A stretch of DNA of 44,061 bases, from positions 1-44,061 of the forward strand of contig REDR01000038.1 of the NCBI GenBank assembly GCA_007693385.1. Direction: 5' to 3'. Of this stretch, positions 1 through 44,061 are shown in pieces (positions within the stretch are counted from its first letter, which is position 1; the number at the start of each line of letters is the position of its first letter). A program made the translations under genes and the position numbers. The notes beneath the pieces are model-generated. The model was not told the origin of the DNA. It saw only the letters and a program-made list of their open reading frames with translations, and ran no database searches. This DNA comes from Anaerolineaceae bacterium (GTDB lineage: Bacteria > Chloroflexota > Anaerolineae > Aggregatilineales > Phototrophicaceae).

Positions 1-156
1 TCGGCCTTTGGCGCGTCGGGTTCGGGTTGCGCTTCTTCGGCCTTCGGCGCGTCGGGTTCGGGTTGCGCTTCTTCGGCCTTCGGCGCGTCGGGTTCGGGTT
101 GCGCTTCTTCGGCCTTCGGCGCGTCGGGTTCGGGTTGCGCTTCTTCGGCCTTTGGC
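1..156. repeat. 36-bp in-frame tandem repeat, about four copies
   Basis: Four nearly identical 36-bp units run from base 1 to about 156. Each encodes the 12-residue unit KAEEAQPEPDAP of the response regulator on the minus strand. Copies differ by single third-position changes (cttcgg versus tttggc), consistent with recent slippage or unequal crossing-over. The array probably continues past the window edge. Confidence 0.93.
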
Positions 157-572
157 GGCTTGATCGCGGCGGTTTGCGGCTTGATTTTCGGCGCGTCGGC
201 GTCGGCTTTACCGGATTTCAGTGCTTTGCGTCTATCCTCGAATAGCTCGATCAAGCGCGGAATCGGTAGCGGTTTGGCGATGTAGTCATCGCATCCGGCG
301 TCCAGACATTTCTCGCGGTCACCGATCATCGCATAAGCCGTCACCGCGATGATCGGCAGGGTGTGTCCGCGTTGGCGTAATACGCGCACCACGTCCAGAC
401 CGGTCATGCGTCCGGCTAGCTGAATATCCATCAATACGATGTCGGGCGCGTCCGCCTCGAAGTTACGCAGAGCTTCCTCGCCGTCGATGTAATTGATGAG
501 TTCGTCGCCGCGTGCGACACGTCGCACCAGCGATACATTCGCCATATTATCTTCGACATATAGAATACGCAT
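1..572 (-). CDS. CheY/DivK-like response regulator with repetitive Pro/Glu tail (partial, runs off left edge)
   Basis: The minus-strand frame opens at ATG 570-572 and has no stop before the window edge, so the C-terminus is missing. Residues 1-115 form a receiver domain: acidic pair E7/D8, phospho-acceptor D49 in IVLMDIQ, the Thr/Ala switch in ITAYA... region (VTAYAM), and the lysine in YIAKPL. There is no output domain in the visible part. Instead a tail repeats the 12-residue unit KAEEAQPEPDAP at least four times. The start overlaps the kinase stop by one base (TGATG), so the two are translationally coupled and this is the likely partner of the kinase. It probably acts as a DivK-type single-domain regulator whose tail is a flexible linker or anchor. 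A further domain beyond the edge cannot be excluded. Confidence 0.88.
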   Translation of the reverse strand, partial: MRILYVEDNMANVSLVRRVARGDELINYIDGEEALRNFEADAPDIVLMDIQLAGRMTGLDVVRVLRQRGHTLPIIAVTAYAMIGDREKCLDAGCDDYIAKPLPIPRLIELFEDRRKALKSGKADADAPKIKPQTAAIKPPKAEEAQPEPDAPKAEEAQPEPDAPKAEEAQPEPDAPKAEEAQPEPDAPKA

Positions 573-2092
573 CAGGCCGACGCTCCTTCACTCTTGGTTT
601 CGGCCTGCGGTGTCAGTTGTCCGGTGTTGCCTTTACTGCGCTCTGTGCCGGTATAGGCGCGGAGCAAGAAATGGAATGTACTGCCTTCGCCGACGGTACT
701 CTCCGCCCAGATTTGCCCCTTCATCAGGTCGAGAAGCTGGCGCGAAATCGCTAACCCCAGACCGGAACCGGCACGCGGGTCACGCCCGCCGGTGTTGCTG
801 GCCTGCTGGAATTCCTCGAAGATGCTGTCTAGTTGTTCCTGCGCGATGCCGATACCGCTATCGCGTACGCTGAACTGCACGCCCTCCGGCACGCTACGGA
901 TCGCCAGCTCAATTGTGCCGGCGTCGGTGAACTTGGCCGCGTTGCTGTACAGATTCAAGAGCACCTGCCGCACGCGATTCTGATCCGCCCAGACATCGGG
1001 CAGAGGATCGGCCATGTCGAATGTTAGCTTAATCGGCTTACCGGCGATCAGACCGTTAGCGGTGGCGATCACATTGTCGATCACCGGACGCAACGCCACC
1101 GGCTCCATGTGGATTTCCAGCTTACCGGCATCCACCCGCGCCAGATCGAGAATGTCGTTAATCAAGCTGAGCAATTGCTGGCCGCTGGTGTGAATCTGGT
1201 TGAGGTCGGCGCGGTAGGCTTCCGGCAATTCTTCGTCGTCGTACATCATCGGGAACTTGAGCATCGTCTCGCTGAAGCCGATGATGGCGTTCAATGGGGT
1301 GCGGAGTTCGTGGCTCATGTTCGCCAGAAATTGCCCGCGAAAGTTCTTGGCGGCTTCGGCGGCGGTCTTGGCTTCTTCTAACTTTTGATTGCTATCGCGC
1401 AACTGCTCGCCCAGCACCTCACTGCGTAGCAAACTCCTACGTAACACGTTGCGGTTCTCGAATAGCTCTTTGTTGGAGCTACGCTCGCGCTCGTAGTTAG
1501 ATAGCGCCCACTCCGTCACCTGATATAGCTCGCCGGTGACCTGCGCCGCCATCAACGCGCCGACGAACGTCAGCGTGACAGCCACGATTTGATACACGCC
1601 GATCACGTCGAAGCCGTGTATCAGCGACGGGACGACAACCGTCAGCACACCGGCAAGTGCGGCCAGTCCGATGCTGGTAGATGGCCGCAACAGCAAGCCG
1701 CCCATGAAGATAATGACGATGTACATGAAGGGGATGACTTGCACCGAGACGGTATTCGTGGTGTCGGTTAATCCGGCTGTGACCGCCGCGATCCCGCCCA
1801 CCGTATAGACCAGCGCGGCGGTGTCGTAGTGTTCGGCCTTCAATAAGAAGCGCGTCATCACACAGAAAAACGCCATCGTCACCGGCATGTAAATCCACAC
1901 GTTGGGGCTGAGTGCTACCGTTGTGACGAATGTGAACATCAGCAAAGTTGCCGCTATGCTGACTCCCAGCGTCACCTGCCATAGTATTTCCAGACGATCC
2001 GACTTGACATCTGTAGCGAAGTCGATACCTGTCGGAACCTCTTCCGTCGAGTCTTCATTGTGGGGAACGGCTTGCTCTAAATCTTTTGTCAT
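572..2092 (-). CDS. Membrane-bound sensor histidine kinase
   Basis: A 506-residue kinase. Residues 35-185 hold about six hydrophobic segments forming an integral-membrane sensor with no recognisable periplasmic domain. A coiled coil at 198-252 links to the HisKA dimerisation helix with phospho-acceptor H261 in SHELRTPLNAIIGF. The ATPase domain has the N-box near 372-390 (VLLNLYSNAAKF), G1 DSGIGI at 411-416 and G2 GSGLGLAIS at 442-450. The C-terminus is a short disordered tail, with no receiver or HPt domain. Coupled to the downstream response regulator by a one-base stop/start overlap, it is a classical two-component kinase in the membrane. The stimulus cannot be read from the sequence. The sensor resembles the multi-pass MASE-like types only in general layout. 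Confidence 0.93.
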   Translation of the reverse strand: MTKDLEQAVPHNEDSTEEVPTGIDFATDVKSDRLEILWQVTLGVSIAATLLMFTFVTTVALSPNVWIYMPVTMAFFCVMTRFLLKAEHYDTAALVYTVGGIAAVTAGLTDTTNTVSVQVIPFMYIVIIFMGGLLLRPSTSIGLAALAGVLTVVVPSLIHGFDVIGVYQIVAVTLTFVGALMAAQVTGELYQVTEWALSNYERERSSNKELFENRNVLRRSLLRSEVLGEQLRDSNQKLEEAKTAAEAAKNFRGQFLANMSHELRTPLNAIIGFSETMLKFPMMYDDEELPEAYRADLNQIHTSGQQLLSLINDILDLARVDAGKLEIHMEPVALRPVIDNVIATANGLIAGKPIKLTFDMADPLPDVWADQNRVRQVLLNLYSNAAKFTDAGTIELAIRSVPEGVQFSVRDSGIGIAQEQLDSIFEEFQQASNTGGRDPRAGSGLGLAISRQLLDLMKGQIWAESTVGEGSTFHFLLRAYTGTERSKGNTGQLTPQAETKSEGASA

Positions 2093-2136
2093 GGGATTGA
2101 GTACTTAAAATTATTTTAGCGTCAACATTTGCCCTG

Positions 2137-2167
2137 ATTATAGCGTAAACGACGGCTAAAACCACAA
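2137..2167 (-). promoter_or_regulatory. Candidate sigma70-type promoter P1 for the two-component operon
   Basis: On the minus strand TTGTGG (2162-2167) and a perfect TATAAT (2137-2142) are separated by 19 bp, 45 bp upstream of the kinase start. The -10 is strong but the spacer is long. Confidence 0.45.
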
Positions 2168-2187
2168 AGAAAGCGAATTTAAGCCCG

Positions 2188-2216
2188 ATTATATGCGGTT
2201 ATTAACGTTTTTTAAA
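2188..2216 (-). promoter_or_regulatory. Candidate upstream promoter P2 for the two-component operon
   Basis: TTTAAA (2211-2216) and TATAAT (2188-2193) are 17 bp apart on the minus strand, in an AT-rich stretch between the phasin-like gene's terminator and the kinase. With P1 it gives two tandem promoter candidates. Confidence 0.45.
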
Positions 2217-2261
2217 CTATGGGTAAACCTTGTATTTTAGAAGGCGTAATGTTTCTATTTA

Positions 2262-2291
2262 TGAAAACCCCCGCCATCAAAGTGACGGGGG
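2262..2291 (-). terminator. Intrinsic terminator after the phasin-like gene
   Basis: CCCCCGcCA (2268-2276) pairs with TGaCGGGGG (2283-2291) with one mismatch and a 6-nt loop. Read on the minus strand it is followed by TTTTCAT. It lies 22 bp after the stop of the small gene and separates the lipid locus from the two-component operon. Confidence 0.75.
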
Positions 2292-2312
2292 CGCGGGTGG
2301 CTGTCATTGCGG

Positions 2313-2603
2313 TTATTTCTTCTTCGTGTCGTCGTCAGCTTCTTCGACTTTAGTCTTCTCGATGCGATCAACCACCTTATCCAGCGCGGAGTTGAATAGC
2401 TGGCGATAGCCCTCGACCATCTCTTTGAAGGCCGCCGAGCCATGATCGCGCACCGCCGTCGGTACCAGACCTTCCAGCGCTTTACCGGCTTCTTCCGCCG
2501 CTTTGCGCTGGTGATCCATGAATATCTTGAATACGGTGGCTTGTTCCTCTTCGGTCATCTCTTCTTCTGTCGCCTTCGCGGGCTTGGTGCTTTTCTTGGT
2601 CAT
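2313..2603 (-). CDS. Small helical charged protein, phasin-like
   Basis: A 96-residue protein with a lysine-rich N-terminus, an amphipathic helical core (about residues 20-85, with repeated EE, AAEE and KALEGL patterns) and a charged C-terminus rich in E, D and K. There is no signal peptide or membrane segment. GGGAGA precedes ATG 2603 at good distance. It has its own promoter with a palindrome, and its own terminator. Size, helicity and a KKSTKPAK-type basic start resemble phasins, the granule-coating proteins of storage inclusions, and the neighbouring wax ester synthase and patatin fit a lipid-body role. No diagnostic motif proves it. It could equally be an unrelated small coiled-coil protein. 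Confidence 0.75.
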   Translation of the reverse strand: MTKKSTKPAKATEEEMTEEEQATVFKIFMDHQRKAAEEAGKALEGLVPTAVRDHGSAAFKEMVEGYRQLFNSALDKVVDRIEKTKVEEADDDTKKK

Positions 2604-2629
2604 GTCGGTTCTCCCTATTGACTAAATTT

Positions 2630-2675
2630 AATCGAATGGCGATTCGATTATAACGTATTTTTCATTCGCTTACAC
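2630..2675 (-). promoter_or_regulatory. Promoter with overlapping 8-bp palindrome (candidate operator)
   Basis: On the minus strand a perfect TATAAT lies at 2647-2652, with a weak -35 near 2670-2675. A perfect inverted repeat AATCGAAT-GGCG-ATTCGATT (2630-2649) covers the 3' part of the -10 and the expected start site, a classic repressor position. It drives the phasin-like gene starting at 2603. Confidence 0.6.
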
Positions 2676-2683
2676 GTTCAAAC

Positions 2684-3241
2684 TCAACTGCGAACTTCGC
2701 TGAGATTGATGGACATAATCAGCAGGTCATGATTACGGTTGTCGCGCCCTTTGATCCAGTCGTTGAGGATCGCTTCCGGGCGGAAATCCAGATAATCGGT
2801 CATCCTGCGGGCGGCCTTATCGCTGGCGGTGATGTAGACGATCACCTTCTCTAGCTTCATCTGGCGAGCGAGCAGGGTGATCTGGCGGGCGAGTTTCTGC
2901 CCCAATCCGCGCCCGCGCAGGTCGCTGGACACCATCACCCGCAATTCACCGATGTGGCGATTCCAGAATAGTTGATTGTAATGCAAAGAGCCGAAGCCCA
3001 GAATTTTATCCGGTTGATCGTGCGGCGTGATGAGTATGGTCTTGGCGCGGTCTTGCGCGATGTCTTTCAGCCATTCATCGAATGCGCCCGGCTTGGTGAA
3101 GTCGTACCACATGAACCACAAATCCGCTTCGGTCAGCGAGCGCGTGAATTCGATGATGTGATCGCGGTCTTCAGCCTCCATCAGGCGCAATAGGAATTTC
3201 TCGTTCCCCACGCTGATCGTCTTGGGATATTCTTTTGTCAT
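2684..3241 (-). CDS. GNAT-family N-acetyltransferase
   Basis: A 185-residue single-domain GNAT. The acetyl-CoA pyrophosphate-binding motif A is RGRGLGQKLA at 109-118, preceded by the beta-4 strand LRVMVSSD and followed by the alpha-4/beta-5 region (KVIVYITASDKAARRMTDYLDF). An initial ISVGNEKFLLRLMEAED segment is typical of the fold. Substrate is not predictable. It sits 37 bp downstream of the wax ester synthase gene on the same strand, so co-transcription is likely. A purine-rich ggggg tract precedes the ATG. Other possibilities are protein or small-amine acetylation. A direct lipid role is only suggested by position. Confidence 0.85.
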   Translation of the reverse strand: MTKEYPKTISVGNEKFLLRLMEAEDRDHIIEFTRSLTEADLWFMWYDFTKPGAFDEWLKDIAQDRAKTILITPHDQPDKILGFGSLHYNQLFWNRHIGELRVMVSSDLRGRGLGQKLARQITLLARQMKLEKVIVYITASDKAARRMTDYLDFRPEAILNDWIKGRDNRNHDLLIMSINLSEVRS

Positions 3242-3278
3242 GCATGACCCCCTGTCAGGTTAAAATTGCCCTATATAG

Positions 3279-5318
3279 TTATATACGTTGTGCGCTCTTG
3301 ATTAGTTCCTGCGCTGACTGCGTGAACGGCATCAATCGCGCCAGAGCACCCTTCTTCAATTTCAGTTTTCCGCGTATCAACATCGGCAACGGTTGCGCCT
3401 GCCCACTGAGCGCTTTCATCCAGTTCTCATATTCGCCTTCGATGACGAATGTCGCTTCTCTGCGAGCTTCGTGCGGGGGGAGCGCACGGGCGGCGCGGCA
3501 TTTGCCTTTATGCAGGTCGAGAATTACGGCGGCCTCCTGCGGGAAGCCGTTCTTCGCCGACGGGCGCATGATGAAGGCCAGCGGCCCCGCCGTCCAGCGC
3601 GTGGAGGTTTTGTAATAGTTCGGGTTGTCGTTGATGGCCTGTTGATACGCCTTCGCCCACGCATCGGAGAACAGCTTGGGCTTGGCGGGTGGCGCAGATT
3701 GCGGCGCGGGTTCGGATGGTGGCGTCGGCACGGCGGGCACCGGCTCTAATGGCTCCGGCGCGGGCGGCGCTTCTTCCTCCGGCGACGCGGTAGCTTCCGG
3801 CTGGGGTGGGGCGGCTTGCTCCGGCTCGATCGGCACCGGCGGCGCGGTAGTCTCCGCCTGCGGTTCGGCGGCGGCGGATTTCTCGCGGCTGAATTCAATC
3901 GGCTTGCTGGGCGGCACTTCCGCCGCACGGCGTAGCGCTTCGTAACACGTCACCAGATAATCGCGGACGACGGTGACATCAGGCACGATCTCACTATCGG
4001 CGACTAGCGTCATCGTCACGCGCTGATCGTAGCTCAACACCACGCAGGCCAACCCCATCGACGGATTCAACGGGAAGTAACCATAATTGCGGATTAACTT
4101 GTGCCCGCGCAGATAGACCGGAATTTGTGGCCCGGCGACGTTGGTACACCACGTATGCGCCAGCACCGAGAACGCGGCGGGCGCGATGCTCCACACCGCA
4201 GGCTGGGCGATGGACGGCAACAGCGCCGGAACGGTCAATAGCATGTCGAGACTGTTGGACAGTGACGACGCTTTCATCGTGCTGGTGTAGGTGTGGACGG
4301 CAGACAGGCGATCTAGCGGGCTTTCTTTGCCGAATGGCACATCAACCGGCAGAACCGAGATGCGATTGCCATAAGCGCCGCGCTCTTGCTCTAGCCGCAT
4401 ACTGACCGGAATCAGGATTCGCAGGAAATCTTGTTTGTTGTTCGGCTCGCGTTCGCTGGCGTAGCGCTCGATAGCGCCGGATAGCACCGCCAGCATCACA
4501 TCGTTGACCGATGTCCCCCGCGCTGATTTGATCTGCCGTATTTCTGACAGCGAGAACTCCGCCCATGCCAGTTGTTGGTCGCCGCTATTTTTGCCGTTAA
4601 TCGGTAATTTGCGGATCGGCTTCAGGTTGTCGTTGACCATGTTCGCCAGCCCGATTAATGCCTTGCGCCGTTGCTCTTTCTGCCGGAAGATGTCAAACAT
4701 CGTGCCCAGATCGCCACCCAATTTTTTGAGGATGTTGAACTTGTGCGATGGGTCGCGCTTGGCGGCTTCGATCAATAATTCGCCGGTGGTCGGCTCTTCT
4801 GGCGGATCATACGTCGGTTTTGGCTCTAACGGCGGCTTATCCGCCGTCAGGTCGAATAGCAGGGTGAATAATTCCACCGCCGCCAGCCCATCCACCATGC
4901 AATGGTGAATCTTGAAGAAGAGCGCGGTGCGATCATCCGATAGCCCGTCGATCATGTAGATTTCCCATAGCGGTTTGCCGCGCCCCAGTGGGCTGGAGAG
5001 CAGGCGGCTAGCCGTCAGGCGCAGGGCTTCATCGTCGCCGGGCGGGTCGATGTCTACTTTGATGACATGGTTATGAATGTTGAACTCGGTATCGTACACC
5101 CACACCGGCGCGCTGAGGCTGAACGGCGCCTGTATCACTTTCTGCTGGTAGATCGGCGCATGATGCAGGCGGGAGTCGATTGTTTTTAAGACCTCTTCAA
5201 ATGATACGCGCCCTTCAAATATGCTCACCGAGCCGATGTTCATGGGCGCTTCGTCCGACTCTACATAGTAGAAGGCGGTATCCACCGGGCCGAGAAAACT
5301 TGCGAATTTGTCGGTCAT
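3279..5318 (-). CDS. Wax ester synthase/diacylglycerol acyltransferase fused to a C-terminal SCP2-like domain
   Basis: A 679-residue protein against about 450-500 for ordinary bacterial WS/DGAT. Residues 1-465 carry the acyltransferase: catalytic HHCMVDG at 138-144, the PLWE motif at 116-119, and NDVMLA at 272-277. It would esterify fatty alcohol or diacylglycerol with acyl-CoA at the inner membrane face to make wax ester or triacylglycerol. Residues 470-548 are a Pro/Glu/Ala linker. Residues 549-679 look like a sterol carrier protein 2 fold (FVIEGEYENWMKAL, then a GKLKLKKG strand turn and a final helix), a hydrophobic lipid-binding cavity. Upstream is a patatin lipase (35-bp gap), downstream a GNAT and a phasin-like gene. 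The acyltransferase call is firm. The SCP2 call rests on pattern recognition and is fairly sure. Confidence 0.9.
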   Translation of the reverse strand: MTDKFASFLGPVDTAFYYVESDEAPMNIGSVSIFEGRVSFEEVLKTIDSRLHHAPIYQQKVIQAPFSLSAPVWVYDTEFNIHNHVIKVDIDPPGDDEALRLTASRLLSSPLGRGKPLWEIYMIDGLSDDRTALFFKIHHCMVDGLAAVELFTLLFDLTADKPPLEPKPTYDPPEEPTTGELLIEAAKRDPSHKFNILKKLGGDLGTMFDIFRQKEQRRKALIGLANMVNDNLKPIRKLPINGKNSGDQQLAWAEFSLSEIRQIKSARGTSVNDVMLAVLSGAIERYASEREPNNKQDFLRILIPVSMRLEQERGAYGNRISVLPVDVPFGKESPLDRLSAVHTYTSTMKASSLSNSLDMLLTVPALLPSIAQPAVWSIAPAAFSVLAHTWCTNVAGPQIPVYLRGHKLIRNYGYFPLNPSMGLACVVLSYDQRVTMTLVADSEIVPDVTVVRDYLVTCYEALRRAAEVPPSKPIEFSREKSAAAEPQAETTAPPVPIEPEQAAPPQPEATASPEEEAPPAPEPLEPVPAVPTPPSEPAPQSAPPAKPKLFSDAWAKAYQQAINDNPNYYKTSTRWTAGPLAFIMRPSAKNGFPQEAAVILDLHKGKCRAARALPPHEARREATFVIEGEYENWMKALSGQAQPLPMLIRGKLKLKKGALARLMPFTQSAQELIKSAQRI

Positions 5319-5353
5319 GAGATTTCCTAAATCGCTTATCCGCCATTTTTTCT

Positions 5354-6397
5354 TTACGTGTATATTCTATCAAATGCTTTTTTTGCCGCCAATTCGCCGC
5401 TTTTAATCAATTTCTTCTGCACCTCACGCCGGAACGAAAACTCCGGCGCTTGAAAGAATTCGATGTCGTCCGGATCGGGCTGAATCCAGATGATGTCGGC
5501 GGTGATGCCTTCCGCTTCCGCGTATTCGCGCCAGCGATTGATGCGCTCGTGAAATACTGTGATGAGCGACTGTCGCAGGATGTGTAGCCAGCCCATATCG
5601 CGCACGCTACGTCCGTTATTGCCGTAATATGGCTGGTACGTGTGCGAGATAATCACGCGGTCAGCCAGCCCGACGCCAATATCGGCGGAGAGCGTGCGCT
5701 TGATTTCGCCGTCGATGTAATATTCGCCTTTAATCATCACCGGATCGAACATGCCGGGCACCGCGCTAGAGGCGCGTACCGCCTTATGAATCGGCACATC
5801 GGATATGAACTGGTCTTCGTCGGTGAGGAAGTCATAGTCGCGGTTGAACACGGCGCGGCGGTTGGTATCGAGCGCGGTGGCGGTCACGTACAGGTCGATC
5901 TCGGTATCGCGGAAGCCGCCGGATGGCAGGAAGTTGCGGAACAGGTCTTCTAGCGCGACGGAGTCGAAGAAGCCGGTAGCCTTCGACTGGCTGAGGATCA
6001 ACCGATCAAGGATTTCCGCTAGCAAGTCCTGATTGCGTAGCATCGGCAGAGATGCCAGAAAGCGCAGGCTGGCATAGCCGGTATAAAGCGATTGGCGCGT
6101 TAGTTGGCGGAGCTTGGGGCGGAACAGCTTTGAGGAGCGCACCGTGTCCAGCCAGATGTCGAACTTCGGCAGGTAGACGCGATCTTGATGTAGGGCGCTG
6201 GTGATGGTGTCCACGCTAGCGCCGGATGCGATGAACGCGCCGACGATTGACCCGGCACTCGCGCCGACAATCGAGCTGATCTTCTCCTGTCGTAACGTCC
6301 GCAGGACGCCCAGATGAAAATAAAACGCTTTGGTCGCGCCGCCACTCAGCACCAGAGCGGTGCCCGGCTTCTTCTGTAGCTGGGGGATATTGTACAT
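5354..6397 (-). CDS. Patatin-like phospholipase/lipase
   Basis: A 347-residue patatin-family serine hydrolase. The oxyanion loop is SGGATKA at 18-24, the nucleophile elbow GASAG at 45-49 gives Ser47, and the dyad aspartate is D229 in YIDGE. Family members deacylate phospholipids or neutral lipids. No signal peptide is visible, so it is probably cytoplasmic or peripheral to the membrane. It is the first gene of a minus-strand run with the wax ester synthase/DGAT. A lipase next to a neutral-lipid synthase suggests supply or mobilisation of acyl chains. The 252-bp region upstream is shared with the divergent hydrolase at 6650 and is AT-rich. It contains TATGAT-like and TAAAAT-like hexamers on the two strands but no convincing -35 boxes. 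Confidence 0.93.
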   Translation of the reverse strand: MYNIPQLQKKPGTALVLSGGATKAFYFHLGVLRTLRQEKISSIVGASAGSIVGAFIASGASVDTITSALHQDRVYLPKFDIWLDTVRSSKLFRPKLRQLTRQSLYTGYASLRFLASLPMLRNQDLLAEILDRLILSQSKATGFFDSVALEDLFRNFLPSGGFRDTEIDLYVTATALDTNRRAVFNRDYDFLTDEDQFISDVPIHKAVRASSAVPGMFDPVMIKGEYYIDGEIKRTLSADIGVGLADRVIISHTYQPYYGNNGRSVRDMGWLHILRQSLITVFHERINRWREYAEAEGITADIIWIQPDPDDIEFFQAPEFSFRREVQKKLIKSGELAAKKAFDRIYT

Positions 6398-6649
6398 AAA
6401 ATAAGTCTCCGAAAATTATTTTTCTGTGCGCCATCATCGCTTTATCATACGCTATTTTGGTGTAAAAAAAGATGCGACACATCTATTTTAATCTAATCTA
6501 CCACAAACATAATTGCGCGTAAAAAAATCGCTTTTATAGTGGACGAAGACGCCTTTCAACGGTAAAATACAGGCTAAGCGTTGGTTTCGCCGCCAAACAG
6601 TATTGCGCCTAGTTTAACAGACTAGCAACGAAAGGGATATAGCTCCCTT

Positions 6650-8377
6650 ATGCCGCGTCGTACATCGCGCTACATGAGCATCCTCGCCCTTTTGGGGATG
6701 TTCATTTTTATCATTTATCGACTGCATCGGCGTATAATCGCACTGGTTTTTCGCCTGCGCCAACCTCAGCACCGCGTCAGCGTACAGCGCGGCTTGCGCG
6801 TCCCGATGTCGGACGGCGTGCAGTTGACGGCTGACCATTACAGCCCGCGCCGCCCCGGAAGCTACCCGACAATCCTCATACGTTCGCCTTATGGCCGCCA
6901 TTATCAGGACAGTTTATTCGGCATTACGATGATGTTCGTCGCGCATCGCTTCGCGGAGCGCGGTTATAACGTCATCGTGCAGGACGTGCGCGGGCGCTTC
7001 GGCTCCGGTGGCAAGTTCTTGCCGTACATCAACGAGAAAGCGGACGGTCTCGCCACGATTGAATGGCTAAAGCGTCAACCGTGGTTTGATGGTCGCGTCG
7101 GCATGTGGGGGGCGAGCTATCTGGGGCTGGTGCAGTGGGCGCTATCCACCGACGCGCCGGAAGTCAAGGCGCTGGTACCCATCGTCACCGGCGCGAATCC
7201 GTACACGATCTTATTCCCCGATGGCGCGTTCGATCTCGGTCTGGCGGTGCGCTGGCTTTCCATCTTGCACGATCTACAGGACACCCGCGACAAACCGCTA
7301 TGGCGGCGGCTGGGGATGTGGGCCAACATCGAACGGCGCGTGCAACCGGCTTTTGATACCGTGCCGATCATCGAATCTGACCGCGAAGCCGTCGGCCAGC
7401 CCGTCGAGTTTTACCGGCTGTGGTTGGCACACACGCGGCAGGATGACGAGATGTGGCGGGCATTTCTGAAACACAACGACATCAGCCGCACCCGCGCACA
7501 GGCGCATCTGATCGGCGGGTGGTATGATTTCTTCCTGCGGGCGCTGTTGCAAGATTACGAGACGCTCCGCGCCAGAGGGCATCAGCCGTATTTGACCATC
7601 GGCATGTGGAATCACTTCGAGATGACGCTGAACGACGTTGACCTGCGTGAGGGGTTGGCGTGGTGCGACGCGCACCTCAAAAACCGCCACAGCGCCCTGC
7701 GCTCCGATACGGTGCGCGTGTACGTGATGGGGGCGCGGCGCTGGCGTGGTATGTCAAGCTGGCCGCCACCGGCCAACGAAACCGCCTTCTATTTGACCGG
7801 CGCGGGCGGTTTAGGCGACGCGCCGCCGATGAACAGCGTCGCGCCGTCGCGCTATCGCTATGACCCGAACGACCCGACACCGGCGTTCGCTGGCGCGATC
7901 TTCAGCCCGACGCTGGCCGGACGGCGCGACAATCGCCGGATGGAGGCGCGTGACGACGTGCTGACGTTCACCACGCCGCCGTTGGACTCTCCGTTGGAGA
8001 TCATCGGCTATGTGCGGGCGCATTTGTACGTCGCCTCGTCGCGTTGTAGCGCGGATTTCTTCGTGCGCCTGTGTGATGTGTACCCGGATGGCGCATCTTA
8101 TAACGTATGCGACGGGCTTTTCCGCCTTCTGCCGGACGCCGAGCGCGACGCGGACGGCATCGCCCGCGTCACGGTGGATATGTGGGCGACGGCGCACGAA
8201 TTCCGGCGCGGCCACCGCATCCGCGTGCAAGTCTCTAGCGGGGCGCATCCGCGCTGGCTACGCAATTCTGGTACTGACCAGCCGTTCCCGCAGGCGATCA
8301 CGTTCGAGCCTGCCGACCAGACCATCTATCACGACGCGGCGCACCCCTCCGCGCTGATCCTGCCGGTATATACCTGA
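6650..8377 (+). CDS. CocE/NonD-family hydrolase (X-Pro dipeptidyl-peptidase S15-like) with N-terminal membrane anchor
   Basis: A 575-residue alpha/beta hydrolase. Residues 9-26 form one hydrophobic anchor flanked by arginines, so the enzyme is probably membrane-tethered rather than secreted free. The hydrolase core shows QDVRGRFGSGG at 111-121 and the nucleophile elbow GASYLG at 154-159 (Ser156), both typical of CocE/S15 enzymes, a WNHF segment probably holding the catalytic His, and a C-terminal jelly-roll domain (about 360-575). Family members cleave esters, acyl groups or N-terminal dipeptides; the substrate here is unknown. It is transcribed divergently from the patatin gene and converges on the epoxide-hydrolase-like gene with only 23 bp between stops. 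Confidence 0.92.
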   Translation: MPRRTSRYMSILALLGMFIFIIYRLHRRIIALVFRLRQPQHRVSVQRGLRVPMSDGVQLTADHYSPRRPGSYPTILIRSPYGRHYQDSLFGITMMFVAHRFAERGYNVIVQDVRGRFGSGGKFLPYINEKADGLATIEWLKRQPWFDGRVGMWGASYLGLVQWALSTDAPEVKALVPIVTGANPYTILFPDGAFDLGLAVRWLSILHDLQDTRDKPLWRRLGMWANIERRVQPAFDTVPIIESDREAVGQPVEFYRLWLAHTRQDDEMWRAFLKHNDISRTRAQAHLIGGWYDFFLRALLQDYETLRARGHQPYLTIGMWNHFEMTLNDVDLREGLAWCDAHLKNRHSALRSDTVRVYVMGARRWRGMSSWPPPANETAFYLTGAGGLGDAPPMNSVAPSRYRYDPNDPTPAFAGAIFSPTLAGRRDNRRMEARDDVLTFTTPPLDSPLEIIGYVRAHLYVASSRCSADFFVRLCDVYPDGASYNVCDGLFRLLPDAERDADGIARVTVDMWATAHEFRRGHRIRVQVSSGAHPRWLRNSGTDQPFPQAITFEPADQTIYHDAAHPSALILPVYT

Positions 8378-8400
8378 AGCGGCGCGGTCTGCGGCGCGGT

Positions 8401-9273
8401 CTATTCCGCGCTGAAGAATTGCCCCAGCACTTGATTCACGCGCTCTTTTTCGTCGTGCTGTACCCAGTGTGTCGCCTTCTCCAGTAACAGGCGCTGGCCG
8501 TCGTCGCATAGATCATAGCTCGGCTCTACCATGTCGGCGCTGAGTGCGCCGTCGCGCAATCCCCACACGATCAACGTTTTCGGCTTGATGCGCCAGCTAA
8601 CCGGCTTGCTCGGTGGATAGCGCATGTAAGCGCGATACCAGTTAATCATACTGCGGAGCGCGTCCGGCTGTTTCCATGCTTCGCGGTAACGCGCTAAATC
8701 CTCCGCGCTGAATGTGTCGCGCAGGCCGGTGAATTGCACGATGCGGGCGAACAGCCGCCCGTCACGCAGACCGAGCAGGCGTTCCGGCAGGAAGGGCACC
8801 TGCAACGCGCCCGCGTACCAGCTTTTGGCGATCTGCTTGACGTTAAAGCGCAGGTGGCGCTGAAAGACGCGGGGATGCGGCACGTTGAGGATCGCCATGC
8901 GCTCGATGCGGTCTGGATGCTTCAGCGCCAACCACCATAGCACCATCGCCCCCCAATCGTGACCGGCGATCATCGCCCGTGACTGGCCGGTGGCGTTGAT
9001 GAGGCCGATCACGTCCATGACCAGCTCATCCATGCGATAGTCGAAAATGTCCGACGGCTTATCGCTGATGTTATAGCCGCGCTGGTCGGGTATCCACAGC
9101 CGGAAGCCCTTGCTGGTCAAATGGTCAATCTGATGCCGCCACCCGTACCAGAATTCCGGGAAGCCGTGCAATAAAATCAACGGCTTCCCGTCTTTTGGTC
9201 CGGCCTGCATCACGTTGAGCGCGATGCCGTTGGTCCTGATGATCTTCTGTTCGATATTCTGCGTATTTTGCAT
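8401..9273 (-). CDS. Alpha/beta hydrolase, epoxide-hydrolase type
   Basis: A 290-residue alpha/beta hydrolase. HGFPE at 36-40 gives the oxyanion loop, and GHDWGA at 104-109 places an aspartate (D106) at the nucleophile elbow, which is typical of soluble epoxide hydrolases and dehalogenases rather than esterases. ATHWVQHD at 267-274 supplies the catalytic His269. A cap domain of helices fills about 135-210. The likely reaction is opening of an epoxide to a diol, with a fluoroacetate- or haloalkane-dehalogenase-like activity as the alternative. It lies 27 bp after the second FemAB-type gene on the same strand, so it is probably the last gene of that operon. A functional link to the wall ligases is not evident. 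Confidence 0.92.
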   Translation of the reverse strand: MQNTQNIEQKIIRTNGIALNVMQAGPKDGKPLILLHGFPEFWYGWRHQIDHLTSKGFRLWIPDQRGYNISDKPSDIFDYRMDELVMDVIGLINATGQSRAMIAGHDWGAMVLWWLALKHPDRIERMAILNVPHPRVFQRHLRFNVKQIAKSWYAGALQVPFLPERLLGLRDGRLFARIVQFTGLRDTFSAEDLARYREAWKQPDALRSMINWYRAYMRYPPSKPVSWRIKPKTLIVWGLRDGALSADMVEPSYDLCDDGQRLLLEKATHWVQHDEKERVNQVLGQFFSAE

Positions 9274-9300
9274 AGCACAAACTTCTTTCTGCCAATTCGC

Positions 9301-10380
9301 TCATCTGAACCGGCGCAACAGACCGCGCAGGCGCGGCCACAGGCCGGTATATAGGCGATACAGTAGCGGGTTCGGCGCGTAATCCCACGCCCCGATATGG
9401 CGGACGATCTCGCCGCGAAAGCCGCGCTTGAATTCATACACGCCCCACATCGGGTCATCCGGCTGGAAATCGTTGGGCGCTCCCCACATATCATACACCG
9501 TGTAGCCGTTGGCACGCGCCCAGCGCATCGCCTCCCATTGCAGTAGATAGTTGGGCATTCGCTGGCGTTCGACATCGGCAGATGCGCCGTAGAAATACCA
9601 GCAGACGCGCCCGAAGTGAAACAGGATGACATGGGCGATGGGCTGGCCGTCATATTCAGCGATCAGCGCATGGGCGAGTCCGGCGTGCATGAAGTCGCGC
9701 CATGCTTTCTCGTAGTATGTCGCCGGACGGATGAGGAAGTCGTCGCGCTCGCCGGTGGTCTTGTATAGCGCGTACAGTACCGGCAGATCGTCCGGCGTCG
9801 CGTCGCGCACGGTGACGCCTTTCTTCTGCGCGGTGCGGACTTTGCGCCGTGTGTTCTGGCTCATCGCCATGAGGATGTCGTCTTCGTCGCGGCGCAGGTC
9901 GATGGTCAACGTGTTGCGGAACTGCACTTGATCGCCGGAGAAGCGCCAACCACGCCCGCGCAACGTAGCGACAAGCGCCGATCCGGTGGGGTGCGGCGTG
10001 TCGTCGTCTTCATCGGGGAAGCCGGTCGCGCCGATCACGTCTGGCTCGATCTTCAACCACAGCGCCCGCCGTCGCTTCGCCAGCGCCATCAGATGATCCA
10101 GCACCGCCGATGCGTGCCCCGCTTCTGTATAATCCAGCGCCGGGCCTTTCGGCGTGTACATCACCGTCAGGCCGCCGACGCGCCGCGTCAATATTGAGGC
10201 CGCGCCGATGGCTGTGTCGCCCGCGTAGAACGCGATGCGCTCCGGCATCCAGCCGACAGTCTGGCGTTTGAACTCGCCCCATTCCCACGTCTGCAAGATG
10301 TGATGGTAGGGCAGGCCACGCAGTAGCGCGTTCCATTCGTCGCGCTGGTTGATCGTTTTCGTCGTGATGTTATCGGACAT
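9301..10380 (-). CDS. FemAB-type peptidoglycan aminoacyl ligase (paralogue 2)
   Basis: A 359-residue protein of the FemX/FemA/FemB group, made of two GNAT-like halves. The second half carries the usual segments: NTRRKVRTAQKKGV at about 180-193, the RPATYYEKAW helix, WYFYGAS and the QWEAMRWAR region. These enzymes add amino acids from aminoacyl-tRNA to the third residue of the lipid II stem peptide on the cytoplasmic face. It starts 9 bp after the stop of its paralogue, and the two were evidently duplicated in tandem. Both lack the long antiparallel coiled-coil arm of staphylococcal FemA. Which amino acid is added cannot be told from sequence. Confidence 0.88.
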   Translation of the reverse strand: MSDNITTKTINQRDEWNALLRGLPYHHILQTWEWGEFKRQTVGWMPERIAFYAGDTAIGAASILTRRVGGLTVMYTPKGPALDYTEAGHASAVLDHLMALAKRRRALWLKIEPDVIGATGFPDEDDDTPHPTGSALVATLRGRGWRFSGDQVQFRNTLTIDLRRDEDDILMAMSQNTRRKVRTAQKKGVTVRDATPDDLPVLYALYKTTGERDDFLIRPATYYEKAWRDFMHAGLAHALIAEYDGQPIAHVILFHFGRVCWYFYGASADVERQRMPNYLLQWEAMRWARANGYTVYDMWGAPNDFQPDDPMWGVYEFKRGFRGEIVRHIGAWDYAPNPLLYRLYTGLWPRLRGLLRRFR

Positions 10381-10389
10381 TTTGCGCCG

Positions 10390-11424
10390 TCATCCTCTCA
10401 AGCGGAGCGCCAGACGATAGGCGCTATAGATGGCTGGCTGGTACACATAATCCCACGCGCCCGCCGAGCGCACGATGCGCCCGCCCCAGCCGCGCTTGAA
10501 GCCATACACACCCCATAGATCATCGGAGCGCGTCTCGAATTCGGCTTCGAGCGTCGCTGTGTCGGCGTCGGGGATGCCCCACAGATCATAGCGCCTGCAA
10601 CCCCGCGCCCGCGCCCAGCGTATCGCCTCCCATTGCACGCCATACGTCGCCATCAAATTTCGTTTAACGCTGGATGACGCGCCGTACAGATACCACGCAT
10701 CCGCACCGACGGCCATCACCATGATTCCGGCCAGCGTGTCGCCTTCGTGCGTCGCCATGAATAGCGCGGCGTTTTCGTGATCGGCCTTCGCGCTGAACAG
10801 GTCGAACGCCCGCCGGTAATAGTCGGCGCTATGCACGCCGAAGTCGTTGCGCGTGCCGGTATCTTGCATCATGTTGTTGAAAGCGTCGATGTCGTCCGCC
10901 GTGCCTTGATAGAAGCGCACGCCCTTCTTCGCGCCTTGCCGGATTTTGCGCCGCGTACCCTGATTCATGCGGGCGAGTATCGTCTCGTCGTCGCCGTCGA
11001 TGTCGATGATGATGGTATTCGGCGGTTGGATGGTCTGCGGGCTGGGGCGGAATCCCAGCGCGGCGAAGTCCGGCGCGGGCGTGTCCTCGTCTTGGTCAAA
11101 GATGCCCGGCTCCCACTTGAGGAACCGCGCCCCGCGCTTTCTGGCGGCGCTGTGGATGGCCTGCCATAGCTCGTCGGCGCGTTCCGTCGGCGCGTAAAAC
11201 CCCATCGGCAGATAGGCCATCGTCCCCAGTTTAAGCGGCAACGGGCGGAACAAAACTTGCGCCCCCGCCACGATGCGCCCGCCATCTTGCAACGCCACCC
11301 GCGCCACATCCCAGCCATAATCAGCCTTCAGCGCCCCCCATGCGTATAGCTGTAGCGCGTGGGCGCGGGGCTGGTCGCGGATGAAATCGTCCCATTGCCC
11401 CGCCGCGAATTTGCCTGTTGTCAT
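10390..11424 (-). CDS. FemAB-type peptidoglycan aminoacyl ligase (paralogue 1)
   Basis: A 344-residue FemAB-type ligase and first gene of the minus-strand trio with the second ligase and the epoxide-hydrolase-like gene. Diagnostic segments are GTRRKIRQGAKKGV, the SADYYRRAFDLF helix, WYLYGASSS and YGVQWEAIRWARARGC, which line up one to one with the paralogue. As in that protein the coiled-coil arm is absent. A pair of such ligases usually builds a two-step interpeptide bridge, one enzyme extending the product of the other. A weak promoter candidate lies upstream (TAGAAT on the minus strand at 11469-11474). Confidence 0.88.
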   Translation of the reverse strand: MTTGKFAAGQWDDFIRDQPRAHALQLYAWGALKADYGWDVARVALQDGGRIVAGAQVLFRPLPLKLGTMAYLPMGFYAPTERADELWQAIHSAARKRGARFLKWEPGIFDQDEDTPAPDFAALGFRPSPQTIQPPNTIIIDIDGDDETILARMNQGTRRKIRQGAKKGVRFYQGTADDIDAFNNMMQDTGTRNDFGVHSADYYRRAFDLFSAKADHENAALFMATHEGDTLAGIMVMAVGADAWYLYGASSSVKRNLMATYGVQWEAIRWARARGCRRYDLWGIPDADTATLEAEFETRSDDLWGVYGFKRGWGGRIVRSAGAWDYVYQPAIYSAYRLALRLRG

Positions 11425-11652
11425 GTCTCACTGAACCTTCGTTGTGATCGTGCCTGACCATGATCTACATTCTATCAGAATCCCCGCCGGAATGTGACCG
11501 CGCCCGCGTTCCGGCCTGCATTAATCGTGGATTGCGTTTCAAATTATCTGCTAATCATCTTGACGACATAATCGGCGTAGCACGTTACGCTCCTACGGAT
11601 TTCCGGTTTCCGTTGAATCGCGCCCCGCGCTGAATTGCGCCCTTAGTCATGC

Positions 11653-11681
11653 TTTCGGATGCGGATTCAATGTGCTACAAT
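11653..11681 (+). promoter_or_regulatory. Secondary promoter candidate upstream of nuoA
   Basis: TACAAT at 11676-11681 is preceded by TGC (extended -10), with a poor -35 TTTCGG at 11653-11658 (17-bp spacer). It could be a second start for the nuo run. The gene-free stretch 11425-11830 otherwise holds the better promoter at 11722 and no plausible coding frame. Confidence 0.35.
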
Positions 11682-11721
11682 CCCCACTCGGCGCGGTTTT
11701 TCATCAAATCTGCCGAAAGCG

Positions 11722-11750
11722 TTGCAGGTGGGGAATGCTGATGCTATACT
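11722..11750 (+). promoter_or_regulatory. Promoter of the nuo-atp membrane-subunit run
   Basis: TTGCAG (11722-11727), a 17-bp spacer and TATACT (11745-11750) with a TGC extended -10 form a good sigma70-type promoter. A start near 11757 would leave a leader of about 75 nt before nuoA. Confidence 0.7.
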
Positions 11751-11830
11751 AACTCAGCTTGTGATAAACAGCGCAATTACCTTGCAGTGTGTATCTAACG
11801 TTAGTCAATTTCGCAGGAGTAAACGCTCCC

Positions 11831-12193
11831 ATGGATGTTTTGAACGAATGGGCTTTTATCGGCGTGTTTTTTGTGCTTGCCCCGGTATTGCCCGCGTTAC
11901 CTATCATTCTTGGTGGTATCTTCAGCCCGAAGAAGCCCAATACCATCAAGCAAGCAACCTATGAATGTGGTGTTGAGACGGTAGGCGATACGTGGGTGCA
12001 ATTCAGAGTACAATACTACATTTATGGCTTGATCTTCTTGATCTTTGATGTGGAAATGGTGTTTTTGTTCCCGTGGGCAGTCGCCTATGGTCAGCTATCG
12101 TGGTTCGGGTTTGCCGCCGGATTCTTGTTCATCTTCCTGCTGACCGATGCGCTGGTTTACGCATGGCGCAAAAACGCGCTGGAATGGGTATAA
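11831..12193 (+). CDS. nuoA: NADH-quinone oxidoreductase subunit A
   Basis: A 120-residue, three-helix subunit at the hinge between the membrane and peripheral arms of complex I. The conserved loop KQATYECGVET (with the quinone-site-proximal Cys) and the FLIFDVEMVFLFPWA helix are clear. The frame is open from GTG 11789, but ATG 11831 is preferred because AGGAG sits at 11815-11819 and homologues begin here. First gene of the run, 12 bp before nuoH. In many genomes nuoB, C and D follow nuoA, but here they do not. Confidence 0.95.
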   Translation: MDVLNEWAFIGVFFVLAPVLPALPIILGGIFSPKKPNTIKQATYECGVETVGDTWVQFRVQYYIYGLIFLIFDVEMVFLFPWAVAYGQLSWFGFAAGFLFIFLLTDALVYAWRKNALEWV

Positions 12194-12205
12194 GGGGGGT
12201 GAGCG

Positions 12206-13426
12206 ATGGGATGTGACAATATCATCAACACGTTTGCACCGTGTCTGTCGTCCTCGCTGGGCGTACCAATTGAAATCGCTAATTTTATAGGCATCTTTCT
12301 GGGCGTCATCATCGTGGCGTCTTTTCCGTTGCTGGTCGCCATCGCGTTGATCTGGACGGAACGTAAATTCGCCGCCCGCATACAGGATCGTCTCGGCCCG
12401 AATCGCGTCGGGGTGTTCGGTTTGCTACAGCCCTTCGCGGATGTAATCAAGTTGTTGGGCAAAGAGGACATCACACCCGCCGGTGCGGATCGTCCGATTT
12501 ATAACGCCGCGCCGGTTGTCAGCGTGGTGTCGGTGTTGCTGATCTGGGCGGTTATCCCGTTCACGCCGATTCATGTCGGCGTCGATCTCAGCATCGGGGC
12601 GCTGTATTTCCTCGCGGTGGCTTCGCTGGGGACGCTGGCGATTATTCTGGCGGCATGGGCGAGCAACAATAAATATGCGCTTCTCGGCGCGTTCCGTGTG
12701 GTGGCGCAGTTGATTAGCTATGAGGTGCCGTTGGCGCTGGCCTTGCTGGTGCCGGTGATGATCGCCGGTTCGATGAGTCTGGTGAGCATCGTCGAAGCGC
12801 AGGCCGGTATGTGGTTTGTGGTTAGTGCGCCGATAGCGGCGTTTTTGTTTTTCATCTCCGCACAGGCGGAGACAGGCCGCGCCCCGTTCGACCTGCTCGA
12901 AGCGGAGTCGGAGCTGGTGGCCGGTTACAACATCGAATATTCCGGCATGAAATTCGCCATGTTCTTCGCGGGGGAATTCATGCACGTCTTCACCAACGCG
13001 GTGTTGATGGCGGTGCTGTTCATGGGTGGCTATCTTGGCCCGTTTGTCGATCAAATCCCGATGTTGGGGTTGGTCTACCTGCTGATTAAGGCGTCGTTCT
13101 GGTATCTGCTGTCGTTGTTGATGCGTAACGCTTTGCCGCGTATACGCATTGACCAGTTGATGCTGTTTAACTGGCTATTCCTCGTGCCGCTATCGGTGGT
13201 CAACCTGCTGGTGACGGCGTTATTGTTGATGATCGTGCGCGAAGTCGGCCTGGCGCCGGACGATCCGCGTAGTTTTGTGGATAACATCCCGCAGACCATC
13301 GTGCTATTTTTGGGGAATGCGGCGTTGTTCGTCGTCGTCATGAGCATGGTGCGGAATCGCTTCCGTGCGCAACGGCTAGCCGAGACGCAGACCGACGACC
13401 TGTTACCGGCGACGGCGGGCGACTAG
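12206..13426 (+). CDS. nuoH: NADH-quinone oxidoreductase subunit H
   Basis: A 406-residue membrane subunit that forms the quinone chamber and joins the two arms. Conserved segments: ERKFAARIQDRLGPNRVG (about 52-69), LLQPFADVIKLLGKEDI, EAESELVAGYNIEYSGMKFAMFF and RIRIDQLM near the C-terminus. It is longer than the roughly 330-residue standard because of an extended N-terminus with two cysteines and a C-terminal extra helix with a charged tail. AAGGGGGG precedes the ATG. The next gene is nuoJ, with nuoI absent between them. Confidence 0.96.
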   Translation: MGCDNIINTFAPCLSSSLGVPIEIANFIGIFLGVIIVASFPLLVAIALIWTERKFAARIQDRLGPNRVGVFGLLQPFADVIKLLGKEDITPAGADRPIYNAAPVVSVVSVLLIWAVIPFTPIHVGVDLSIGALYFLAVASLGTLAIILAAWASNNKYALLGAFRVVAQLISYEVPLALALLVPVMIAGSMSLVSIVEAQAGMWFVVSAPIAAFLFFISAQAETGRAPFDLLEAESELVAGYNIEYSGMKFAMFFAGEFMHVFTNAVLMAVLFMGGYLGPFVDQIPMLGLVYLLIKASFWYLLSLLMRNALPRIRIDQLMLFNWLFLVPLSVVNLLVTALLLMIVREVGLAPDDPRSFVDNIPQTIVLFLGNAALFVVVMSMVRNRFRAQRLAETQTDDLLPATAGD

Positions 13427-13444
13427 AGGGGGTTATAGAGAACG

Positions 13445-13963
13445 ATGACGTTTAATGAACTCAGTTGGGAAGCACTAGCCTTCGGCGCGTTCACCATCCT
13501 GACTCTGGGTGGTGCGCTGGGTGTGGTCTTCAACCGCAATCTGGTGCGCGGCGCGGTGTGGCTGGTGGTCAGTTTGTTCGGGGTGGCCGGCTTCTTCGTC
13601 TTGCTCAGTGCGCCATTTCTGGCGGCGGTGCAGGTGTTGGTATATATCGGCGCTATCGGTATCTTGTTCACCTTCGCGGTCATGTTGACGCGGAGCATGA
13701 CCAACCTCTCCGAGCGCTTTAACAAACAAGCGTGGTTGTCGGCATTGGCGGCGGTCACGCTATTTTTGTTGATCTTGCTGGCCGTCATCGCGCCCATCTT
13801 CGGCGAGATAGCCGCGCCATCGTCAGAAGTCGTCGCCACGACGGAGGATTTAGGCGTGGCGCTGGTGAGTGGCGATAAATTCGTCCTGCCGTTTGAGGTC
13901 GCGTCTCTACTGTTGACGGCGGCGATGATCGGCGCGATTGTGATTGCACGCGAAGAGGACTAA
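13445..13963 (+). CDS. nuoJ: NADH-quinone oxidoreductase subunit J
   Basis: A 172-residue subunit with five hydrophobic helices. NLVRGAVWLVVSLFGVAG and the helix-3 segment AAVQVLVYIGAIGILFTFAVML (with the pi-bulge Tyr/Gly region that takes part in conformational coupling) identify it. An acidic loop (EVVATTEDLG) precedes the last helix. It sits 18 bp after nuoH and 19 bp before nuoK. Confidence 0.95.
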   Translation: MTFNELSWEALAFGAFTILTLGGALGVVFNRNLVRGAVWLVVSLFGVAGFFVLLSAPFLAAVQVLVYIGAIGILFTFAVMLTRSMTNLSERFNKQAWLSALAAVTLFLLILLAVIAPIFGEIAAPSSEVVATTEDLGVALVSGDKFVLPFEVASLLLTAAMIGAIVIAREED

Positions 13964-13982
13964 CGGAAGGAACGGACAGGAT

Positions 13983-14297
13983 ATGATCCCCCCACTTTGG
14001 ATGTTCTTGACGGTTGCCGCCGCGCTGTTTAGCATCGGCGCGTTTGGCGTGCTGGCACGCAAGAACGCGGTTGCCGTCTTGATGAGTGTGGAACTGATGC
14101 TGAACGCGGTCAACATCAATCTGGTGGCTTTCTGGCGCTTTGGCGAGACGGCGCCCAGCGTCATCGGTCAATCTTTCGCCGCGTTCGTACTGGTGATCGC
14201 GGCGGCGGAAGCGGCGGTTGGTCTGGCGATTATCATTGCCATCTACCGCACGCGGCAATCTGTCGTCGTCGATGATGTTGACATGCTGAAATGGTAA
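13983..14297 (+). CDS. nuoK: NADH-quinone oxidoreductase subunit K
   Basis: A 104-residue, three-helix antiporter-related subunit. The two membrane glutamates of the proton path are visible: SVELMLNAVNINL in helix 2 and AAAEAAVGLAIIIA in helix 3. The frame stays open upstream into nuoJ, but ATG 13983, preceded by GGAAGG at 13965-13970, matches the family N-terminus (MIPPLWMFLTVA). Confidence 0.95.
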   Translation: MIPPLWMFLTVAAALFSIGAFGVLARKNAVAVLMSVELMLNAVNINLVAFWRFGETAPSVIGQSFAAFVLVIAAAEAAVGLAIIIAIYRTRQSVVVDDVDMLKW

Positions 14298-14309
14298 AGG
14301 TTTTTATGC

Positions 14310-16757
14310 ATGGACATTAATTTCAGCGATTTTAATTTTCTCCCATGGTTGATCCCGATAGGGCCGTTGCTGGCGTTCGCCATCATCACGCTCATCACCA
14401 ACCGTAGCCGCATGGTACCGGCCACCGATCACCATGAATACGGCGGCCACCATCCAGACTATGACGGCATGGAAGTGCCCGTCGTCACGCCGTATAGCCG
14501 CGTGGCGAGTATCGTGGTCGGCATGGCGGGCGCGGTGGCGGCGTGGCTCATCAGTATGGTGGTCTTCTTTGAGGCCATCGCGGTTGAGCAACTCGGCCTT
14601 GATGATCGCATCTTCGCCAGCTCGGTTGATTGGCTCAGTCTGGGGACGGAAGTCTTCAGGATGGGCGTGCTGGTTGATCCGCTTACGACGGTCATGCTTT
14701 TCATGGTGCCGATAGCGGTGCTGTGTATCTTCATCTATAGCATCGGCTACATGGCACACGATCCGCGTCAGGCGCGTTTCTTCAGCCTGATCTCACTTTT
14801 CGCCGGTGCGATGTTGACGCTGGTTGTCGCCGATAACCTGCTGTTGCTGTTCGTCGGCTGGGAAGTGATGGGCTTGTGTTCGTATATGCTCATCGGCTTC
14901 TGGTTCGAGAAGAAAAGCGCGTACCGTGCCGCGATCAAAGCGTTCACCGTTACCCGCGTGGCCGATGTCATCATGCTACTGGGCATCGCCTATCTATACG
15001 CGCTGACGTATGACTTCTACGGCTTCGGCACGCTGAACTTCCGCGATGTGCTTTATAATGCGGAATTCCTCGACTATGCGGCCAGTACCAACGCCATCAT
15101 ATTCGGCGGGCTGGGCTTCAGCGCGGCGGCGGTCATCGGCATCTTCTTGATTATCGGCACGATCGGCAAATCGGCACAATTTCCGTTCCACGTCTGGCTA
15201 CCGGACGCGATGGAAGGTCCGACGCCGGTCAGCGCGATGATCCACGCGGCGGCGATGGTCTCGGCGGGTATCTACGCCATCGTTCGCATGTATCCGCTAT
15301 TTGAAGCGGGCGGCTACCCGCACGGCGGCGAGATGACCGCGCCATTGATGTTGATGGCGGTGGTCGGCGGCTTCACCGCGCTGTTCGCGGCGACAATCGC
15401 CGTCGCGCAGGACGACGTGAAGCGCGTGCTGGCTTACTCGACCATCTCGCAGTTGGGCTTCATGATGGCGGCGCTGGGTATCGGCGCTTACATCGCGGCG
15501 TTCTTCCACCTCATCACGCACGCTTTCTTCAAAGCTCTGCTGTTTATGGCGTCTGGCTCGGTGATCCACGCGATGGAACACGGCGAGCATCACGTCCACG
15601 AGCATCATCATGCACATGACGACCATCACGCGCATCATCACGACGAAGAGACGCCGCAAGATGGCACCGTTCCCACCGATGCAGAAGCACATCCGCCGGA
15701 AGAACTGGAAGATCAAGAATATCTGGAATACCCGCGTAGCCGTCTGGCGGATGAACCGTTCGACGCGCAAGACATGATGAACATGGGCGGGCTGAAAGAT
15801 CGTATTCCGGTGACGGCGATCACGTTCGCCATCGGCGGCCTGTCGCTGGCGGGCTTCCCGCTTATCACGGCGGGCTTCTGGTCAAAAGACGAAATTCTGG
15901 CCGATGCGTGGTACATCTTCAGCGGTTATGGCAGTGGCATTCACTTCTTCGTGTTTGTGATGCTGGCGGTGGCCGCCTTCCTGACCGCGTTCTACACGGC
16001 GCGGCAACTATGCCTGACGTTCTTGGGCGAGCCGCGCACCGAAGAGGCCAAACATGCCGGACTGGGCGGGCCGCGTAACGTGGTGAGCATCACCATGCAG
16101 TTACCGCTTATCATTCTGGCGTTCTTCGCTATCTTCGCGGGGTTCATCGGCGTGCCGCCGGAATTCCCGATCTTCGGCGCGGTGTTATCGCCGGAGGGCA
16201 ACCGCTTCTTCGACTTCGTGAAATATACGCTACTGGTCGATATGCAACCGGGCAAGCCGCCGTTTAACTGGATTCCGGTGTTGGCGTCGTTCGCGGTGGC
16301 GCTGGGCGGTCTGGCGGTGGGTTACTGGATGTATGGCCGCAAGCCGCTAGAGGCGGGCGAAGAAGACCCGATGAAGCGCATCTTGCCGCCGCCGATCTAT
16401 AACCTGTTGCGTAACAAGTATTACATCGACGAGCTATATCAGATCATCTTTGTGCGCCCCTCGCAGTGGTTCTCTCGCGTGGTGGTCAGCACGTTCATTG
16501 ATCGCGGCATCATTGATGGCTTCATCCATCTGATGGCGCGGATCAGTAACTTCATCGGTGATCTGCTCAAAGCGTTCAATCTATGGTTGATCGACGGCGT
16601 GGGCGACGGTATCCCGCAAGGGGTCGGGCGCTTCGGCTACTGGCTACGCCGCGTACAGACCGGGCGCGTTCAGCAATATCTGATTCTGGTGTTGCTGGCG
16701 GCGTTGTTGATTGGCCTTATTTTGGTGGTGTCTACTGGCCTCGCGGCTGGTGGTTAG
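14310..16757 (+). CDS. nuoL: NADH-quinone oxidoreductase subunit L with His-rich loop and long lateral helix
   Basis: An 815-residue distal antiporter-like subunit, about 200 longer than the usual 610. The channel residues are present: E185 in GWEVMGLCSYML, K287 in GKSAQFPFHVWLPDAMEGPTPV, and the broken helix 12 THAFFKALLFMASGSVIHAM. Immediately after helix 12, residues 423-444 are very His/Asp-rich and the loop continues acidic to about 488 before MGGLKDRIP. This loop replaces a few residues in standard NuoL. A second His-containing loop lies at 40-60. The C-terminal lateral helix region (about 729-790) is longer than usual and ends with the typical LRRVQTGRVQQY and a final membrane helix. 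A longer lateral helix fits a complex with an extra NuoM. Confidence 0.95.
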   Translation: MDINFSDFNFLPWLIPIGPLLAFAIITLITNRSRMVPATDHHEYGGHHPDYDGMEVPVVTPYSRVASIVVGMAGAVAAWLISMVVFFEAIAVEQLGLDDRIFASSVDWLSLGTEVFRMGVLVDPLTTVMLFMVPIAVLCIFIYSIGYMAHDPRQARFFSLISLFAGAMLTLVVADNLLLLFVGWEVMGLCSYMLIGFWFEKKSAYRAAIKAFTVTRVADVIMLLGIAYLYALTYDFYGFGTLNFRDVLYNAEFLDYAASTNAIIFGGLGFSAAAVIGIFLIIGTIGKSAQFPFHVWLPDAMEGPTPVSAMIHAAAMVSAGIYAIVRMYPLFEAGGYPHGGEMTAPLMLMAVVGGFTALFAATIAVAQDDVKRVLAYSTISQLGFMMAALGIGAYIAAFFHLITHAFFKALLFMASGSVIHAMEHGEHHVHEHHHAHDDHHAHHHDEETPQDGTVPTDAEAHPPEELEDQEYLEYPRSRLADEPFDAQDMMNMGGLKDRIPVTAITFAIGGLSLAGFPLITAGFWSKDEILADAWYIFSGYGSGIHFFVFVMLAVAAFLTAFYTARQLCLTFLGEPRTEEAKHAGLGGPRNVVSITMQLPLIILAFFAIFAGFIGVPPEFPIFGAVLSPEGNRFFDFVKYTLLVDMQPGKPPFNWIPVLASFAVALGGLAVGYWMYGRKPLEAGEEDPMKRILPPPIYNLLRNKYYIDELYQIIFVRPSQWFSRVVVSTFIDRGIIDGFIHLMARISNFIGDLLKAFNLWLIDGVGDGIPQGVGRFGYWLRRVQTGRVQQYLILVLLAALLIGLILVVSTGLAAGG

Positions 16758-16777
16758 GCGGGGGAGTGTAGGGTTTC

Positions 16778-18376
16778 ATGCAAACGCTTGACGTATTCGG
16801 CCTTGATCCGCTGTCTGTACTCATCGTCGCTCCGGCGCTGGGTGCCTTGCTGGTCGTGGCCTTACCAGATAATAATAAATGGTTGGCGCGGTGGGTGTCG
16901 CTGGTGATTTCACTGGGCATCGGCCTGCTAGCCACCATCGTATTCTTCGAGTATGACCGCACCGAGCCGGGCTATCAGTTCGTGACCAATGTTGATTGGT
17001 TCAATCTGATCGGCGCATCTTGGCATGTCGGCATAGATGGCATCAGTGCTTCTATGGTGTTGCTGACGGGCATTCTCGTCCCGTTGGCGATCTTAATAAG
17101 CTGGGAAGTCGAAGATTTGGCGAAGGTGCATCTCGCGCTGATCCTGTTCTTCCAGACCGGCTTGATGGGCGTGTTCGTCGCGCTGGACTTGATGATCTTC
17201 TTCCTGTTCTACGAGTTGAGCCTCGTGCCCATCTACTTCTTGATTAACCAGTGGGGCGGCAAGAATCGCAAGTACGCCTCGACCAAGTTCTTCATCTACT
17301 CGATGGGCGGCACGCTGGGCATGTTGCTGGCGACGCAGTTAATCGGCTGGACGGCGGGCACGTTCGACATCGCTGAACTGTCGGTCATCTGGCCTGCCGG
17401 TGAGTATGCCAACGACGGCATCTTTCTGGGCATCAGCGTAGCGACGGTCAAGGCGCTGACGTTCATCGGTTTCTTCATCGCGTTCTGCATCAAAGTTCCG
17501 GTGTGGCCGTTCCACACATGGCTACCGGACGCGCACGGCGAAGCGCCGACGGCGGGTTCGATGCTGTTGGCCGGTGTGATGCTCAAGCTGGGCGCGTATG
17601 GTTTCATCCGGCTGGTCATCCCGCTATTCCCGGATGTGTGGGTGTCGCAAATTGACCTGTTCGGGTTGGCGTTCACGGTGGCCGGTTTGTTCGCGTTTCT
17701 GGCGATGCTCGGTATTGTGCTGGGCGCGTTCGCCGCTTTCGGCCAGAACGACATCAAGCGGCTGGTCGCGTATAGCTCGGTGAACCACATGGGATTTGTG
17801 GCGCTGGGTATCGCGGCGATGGCCGTCGCTTACGGGCAGATGTACGTCGATGGTGCGACGGCCTTCGGGCAGGATGGCATCATCGCCGCCAATGGCGCGG
17901 TGTTGCAGATGTTCAACCATGGCCTTAGCTCGGCGGGGATGTTCTTGTTGGCCGGTGCGATCTACCACAAGACGCACACCCGCGACCTGCGCGATTATGG
18001 CGGGCTGTGGGTCAAAGCGCCGATTTATGGCGGCGTGTTTATCTTCACCAGCATGGCGAGCTTGGGGTTGCCGGGCTTAAACGGCTTCGTCAGCGAGTTT
18101 CTGGTGGTGCGCGGTAGCTGGCCGGTGTTCACCGTCCTCACCGCCGTGTCGATGGTCGGTCTGCTGTTCACCGGTGCGTATATCCTCAAAGGCATACGCG
18201 CCACGTTACACGGGCCATTTAACATGCGCTGGCGGGATACCCGTCTGGAAATCGAAGTGCGTGAACTTATCGCTATCGCGCCGTTGATGGTCTTAATGCT
18301 GGTGACGGGCATCTTCCCGAACTGGATTTTGCCGATCATCAACGACTCGGTCACGCGGATGATGAACGGATTTTAA
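16778..18376 (+). CDS. nuoM: NADH-quinone oxidoreductase subunit M, copy 1 (canonical)
   Basis: A 532-residue antiporter-like proton pump. It keeps the full set of channel residues: E146 in LFYELSLVPIYFLI, K239 in FCIKVPVWPFHTWLPDAHGEAPTAG (written in parts), K270 in VMLKLGAYGFIR, and the HTRDLRDYGGL loop after helix 12. The end of helix 12 is IYHKTHTRD, where many NuoM have a glutamate. The second NuoM gene follows 15 bp downstream. Confidence 0.95.
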   Translation: MQTLDVFGLDPLSVLIVAPALGALLVVALPDNNKWLARWVSLVISLGIGLLATIVFFEYDRTEPGYQFVTNVDWFNLIGASWHVGIDGISASMVLLTGILVPLAILISWEVEDLAKVHLALILFFQTGLMGVFVALDLMIFFLFYELSLVPIYFLINQWGGKNRKYASTKFFIYSMGGTLGMLLATQLIGWTAGTFDIAELSVIWPAGEYANDGIFLGISVATVKALTFIGFFIAFCIKVPVWPFHTWLPDAHGEAPTAGSMLLAGVMLKLGAYGFIRLVIPLFPDVWVSQIDLFGLAFTVAGLFAFLAMLGIVLGAFAAFGQNDIKRLVAYSSVNHMGFVALGIAAMAVAYGQMYVDGATAFGQDGIIAANGAVLQMFNHGLSSAGMFLLAGAIYHKTHTRDLRDYGGLWVKAPIYGGVFIFTSMASLGLPGLNGFVSEFLVVRGSWPVFTVLTAVSMVGLLFTGAYILKGIRATLHGPFNMRWRDTRLEIEVRELIAIAPLMVLMLVTGIFPNWILPIINDSVTRMMNGF

Positions 18377-18391
18377 TAGGATAGGATTGAG

Positions 18392-20227
18392 ATGATCGAC
18401 TCATTTTCGTTCCCGGTTCTCAGTGCCATCATCTTCATCCCGGTCTTTGCCGCCATCATTATCTTATTCATGGATAATGAAAAACAGCGCGATCTGATAC
18501 GCGGTGTTGCCATCACGACGGCTTCGGTGTTGCTGGTGCTTTCCGGTTTTGTCTACTTCGGCTATAACGCGGAGGTGGGCGGGGATAGCGGCCTGATTGC
18601 CCGACAAGCTGTTTGGGGGCAACTCAGCACGCAATACCGTGAGACAGGGGAGATAGACCTTGATGTTATTGAGGGGCTAGAGGCGTTCGACGCGGCGGAA
18701 ATTGCCATCTTCGAGCGTTTCCCCGAATACGCTGAGTACGTCGGCAGTATGCTGTTTGAGCATGGGCTGGCTTTTGAAGAAAAATACACATGGATCGCCC
18801 CGTTGGGCATCAGCTATCACGTCGGCGTGGACGGACTCAGCGCCCCGATGGTGCTTTTGACCGGCATGGTGGCGGTGGCCGGTGTGCTGATTTCGTGGCG
18901 CATCGAAGACCGCATACGCGAGTTCATGGCGTTCTTCTTGCTACTGGTGGCGGGCGTCTACGGGGTGTTTATCTCGGTGGATATGTTCCTGCTGTTCTTC
19001 TTCTATGAGTTGGCGATCTTCCCGATGTATCTATTGATCGCGGGGTGGGGCTGGGTGAAGTTGCGAGAGTACGCCGCGATGAAGCTGACGCTGTACATCC
19101 TCATCGGATCAGTGGTGGCTTTCGTCGGGGCGCTGGCAATGGTGTTGACCGCGAGCGCGTTCTTCACGACAGAGGAGGGCGCGGCGGCGTTGGAAGCGGC
19201 CAAGGCGTTCGGCGTTGTCAGCGCGGACTCGGGCACGCTCAGCTTTGACATCCGCCAATTGACGCTGGCGGCGGACTTAGGCGCGTTCGACGCGGCGGGC
19301 TACTTCGGCGTTGAGGCGCTGACATTCGCCAAGTTCTGGTTCCCGTTCATCTTCATCGGCTTCGCTAGTCTGGCCGGTATGTTCCCGTTGCACAACTGGT
19401 CGCCGGATGGTCACGTCGCCGCGCCGACTGCGGTCTCGATGATCCACGCGGGCGTCCTGATGAAGCTGGGCGCGTATGCCGCGCTCCGCCTGAGCGTGCA
19501 ATTGTTGCCGGAAGGCGCTATCGCGCATCTGCCGTGGATCGTATTCCTGACGCTGATTAACGTGGTGCTGGGGGCGTTCATCGCGTTCCGCCAGCGCGAC
19601 TTCAAATACGTGATCGGCTTCTCGTCGGTCAGTCATATGGGGTTGGTCAGCATGGGTTGGGCGTCGATGAACGTCATCGGCTATACCGGCGCAGGCTTGC
19701 AGATGTTCAGTCATGGCGCGATGACGGCGCTATTCTTCGGCTGTGTCGGCATGGTGTATGACCGCGCCCACACCCGCGATATTCCCAGTCTGGGCGGCTT
19801 CGTCAAGCGAATGCCGTGGGTGGCGGTGGCCTTCATCGTCGGCGGTTTGACCAGTATGGGGATGCCGGGATTAAGCGGCTTTATCGCTGAATTCCCGATC
19901 TTTATGGGTATGTTCGCCGCGTCAGATAGCATCTCGCTGACGGTTGGTTCAGTCACGTTGACCAACTACTACTCTATTCTGGTGATTATCGCCGCGATTG
20001 CGATTGTGGTCACGGCGGCCTATGTGCTGAGGGTGACAGGTCAAGTGTTCTTCGGGGAATTCAACGAAGAGCGTTATGGCGATGTCACCGACATCACCAT
20101 CACTGACCGCGCTATCCTGATTTTGCTGGGCGTACCATTGATTGTATTGGGCGTTTTCCCGCCGATCATGGCGCCAATGGTTGAGTCGGGCGTTGTGCCG
20201 GTTATCGCAATGCTGGGAGGGATGTAG
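18392..20227 (+). CDS. nuoM: NADH-quinone oxidoreductase subunit M, copy 2 (divergent, lacks the central lysine)
   Basis: A 611-residue second NuoM. E206 in FFYELAIFPMYLL and K358 in VLMKLGAYAALR are kept, but the broken-helix-7 segment reads GFASLAGMFPLHNWSPDGH, so the lysine that corresponds to K239 of copy 1 is Leu327. Two loops are enlarged: residues 57-133 (acidic, about 60 more than copy 1) and 256-305. Helix 12 ends MVYDRAHTRD. It is a true NuoM by length and motifs, but whether its channel conducts protons in the same way is doubtful. Paired with the long NuoL lateral helix, it suggests a complex with four antiporter-like subunits. It ends two bases before the nuoN GTG. Confidence 0.93.
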   Translation: MIDSFSFPVLSAIIFIPVFAAIIILFMDNEKQRDLIRGVAITTASVLLVLSGFVYFGYNAEVGGDSGLIARQAVWGQLSTQYRETGEIDLDVIEGLEAFDAAEIAIFERFPEYAEYVGSMLFEHGLAFEEKYTWIAPLGISYHVGVDGLSAPMVLLTGMVAVAGVLISWRIEDRIREFMAFFLLLVAGVYGVFISVDMFLLFFFYELAIFPMYLLIAGWGWVKLREYAAMKLTLYILIGSVVAFVGALAMVLTASAFFTTEEGAAALEAAKAFGVVSADSGTLSFDIRQLTLAADLGAFDAAGYFGVEALTFAKFWFPFIFIGFASLAGMFPLHNWSPDGHVAAPTAVSMIHAGVLMKLGAYAALRLSVQLLPEGAIAHLPWIVFLTLINVVLGAFIAFRQRDFKYVIGFSSVSHMGLVSMGWASMNVIGYTGAGLQMFSHGAMTALFFGCVGMVYDRAHTRDIPSLGGFVKRMPWVAVAFIVGGLTSMGMPGLSGFIAEFPIFMGMFAASDSISLTVGSVTLTNYYSILVIIAAIAIVVTAAYVLRVTGQVFFGEFNEERYGDVTDITITDRAILILLGVPLIVLGVFPPIMAPMVESGVVPVIAMLGGM

Positions 20228-20229
20228 AC

Positions 20230-21747
20230 GTGGAATTTAACTTTCTTGACAGTCTGCCAGCTATCGCGCCGGAATTCGGCCTGCTCATTCTGGCGATTGT
20301 GGTGCTGGCGCTCGACCTGTATCTGCGCGGGGACAAGCGCGACAACATCGCCTATGTGACGTTCTTCGGCATGGCGGCGCTGGCGCTCACCCCGATCATC
20401 TGGCAACCGGAGGCCGGTAGTACCGAATACTGGGGCGGCATGGTGCGCCACGACTCGCTGGCGCAAATCTTCAAGGTGATGGTGCTTCTGGCCGGTGCGA
20501 TAACCGCTTTGATCGCCGCTAGTACCCGCGAATTCGCCCAGAAGGGAGAGTTCTACCTTATCATCATCGTGTCCGCTTTGGGCGCGTGTTTGATGAGCGC
20601 GTCGGCGGACTTAATCATGGTGTTCATCGCGCTAGAGACGACATCCATCCCGCTTTATGTGCTGGTCGCCTTCCGCCGCGAAGACAAGCTATCCGTCGAA
20701 AGCAGTATGAAATACTTCCTGTTCGGCTCGTTCGCGTCGGCGGTGATGCTGTACGGCTTCAGTTTCCTGTACGGCTTCGCGGGCACGACTAACCTCAGCG
20801 CGATTGCCGCGCACATGGCTAGCGGCGCGATGGCTGATAATCTCGCGCCGGTGCTGGTCGCTATGGTGCTGATCTTCGTCGGCTTCGGCTTCAAGATCAG
20901 CGCGGTGCCGTTCCACTTCTGGACGCCCGACGTTTACGAAGGCGCACCGACGCCGGTCACGGCCTTCATCAGTGTCGCCAGTAAAGCCGGTAGTTTTGCC
21001 CTGTTGATGCGCTTTCTGGTGGAGGTCTTCCCGCAGGGCATCGTCATCGGCGGGCAACAGGTCGAAGAATTCTGGGTCGGTCTGGTCATCGCCTCCGCCG
21101 TCATCAGTATGACGGTGGGTAACGTGCTGGCGCTGTCGCAGAAGAACATCAAGCGCCTGCTGGCTTATTCGTCCATCGCGCAGGCCGGTTACGTCCTGAT
21201 CGGTGTGGCGGCGCTACAGGCGGCCACCGCGCAAAGCGTGGCGTCCGTCTCGTACTACCTGTTCATGTATACGTTCACCAACTTGCTCGTCTTCGGTGTG
21301 GTGGCCTTGTTCACCGAATCCACCGGAAGCGAGACAATCGCCGACTTAGCCGGACTCAGCCGCCGCAATCCTCTGCTGGCGCTATCCATGACTATCGGCC
21401 TATTGTCGCTGGCCGGTATCCCACCGGCGGCGGGCTTCATCGGTAAATTTTTCCTGTTTCAGGCCGCCGTCGAAGCCAATCTGGAATGGCTGGCGATGGT
21501 CGGCGTGCTGAACGCCATCGTCGCGCTGTATTACTATCTGGTGGTCATCAAAATCATGTATGTTGACCGCAGTGAGGACGATGACAAGCCGATTGCGGTG
21601 TCGGTACCGGGGCGGATGATGCTGGCCATCACCGTGACCGCGACGCTGATTCTGGGCATCATCCCCGGCCCGGTCTTCGACTGGGCGCTGGAGGGCGCGT
21701 CGGCGCTATTTGAAGTCGCCGCCGCATTTGGAACGCTGGTTTTCTAA
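20230..21747 (+). CDS. nuoN: NADH-quinone oxidoreductase subunit N
   Basis: A 505-residue antiporter-like subunit. E136 in IALETTSIPLYVLVAF and K222 in FGFKISAVPFHFWTPDVYEGAPTPV (in parts) are the channel residues. SQKNIKRLLAYSSIAQAGY is the conserved helix 10-11 region. The start is GTG 20230, two bases after the nuoM2 stop, with GGGAGGG at 20215-20221 as SD. It is the last nuo gene. 89 bp separate it from the ATP synthase genes, with a TAAAAT-like box (21809-21814) but no clear -35 and no terminator, so read-through is likely. Confidence 0.95.
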   Translation: MEFNFLDSLPAIAPEFGLLILAIVVLALDLYLRGDKRDNIAYVTFFGMAALALTPIIWQPEAGSTEYWGGMVRHDSLAQIFKVMVLLAGAITALIAASTREFAQKGEFYLIIIVSALGACLMSASADLIMVFIALETTSIPLYVLVAFRREDKLSVESSMKYFLFGSFASAVMLYGFSFLYGFAGTTNLSAIAAHMASGAMADNLAPVLVAMVLIFVGFGFKISAVPFHFWTPDVYEGAPTPVTAFISVASKAGSFALLMRFLVEVFPQGIVIGGQQVEEFWVGLVIASAVISMTVGNVLALSQKNIKRLLAYSSIAQAGYVLIGVAALQAATAQSVASVSYYLFMYTFTNLLVFGVVALFTESTGSETIADLAGLSRRNPLLALSMTIGLLSLAGIPPAAGFIGKFFLFQAAVEANLEWLAMVGVLNAIVALYYYLVVIKIMYVDRSEDDDKPIAVSVPGRMMLAITVTATLILGIIPGPVFDWALEGASALFEVAAAFGTLVF

Positions 21748-21836
21748 ATGGTCTGCGATTGCCGCCATTCGGCGCTGTTGGATTGTGGTAATCGCATTTC
21801 ATTTGTGATAAAATTCTCGACGCTGTTTAAGCTTAT

Positions 21837-22130
21837 ATGACAGACGGTAAGACACCCGCCAGACAACGGGCCAAGAACCTGAGTTTAGCCGCCGTTGCCG
21901 GGCAGTCCGGTTGTGCGACGGTCATCATCGTTTTTACGGCGGTTTTCGTCGGGTTATGGCTCGATGCGCGTTTTGACCAGGGCGGATTGTGTACGTTCAG
22001 CGTGTTGATCCTCAGCATCCCGTTCAGCTTATTCGTGATGTTGCAGATCAGCCTGAACGCGGTCAAGCGCATCACGCCGCCTAGCGTGGACACTGATGAC
22101 ACATCGGAAACAGAGGAGGAAATAACTTGA
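21837..22130 (+). CDS. atpI: AtpZ/AtpI-like ATP synthase accessory protein
   Basis: A 97-residue protein with two membrane helices (about 26-43 and 52-73) joined by a short loop containing WLDARFD, and an acidic tail. Position immediately before atpB, length and two-helix layout match the AtpI/AtpZ (gene 1) family, which assists c-ring assembly or Mg/Ca transport. The motif GLWLDxxF is common in the family. Identification relies on context as much as sequence. Confidence 0.8.
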   Translation: MTDGKTPARQRAKNLSLAAVAGQSGCATVIIVFTAVFVGLWLDARFDQGGLCTFSVLILSIPFSLFVMLQISLNAVKRITPPSVDTDDTSETEEEIT

Positions 22131-22167
22131 TTGCGATGAAGGTGCTTTGTTTGAAAGGAGGACGGAT

Positions 22168-23766
22168 GTGAAGGATCCTCGCTTAAGAGGTTGTGCCTTT
22201 TTGATCGTCTTCGTGCTGTTCGCGGCGCTTTGTGGCTGGATTACATTCTTCTTGATGCCGGGTACTGGTACCGGTGTCGCTTTGCCAGTTATCGAAGTGC
22301 CGGGCGAAACCGTCTCTTATGGCGGCTTCTTCGGCATGAACTTAACCAATACGATCATTGGTACGCTTGTAACGAATTTACTGCTCATCATCATCGTGGG
22401 CGTGCTGTGGCGCGTGTCGCGGGGGTGGACGAGAGACGTGCCGGGTCGCTGGCAGGGTAGCTTCGAGGTGTTCATCACCACGTTCCGCAACTTCTGCGAT
22501 GGCATCGGTGGCGAAAAACTCCGCAAGACGCGCTCGCTATGGTATCTTGTGGTGACGATTTTCTTCTTCCTGCTGGTGGCGAATTACATGAAGCTGTTGC
22601 CCGGCGTGGAAACCGTCGGCAAGATGCACTGTGCCTATGCCGGACAGAGTGGCTTCGCCATGACTCGCGGCGCGAATACCCCCTTCGGCAACTCTTACCG
22701 CCTATGGGTGGATGAGCCGCTGAACGCCGGTGCATCACAGTCCGCACAGATGGAAGAGTGGTGTAACGACTACTTCAAGCGTGGCTATGTCCCTGAAGAC
22801 GGCTTCGCGGTAGAAACCGCCGCCGAGATCAACCGCGCTAACGAGGTGTTCGGTGCGTTGATCGGTCAATTACCCGACACCGAAGACCACGATGAACTAT
22901 CGGCTGAATATGCCGCGCTGGTCGAAGAGGCTGTCGCCGCCGACGAGGCCGGTGAGGTTAGTGTCGTCGCCCGCCGTGCGGAAATCGTCGAGGGCACGAC
23001 ATACGACGACGCCGTGAACTACGTGCGTTACGTCGAGCATCGCGTTGAACACGCGCAGGCACTCGCCGCGTTGACGCCGCAGATCGAAGCGCTGGAAACC
23101 GCGCTGGAAGCCGACGAAATCACCAGCGAGGAAGCCGACGCGATCAATAGCGAGCTATCCGACCTGCGCGATGCGTTCAACGTCGCCAATACCCAGATAC
23201 GCTATCCGTTCGCTACGCTGATATTCGACGAGGATCAACTCTCCACGTCGGCGCGTCCGTACATCTTCCACATCACGCCGTTCGTGCGTGGCCCGGCTAC
23301 CGACCTCAGCTTCACGATTGGTCTGGCTATTCTGGCTATCGTTGTGGTACAAATCTACGGCGTGCGGGCATTGGGTCCGGGTTACTTCGAGAAGTTCATC
23401 AACCTGAGCGCCGTCGGCAATGCTGGCAAGCGCCCGCTTGGTCTGATCGACTTCATCGTCGGGCTTATCGAGATCATCTCGGAAATTGGTAAAATCGTCA
23501 GTCTGGCCTTCCGTCTCTTCGGTAACCTGTTCGCGGGTGGTGTCGCGCTGATGGCGGTGACGTTCATCTTTGCGATGCTGATGCCGGGTGTGATTTACGG
23601 CCTTGAGCTGATTATCGGCGCGGTGCAGGCGCTGGTGTTCGCGGTTCTGACGCTGGTCTTCAGCGTGCAGGCGATGGAAAGCCATCACGGTGACCACGAC
23701 GACCACCCACACCACGATGAACATGAAGCACATGCAGAACTTCCGACTGTTGAAGTCGAAAAATAA
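22168..23766 (+). CDS. atpB: ATP synthase Fo subunit a with a large extracytoplasmic insertion
   Basis: The frame is open from TTG 22147, but AAAGGAGG (22154-22161) lies inside that stretch, so GTG 22168 is the start, giving 532 residues against about 240-330 usually. The a-subunit core is intact: helices near 10-30, 58-83 and 122-145, then ITPFVRGPATDLSFTIGLAI (about 369-388), and the essential Arg449 in LAFRLFGNLFAGG, then VQALVFAVLTLVFSVQAM. Between the LLPG end of the early helix and the TPFVRGPATD helix sits an insertion of about 225 residues (147-371) with two cysteines (155, 199) and long Glu/Ala-rich helices. By the normal topology it is on the outer side. The C-terminus ends in a His/Asp-rich tail (about 505-523). 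Confidence 0.93.
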   Translation: MKDPRLRGCAFLIVFVLFAALCGWITFFLMPGTGTGVALPVIEVPGETVSYGGFFGMNLTNTIIGTLVTNLLLIIIVGVLWRVSRGWTRDVPGRWQGSFEVFITTFRNFCDGIGGEKLRKTRSLWYLVVTIFFFLLVANYMKLLPGVETVGKMHCAYAGQSGFAMTRGANTPFGNSYRLWVDEPLNAGASQSAQMEEWCNDYFKRGYVPEDGFAVETAAEINRANEVFGALIGQLPDTEDHDELSAEYAALVEEAVAADEAGEVSVVARRAEIVEGTTYDDAVNYVRYVEHRVEHAQALAALTPQIEALETALEADEITSEEADAINSELSDLRDAFNVANTQIRYPFATLIFDEDQLSTSARPYIFHITPFVRGPATDLSFTIGLAILAIVVVQIYGVRALGPGYFEKFINLSAVGNAGKRPLGLIDFIVGLIEIISEIGKIVSLAFRLFGNLFAGGVALMAVTFIFAMLMPGVIYGLELIIGAVQALVFAVLTLVFSVQAMESHHGDHDDHPHHDEHEAHAELPTVEVEK

Positions 23767-23793
23767 AATAACCTGAGAATTGACAACATCTAG

Positions 23794-24045
<252 letters not shown>

Positions 24046-24059
24046 TTGAGGTGGTCATG

Positions 24060-24854
24060 ATGCGTATGAATAAGAGACTAGCGTTGATGGTCGCCGTGTT
24101 GGTGATGCTGTTCGCGGTATCGCCGGCGATGGCGGCGGAGGATCCCGGGCCGCTCGAAGCGCTCGGCATCAATCTGGGCTTCCTCATCGCGCAGATCGTC
24201 AACTTCGGCCTGATCTTCTTCTTCTTGATGTACTTCCTGTGGGGGCCGATGACCAACCGGTTAGACGAGCGCTCCAAGAAGATCGAGAAGGGACTAGAAG
24301 ACGCGGCACGGGCGGCGGAAGCGCGGCGCAATGCCGAAGCGGAAGCCGACAAAATCCTCGCTCAGGCGCGGATGGAGGCCACTCAGGTGGTGGACGAAGG
24401 GCGTGATCGTGGCGAAGAGATGGCGAAGTCCATCGAAGCGGAAGCCCGCAAGGAAGCGGAGAAAATCCGCGAAGATGCGCGTATCGCCGCGCAGGGCGAG
24501 ATCAGCAACGAACTGGCGAACATGCGCGGGCAGGTCAGCACGATTGCTGTCGCTGTGGCGCAACGCCTGATCGGTGAAGAACTGGACGCCAAGAAGCAAC
24601 AGGCGCTCATCGACGACTTCTTCAGCAAAGTACCGGCGGACGCTAAATCACTGACCGGTTCGGTGGAAGTGGTCAGCGCCATGCCGTTGAGCGATAGCGA
24701 GCAGACCAAGGTCAAGAAGGCTATCGGCGCGGACGATGTGACGTTCACCGTGAACCAGAACATTCTCGGCGGTTTGATCGTGCGCTCCGGTGATCGTGTG
24801 ATCGACGGCAGTGTGCGCCGCGAGTTAGATGAACTGGCCGGGCGTATCGGCTAA
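24060..24854 (+). CDS. atpF: ATP synthase subunit b fused to the C-terminal part of delta
   Basis: About 265 residues, where b is normally about 160. GAGG (24048-24051) fits ATG 24060 or 24057. The N-terminus (residues 3-26) looks like a signal peptide ending SPAMAAEDPG. It is followed by the b membrane helix (GINLGFLIAQIVNFGLIFFF, about 36-55), the WGPMTNRLDERSKKIE neck, a long charged coiled coil, and a typical b end QRLIGEELDAKKQQALIDDF. After it, about residues 199-261 read VEVVSAMPLSDSEQ, then NQNILGGLIVRSGDRVIDGS, which is the C-terminal domain of delta/OSCP. The delta N-terminal helical bundle is absent. It is the last gene before a strong terminator; the F1 genes do not follow. Confidence 0.93.
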   Translation: MRMNKRLALMVAVLVMLFAVSPAMAAEDPGPLEALGINLGFLIAQIVNFGLIFFFLMYFLWGPMTNRLDERSKKIEKGLEDAARAAEARRNAEAEADKILAQARMEATQVVDEGRDRGEEMAKSIEAEARKEAEKIREDARIAAQGEISNELANMRGQVSTIAVAVAQRLIGEELDAKKQQALIDDFFSKVPADAKSLTGSVEVVSAMPLSDSEQTKVKKAIGADDVTFTVNQNILGGLIVRSGDRVIDGSVRRELDELAGRIG

Positions 24855-24886
24855 TCGAGCCTGTACTCCTCTGAAAATCTGATCTA

Positions 24887-24920
24887 AAAAGAGACGTGCT
24901 ATTCGTGGCACGTCTTTTTT
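24887..24920 (+). terminator. Strong intrinsic terminator ending the nuo-atp run
   Basis: AGACGTGC (24892-24899) and GCACGTCT (24908-24915) form a perfect 8-bp stem with an 8-nt loop, followed by T5 and preceded by A5. It may act on both strands. It shows that no atpA/G/D/C genes are co-transcribed from this promoter. Confidence 0.92.
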
Positions 24921-24958
24921 AGTGGATTGATTGGTAACGTAGAGGTTGGTTTTAAGAT

Positions 24959-26479
24959 ATGGTCAAGACGCTATCAGAACTCATACACCATCTACCGGCG
25001 GCGACGCGCTCCGGTGCGGACGTGGCGATCACCGCGCCTGTCGTCGAGTCGGCGGCCAGCGTTCAGCGCGGCGGCGTGTTTGTGGCGCGGCGCGGGCTGA
25101 CCGTAGACGGCCACGACTTCATCGGGCAGGCGATAGAGCGCGGCGCGGCGGCCATCGTCGGCGAGCGCGATATAACCGGTTTGCCCGTGCCTTACGTCCG
25201 CGTGCCTGATCCGCAAGCGGCGCTCGGCGTGCTGGCGGCGGCTTATCACGATTTCCCGTCGCACAAGCTGACCGTCATCGGCGTGACCGGCACCGACGGC
25301 AAGACCACGACAACCGCGCTCATTCACAACATCCTACGGCTGGCGACGGGCGGCAAAGCCGGAACGATCAGCACCATCGCCGCCGATCTCGGCGACACGG
25401 TGGCCGATACCGGCTTTCACGTCACCACGCCGCACGCGCCCGATGTGCAGGCGTATCTGGCGCAGATGGCGGCCAATGGCCTGACGCATTGCGTACTGGA
25501 GATGACCAGCATCGGCCTAGCCGAGAAGCGACTGAACGGCACGCGCATCCACAGCGCGGTGATGACCAACGTCACGCATGAACATCTGGATTATCATGGC
25601 TCGTGGGAGGCGTACCGCGACGCCAAAGCGTTGATGTTCCGCATGTTGGCCGATACGCCATCGTCCACAATCGCGGTCATCAACGCCGACGACCCCAGCG
25701 CCGATTATTTCGCCGCGATTCCGGCGGATGTCTGCGCGACTTACGGCGCGGCGGATTCGGCGGCGGTGCGCGTCACCGCGATCAGCCATCACCCCGATGG
25801 CACGCGCTTTGACGTGCAGACCGGCGATAGCGTCGAATCCTATCGCCTGCAATTGGCGGGCGCGTTCAACGTGTCGAATGCGCTGGCCGCCATCGCCTGC
25901 ACCCGTGCGCTGGGCATCCCGGCGGCGTTCATCCGCGACGGGCTGGCCGGAGTCGCGGGCGTGTCCGGACGCATGGAGCGCATCGACGAAGGGCAGGACT
26001 TCATCGCGCTGGTTGATTTCGCGCATACGCCGAACGCGCTGGCGCAAGCGTTGAAGGCGGGGCGCGAGATGGTCGGCGCGGGCGGGCGCTTGATCGCGGT
26101 ATTCGGAAGTGCTGGCCTGCGCGATGTGCAAAAGCGGCGCATGATGGCCGAGACATCGGCGCAATTGGCCGACATCAGCGTATTGACGGCGGAAGACCCG
26201 CGCACCGAATCGCTGGACGATATTCTGGCGATGATGGCCGATGGATGTATCGCGCAGGGCGGCGAAGAAGGCCGCACCTTTTTCCGCGTGGCGGATCGTG
26301 GACGGGCGATTCATCAGGCGTGCGTGATGGCGCGGGCGGGCGATGTGGTCATGGTGTGCGGCAAAGGCCACGAGCAGAGCATGTGTTTTGATGTCACCGA
26401 ATACGCATGGGATGACCGTGACGCCACCCGCGCCGCCTTGCGCGGTGCGCCATTGGCGACATTACCGACGGCCACATAG
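24959..26479 (+). CDS. murE: MurE-type UDP-MurNAc-tripeptide ligase
   Basis: A 506-residue Mur ligase. The N-terminal domain has the UDP-binding segment; GVTGTDGKTTTT (108-119) is the ATP loop; K223 in YRDAKALMF is the carbamylated lysine; HLDYHG at 209-214, EDPRTE at 412-417 and GKGHE at 468-472 are MurE landmarks. DPR corresponds to the DNPR third-amino-acid selector of diaminopimelate-type MurE, though some lysine-adding MurE also carry DDPR. The usual EVSSHAL segment is altered to EMTSIGL (181-187), losing the His. It adds the third stem residue in the cytoplasm, the residue the upstream FemAB-type ligases would branch from. It is separated from atpF by a terminator, so it needs its own promoter, which is not obvious. 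Confidence 0.9.
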   Translation: MVKTLSELIHHLPAATRSGADVAITAPVVESAASVQRGGVFVARRGLTVDGHDFIGQAIERGAAAIVGERDITGLPVPYVRVPDPQAALGVLAAAYHDFPSHKLTVIGVTGTDGKTTTTALIHNILRLATGGKAGTISTIAADLGDTVADTGFHVTTPHAPDVQAYLAQMAANGLTHCVLEMTSIGLAEKRLNGTRIHSAVMTNVTHEHLDYHGSWEAYRDAKALMFRMLADTPSSTIAVINADDPSADYFAAIPADVCATYGAADSAAVRVTAISHHPDGTRFDVQTGDSVESYRLQLAGAFNVSNALAAIACTRALGIPAAFIRDGLAGVAGVSGRMERIDEGQDFIALVDFAHTPNALAQALKAGREMVGAGGRLIAVFGSAGLRDVQKRRMMAETSAQLADISVLTAEDPRTESLDDILAMMADGCIAQGGEEGRTFFRVADRGRAIHQACVMARAGDVVMVCGKGHEQSMCFDVTEYAWDDRDATRAALRGAPLATLPTAT

Positions 26480-26482
26480 CGT

Positions 26483-26514
26483 TTTACAGGTAGGCGGGGG
26501 ATTTGTGGTAAAAT
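26483..26514 (+). promoter_or_regulatory. Promoter candidate for the glycosyltransferase genes
   Basis: TAAAAT at 26509-26514 with a TGG extended -10 and TTTACA at 26483-26488; the 20-bp spacer is long. It sits in the 68-bp gap between murE and the GT2 gene. Confidence 0.4.
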
Positions 26515-26547
26515 CAACGCAACGATACGACGACACACGGAGCGAGC

Positions 26548-27462
26548 ATGGTTGATCTGGGCATCGTCATTTTGAACTGGAATACCGCCGATCTGCTACG
26601 CAAGTGCTTGCAGACGGTTTATGCCAGCATCGGCGATTTCAGCTTTCGCGTGGTGGTGGTCGATAACGCCTCCACCGATCACAGCGCGGCGATGGTGCGC
26701 GAGCATTTCCCGCAGGCCGAATTGATCGTCAATCCGATCAACGGCGGTTTTTCCTACGGGAACAACGTCGGCTTGCGGCATCTGGGCTATCGTGGCGCGG
26801 GAGATGTAGCGCCGGACGCGCCGCGTTACGCGCTATTGCTGAATCCGGATACCGAAGTGCCGCCCACGTCGTTGTATGACATGGTGCGCTTCATGGATTC
26901 ACGGCCTGATGTCGGCATGGCCGGGCCGAAGCTCTTGCTGGAAGATGGCACGCTGGATAAAGCCTGCCGCCGTAGCTTCCCGACGCCGAAGGTCGCGTTT
27001 TATCATTTCTCCGGTCTGGCGAAGCTGTTCCCTAACAGCCAGCGCTTCGCCCGTTATAACATGACCTTCGCCGATCCTGATGAGCAGATCGAAGTCGATT
27101 CCGTCGTCGGCGCATACATGCAATTGCGGCGCGAGGTGATCGAGGCCGTCGGCCTGCTGGATGAGGCGTTTTTCATGTATGGCGAAGATTTAGACTGGGC
27201 GTATCGCACCAAACAAGCAAACTGGAAAGTTATGTATCATCCTGAGGTCACAGTATGGCACATCAAAAGAGCGGCGAGTCGCAAGAGCAAGAAGGCACAG
27301 TTCGAGTTCTATCGGGCGATGCTGATCTTCTACCGCAAACATTACCGCCAGACGACCCCGTTATGGCTTCACTGGCTGGTAATGGCGGGGCTGATGGTCA
27401 AGGGCGGGCGCGATCTGTGGCCGGAGATCAGACGCTCCCCCGAGCTAGCCGCCAACGCCTGA
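26548..27462 (+). CDS. Family 2 glycosyltransferase (rhamnosyltransferase-like)
   Basis: A 304-residue GT-A enzyme. VILNWNTADLL (6-16) and VVDNASTDHS (37-46) begin the nucleotide-sugar fold, LLNPDTEVPP (about 98-107) is the metal-binding DxD-like motif, and YGEDLDWAYR (about 210-219) is the ED acceptor/base motif. There is no membrane segment before the short hydrophobic C-terminal stretch. It probably transfers a sugar onto a lipid-linked or cell-surface glycan. The next gene, a polyprenyl-phosphate sugar transferase, overlaps its 3' end, so both likely serve one exopolysaccharide pathway. Confidence 0.9.
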   Translation: MVDLGIVILNWNTADLLRKCLQTVYASIGDFSFRVVVVDNASTDHSAAMVREHFPQAELIVNPINGGFSYGNNVGLRHLGYRGAGDVAPDAPRYALLLNPDTEVPPTSLYDMVRFMDSRPDVGMAGPKLLLEDGTLDKACRRSFPTPKVAFYHFSGLAKLFPNSQRFARYNMTFADPDEQIEVDSVVGAYMQLRREVIEAVGLLDEAFFMYGEDLDWAYRTKQANWKVMYHPEVTVWHIKRAASRKSKKAQFEFYRAMLIFYRKHYRQTTPLWLHWLVMAGLMVKGGRDLWPEIRRSPELAANA

Positions 27463-28904
27463 GAGAGCGCACACGGGACGATAGCACCCGCTCCAACCGC
27501 ACGAAAACCACTCTGCGGTTGTTGCTATACGCGATTGACGTATTGATGCTATGCACCGCGTTCATATTCGGTTATGTGGCGCGTTTCTACGTGCCGGTCT
27601 TCGGCGTGCCGCCCACACAACCATTTCTGGACTACGTGCCGATGATGCTCTTGCAGGCCGTGATGTTGTTGACCGTCTTTTACTTCTCGCGGCTGTATCA
27701 TCAGCGCCGCGCCATCAGCCGCTTCGATAACGCCCGCGACATCTTCGGCGCGGTGTCGATCAGTCTGGTGCTGGCTAGCGGGATGCAGGAACTACTGTTC
27801 AAGAATACGCCGTTCGATGTCGATTATCTGCGCGGCATGTTCCTGTATTCATGGCTGTTCAGCGTGGTGCTACTGGTCATGGGACGCGAAGCGCACCGCA
27901 TCATCACCGCCAGCATGAGGCGGCGCGGCATCGCCCGCGATAATCTGTTGATCGTCGGTACCGGGCGCGTGGCGCGTGATATGGCGGATCGCATCAACGG
28001 CAACCCTGATCTCGGCTATCATATCGTCGGCGTGGTCAGCCGCGATGTCAAGCCGAAAGGCCGCATGGGGAACATTCCCATCATCGGGCTATACAACGAC
28101 ATCCCCGACATCATCGACGATTACAGCGTAGAGCAGGTCATCATCGCGCTACCGGATGCCCGCCGTACCGAGATTGTCGATCTGGTCACGTTATGTCAGC
28201 GTGGCCGCGTCGATATTAAAGTGTATCCGGACATCTTCGCGTATATGGCCGGTAGCATGAACGTCGATGATCTGGGCGGCACGCCGCTATTGACGGTGCG
28301 CGACATCGCCTTGCGCGGCTGGAAATTGAGCCTTAAGCGCGGGCTGGATTTTCTCGGCTCGTTCTTCGGCCTGATCTTCCTATCGCCGCTATTGCTGTTC
28401 ATCGCTTTCTTGATCCGGCTGGAAAGCAAAGGGCCGGTCTTTTACACGCAGATTCGCATGGGACTAGATGGCCGCCCGTTCCCGATCATCAAATTCCGTT
28501 CCATGCGTACCGACGCCGAAGCGCACGGGCCGGGCTGGACGGTCAAAGGCGATCCGCGTGTGACGCGAGTCGGCGCGGTGCTACGCAAGACCGAACTGGA
28601 CGAACTGCCGCAGTTGATTAACGTGCTACTCGGCCAGATGAGTCTGGTCGGTCCGCGTCCGGAGCGCCCGCACTACGTCGAGCAATTCCGCGAGCAGATT
28701 CCGCGCTACATGGAGCGCCACCGCGAAAAAGCCGGTATGACCGGCTGGGCACAGGTCAACGGCCTGCGCGGGGATACATCCATCGCCCAGCGCACCACGT
28801 ATGATCTGTGGTACGTCGAGAACTGGTCGTTATGGCTGGACATCAAAATCATCTTACGCACCATCTGGATGGCCGTCCGCCGTAGCAATCGCAACGCCCA
28901 TTAG
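27417..28904 (+). CDS. Polyprenyl-phosphate glycosyl-1-phosphate transferase (WbaP/EpsL type)
   Basis: The enzyme that starts exopolysaccharide repeat units by moving a sugar-1-phosphate to undecaprenyl phosphate. It begins with several N-terminal membrane helices ([20 protein letters not shown] and following), a Rossmann CoA-binding-like segment ([18 protein letters not shown]), then the sugar-transferase catalytic domain: membrane-inserting helix, [67 protein letters not shown], and [16 protein letters not shown]. The frame is open back to 27255 inside the GT2 gene. GTG 27417 is chosen because it puts the first helix about 32 residues in and has a weak AAGGG. ATG 27363 is possible. Either way the genes overlap by tens of bases. 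Confidence 0.9.
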
Positions 28905-28925
28905 CCGCTATATGGAGCGCCCCGC

Positions 28926-29246
28926 ATGGATATTCAAACGCTGACCGACGCAATGCACGCTTTCGTCCGTAGCAAGGGCTGGTACGATGAAGATTCGCCC
29001 AAGCCGCAATCGCCCAAGAATCTGGCGATCTCCTTGACGCTGGAAGCCGCCGAAGTGCTGGAGCATTTTCAATGGGGCGACGAATCCGCCGATCCCGACG
29101 CGCTGGCCGCCGAACTCGCCGACGTTCTGCTGTACCTCCTGCAACTGGCGAGCATCAGCGACGTTGATCTGGGGCAGGCGGTCATGGATAAGCTAGAGCG
29201 CAACTATCAACGCCGTTGGGACATAGCCGACGACGACCCATCTTGA
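28926..29246 (+). CDS. MazG-like nucleotide pyrophosphohydrolase
   Basis: A 106-residue all-alpha pyrophosphohydrolase of the MazG/RS21-C6 (XTP3-transactivated) type. The metal-binding motifs are E40-A-A-E43 and E63-L-A-D66, with the EHFQW segment between. It would hydrolyse dCTP or non-canonical NTPs to the monophosphate for house-cleaning. It starts 21 bp after the sugar transferase and is probably read from the same transcript. The proS promoter overlaps its final codons. Confidence 0.9.
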   Translation: MDIQTLTDAMHAFVRSKGWYDEDSPKPQSPKNLAISLTLEAAEVLEHFQWGDESADPDALAAELADVLLYLLQLASISDVDLGQAVMDKLERNYQRRWDIADDDPS

Positions 29247-29271
29247 GCGCTCAAAATCTATGCGATACAAT
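29243..29271 (+). promoter_or_regulatory. proS promoter
   Basis: TTGAGC (29243-29248), 17-bp spacer and TACAAT (29266-29271). The predicted start near 29278 leaves a leader of about 100 nt to the proS ATG, containing a short open frame (29300-29341). Confidence 0.6.
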
Positions 29272-29377
29272 CCAGCGTAGCGTTTGGGAGAAGTGGGGGA
29301 TGAGGGTAAATGGCAATAAAAAAGAGCAACAAAAACCATAATTCACCAAGAAACGACACACGCAAAGGGAAATAGTC

Positions 29378-30817
29378 ATGGCGTCACAAGCTGTTACACC
29401 GCAAAGTCAGGACTTTAGCAAATGGTACAACGAGATCGTCTATAAAGCTGATTTAGCCTCACAATCGCCGGTGCGCGGGTGCATCATCATCAAGCCATAC
29501 GGCTATGAGGTGTGGGAGGCGATTAAGGCCGGGCTGGATCGTCGATTCAAAGAAACCGGCCATCAGAACGCCTATTTCCCGCTTTTCATCCCGCAGAGTT
29601 ATCTACAGCGCGAAGCCGAACACGTCGAAGGCTTCAGCCCGGAACTGGCCGTCGTCACCCATGCGGGCGGTAAGAAGTTGGAAGAACCGTATGTCGTGCG
29701 CCCGACATCGGAGACGATCATCGGCGAATCCTTCAGCCAGTGGATACAATCCTACCGCGATCTGCCCCTGCTGATTAACCAGTGGGCGAATGTGGTGCGC
29801 TGGGAACTGCGCACGCGCCCCTTCTTGCGGACAACCGAATTCCTATGGCAGGAAGGCCACACCGCGCACGCCACCGCCGAAGAAGCGCAGGCGGAGACGA
29901 TGCAAATGCTGGAAGTTTACGCCGAATTCTGCCGCGAGGACGCCGCGATTCCGGTCGTCAAAGGGCAAAAGAGCAACATCGAAAAATTCGCCGGTGCGTT
30001 GCGGACGTATAGCATCGAGGCCATGATGCGCGATAAGAAGGCGTTGCAATCCGGCACTAGCCACAATCTCGGCCAGAACTTCGCCAAAGCGTTTGACATC
30101 AAATATCTGTCGCGTGATAACGTTGAAGAATACTGCTGGACGACATCATGGGGCGTCAGTACGCGGCTGGTCGGCGCGGTGGTCATGGCGCACGGCGACG
30201 ATCAAGGCTTGCGCCTGCCGCCCAAACTCGCACCGATTCAGGTGGTGGCCGTGCCGGTGTACAAGAACGATGACGAACGAGCGCCGGTTCTGGACGCCGT
30301 TCAGCGCATCGTCGCCGAACTCAAAGCGGCGGGAATCCGCGTGCATGTTGATGACCGCGACGAGCGCCCCGGCTTCAAGTTCAACGATTGGGAGATGCGC
30401 GGCGTGCCCGTCCGTCTGGAAATCGGCCCGAAAGATGTGCAGAACGACAAAGCGGTGCTGGCGCGGCGCGACATCCCCGGACGCGATGGCAAGCAATTCA
30501 TCGCGCAGGCGGGAATCGTGGCGGCGGTGCGCGACCTGCTGGCCGACATCCACGACAACATGCTGGCGCAGGCGACGACATTCCGCGAGCAGAACACCCA
30601 CGAGATCAGCACCTATGAGCAATTTCAAGGCATCGTCGCCGACGGTGGCTGGGCGATTGGCTGGTGGGCTGGCAATGATGATGATGAGCGTCGCGTTAAA
30701 GATGAAACCGGCGCGACTCTGCGGTGCTTCCCGCTAGATCAACCGGACGGGGCGGGGCAATGCTTCTTCACCGGTCAGGCGGCGGAGCGCGTCGCTATAT
30801 TCTCTAAGGCGTATTAA
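29378..30817 (+). CDS. proS: Prolyl-tRNA synthetase, archaeal/eukaryotic-type (ProS type 3)
   Basis: A 479-residue class II synthetase. VRPTSETIIGESFSQWI (107-123), motif 2 RTRPFLRTTEFLWQEGHTAHAT (145-166 as a region) and the GVSTRLVGAVVMAHGDDQGL motif 3 are clear. The editing INS domain of bacterial-type ProRS is missing, and the C-terminal zinc-like extension of the archaeal type is present in shortened form. It charges tRNA-Pro in the cytoplasm. AAAGGGAAA precedes ATG 29378. Two hairpins follow the stop. Confidence 0.95.
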   Translation: MASQAVTPQSQDFSKWYNEIVYKADLASQSPVRGCIIIKPYGYEVWEAIKAGLDRRFKETGHQNAYFPLFIPQSYLQREAEHVEGFSPELAVVTHAGGKKLEEPYVVRPTSETIIGESFSQWIQSYRDLPLLINQWANVVRWELRTRPFLRTTEFLWQEGHTAHATAEEAQAETMQMLEVYAEFCREDAAIPVVKGQKSNIEKFAGALRTYSIEAMMRDKKALQSGTSHNLGQNFAKAFDIKYLSRDNVEEYCWTTSWGVSTRLVGAVVMAHGDDQGLRLPPKLAPIQVVAVPVYKNDDERAPVLDAVQRIVAELKAAGIRVHVDDRDERPGFKFNDWEMRGVPVRLEIGPKDVQNDKAVLARRDIPGRDGKQFIAQAGIVAAVRDLLADIHDNMLAQATTFREQNTHEISTYEQFQGIVADGGWAIGWWAGNDDDERRVKDETGATLRCFPLDQPDGAGQCFFTGQAAERVAIFSKAY

Positions 30818-30862
30818 ATGCGCGAACCGGTTCGATTATGCTGTACGAAGGCCGATGAAACG

Positions 30863-30886
30863 CGGGACAGTCGGATGATTGTCCCG
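30863..30886 (+). terminator. Hairpin after proS (possible weak terminator)
   Basis: CGGGACA (30863-30869) and TGTCCCG (30880-30886) form a perfect 7-bp stem with a 10-nt loop. The following TTGTCGGTGTT is only weakly T-rich. The next hairpin is the stronger terminator. Confidence 0.45.
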
Positions 30887-30946
30887 TTGTCGGTGTTCTC
30901 TTGCGGCGTGTCGTGTTACATTCTAACTGGGATTTAATGCACTTTG

Positions 30947-30981
30947 ACCTATAATGGAAAACGTTATAGGTTTTTTGTTTT
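30947..30981 (+). terminator. Intrinsic terminator downstream of proS
   Basis: ACCTATAA (30947-30954) and TTATAGGT (30964-30971) form a perfect 8-bp stem with a 9-nt loop, followed by TTTTTGTTTT. The rest of the gene-free stretch 30818-31179 holds the hairpin at 30863 and the promoter at 31058, and no coding frame. Confidence 0.8.
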
Positions 30982-31057
30982 AGAATAATCGCCGGAAATA
31001 AAGTTCGTTCGGCGATTTGCCTGACTGTTAAGAGTCTTTCATTTACAGGACACACGG

Positions 31058-31085
31058 TTGACGGCTAACGCGAGCTTGTTAAAAT
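31058..31085 (+). promoter_or_regulatory. Promoter of the NYN-domain gene
   Basis: TTGACG (31058-31063), 16-bp spacer, TAAAAT (31080-31085). A second TTGACG lies at 31118-31123 with poor -10 candidates. The leader would be about 88 nt. Confidence 0.6.
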
Positions 31086-31179
31086 TGTCACAAGCGTTCA
31101 GTGTGGCCGCACGCGGTTTGACGGTAATATGCCGCTCTCCATGTGCTATATCGTGGTAGGCTTATTAGGATTATGATTA

Positions 31180-33309
31180 ATGGCGGCTTATCTTATCGTT
31201 GATTTAGATGACCTTTTGCGCCACTTCCGCGCACGGGGGGTAATTATTGATCTGCAAGAGCTGGCGGTTGGCCTGCGCGGTGGCGCGGCGCTGGCGGCTG
31301 GTCTCGTCAGTGTTGATAAACTCAAGGCGATTGTCGTGGCTGATTGGGAGCGTCTGGAGTGGCAACGCAACATTGACCCGCGACAGGTCTTCGCCGCCGC
31401 CGGTTATGACCCTTTCGACATGCCCCCGCGTGAGGCGCTGGCCGATGCGCTCATCATGCACTATTTTTCTTATGACCCCGACCCGATTAACGAGTTGATT
31501 CTGGCGACGACCAGCCGCGACCTGTTGCCGGTGGTGCGCCGCGTCAAGATGACACGCCATGCGCGAATCCGCATGTGGGGATCAGAAGATGTGCTACAGG
31601 GCACGGAATTCGCCGAAGATGTGGTGTTCCAGCCGTTGGAGACGCTTCTCGGCATCCAGTCGAAGAACGTCGCGGTTTATATCGACTTCGAGAACATCGC
31701 CATCAGCCTCAACGAACAGGGCTTCGTCGTCAATCTCGATCACCTGATCGAGCGTTTCGTCTCGCAGGCGAAGGCGCACGGCGTCCTGACCAAGATGGCG
31801 GCCTATGCGCCATGGGGACAGCGCGGCTCGTTGCCGCCACTGGTGGATACCAACGGGCGCGAAATCGCCGACGAAGCGCCTAGCCGCCTGATGGTGGCAA
31901 ATATTGATCCGGTGTTTAATTTGCCCGGCAAGAACAGCGCCGACATTCGCATCGCCCGTGATGTCATCACCGACGCCGGACACAGCGACGCGGCGGACGT
32001 GTACATTCTCGCCAGTGGTGATCGTGACTTCAACGACGTGCTGAATACGTTGATGAAGCGCGGCCTAAACGTCATCGTGTGGGGGGTACGCGGCAGTACC
32101 AGCCGCATCCTCGAGAAGAATGACAATATCACCGTCGAATACATCGACGACTTCACCAACTTGCAGACGCACCAATCACTCGGCGCGTCCAGCTTTCATG
32201 AGGATGTTGACGACTTCATCCCGTCGCAATGGACGAGCGTCATCCTGCAATTTGACCGGCTGACGGCGGACATCAAAGCGGAGACAGTCTCCATCCGGCA
32301 GTTGGTGGAGCAATTGCAGAAGGTCGGCGCGGTCATCTCGCGGCCACGCGGCGAAGATTTGGTGTCGCAGTCGATCTCGCTCGGCTTGCTCAAGCCGATT
32401 TCGACCAACGGCCATGTCATCCTCAACGAGCATCACCCGATTGTCGATAAAACGCGCTTGATCTCCGAGCGCATCGCCGGACGGGTGGAAAACACGTTGC
32501 AGGTGCGCGGCTGGGAATACGTCAACTACGGATTCCTGCTCAAAGGGTTGGCGATGGATCATGAATTAGAGCGTCCCGGCATGAACAGCGATGACCAGTG
32601 GCGCTCACACTGGATCGACGCGCTCGTGCGTGAGGGTTTGCTGGAACGTCAGCTTGTGCCGCATCGCCACAACCCCGATGATCTGGTGCCGGTGATTAAG
32701 CTGTGCGATGTGTACCCGTTCGCGTCTAACTTGCGCTCCGGCGCGGCGGATGTGAACGGCGCGGCCTTGCCCGATGTCGATTGGAAGGCGATCTCCGTAC
32801 AGAAACTACAGGAGATGGAGCCGGATACCGCGAGGATGATCGTGCGCGTGGTGGTCAGCATCGAGCAATTCACCAGCTTCCGCGATTTTGAATGGTGTCC
32901 GTTGGGCAGTCTGCATCGTCGCTTGCGGGCGTTTGATACCGGCATGTCGTTTCAGCGTGCGGTGGAGTATCTATCCGCGCATGATGCCGCGCTGGTGCAA
33001 GAATACCCCAACCCGCAGAGCGAATACATGACGAAGGGCATTTCGATCAACATGCGTAATGCCATCGTGCAGAAGATACTGGAACAGCGCGACGCTTTCA
33101 TCTGCATCTTGCTATCGCTGTATGATCGTAATATGCTGATCTCCGAGCAGGGCGTCCGCAACGCAGACTCGCGCAGTAACTGGCACCTTGATCTGTGGTT
33201 CTCCATCATGGAGACGGAAAACGTGTTGAACGCCTTGCCCGGACGCTCCGGCCAATATAGTCTGTTCCGCACGCATCATAGCGTGAACCTGATCGCGGAG
33301 CGATGTTAG
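31180..33309 (+). CDS. Protein with two NYN (PIN-like nuclease) domains and winged-helix-like C-terminus
   Basis: A 709-residue protein. Residues 163-325 are a full NYN/LabA-type domain: YIDFEN (D169), NSADIRIARD (D255) and ASGDRDF (D281, D283), followed by VIVWGVRGSTSRIL. Residues 1-155 look like a second, degenerate copy: YLIVDLDDLL with D8, ALADALI with D89, and ATTSRDLLP in place of SGDRDF, then ARIRMWG. The remaining ~380 residues are helical with at least two winged-helix-like stretches (about 365-420 and 428-520) and have no motif known to me. NYN domains cut or bind RNA using aspartates and Mg. The genes that follow, rpsO and pnp, support an RNA role. It has its own promoter; the ATG lacks a strong SD. 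Confidence 0.88.
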   Translation: MAAYLIVDLDDLLRHFRARGVIIDLQELAVGLRGGAALAAGLVSVDKLKAIVVADWERLEWQRNIDPRQVFAAAGYDPFDMPPREALADALIMHYFSYDPDPINELILATTSRDLLPVVRRVKMTRHARIRMWGSEDVLQGTEFAEDVVFQPLETLLGIQSKNVAVYIDFENIAISLNEQGFVVNLDHLIERFVSQAKAHGVLTKMAAYAPWGQRGSLPPLVDTNGREIADEAPSRLMVANIDPVFNLPGKNSADIRIARDVITDAGHSDAADVYILASGDRDFNDVLNTLMKRGLNVIVWGVRGSTSRILEKNDNITVEYIDDFTNLQTHQSLGASSFHEDVDDFIPSQWTSVILQFDRLTADIKAETVSIRQLVEQLQKVGAVISRPRGEDLVSQSISLGLLKPISTNGHVILNEHHPIVDKTRLISERIAGRVENTLQVRGWEYVNYGFLLKGLAMDHELERPGMNSDDQWRSHWIDALVREGLLERQLVPHRHNPDDLVPVIKLCDVYPFASNLRSGAADVNGAALPDVDWKAISVQKLQEMEPDTARMIVRVVVSIEQFTSFRDFEWCPLGSLHRRLRAFDTGMSFQRAVEYLSAHDAALVQEYPNPQSEYMTKGISINMRNAIVQKILEQRDAFICILLSLYDRNMLISEQGVRNADSRSNWHLDLWFSIMETENVLNALPGRSGQYSLFRTHHSVNLIAERC

Positions 33310-33312
33310 CCA

Positions 33313-33341
33313 TTGGCATTGATTCCGCCGTTTGTTATAAT
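33313..33341 (+). promoter_or_regulatory. rpsO promoter
   Basis: TTGGCA (33313-33318), exactly 17 bp, and perfect TATAAT (33336-33341). It is among the best promoters in the window and gives a leader of about 86 nt before rpsO. Confidence 0.8.
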
Positions 33342-33371
33342 GCTAAACCTTAAACACGATAGAACCGATCA

Positions 33372-33401
33372 CCCCGACCGTGTGTCCGGTCTGCTTTGGG
33401 G
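33372..33401 (+). promoter_or_regulatory. Hairpin in the rpsO leader
   Basis: GACCG (33376-33380) pairs with CGGTC (33387-33391) and the flanking CCCC (33372-33375) can pair with GGGG (33398-33401) across an asymmetric internal loop. It lies between promoter and start codon, where S15 autoregulatory structures occur in other bacteria. That role here is a guess. Confidence 0.35.
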
Positions 33402-33433
33402 GGAACTGATACAATAACGAGGACGACGACTCC

Positions 33434-33703
33434 ATGAGTGTGAAAAACGCGAACAAGGGCGAGACTATCAAAGATTTTGCCCGACACGACGGCGACACCG
33501 GCTCGCCAGAGGTACAGGTAGCCGTCTTGACCGGACGCATCCGGCAGTTGACGGACCATCTGAAAGTCCACAAGCACGATCAGCACTCGCGTCGCGGGTT
33601 GCTGAAGCTGGTCGGCCAACGGCGGCGTCATCTGCGCTACCTCAGCCGCAAGAATCCGGATGCGTATCGGGAGCTATTACAGCGTCTCGGTCTGCGTCGC
33701 TAG
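33434..33703 (+). CDS. rpsO: Ribosomal protein S15
   Basis: An 89-residue standard S15: [24 protein letters not shown], the [23 protein letters not shown] core that contacts 16S rRNA helices 20-22, and the [11 protein letters not shown] end. Start ATG 33434 with AACGAGGA upstream. It precedes pnp, the common rpsO-pnp order, but with a terminator between. Confidence 0.98.
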
Positions 33704-33715
33704 TATTTTAGGTAG

Positions 33716-33752
33716 AAGCGTGGGTGTGAAACTGTCATGCTCACGCTTTTTT
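33716..33752 (+). terminator. Intrinsic terminator between rpsO and pnp
   Basis: AAGCGTG (33716-33722) pairs with CACGCTT (33742-33748) with a 19-nt loop that can pair further, followed by a T run to 33752. It probably attenuates rather than blocks, since no strong separate pnp promoter is visible. Confidence 0.75.
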
Positions 33753-33773
33753 ATCGTTCAATCATTGGAATTT

Positions 33774-33857
33774 GTGCGCCCGATGAAGCAGGAATTGGCA
33801 TGTATGTTCAAGCGATGCGTTTGAGCGTATCTGCCAGTTCCGTCTGATCGGGCGTGC
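33774..33857 (+). promoter_or_regulatory. Long leader hairpin directly upstream of pnp
   Basis: Three stacked stems fold into one rod: 33774-33784 with 33847-33857 (8 Watson-Crick pairs plus wobbles), 33791-33800 with 33832-33841 (10 pairs, one G-U), and 33802-33814 with 33818-33830 (13 pairs including several G-U, 3-nt loop). The rod ends 9 nt before the pnp SD. In enterobacteria a long leader duplex of this kind is cut by RNase III and mediates PNPase autoregulation; the same is inferred here. Confidence 0.7.
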
Positions 33858-33880
33858 GCTTTTTATGGAGGTTTTTTTCT

Positions 33881-36121
33881 ATGGCAACAATTCAAAAAGC
33901 TGTACGCCAGTACAAGATCAACGTACATGGCAAAGAGATACAAATCGAAACCGGACGCCTTGCCGAACAAGCGGGCGGCGCGGTGACGGTGCGCGTTGGC
34001 GATACGATGCTGTTCGCATCCGCCACGATGAGCAAGAACGCCCGCGAAGGTCTGGACTTCTTCCCGCTTAGCGTGGACTACGAAGAGAAGCTGTATGCCG
34101 GTGGGCGTATCCCCGGTAGCTTCTTCCGGCGCGAAGGCCGCCCATCGGAGGGCGCGATCTTGATTTCTCGCGTGATTGACCGCACCTTGCGCCCGCTTTT
34201 CCCCGACGGGATGCGGAACGAAGTGCAGTTAATCCTGATGTCGCTGAGCCACGATCAGGAAAATCACGTCGATATGATGGGCATTGTGGCCGCTAGTGCC
34301 GCGCTGACTATCTCCAATATCCCGTGGGATGGCCCGGTGGCCGGTGTGCGTATCGGCTTGATTAACAATCAACTGGTCGTTAACCCGACTTATCCCGACA
34401 TGGTGAATAGCCGCCTTGATCTGCGCGTGTCCGGCACGTATGACGCGATCAACATGGTGGAATGTGCCGCCGACGAAGTGCCGGAAGATACCATGATCGA
34501 GGCGCTGGAATTGGCGCACGAGACGATCCGCCCGCTTGTCGAGCTTCAGCGCCAGATGCGCGAGGAAGTCGGCAAAGAGAAAGCCGAATTCGTCAAAGCG
34601 GAAGAAGACGAAGATTTGATGAGCGCCGTCGCCGACAAGACCCGCGACAAAGTGCGCGACATCATCACCGTGCAGACCGAGCGTGACGAGCGTAGCGAAG
34701 CGCTGAGCGAATTGCGCGATGCGCTGGTCGAAGAATACGACGCGCTGAACGCCACCATCGAAGACGAGGAAGCGCTGGTTTCCGCTAAGAGCGTGCGGCA
34801 GGCGATGGACAAAGTGCTGAAGCAGGAAGTCCGCAAGCGCATTGTTGATGAGGGCATCCGCCCCGATGGGCGCGGCTATACCGAAATCCGAGAGCTTTCG
34901 TCCGATGTCGCCTTGATCCCGCGTGTACACGGCTCCGGCCTGTTCTCACGCGGGCAGACGCAGGTGCTATCCATCGCCACGCTGGGCACGCCCCGCGACG
35001 CGCAAGAGTTGGACGGCCTCAGCCCGGACGACAACAAGCGCTATCTGCATCATTACAACTTCCCGCCTTACAGCACCGGCGAGGCGTACCCGTTGCGCGG
35101 TACCAAGCGCCGCGAAGTCGGTCACGGTGCGCTGGCGGAAGCCGCATTGCTTCCGGTCATCCCCGATGAGGACGTTTTCCCGTATACGATTCGCGTCGTC
35201 AGCGAAGTGATGAGTTCTAACGGTAGTACGTCGATGGGTAGCGTGTGTGGTAGCACGCTGGCTTTGATGGACGCCGGTGTGCCGATCTTGCGTCCGGTGG
35301 CCGGTATCGCTATGGGGCTGATTAAAGAAGGCGATAAAGTCGCCGTCCTCACCGATATTCAGGGTATGGAAGACCATATCGGCGACATGGACTTCAAAGT
35401 GGCCGGTACCGAGCGCGGCATCACCGCGCTACAAATGGACATTAAAATCTCCGGCATTTCCCGCGATGTGATGGCGCAAGCGATGGCGCAAGCCCGCGAC
35501 GCTCGCCTGCAAATTCTGGATGTGATGCTATCGGCCATCGACGCCCCGCGTGAGAGCCTCAACGCTTACGCGCCGCGCATGGTGACCATCAAGATACATC
35601 CCGACAAAATCGGCGCGGTCATCGGGCCGGGCGGTAAGGTCATTCGCGGCATACAGGATCAGACCGGCGTCAAGATCGACATTCAGGAAGACGGCACGGT
35701 GTTCATCGCCGGTGTCGATGGCCCGTCTGTGGATACCGCCGTGACCAAGATCAACGAACTGACCGAAGATGTCGAGCTAGGCCGCATCTACACCGGCCGC
35801 GTGACCCGCATCGAGCCGTATGGCGTGTTTGTGGAGTTCATGACCGGCAAAGAGGGCATGGTGCATATCTCGCAGTTGGCCGATTACCGCGTGGAAAAGC
35901 CGGAAGACATCGTGAAGCTAGAAGATGAAGTCATGGTCATGGTCATCGACGTTGACCCGGGTTCCGGCAAGGTGCGTCTCAGCCGTCAGGCGGTTCTGGA
36001 AGGCTGGACGATAGACGAAGCCCGCGCCGCCGATAGTCGCGGCGGTGGTCGTCGTGGTGGCGGCGGTGGTGATCGTCGCGGCGGTGGTGGTGATCGTCGT
36101 GGCGGTGGCGGCCGACGCTAG
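33881..36121 (+). CDS. pnp: Polyribonucleotide nucleotidyltransferase (PNPase) with RGG-like tail
   Basis: A 746-residue PNPase. Although the frame is open from 33854, GGAGG (33867-33871) and homologue starts fix ATG 33881 ([17 protein letters not shown]). It contains two RNase PH domains, the first with [16 protein letters not shown], the second with [35 protein letters not shown] and [13 protein letters not shown], the active-site aspartates. A KH domain ([16 protein letters not shown]) and an S1 domain ([20 protein letters not shown]) follow. The last ~30 residues are almost only Gly, Arg and Asp ([10 protein letters not shown] repeats), an RGG-like RNA-binding or condensate-type tail. It degrades RNA 3'-5' by phosphorolysis. 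Hairpins and a terminator follow. Confidence 0.96.
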
Positions 36122-36149
36122 GTCGGTAAGCCGCCGCTAGTAGAGTAGG

Positions 36150-36169
36150 GGGCGTAGCGTGCTACGCCC
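36150..36169. repeat. Short perfect palindrome (hairpin)
   Basis: GGGCGTAGC-GT-GCTACGCCC, a 9-bp perfect inverted repeat downstream of pnp. The next palindrome, 21 bp on, has the same design, so both look like dispersed intergenic palindromic elements. Confidence 0.6.
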
Positions 36170-36190
36170 ACCAACACGGACGGGATTCGC

Positions 36191-36212
36191 GGGGCGCAAT
36201 GTATTGCGCCCC
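36191..36212. repeat. Short perfect palindrome (hairpin)
   Basis: GGGGCGCAAT-GT-ATTGCGCCCC, a 10-bp perfect inverted repeat followed by TAC. It shares length, GT centre and G-rich arms with the element at 36150. Confidence 0.6.
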
Positions 36213-36292
36213 TACAAACGGAAATCTTGTGCGGGCGCGGAAAACAGGCGTGAATCTATCTCGCCCGTGCTGTTTGCCAATAACCAACATGC

Positions 36293-36317
36293 ACCCCGCT
36301 TGACGGGGCGCTTTTTT
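36293..36317 (+). terminator. Intrinsic terminator downstream of pnp
   Basis: CCCCG (36294-36298) and CGGGG (36304-36308) with loop CTTGA, extended by outer G-C pairs, then CTTTTTTCTT. It lies about 170 bp after pnp and 75 bp before the next gene. Confidence 0.75.
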
Positions 36318-36389
36318 CTTGCCCTGAAACTGGTGTAAAATAGACAACAAGCAGATAACTGTGTTGATGGTGTTATAGAGGTCTTTGCC

Positions 36390-37712
36390 GTGAATTCAAC
36401 CTCCCCGCCGCTCATCACATCGGCGCGTTGGGGAACGCGCACCAAACGCATCGTCGCCATAGCGCTGTTAATTGGCTCGGCGATCAGTTTGTTTTATCTC
36501 AGTGGCATGATTCCAATGCTGGTCATCTCGGCGTTGTTGTCGTATCTGCTGTGGCCGCTTGTCAACATCATTGACCGCCGGATTACTAGACTATTCGGCT
36601 TTCAGGTGCGCTCGTTGTCGGTGGCGCTCACATTTGTCATCCTGATCGCGGTGTTTACCGTGTCGTTTATCGTGGTCATTCCGGTGATCGTCGGCCAGAT
36701 CGAGCAATTAGGCGATCGCATTCCGGTGCTAGCCGCCGATCTGGAATCCGGCCTGCGCCGTACGCTCAGCCACCCGTTGAGCATCGGCGGCACGCCGATT
36801 CTGCTGGAAGGCGAGCCGATCATCCCGATAGAGCGCTTTGACGCCATCACCGAGGGCGACCCGCTCGGCGTGTTGATCGGCAATGGCGAGTTCGATATTT
36901 TCGCGGTCATCGGCGGCTTCCTGATGTCGGTGGGTGCGCCAGCCTTCAGCGTGCTAGGCGGGGCGTTCGTCGCCGTCATCAATCTGGCGTTCATCATCGT
37001 GATTATGTTTTACCTGATGCGTGACGGTGAGGCGTTCGTCGCGCATTTCGTCAACATCACGCCGAAGCCGTATCAAGGCGATATGCGCCGCCTGTTCTAC
37101 GAGCTAGGCCGCGTGTGGAACGCTTATCTGCGCGGCCAGTTGATTTTGTGTGTTGCGGTGGGCACGGCGGTCTATGTGGCCGCGCTGTTTCTCGGGTTGC
37201 CCGGCGCGCCGATGCTCGGGTTGATCGCCGCGCTACTGGAATTCATCCCCAATGTCGGGCCGATTGTCGCCACCATTCCGGCTGTTCTGGTGGCGCTACT
37301 CTCCGAATCCAGCACGATCCCGTTTTTATCCGGTTTGCCGTTCGCGCTGACCGTCGCCGTGGTCTGGACGATCATCCAGCAGATCGAATCCGTGTATCTG
37401 ACGCCGCGTGTGATGGGTGGCGAGTTGCACCTGCATCCGGTGGTGGTGGTCATCGCGTTGCTGGCGGGGGCATCCGTCGGCGGGGCGGTTGGCGTCATTC
37501 TGGCCGCGCCTTTCACCGCTACCGGACGGGTGTTCGGCCAATACTTCTACGGCAAGCTATTTGATGTCGAGCCGTTCTCCAAGCCCAAACCCTACGAGAT
37601 TGTGACACACCGGACGCGCCTCCTGCGCCTGTGGGATCACGTCCGGCGACGATTGAAAGACCGACGCGCACATCAACCACAAGGGGCGGATTCCGCGCCG
37701 GTAATCGAATAA
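36390..37712 (+). CDS. AI-2E/PerM-family membrane permease
   Basis: A 440-residue protein with about eight helices: an N-terminal pair after ~25 residues, the VRSLSVALTFVILIAVFTVSFIVVIPVI helix pair, a long extracytoplasmic-type loop (about 105-170), then FYLMRDGEAFVAHF, the RRLFYELGRVWNAYLRGQ segment, PGAPMLGLIAALLEFIPNVGPIVATIPAVL (the family hallmark) and a GELHLHPVVVVIALLAGASVGG re-entrant stretch. The family exports small molecules (AI-2) or ions; no substrate can be named. The start is GTG 36390 with AGAGG 8 bp before it. The C-terminal 50 residues are basic and cytoplasmic. Confidence 0.9.
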   Translation: MNSTSPPLITSARWGTRTKRIVAIALLIGSAISLFYLSGMIPMLVISALLSYLLWPLVNIIDRRITRLFGFQVRSLSVALTFVILIAVFTVSFIVVIPVIVGQIEQLGDRIPVLAADLESGLRRTLSHPLSIGGTPILLEGEPIIPIERFDAITEGDPLGVLIGNGEFDIFAVIGGFLMSVGAPAFSVLGGAFVAVINLAFIIVIMFYLMRDGEAFVAHFVNITPKPYQGDMRRLFYELGRVWNAYLRGQLILCVAVGTAVYVAALFLGLPGAPMLGLIAALLEFIPNVGPIVATIPAVLVALLSESSTIPFLSGLPFALTVAVVWTIIQQIESVYLTPRVMGGELHLHPVVVVIALLAGASVGGAVGVILAAPFTATGRVFGQYFYGKLFDVEPFSKPKPYEIVTHRTRLLRLWDHVRRRLKDRRAHQPQGADSAPVIE

Positions 37713-37731
37713 CAAGGGAGATTAAACAACG

Positions 37732-37920
37732 ATGTCTGACGATATTCCAACCGATGTGATCGCTGAAACCGAGAACTATGTCGCGTGGCGTAGTCAAGAG
37801 CCGGACGGCGAAACCGTGTTCCATATCGAATTGGGCGCGGTGACGTTGCACTTTTTCAAAGAAGAATGGCAAGAATTTCTCAGTCTGGCGAAGCTGGTAT
37901 CCGAACCAACATCTGAGTGA
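37732..37920 (+). CDS. Small hypothetical acidic protein
   Basis: A 62-residue soluble protein with no recognised family. It has a compact pattern of alternating strands (YVAWRSQEPDGETVFHIELGAVTLHFF, in parts) and a final helix (EEWQEFLSLAKLV). AAGGGAG precedes the ATG. Its stop overlaps the next start by one base (TGATG), and the next two genes overlap as well, so these three are translationally coupled after the permease. Confidence 0.75.
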   Translation: MSDDIPTDVIAETENYVAWRSQEPDGETVFHIELGAVTLHFFKEEWQEFLSLAKLVSEPTSE

Positions 37921-38723
37921 TGTCGGCTTTGATTGACGCGGTACGCAAGAACCTGCCGCCGAGCGCGTCGGACTTACGTCTGCTGGATGTCAACGGCGCG
38001 GCGGCGGATGGCTTATCGGCCTATCGCGCTGATCTGATCGCGATTCCGGTTGATGGTGACGCGGCGACGTGGCAGGTCGAACCGGCCAGCGTGGATGCTG
38101 TCGTCGCGCTGGACTACGTGCTGAATGACGCCTTTCTGTCCGCTTCGCTTTCCGTGTTGCGGGCGGGCGGGCGCTTGATCGTGGCGAACCGGCGCGGCGA
38201 TGTGCGCGAGGCGCTAGGGCGGCGGCTAGAGGCGGCGGGCTACGTGCGGATTCTGGTGGAGGCGGTGCCCGGCGGCGGCCTGCTGATGCGCGGTGAGCGC
38301 CAACACGACACCGCCGACACGCTCGCCCGTATTCGACACGCCGCCGCACAGGACGCTGACCGCCTTGATCTGACCACATTCAAGGGGCGCTATGTGCATC
38401 TGCTGATTCAGCAGACGCCGAACAAACCGGCGTGGCACATGACGCCGGATGAGCCGATCACATGGCGGGCGCTGGCGATCCGACGCGGCGAAGATCAGGC
38501 GGTGCTGGCTTTCAGCAGTCTGCCGAAGGCGGTCGGCTTCATGCAACCGGCCATCCTATCCGGCCACATCAAAGACGTGAATAAAGTCGGCAAATTCCGG
38601 CGCGAACGGGCGGCGCAGTGGCCGTTCAAGGTGCTGGTCAATCCGCATCAGGATGTGCTGGCCGACGCCGAATTGACGTTCATCACCGTCGATCATCGTC
38701 TGGCGGAGGCGCCGGATGAATAG
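37920..38723 (+). CDS. Methyltransferase-like protein with degenerate SAM site
   Basis: A 267-residue protein. Residues 1-125 follow a class I methyltransferase layout: LRLLDVNGAAADG where the glycine-rich SAM loop should be (GxGxG missing), VDAVVALDYVL as motif IV-like, and SVLRAGGRLIVANRRGDVREAL as the beta-5 region. Residues ~150-267 form a separate part of unknown family (VLAFSSLPKAVGFMQPAIL, then IKDVNKVGKFRRE). The start ATG 37920 shares a base with the preceding stop, and the end overlaps the following methyltransferase by 8 bp. It may be an inactive partner or a divergent enzyme. I cannot assign a substrate. Confidence 0.75.
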   Translation: MSALIDAVRKNLPPSASDLRLLDVNGAAADGLSAYRADLIAIPVDGDAATWQVEPASVDAVVALDYVLNDAFLSASLSVLRAGGRLIVANRRGDVREALGRRLEAAGYVRILVEAVPGGGLLMRGERQHDTADTLARIRHAAAQDADRLDLTTFKGRYVHLLIQQTPNKPAWHMTPDEPITWRALAIRRGEDQAVLAFSSLPKAVGFMQPAILSGHIKDVNKVGKFRRERAAQWPFKVLVNPHQDVLADAELTFITVDHRLAEAPDE

Positions 38724-39882
38724 CGACGATCTCGCCTTTTTGACATCGCCTGCCGGTGCGCGTCTGCTGGACGATCTGCGGGCGGTTGATTTGCAAGGCG
38801 ATCTGGTGCGCCATGTGACCGCCCTGCGTAAGACGTACAGCGCCGCGCAGGTCAGCGCCGCCATCACACAGGCCGAACTGCGGCGGGCGGCTGTGCCCAA
38901 ATTCGGCGCGTCTGCATCGCGCCTGTTCTTCACGGCGGATGCGCTCCAGCAAGCCAGCGATCCACTCATCCGCGCTTATCGCGCTGACATGGTGCGCGGC
39001 CAGCAAGTGCTGGACTTATGTTGCGGCATCGGCGCGGATGCGCTGGCCTTCGCCGCGACCAATCCGCATGTCTGCGGCATCGACTACGACGCGGAACGAA
39101 TCGCCATCGCCCGCCACAACGCCGCCGCGCTCGGCTTCGATCATCTGCATTTCATGGTCGATGATGTGACCGCCACGCGATACGACGCTGACGTGATCTT
39201 CTTCGATCCGGCTCGCCGCCATGCGGACGGACGCCGCATCCACGATGTAAACGCCTATATCCCGCCGTTGGACACCATCGACAAACATCACGCGGCGCGG
39301 CGTCTGGTCAAAGCGTCGCCCGCCGTTGATCTGCGCCAGTTGGCGGGGCGGACGTGCCGCGTGCAGTTCATCAGCGTGGCCGGTGATCTCAAAGAGGCGC
39401 TTTTGCACATCGACGACGCCGACGGCTTGAGCGCCACCCGCATTGAACCCGACGGGACACGCCATCATTGGGACGCGCCGACCACCCCGCCGGATGTCGC
39501 CACCGATCAGCCCGCCGACTACCTTATTGAACCCGACCCCGCATTAATTCGCGCCGGACTGGTGCGCGACCTTGCCGCGCAAATCGGCGGCGCTCTGCTC
39601 GACCCGACCATCGCCTACATCACCGCCGACCATGCCCCCGACTCGGTGTGGTGTCGGGCGTGGCGCGTGCTGGACTGGATGCCGTTCAACCTGAAGAAGC
39701 TCCGCGCTTATCTGCGCGGGCAGGGCGTCGGCACGGTCACGGTGAAGAAGCGCGGCTCGGCCATCACGCCGGAGGCGCTGACCGCCGGACTCAAGCTAAA
39801 AGGTGATGCTTCGCGCACGCTGGTTCTGACGCGCCACGAAAACCGCCCCATTGTGATGATTTGTGCAGATTATACAGCTTAA
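38716..39882 (+). CDS. SAM-dependent methyltransferase with C-terminal THUMP-like domain
   Basis: A 388-residue class I methyltransferase. Motif I VLDLCCGIGAD (98-108), acidic GIDYD (121-125) and motif IV FDPARR (163-168) are well formed; DPARR in this position is typical of the THUMP-like RNA-methyltransferase-related family. The C-terminal 90 residues (LDWMPFNLKKLRAYLRGQGVG, VTVKKRGSAITPEAL, LTRH) match that family's THUMP-like domain. Nucleic acid, probably RNA, is the likely substrate. It is translationally coupled to the degenerate methyltransferase-like protein just upstream by an ATGAATAG overlap. Confidence 0.88.
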   Translation: MNSDDLAFLTSPAGARLLDDLRAVDLQGDLVRHVTALRKTYSAAQVSAAITQAELRRAAVPKFGASASRLFFTADALQQASDPLIRAYRADMVRGQQVLDLCCGIGADALAFAATNPHVCGIDYDAERIAIARHNAAALGFDHLHFMVDDVTATRYDADVIFFDPARRHADGRRIHDVNAYIPPLDTIDKHHAARRLVKASPAVDLRQLAGRTCRVQFISVAGDLKEALLHIDDADGLSATRIEPDGTRHHWDAPTTPPDVATDQPADYLIEPDPALIRAGLVRDLAAQIGGALLDPTIAYITADHAPDSVWCRAWRVLDWMPFNLKKLRAYLRGQGVGTVTVKKRGSAITPEALTAGLKLKGDASRTLVLTRHENRPIVMICADYTA

Positions 39883-39888
39883 ATGCGA

Positions 39889-39894
39889 TATAAT
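39889..39894 (+). promoter_or_regulatory. Candidate -10 box for the aldehyde dehydrogenase gene
   Basis: Perfect TATAAT at 39889-39894, seven bases after the methyltransferase stop and 42 bp before the next ATG. The best upstream hexamer, TTGTGC at 39861, is 22 bp away, so the -35 is poor. Confidence 0.45.
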
Positions 39895-39936
39895 GGGTTA
39901 AATTGCCACATAAAAATTTGAGAGGATTTTTAACAG

Positions 39937-41496
39937 ATGTTAATGCCATATCGTCCTGAACCGTTGACGGATTTTTCCTTGCCGGAGAATCAAGCCGCCT
40001 TCGCGTCCGCGCTGGAAGCGGTGAAAAGTGAACTGGGTCGCGTGTATCCGCTGGTCATCAACGGCCAGCGCATCGAGCTAGAAGAGACGTTCGCATCGGT
40101 CAATCCCGCCCGCCCCGATGAGGTTATCGGCTACTTTGCCAACGGTAGCGCCGTGCATGTCGATCAGGCGATGAGCGCCGCGAGTGATGCGTTCGAGACA
40201 TGGAAGCACGTCCCGCCCGCCGAACGCGCCCGCTATCTGGTCAAAGCGGCGGCGGAGATGCGCCGCCGCAAGCACGAATTCAGCGCGACGATGGTACTGG
40301 AAATCGGCAAAAGCTGGGCGGAAGCCGACGCCGACACCGCCGAAGCCATCGACTTTTTAGAATACTATGCGCGGCAGATCGTCCGCATCGCGGACAGTAG
40401 CGGCCTGTTAGCGCCGTTCCCGTCCGAACAGCTTGACCTGCAATACATCCCGCTAGGCGTCAGCGCGGTCATCCCGCCGTGGAATTTCGCCTGCGCCATC
40501 GCTACCGGCATGATGTCGGCGACCATCGTCGCCGGTAATACCGCGCTGTGGAAGCCCGCCGAGCAAAGCCCGTTCATCGCGTGGAAAGTCGGCGAATTGT
40601 TCTGGAACAACGGCCTGCCGGATGGCGTGCTGAACTTCCTGACCGGGCCGGGCGAGGTGGTCGGCGGGCGCATGGTGGAGCATCCACAGACGCGGCTGGT
40701 CGCCTTCACCGGCTCACGCGAGGTCGGCACCGGCATCTATGAGAAGGCCGCCCGCGTCCAGCCCGGCCAGAAATGGCTGAAGCGCACCGTGCTAGAGATG
40801 GGCGGCAAAGACGCGGTGCTAGTCGATGAAACCGCCGATTTAGAGCAGGCCGCCGCCGCCATCGTCGCCAGCGCGTTCGGCTTTCAGGGGCAAAAATGTA
40901 GCGCGGGCAGTCGCGCCATCATCGTTGACCGCGTGTATGATAACGTCGTGGAGCAAGTGTTGAAGTTGACGCGGCAGATCACCGTCGGCGCGACGGATCG
41001 CGGCGCAGATGTCTATCTCGGCCCGGTGGTCGATCTGGACGCGCTGAATAAGATCATGGGCTATATCGAACTCGGCACGGAAGAAGGGCGACTGTTGCAC
41101 GGCGGCAAGCGCATTGATACGCCGGAGGGCGGCTACTTCATCGAGCCGACGATCTTCGGTGATGTGCCGCGCACCGCCCGCATCGCCCGCGAAGAAATCT
41201 TCGGGCCGGTGCTGGCCTGTATGCGGGCTGATGATTACGACGACGCGCTGGACATCGCCAACGATACCGACTATGGCCTGACCGGTGCGGTATTCAGCAC
41301 AGACCGCGCCCGTCTGGAACGCGCCCGCCGCGAATACCACGTCGGCAATCTGTATTTCAACCGTAAATGCACCGGCGCTATCGTCGGCGCTCACCCGTTC
41401 GGCGGCTTCAACATGAGTGGCACGAATAGCAAGGCGGGCGGCCCGGATTACCTGTTGCTGTTCACGCAGGCCAAGAGTATCGCCGAAAAACTTTAA
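39937..41496 (+). CDS. pruA: L-glutamate gamma-semialdehyde (P5C) dehydrogenase
   Basis: A 519-residue aldehyde dehydrogenase of the P5C dehydrogenase/RocA group. Catalytic residues: N183 in [11 protein letters not shown]287 in [11 protein letters not shown]321 in [13 protein letters not shown], and NAD contacts at WKPAEQSP and FTGSREVG. C-terminal [32 protein letters not shown] (in parts) is typical of the P5C clade. It oxidises glutamate semialdehyde to glutamate with NAD in proline breakdown. No proline dehydrogenase is adjacent. GAGAGGA precedes ATG 39937. Confidence 0.94.
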
Positions 41497-41514
41497 CGTT
41501 TGCCCGCTTTTGCG

Positions 41515-41520
41515 TATAAT
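41515..41520 (+). promoter_or_regulatory. -10 box upstream of the phosphoribosyltransferase
   Basis: Perfect TATAAT at 41515-41520, just after the dehydrogenase stop. No good -35 at 17 bp (a TTGCCC is too close, 9 bp). A start near 41527 would place the following hairpin at the head of the leader. Confidence 0.45.
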
Positions 41521-41538
41521 AAACTCAGTACCAGAATC

Positions 41539-41565
41539 AGACAGGTCTGCTACATAGACCTGTCT
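41539..41565 (+). terminator. 10-bp perfect hairpin in the phosphoribosyltransferase leader (terminator or attenuator)
   Basis: AGACAGGTCT (41539-41548) and AGACCTGTCT (41556-41565) with loop GCTACAT, followed by TTGTGTCT. It may end the dehydrogenase transcript, or, being downstream of the TATAAT, act as an attenuator or RNA-stabilising hairpin in the next gene's leader. Confidence 0.6.
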
Positions 41566-41608
41566 TTGTGTCTATAAACGCGATAACGTCAACTTTTGAG
41601 GGAATGCG

Positions 41609-42142
41609 ATGGGGCAATCACAAGAGCCGATGCAAACGAAATTATTGACATGGGAAGACATCGACAAACTACTCGATAGTCTCGTCCCGCAAATTAAGAG
41701 CGTCGGCCTGTTCGATGCGATGGTGATGATTACACGCGGCGGCATTGTGCCCGGCGGCTTGCTGGCCGAAGGACTGGGCATCTACCATGTGCTGACCGCC
41801 GCCGTGGACTTTCCCGCCACTGAAGAAGCGCAGTTGATGGCGTGGCCGTCCTTCCTGCAATTTCCGGCGGTCAGCTTGCTCGAAGGGCGGCGCGTGTTGA
41901 TCGTCGATGATGTGTGGGGTAGCGGGCGCACTAGCACCGCCGTGCGCGGGCGGGTGCAGGCCGCCGGTGCCCAGCCGTTCTCTTGCGTGTTCCACTTCAA
42001 CCCGTACCGCTCGTTATTCAGCAAAGTGCGCCCGGATTTTTACGGCGACATCACACAGGCTTATGTCGTCTATCCGTGGGAGGTGGATCGCGGGTTACGT
42101 GGGATGGGGTTGCGTTCGCCATCGCCGGAGCCGACCAACTGA
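41609..42142 (+). CDS. Purine/xanthine-type phosphoribosyltransferase
   Basis: A 177-residue type I phosphoribosyltransferase. The PRPP-binding loop is VLIVDDVWGSGRTST at 96-110 and the pyrophosphate loop TRGGIVPGG at 42-50. The fold order is standard, with a hood region of about 65 residues after the PRPP loop (CVFHFNPYRSLF). It would join PRPP with a purine base (xanthine/hypoxanthine/guanine salvage) in the cytoplasm. Base specificity cannot be settled; an archaeal-type Hpt/Xpt or a regulatory PyrR-like role are alternatives. GAGGGA precedes the ATG. Confidence 0.85.
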   Translation: MGQSQEPMQTKLLTWEDIDKLLDSLVPQIKSVGLFDAMVMITRGGIVPGGLLAEGLGIYHVLTAAVDFPATEEAQLMAWPSFLQFPAVSLLEGRRVLIVDDVWGSGRTSTAVRGRVQAAGAQPFSCVFHFNPYRSLFSKVRPDFYGDITQAYVVYPWEVDRGLRGMGLRSPSPEPTN

Positions 42143-42202
42143 TGGCGACCCGCCGGACGGCGTTTAATTTCATCTGGCTTTCAGGCATCCTATTTGCTTT
42201 TC

Positions 42203-42211
42203 TGCTATAAT
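42203..42211 (+). promoter_or_regulatory. Extended -10 promoter for the S1 leader
   Basis: TGC-TATAAT (42203-42211) is a perfect extended -10. The -35 region is weak. Transcription would start near 42218 and run about 370 nt to the S1 start codon. Confidence 0.6.
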
Positions 42212-42585
42212 TGTTTGCATCATGCTATCTTCGTCTTGCACTATATCGAGATGGGGTGTGCCTGTGCTTTTATATCGCTGATTCGTCGTGCGGAGAGACG
42301 GCGATGGGTGGCCGCTTGATCGGTTATATTCAGCATCGTGCAAGAGCGTTTGTCATACGCGCAATCCGGCGATTACAGTCCGTCGTGGCCTATTACTCAA
42401 TCTCTGGTCTGGAGGTGAGATCGGCGGCACGCGAACAAAACACAATCGCAGTCTGTAACAATCTGCGGTTGTCAGTAATGAGCAGATTATTCGCTATCCA
42501 CACCTGAGAAAGGAGTACGCGCAGAACAACAACTAATCACCCATAGACGAGCAGGCGAGTTGTTGTCTTGCGTTATTTTTATATC
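42212..42585 (+). promoter_or_regulatory. Long structured leader upstream of ribosomal protein S1
   Basis: The gene-free stretch 42143-42585. It holds the extended -10 at 42203, a 10-bp hairpin ACAATCGCAG/CTGCGGTTGT (42442-42451 with 42463-42472, one G-U), an AAAGGAG (42509-42515) with no start codon within reach, and the large hairpin at 42519-42573. The open frame 42211-42507 overlaps the -10 box and has no family-like sequence, so I treat it as chance. The leader may be an S1 autoregulation site or a separate small RNA. Confidence 0.55.
42519..42580 (+). promoter_or_regulatory. 16-bp-class hairpin with T-rich end between SD and S1 start
   Basis: 42519-42534 pairs with 42558-42573 with one mismatch (core ACAACAACT/AGTTGTTGT), loop of 23 nt, then TTATTTTT. 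It resembles an intrinsic terminator for the leader RNA but ends 13 bp before the S1 ATG. If it folds in the mRNA, it shortens the distance between the upstream AAAGGAG and the ATG from 70 nt to about 15 nt. Confidence 0.6.
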
Positions 42586-43842
42586 ATGGCCTCTTCCACA
42601 CCGGACAATACAAAAGATATGGACGAACGCTCTGAATTTGAACGCCTATTAGAACAAGACCCCTCGTTTTCTCCGGCAGATTTACGGCGTGGCGAGATTC
42701 ACAACGCGGTTATTTTAGAAGTCCGTGAGCGTGAAATCATCGTCGATCTGAACACCAAGCAAGACGGCATCGTGCGCTCCGAAGACCTCGAACGGCTGGA
42801 CGACGAATTCCGCCGTAGTCTCAATGTTGGCGATGATGTGCCGGTCTATATCCTCAACCCCCGCGATCAAGACGACAACCTGATTGTATCCATCAACATG
42901 GGCTTACAGCGCTACGACTGGGAACGCGCCCGCAAACTGCTGACCAGTGAAGAGGTCGATTCCGTGCGCGTATCCGGCAGTAATCGCGGCGGAATTCTGG
43001 TGCGCTGGCGTCGTCTGGAAGGTTTCATCCCCAGCTCGCACCTGACATCCGTCGGCCCGTCGGTAGATCGCCGTGATGTGATGGGCGACTTGATGGGGCA
43101 GGAGCTAGTCGTCAAGGTTATTGAGGTCGATCAAGACCGCCGCCGCCTGATCTTCAGCGAACGCGAGGCGCAGAAAGAATGGCGTGCCAAGCAAAAGGCG
43201 CGTCTGCTGGCCGAACTACAGGAAGGGGATCGCGTGTCGGGCACTGTCACCGGCCTGCGCGACTTCGGCGCGTTCGTCAATCTCGGCGGCGCGGATGGCT
43301 TGATCCACGTCAGCGAGCTAGCGTGGCACCGCGTCGATCATCCGCGTGATATTCTGCGCGTGGGCGACCAGATTGAAGTATACGTGCTGAACCTTGACCG
43401 CGAGACGAACCGCATCGCGCTCAGCCGTAAGCGCCTGTTGAGCGATCCGTGGGAGGATGCCGCCACGCGCTACCACGAAGGGCAACTGGTCGAGGGTACG
43501 GTGACCAACGTCGTCGATTTCGGCGCGTTCGTCGCGCTCGATAACGGTCTGGAAGGGCTATTGCACCTCAGCGAAATGGGCGACGGCACGCTCAAAGAGC
43601 CGCATTCCTACGTCAAGAAGGGGGATCGCCTCAGCTTGCGTATCAGCCATCTTGAGCCGCAGAAGCGCCGCGTCGGGTTCACCCAGCGCTGGGGCACGGA
43701 GAACAATGATGACGGTGACGCGCCGCCCGCCGTTGACTTGGCTGACGATGCGCCGCCCGCCGTTGATGTGGCCGACGATGCCGTGCCGCCCGCCGTTGAT
43801 GTGGCCGACGAGACCGTCGATGAAGCGGAGAACAAGGCATAA
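42586..43842 (+). CDS. rpsA: Ribosomal protein S1-like, four S1 domains
   Basis: A 418-residue protein with four S1 domains at about 30-105, 115-195, 205-280 and 290-365. The third and fourth are most typical (GTVTGLRDFGAFVNLGGADGLIHVSEL and GTVTNVVDFGAFVALDNGLEGLLHLSEM, each in parts). This is the short, four-domain form common outside Proteobacteria. It binds mRNA on the 30S subunit. The acidic C-terminus repeats DAPPAVDVAD three times. ATG 42586 has no SD next to it; TTG 42568 in frame falls in the leader hairpin and is unlikely. A terminator follows. Confidence 0.92.
   Translation: MASSTPDNTKDMDERSEFERLLEQDPSFSPADLRRGEIHNAVILEVREREIIVDLNTKQDGIVRSEDLERLDDEFRRSLNVGDDVPVYILNPRDQDDNLIVSINMGLQRYDWERARKLLTSEEVDSVRVSGSNRGGILVRWRRLEGFIPSSHLTSVGPSVDRRDVMGDLMGQELVVKVIEVDQDRRRLIFSEREAQKEWRAKQKARLLAELQEGDRVSGTVTGLRDFGAFVNLGGADGLIHVSELAWHRVDHPRDILRVGDQIEVYVLNLDRETNRIALSRKRLLSDPWEDAATRYHEGQLVEGTVTNVVDFGAFVALDNGLEGLLHLSEMGDGTLKEPHSYVKKGDRLSLRISHLEPQKRRVGFTQRWGTENNDDGDAPPAVDLADDAPPAVDVADDAVPPAVDVADETVDEAENKA
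43717..43812. repeat. About three 30-33-bp tandem repeats in the S1 gene
   Basis: Units encode DAPPAVDLAD, DAPPAVDVAD and DAVPPAVDVAD. The last is one codon longer. They form the acidic Pro/Ala tail of S1. Confidence 0.8.
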
Positions 43843-43874
43843 CGCCGCCTCCGATCAACTATCCAGAAACTGCA

Positions 43875-43900
43875 AGCCCCCGCCATTGGTGGGGGCTTTT
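43875..43900 (+). terminator. Intrinsic terminator after the S1 gene
   Basis: AGCCCCCGCC (43876-43884 region) pairs with GGTGGGGGCT (43888-43897) with one G-U and a 3-nt loop, then TTTT. It lies 33 bp after the stop. Confidence 0.85.
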
Positions 43901-43988
43901 GCGTGTGATCTGCTGTTTTACTTTTGGACAAAAGAAAACAAGTTGTCGTGGTTGGCATATGAATATTGAATTTGCACATCCTTTTACC

Positions 43989-44040
43989 GCGCCGGACTAA
44001 AGCCCGGCGCTGAGCTGTCCAAGCCGCCTAAAGGCGACTC
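43989..44040. repeat. Palindromic repeat element at the right edge
   Basis: GCGCCGG (43989-43995) and CCGGCGC (44004-44010) form a perfect stem around ACTAAAGC; then GCCGCC-TAAA-GGCGAC (44023-44038 area) forms a second hairpin with one mismatch. Both loops hold TAAAG-like sequence. No coding frame is visible; it looks like a dispersed intergenic palindrome. Confidence 0.55.
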
Positions 44041-44061
44041 TTTTAGGCAGGCGCTTTGAAC

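Follow-up and report, generated by a model that had tools for sequence, protein, structure and literature searches.

The window analysed here is a stretch of 44,061 nucleotides (positions 1 to 44,061 of contig REDR01000038.1) from an Anaerolineaceae bacterium of the order Aggregatilineales (class Anaerolineae, phylum Chloroflexota), whose genome comprises 3.59 Mb and is 96.85% complete. A run of nuo genes is followed by an AtpI-like gene, atpB, atpE and a fused b-delta gene, and the F1 genes for alpha, gamma, beta and epsilon are found on another contig. Two starts of atpB are considered, a GTG at 22168 with a strong Shine-Dalgarno sequence (AAAGGAGG) directly upstream and a TTG at 22147; residues are numbered here from the TTG, which adds 7 to the numbering from the GTG, and C162, C206 and R456 in this text are C155, C199 and R449 in the latter. 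Conservation refers to two alignments, A2 with 44 rows (the window's AtpB and 43 relatives) and A3 with the 33 long-loop rows that remain when 11 of the 43 relatives, with a segment shorter than 120 aa, are left out. The features of the locus are as follows.

21837–22130, forward strand: AtpI-like small membrane protein (PF09527 at 18.4 bits, under the cut-off of 26.6)
22168–23766, forward strand: atpB, ATP synthase subunit a (532 aa from GTG 22168; 539 aa from TTG 22147)
22309–22347, forward strand: outer N-terminal strands, residues 55–67 (55–61 and 64–67), before the first core transmembrane helix (DSSP of the model)
22606–23274, forward strand: extracytoplasmic domain, residues 154–376 (223 aa), the loop joining the LLPG and TPFVRGP helices
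22618–22710, forward strand: base of the domain, predicted strands within residues 158–188 (AlphaFold models; consensus VESVGxxHCA...GYP...LYVD)
22630–22632, forward strand: Cys162, first cysteine and 9th loop residue (present in all 33 rows of A3 and in 34 of the 44 of A2)
22762–22764, forward strand: Cys206, second cysteine (present in all 33 rows of A3 and in 33 of the 44 of A2)
22786–23028, forward strand: poorly conserved, predicted helical stretch, residues 214–294 (low top-residue share, occupancy 0.43 over 33 rows)
23032–23106, forward strand: predicted arm helix 1, residues 296–320 (block pLDDT 93–98)
23125–23202, forward strand: predicted arm helix 2, residues 327–352 (block pLDDT 96–98)
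23254–23280, forward strand: predicted closing strand, residues 370–378, running into the TPFVRGP helix (AlphaFold models)
23512–23514, forward strand: Arg456, the essential arginine of subunit a, in the FRLFGN helix (invariant in 44 of 44)
23806–24045, forward strand: atpE, subunit c (PF00137 at 64.4 bits, cut-off 24)
24051–24854, forward strand: b-delta fusion, 267 aa (PF00430 at residues 45–174; PF00213 at profile positions 98–169 of 172)

The nuo genes include two NuoM-type genes in tandem (16778–18376 and 18392–20227), both over the TIGR01972 cut-off. The product of the second, 611 aa long, has about 65 residues (near 60–124) where 8qby_M has 4 and about 62 residues (near 255–316) where 8qby_M has 33, and these extra stretches appear acidic by eye.

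Apart from its outer domain, the AtpB of the window is a normal F-type subunit a. It shares with this family (PF00119; TIGR01131) the core helices, the essential arginine, the a-c-b gene order and the alignment with solved chains, and differs from it in the 223-residue outer domain, which splits the PF00119 match (108.1 bits, over the curated cut-off of 33.9) into two separate stretches. Like R456, the residues R381 and D386 of the TPFVRGP helix do not vary in any of the 44 aligned relatives, in line with the statement of the first-pass annotation that the arginine and the rest of the subunit are intact. When the AtpB model was aligned to known structures, rows 1–46 were all ATP synthase chains (Z 8.9–19.0). 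The best match was to subunit a of Chloroflexus aurantiacus (model residues 24–511 to chain 9itm_T, Z 19.0, 255 aligned, rmsd 4.6), in which the N-terminal helix region is also aligned (9itt_Z, model 14–511 to chain 12–304), and the E. coli chain 6oqr_a gave Z 15.8 (244 aligned, rmsd 5.3). Two NCBIfam equivalog models remain under their cut-offs (TIGR01131, 81.7 vs. 102.6; NF004481, 97.5 vs. 227), which are annotation thresholds and define neither a residue nor a fold; because the Pfam match, the fold and the arginine all agree with subunit a, we ascribe these low scores to the insert. The N-ATPase (alt_F1F0) models are likewise under cut-off in the window genome (TIGR03306, 62.3 vs. 302.1; TIGR03321, 60.6 vs. 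224.7; TIGR03324, 636.5 vs. 750.5). A second ATP synthase as the owner of this AtpB was not found, the genome having a single match each for gamma, b and delta and a single alpha-beta pair; a third ATP-synt_ab match is located on contig C118.

At the other end of the protein, the C-terminal tail (23677–23763) is rich in histidine and acidic residues, and the last 40 residues of the 57 order-like subunits a contain 2–9 histidines. For Pseudomonas aeruginosa, PMC12796488 reports a metal ion bound by the tail of subunit a at the cytoplasmic channel.

The outer domain occupies the 223 residues between LLPG, which ends at residue 153, and TPFVRGP, which starts at residue 377. The first-pass annotation had described a stretch of about 225 residues between these two helices, containing two cysteines and missing from E. 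coli-type subunits a; the open frame and its coordinates are as described, both cysteines are present, and the alignment to solved chains agrees with the absence from E. coli-type proteins. In the known plan of subunit a, this loop lies outside. There are no Lys or Arg residues in 37–68 and nine in 88–132, a distribution that, by the positive-inside rule, places 88–132 in the cytoplasm and the insert outside. Together with the position in the subunit a fold and the alignment to solved subunits a, this corroborates the outward orientation originally proposed for the loop. The N-terminal strands 55–61 and 64–67 of the model may join the outer sheet of the domain, and the residues flanking them, E54 and N68, are invariant in 44 of 44 rows. 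The loop has a GC content of 0.599, slightly above that of the parts before (0.540) and after it (0.566), and a GC3 of 0.717 compared with 0.706 and 0.687; there is no clear compositional sign of a recent gene fusion or import.

An AtpB match was present in 38 of the 41 genomes of the order, from which 36 AtpBs were extracted (G004 and G020, the latter with the fragment L037, were left out, and L008, L014 and L024 were replaced by the longer versions L038–L040). All 36 contain the loop, with lengths of 54–280 aa, which rules out an assembly or frameshift artefact in the window, and the loops of 16 AtpBs from the same class measure 32–95 aa. The comparison was extended by 151 genomes drawn across the phylum, 144 of which yielded a subunit a, and by 46 named relatives (L091–L136), 42 of them with Chloroflexota-type titles (mostly Anaerolineae, some Aggregatilineales) or, in the case of L107, a title that seems mistaken, and four Parcubacteria/Paceibacterota, whose membership in the order we set from names and similarity, placing 12 of them outside. 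After identical sequences and the fragments L037, L118, L126, L224, L225 and L240 had been dropped, 213 distinct loops were counted: the 57 order-like loops have a median of 139 aa, and 47 of them reach at least 120 aa, and the 156 other loops range from 0 to 159 aa (median 17), with three quarters at 48 aa or less and three at 120 aa or more. What had first been described as an insertion is indeed an extra stretch, but rather an extreme expansion of a length-variable outer loop than a one-off event.

Three AtpBs from other classes of the phylum (L087, L088 and L089) have loops of 145, 159 and 136 aa and lie far from the order in the tree, which means that long loops arose at least once more. 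In the loop-free AtpB tree with midpoint root, the order-like AtpBs do not form a clean monophyletic group, as the common ancestor of the 57 order-like tips also holds 20 others (support 0.874). The four Parcubacteria-type loci have loops of 8–12 aa. A profile built from A3 matched 96 of 151 genomes of the order, once in each and in frames of 364–594 aa, and 2 of 301 genomes of the phylum, namely the window's own and one of the same family. Being derived from long loops, the profile overlooks diverged ones, and the draw of 301 genomes seems to include very few of the order; the lack of matches elsewhere is therefore weak evidence that the domain is restricted to the order, all the more so as other phyla are represented by the four Parcubacteria loci. 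Many genomes of genus g17 are listed without a match to the profile and one (G439) with it; L035 of this genus has a 185-aa loop with two cysteines. A record titled Pleurocapsa minor, a cyanobacterium (L107), contains a Chloroflexota-type AtpB with a 132-aa loop, and its title appears to be wrong.

Conservation is distributed unevenly within the domain. In the 33 long-loop rows, the top residue has a mean share of 0.51 and 0.48 in the two parts of the base, about 0.15–0.17 in the stretch 214–294 and 0.30 in the arms, compared with 0.51 in the N-terminal transmembrane part, 0.56 in the cytoplasmic loop and 0.70–0.83 in the channel helices of the same proteins. Total loop length correlates with the length of the part behind the second cysteine (r = 0.91) and weakly with the spacing of the cysteines (r = 0.32), from which we conclude that a conserved clamp bears an arm of changing length.

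The number of cysteines is even in all 213 distinct loops (none in 123, two in 87 and four in three), and in the rest of the same frames it is odd in 33 of the 57 order-like and 54 of the 156 other sequences; these counts do not translate into a probability, since related sequences are not independent. Two cysteines are present in 53 of the order-like loops, four in three and none in one (L027, whose loop measures 54 aa), and the other loops have either none (122) or two (34). In 47 of the 53 order-like loops with two cysteines, the first is located at loop position 9, most often followed by the second 39 residues later. In the remaining six, the first cysteine comes much later, at position 39–54, and the pair is therefore possibly not homologous. 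The even counts are strong, if indirect, evidence for the disulfide that had been suggested from the window alone, three VKOR genes in the window genome also favour it, and we infer that Cys162 and Cys206 are probably bonded. The four cysteines in the loops of L012, L013 and L015 suggest a second disulfide.

The loop is modelled as a folded domain, with a small strand base at the membrane and an antiparallel helical hairpin. AlphaFold gave a mean pLDDT of 84.7 and a pTM of 0.76 for the full-length protein and 88.7 and 0.84 for the domain alone, with closely similar elements in the two models; the inputs were small (44 and 33 sequences), and in our judgement helical hairpins may reach a high pLDDT easily. 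In the full-length model, 21 of the 23 ten-residue blocks in 151–380 have a pLDDT of 84–98, the other two being 211–220 (76) and 271–280 (61). The loop has predicted strands at 158–162, 168–174, 184–188 and 370–378 and predicted helices at 200–211 (bearing Cys206), 225–240 and 248–267, followed by two short ones and the hairpin 296–320/327–352. Long helices forming a coiled coil had also been proposed. By a heptad score of our own, which is not a coiled-coil predictor, the proposal is supported for the two arm helices, whose scores were matched by 218 (296–320) and 29 (327–352) of 5000 shuffles, and not for the other two helices compared, whose scores were reached by 1069 (225–240) and 3041 (248–267).

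No Pfam family exceeded its cut-off in the loop (best GvpG, 17.0 bits vs. 30.6), and a search of the PDB by sequence with the domain gave no match at E 1. Foldseek gave none at E 0.001 (best E 0.82), in a search that barely probed the strand base, and the best match of a second fold search (Z 5.0 over 64–71 residues) covers helical parts only, which does not imply that the fold is new. Among the open-licence PubMed Central matches listed, titles and the starts of abstracts do not name such a domain in subunit a. The solved subunit a chains among the matches listed have at most 286 residues and are too short to accommodate a folded outer domain as large as this one. C. aurantiacus, which provided the best structural matches (9itm, 9itj and others), also has two cysteines in the outer loop, which measures about 52 aa (L175, the letters of which agree with parts of the chain) compared with 223 in the window. 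Judging from the chain lengths, 20–41 residues are missing within the modelled range of 9itm_T, 9its_Z and 9itj_T, and these are probably the outer loop.

The only b match of the window genome is fused to the C-terminal domain of delta alone, and further b or delta genes, including the N-terminal domain of delta, were not found in this genome. A b-like frame is present in 42 of the 46 named loci, and 36 of these encode a one-frame b-delta fusion; b and delta are separate in L131 and L136, and the four Parcubacteria-type loci (L132–L135) have b only. The mycobacterial chain 7jg5_d also combines b and delta, but comprises 445 aa, with a delta part that we take to be full length, compared with 267 aa and the C-terminal domain alone in the window. 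C. aurantiacus differs in having a separate delta. Its 18 deposited entries contain 36 a and 72 b chains altogether, which amounts to two a and four b in each, and the enzyme reportedly has two a subunits.

Taken together, the computations support a conserved strand base at the outer mouth of subunit a, with some 40 residues between its two cysteines, followed by a helical hairpin arm of very variable length. Our preferred reading, held tentatively and at somewhat less than even likelihood, is that the domain is an extracytoplasmic cap built into subunit a that acts as a stator cap or brace. We favour it because conservation is concentrated in the base, at the points where the chain exits the membrane and enters it again. 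With a conserved base and a variable arm, conserved contacts should be made by the base rather than by the tip of the arm, at which they are unlikely given the large variation of the arm in both length and sequence. A disulfide between Cys162 and Cys206 would hold the base in place next to the proton inlet, on the outer face of the stator, and the role of the domain would be mechanical, stiffening subunit a and holding its outer neighbours, which may be the N-termini of b or another a.

Alternatively, the loop may reflect tolerated growth at a permissive site that lengthens by drift, with the disulfide and the hairpin merely preventing harm to the enzyme. The graded lengths (54–280 aa in the order and 0–159 aa outside), the long loops of L087–L089 in other classes, the very poor conservation of the middle part and the extra stretches in the neighbouring NuoM-type subunit are all consistent with such growth. 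Drift would account well for the variation of the arm but less well for the base, where both cysteines and several other residues are conserved; considering also that 47 of the 57 order-like loops have at least 120 aa and that the fold is predicted with confidence, we regard this explanation as a serious but unlikely one. The domain might instead work by its surface charge, gathering protons or excluding other molecules at the outer half-channel, in which case composition would count more than sequence. All 57 order-like loops are net negative, with −0.037 to −0.261 charges per residue over a five-fold range of lengths (net −29 in the loop of the window's AtpB, in a comparison confined to these loops), and from the anatomy of subunit a the loop would join helices on the side of the outer half-channel. 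However, some loops are weakly acidic, and an effect of charge requires neither a disulfide nor a hairpin, and we consider an acidic screen rather improbable.

A more far-reaching possibility is that several stators surround one rotor, with at least two a subunits that each have a separate b-delta stalk and whose outer domains are joined beneath the c-ring. The two a and four b chains per C. aurantiacus entry, the sole b of the window genome with its fused C-terminal domain of delta and the frequent one-frame fusion among the named loci are compatible with this arrangement. The authors of PMC12229609 argue that the N-terminal domain of delta limits the stalks to one, and they built multi-stalk enzymes after its removal; they also state that every ATP synthase known to them has one a subunit, a statement against which the two a chains per C. 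aurantiacus entry stand. Still, in C. aurantiacus delta is a separate subunit and the loop measures about 52 aa, so that two a subunits need no domain of the kind described here. Furthermore, N-ATPase-type b subunits have a delta-like end, TIGR03321 matches residues 45–262 of the window's fusion under its cut-off, and to our knowledge N-ATPase-type enzymes are not known to have several a subunits; overall, we doubt that the domain joins stators in this way. It would be bolder still, and in our view quite improbable, to see the Anaerolineae enzyme as a natural multi-stator machine in which delta lacks its N-terminal domain, every b ends in a delta stub and, in Aggregatilineales, disulfide-locked domains with coiled-coil arms tie at least two a subunits together outside the membrane, under the c-ring. 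The first-pass annotation had suggested that the domain could brace the dimer, gate proton access or contact complex I. Contact with complex I or another respiratory complex would fit the position of the Fo genes directly after the nuo genes, but this is gene neighbourhood alone, and as nothing in the sequence points to complex I, we hold such a contact to be very improbable.

Few parts of the bioenergetic machinery are as conserved as subunit a, and its outer domain in this order explains why curated annotation models under-score atpB. If the domain is functional, it would give the stator an additional layer on the outside and offer a handle on the proton inlet. In combination with the lack of an N-terminal domain of delta, it poses a testable question about the number of a subunits in the enzyme; should there be several stators, more protons would be used per ATP, and ATP could be made at a low proton-motive force.
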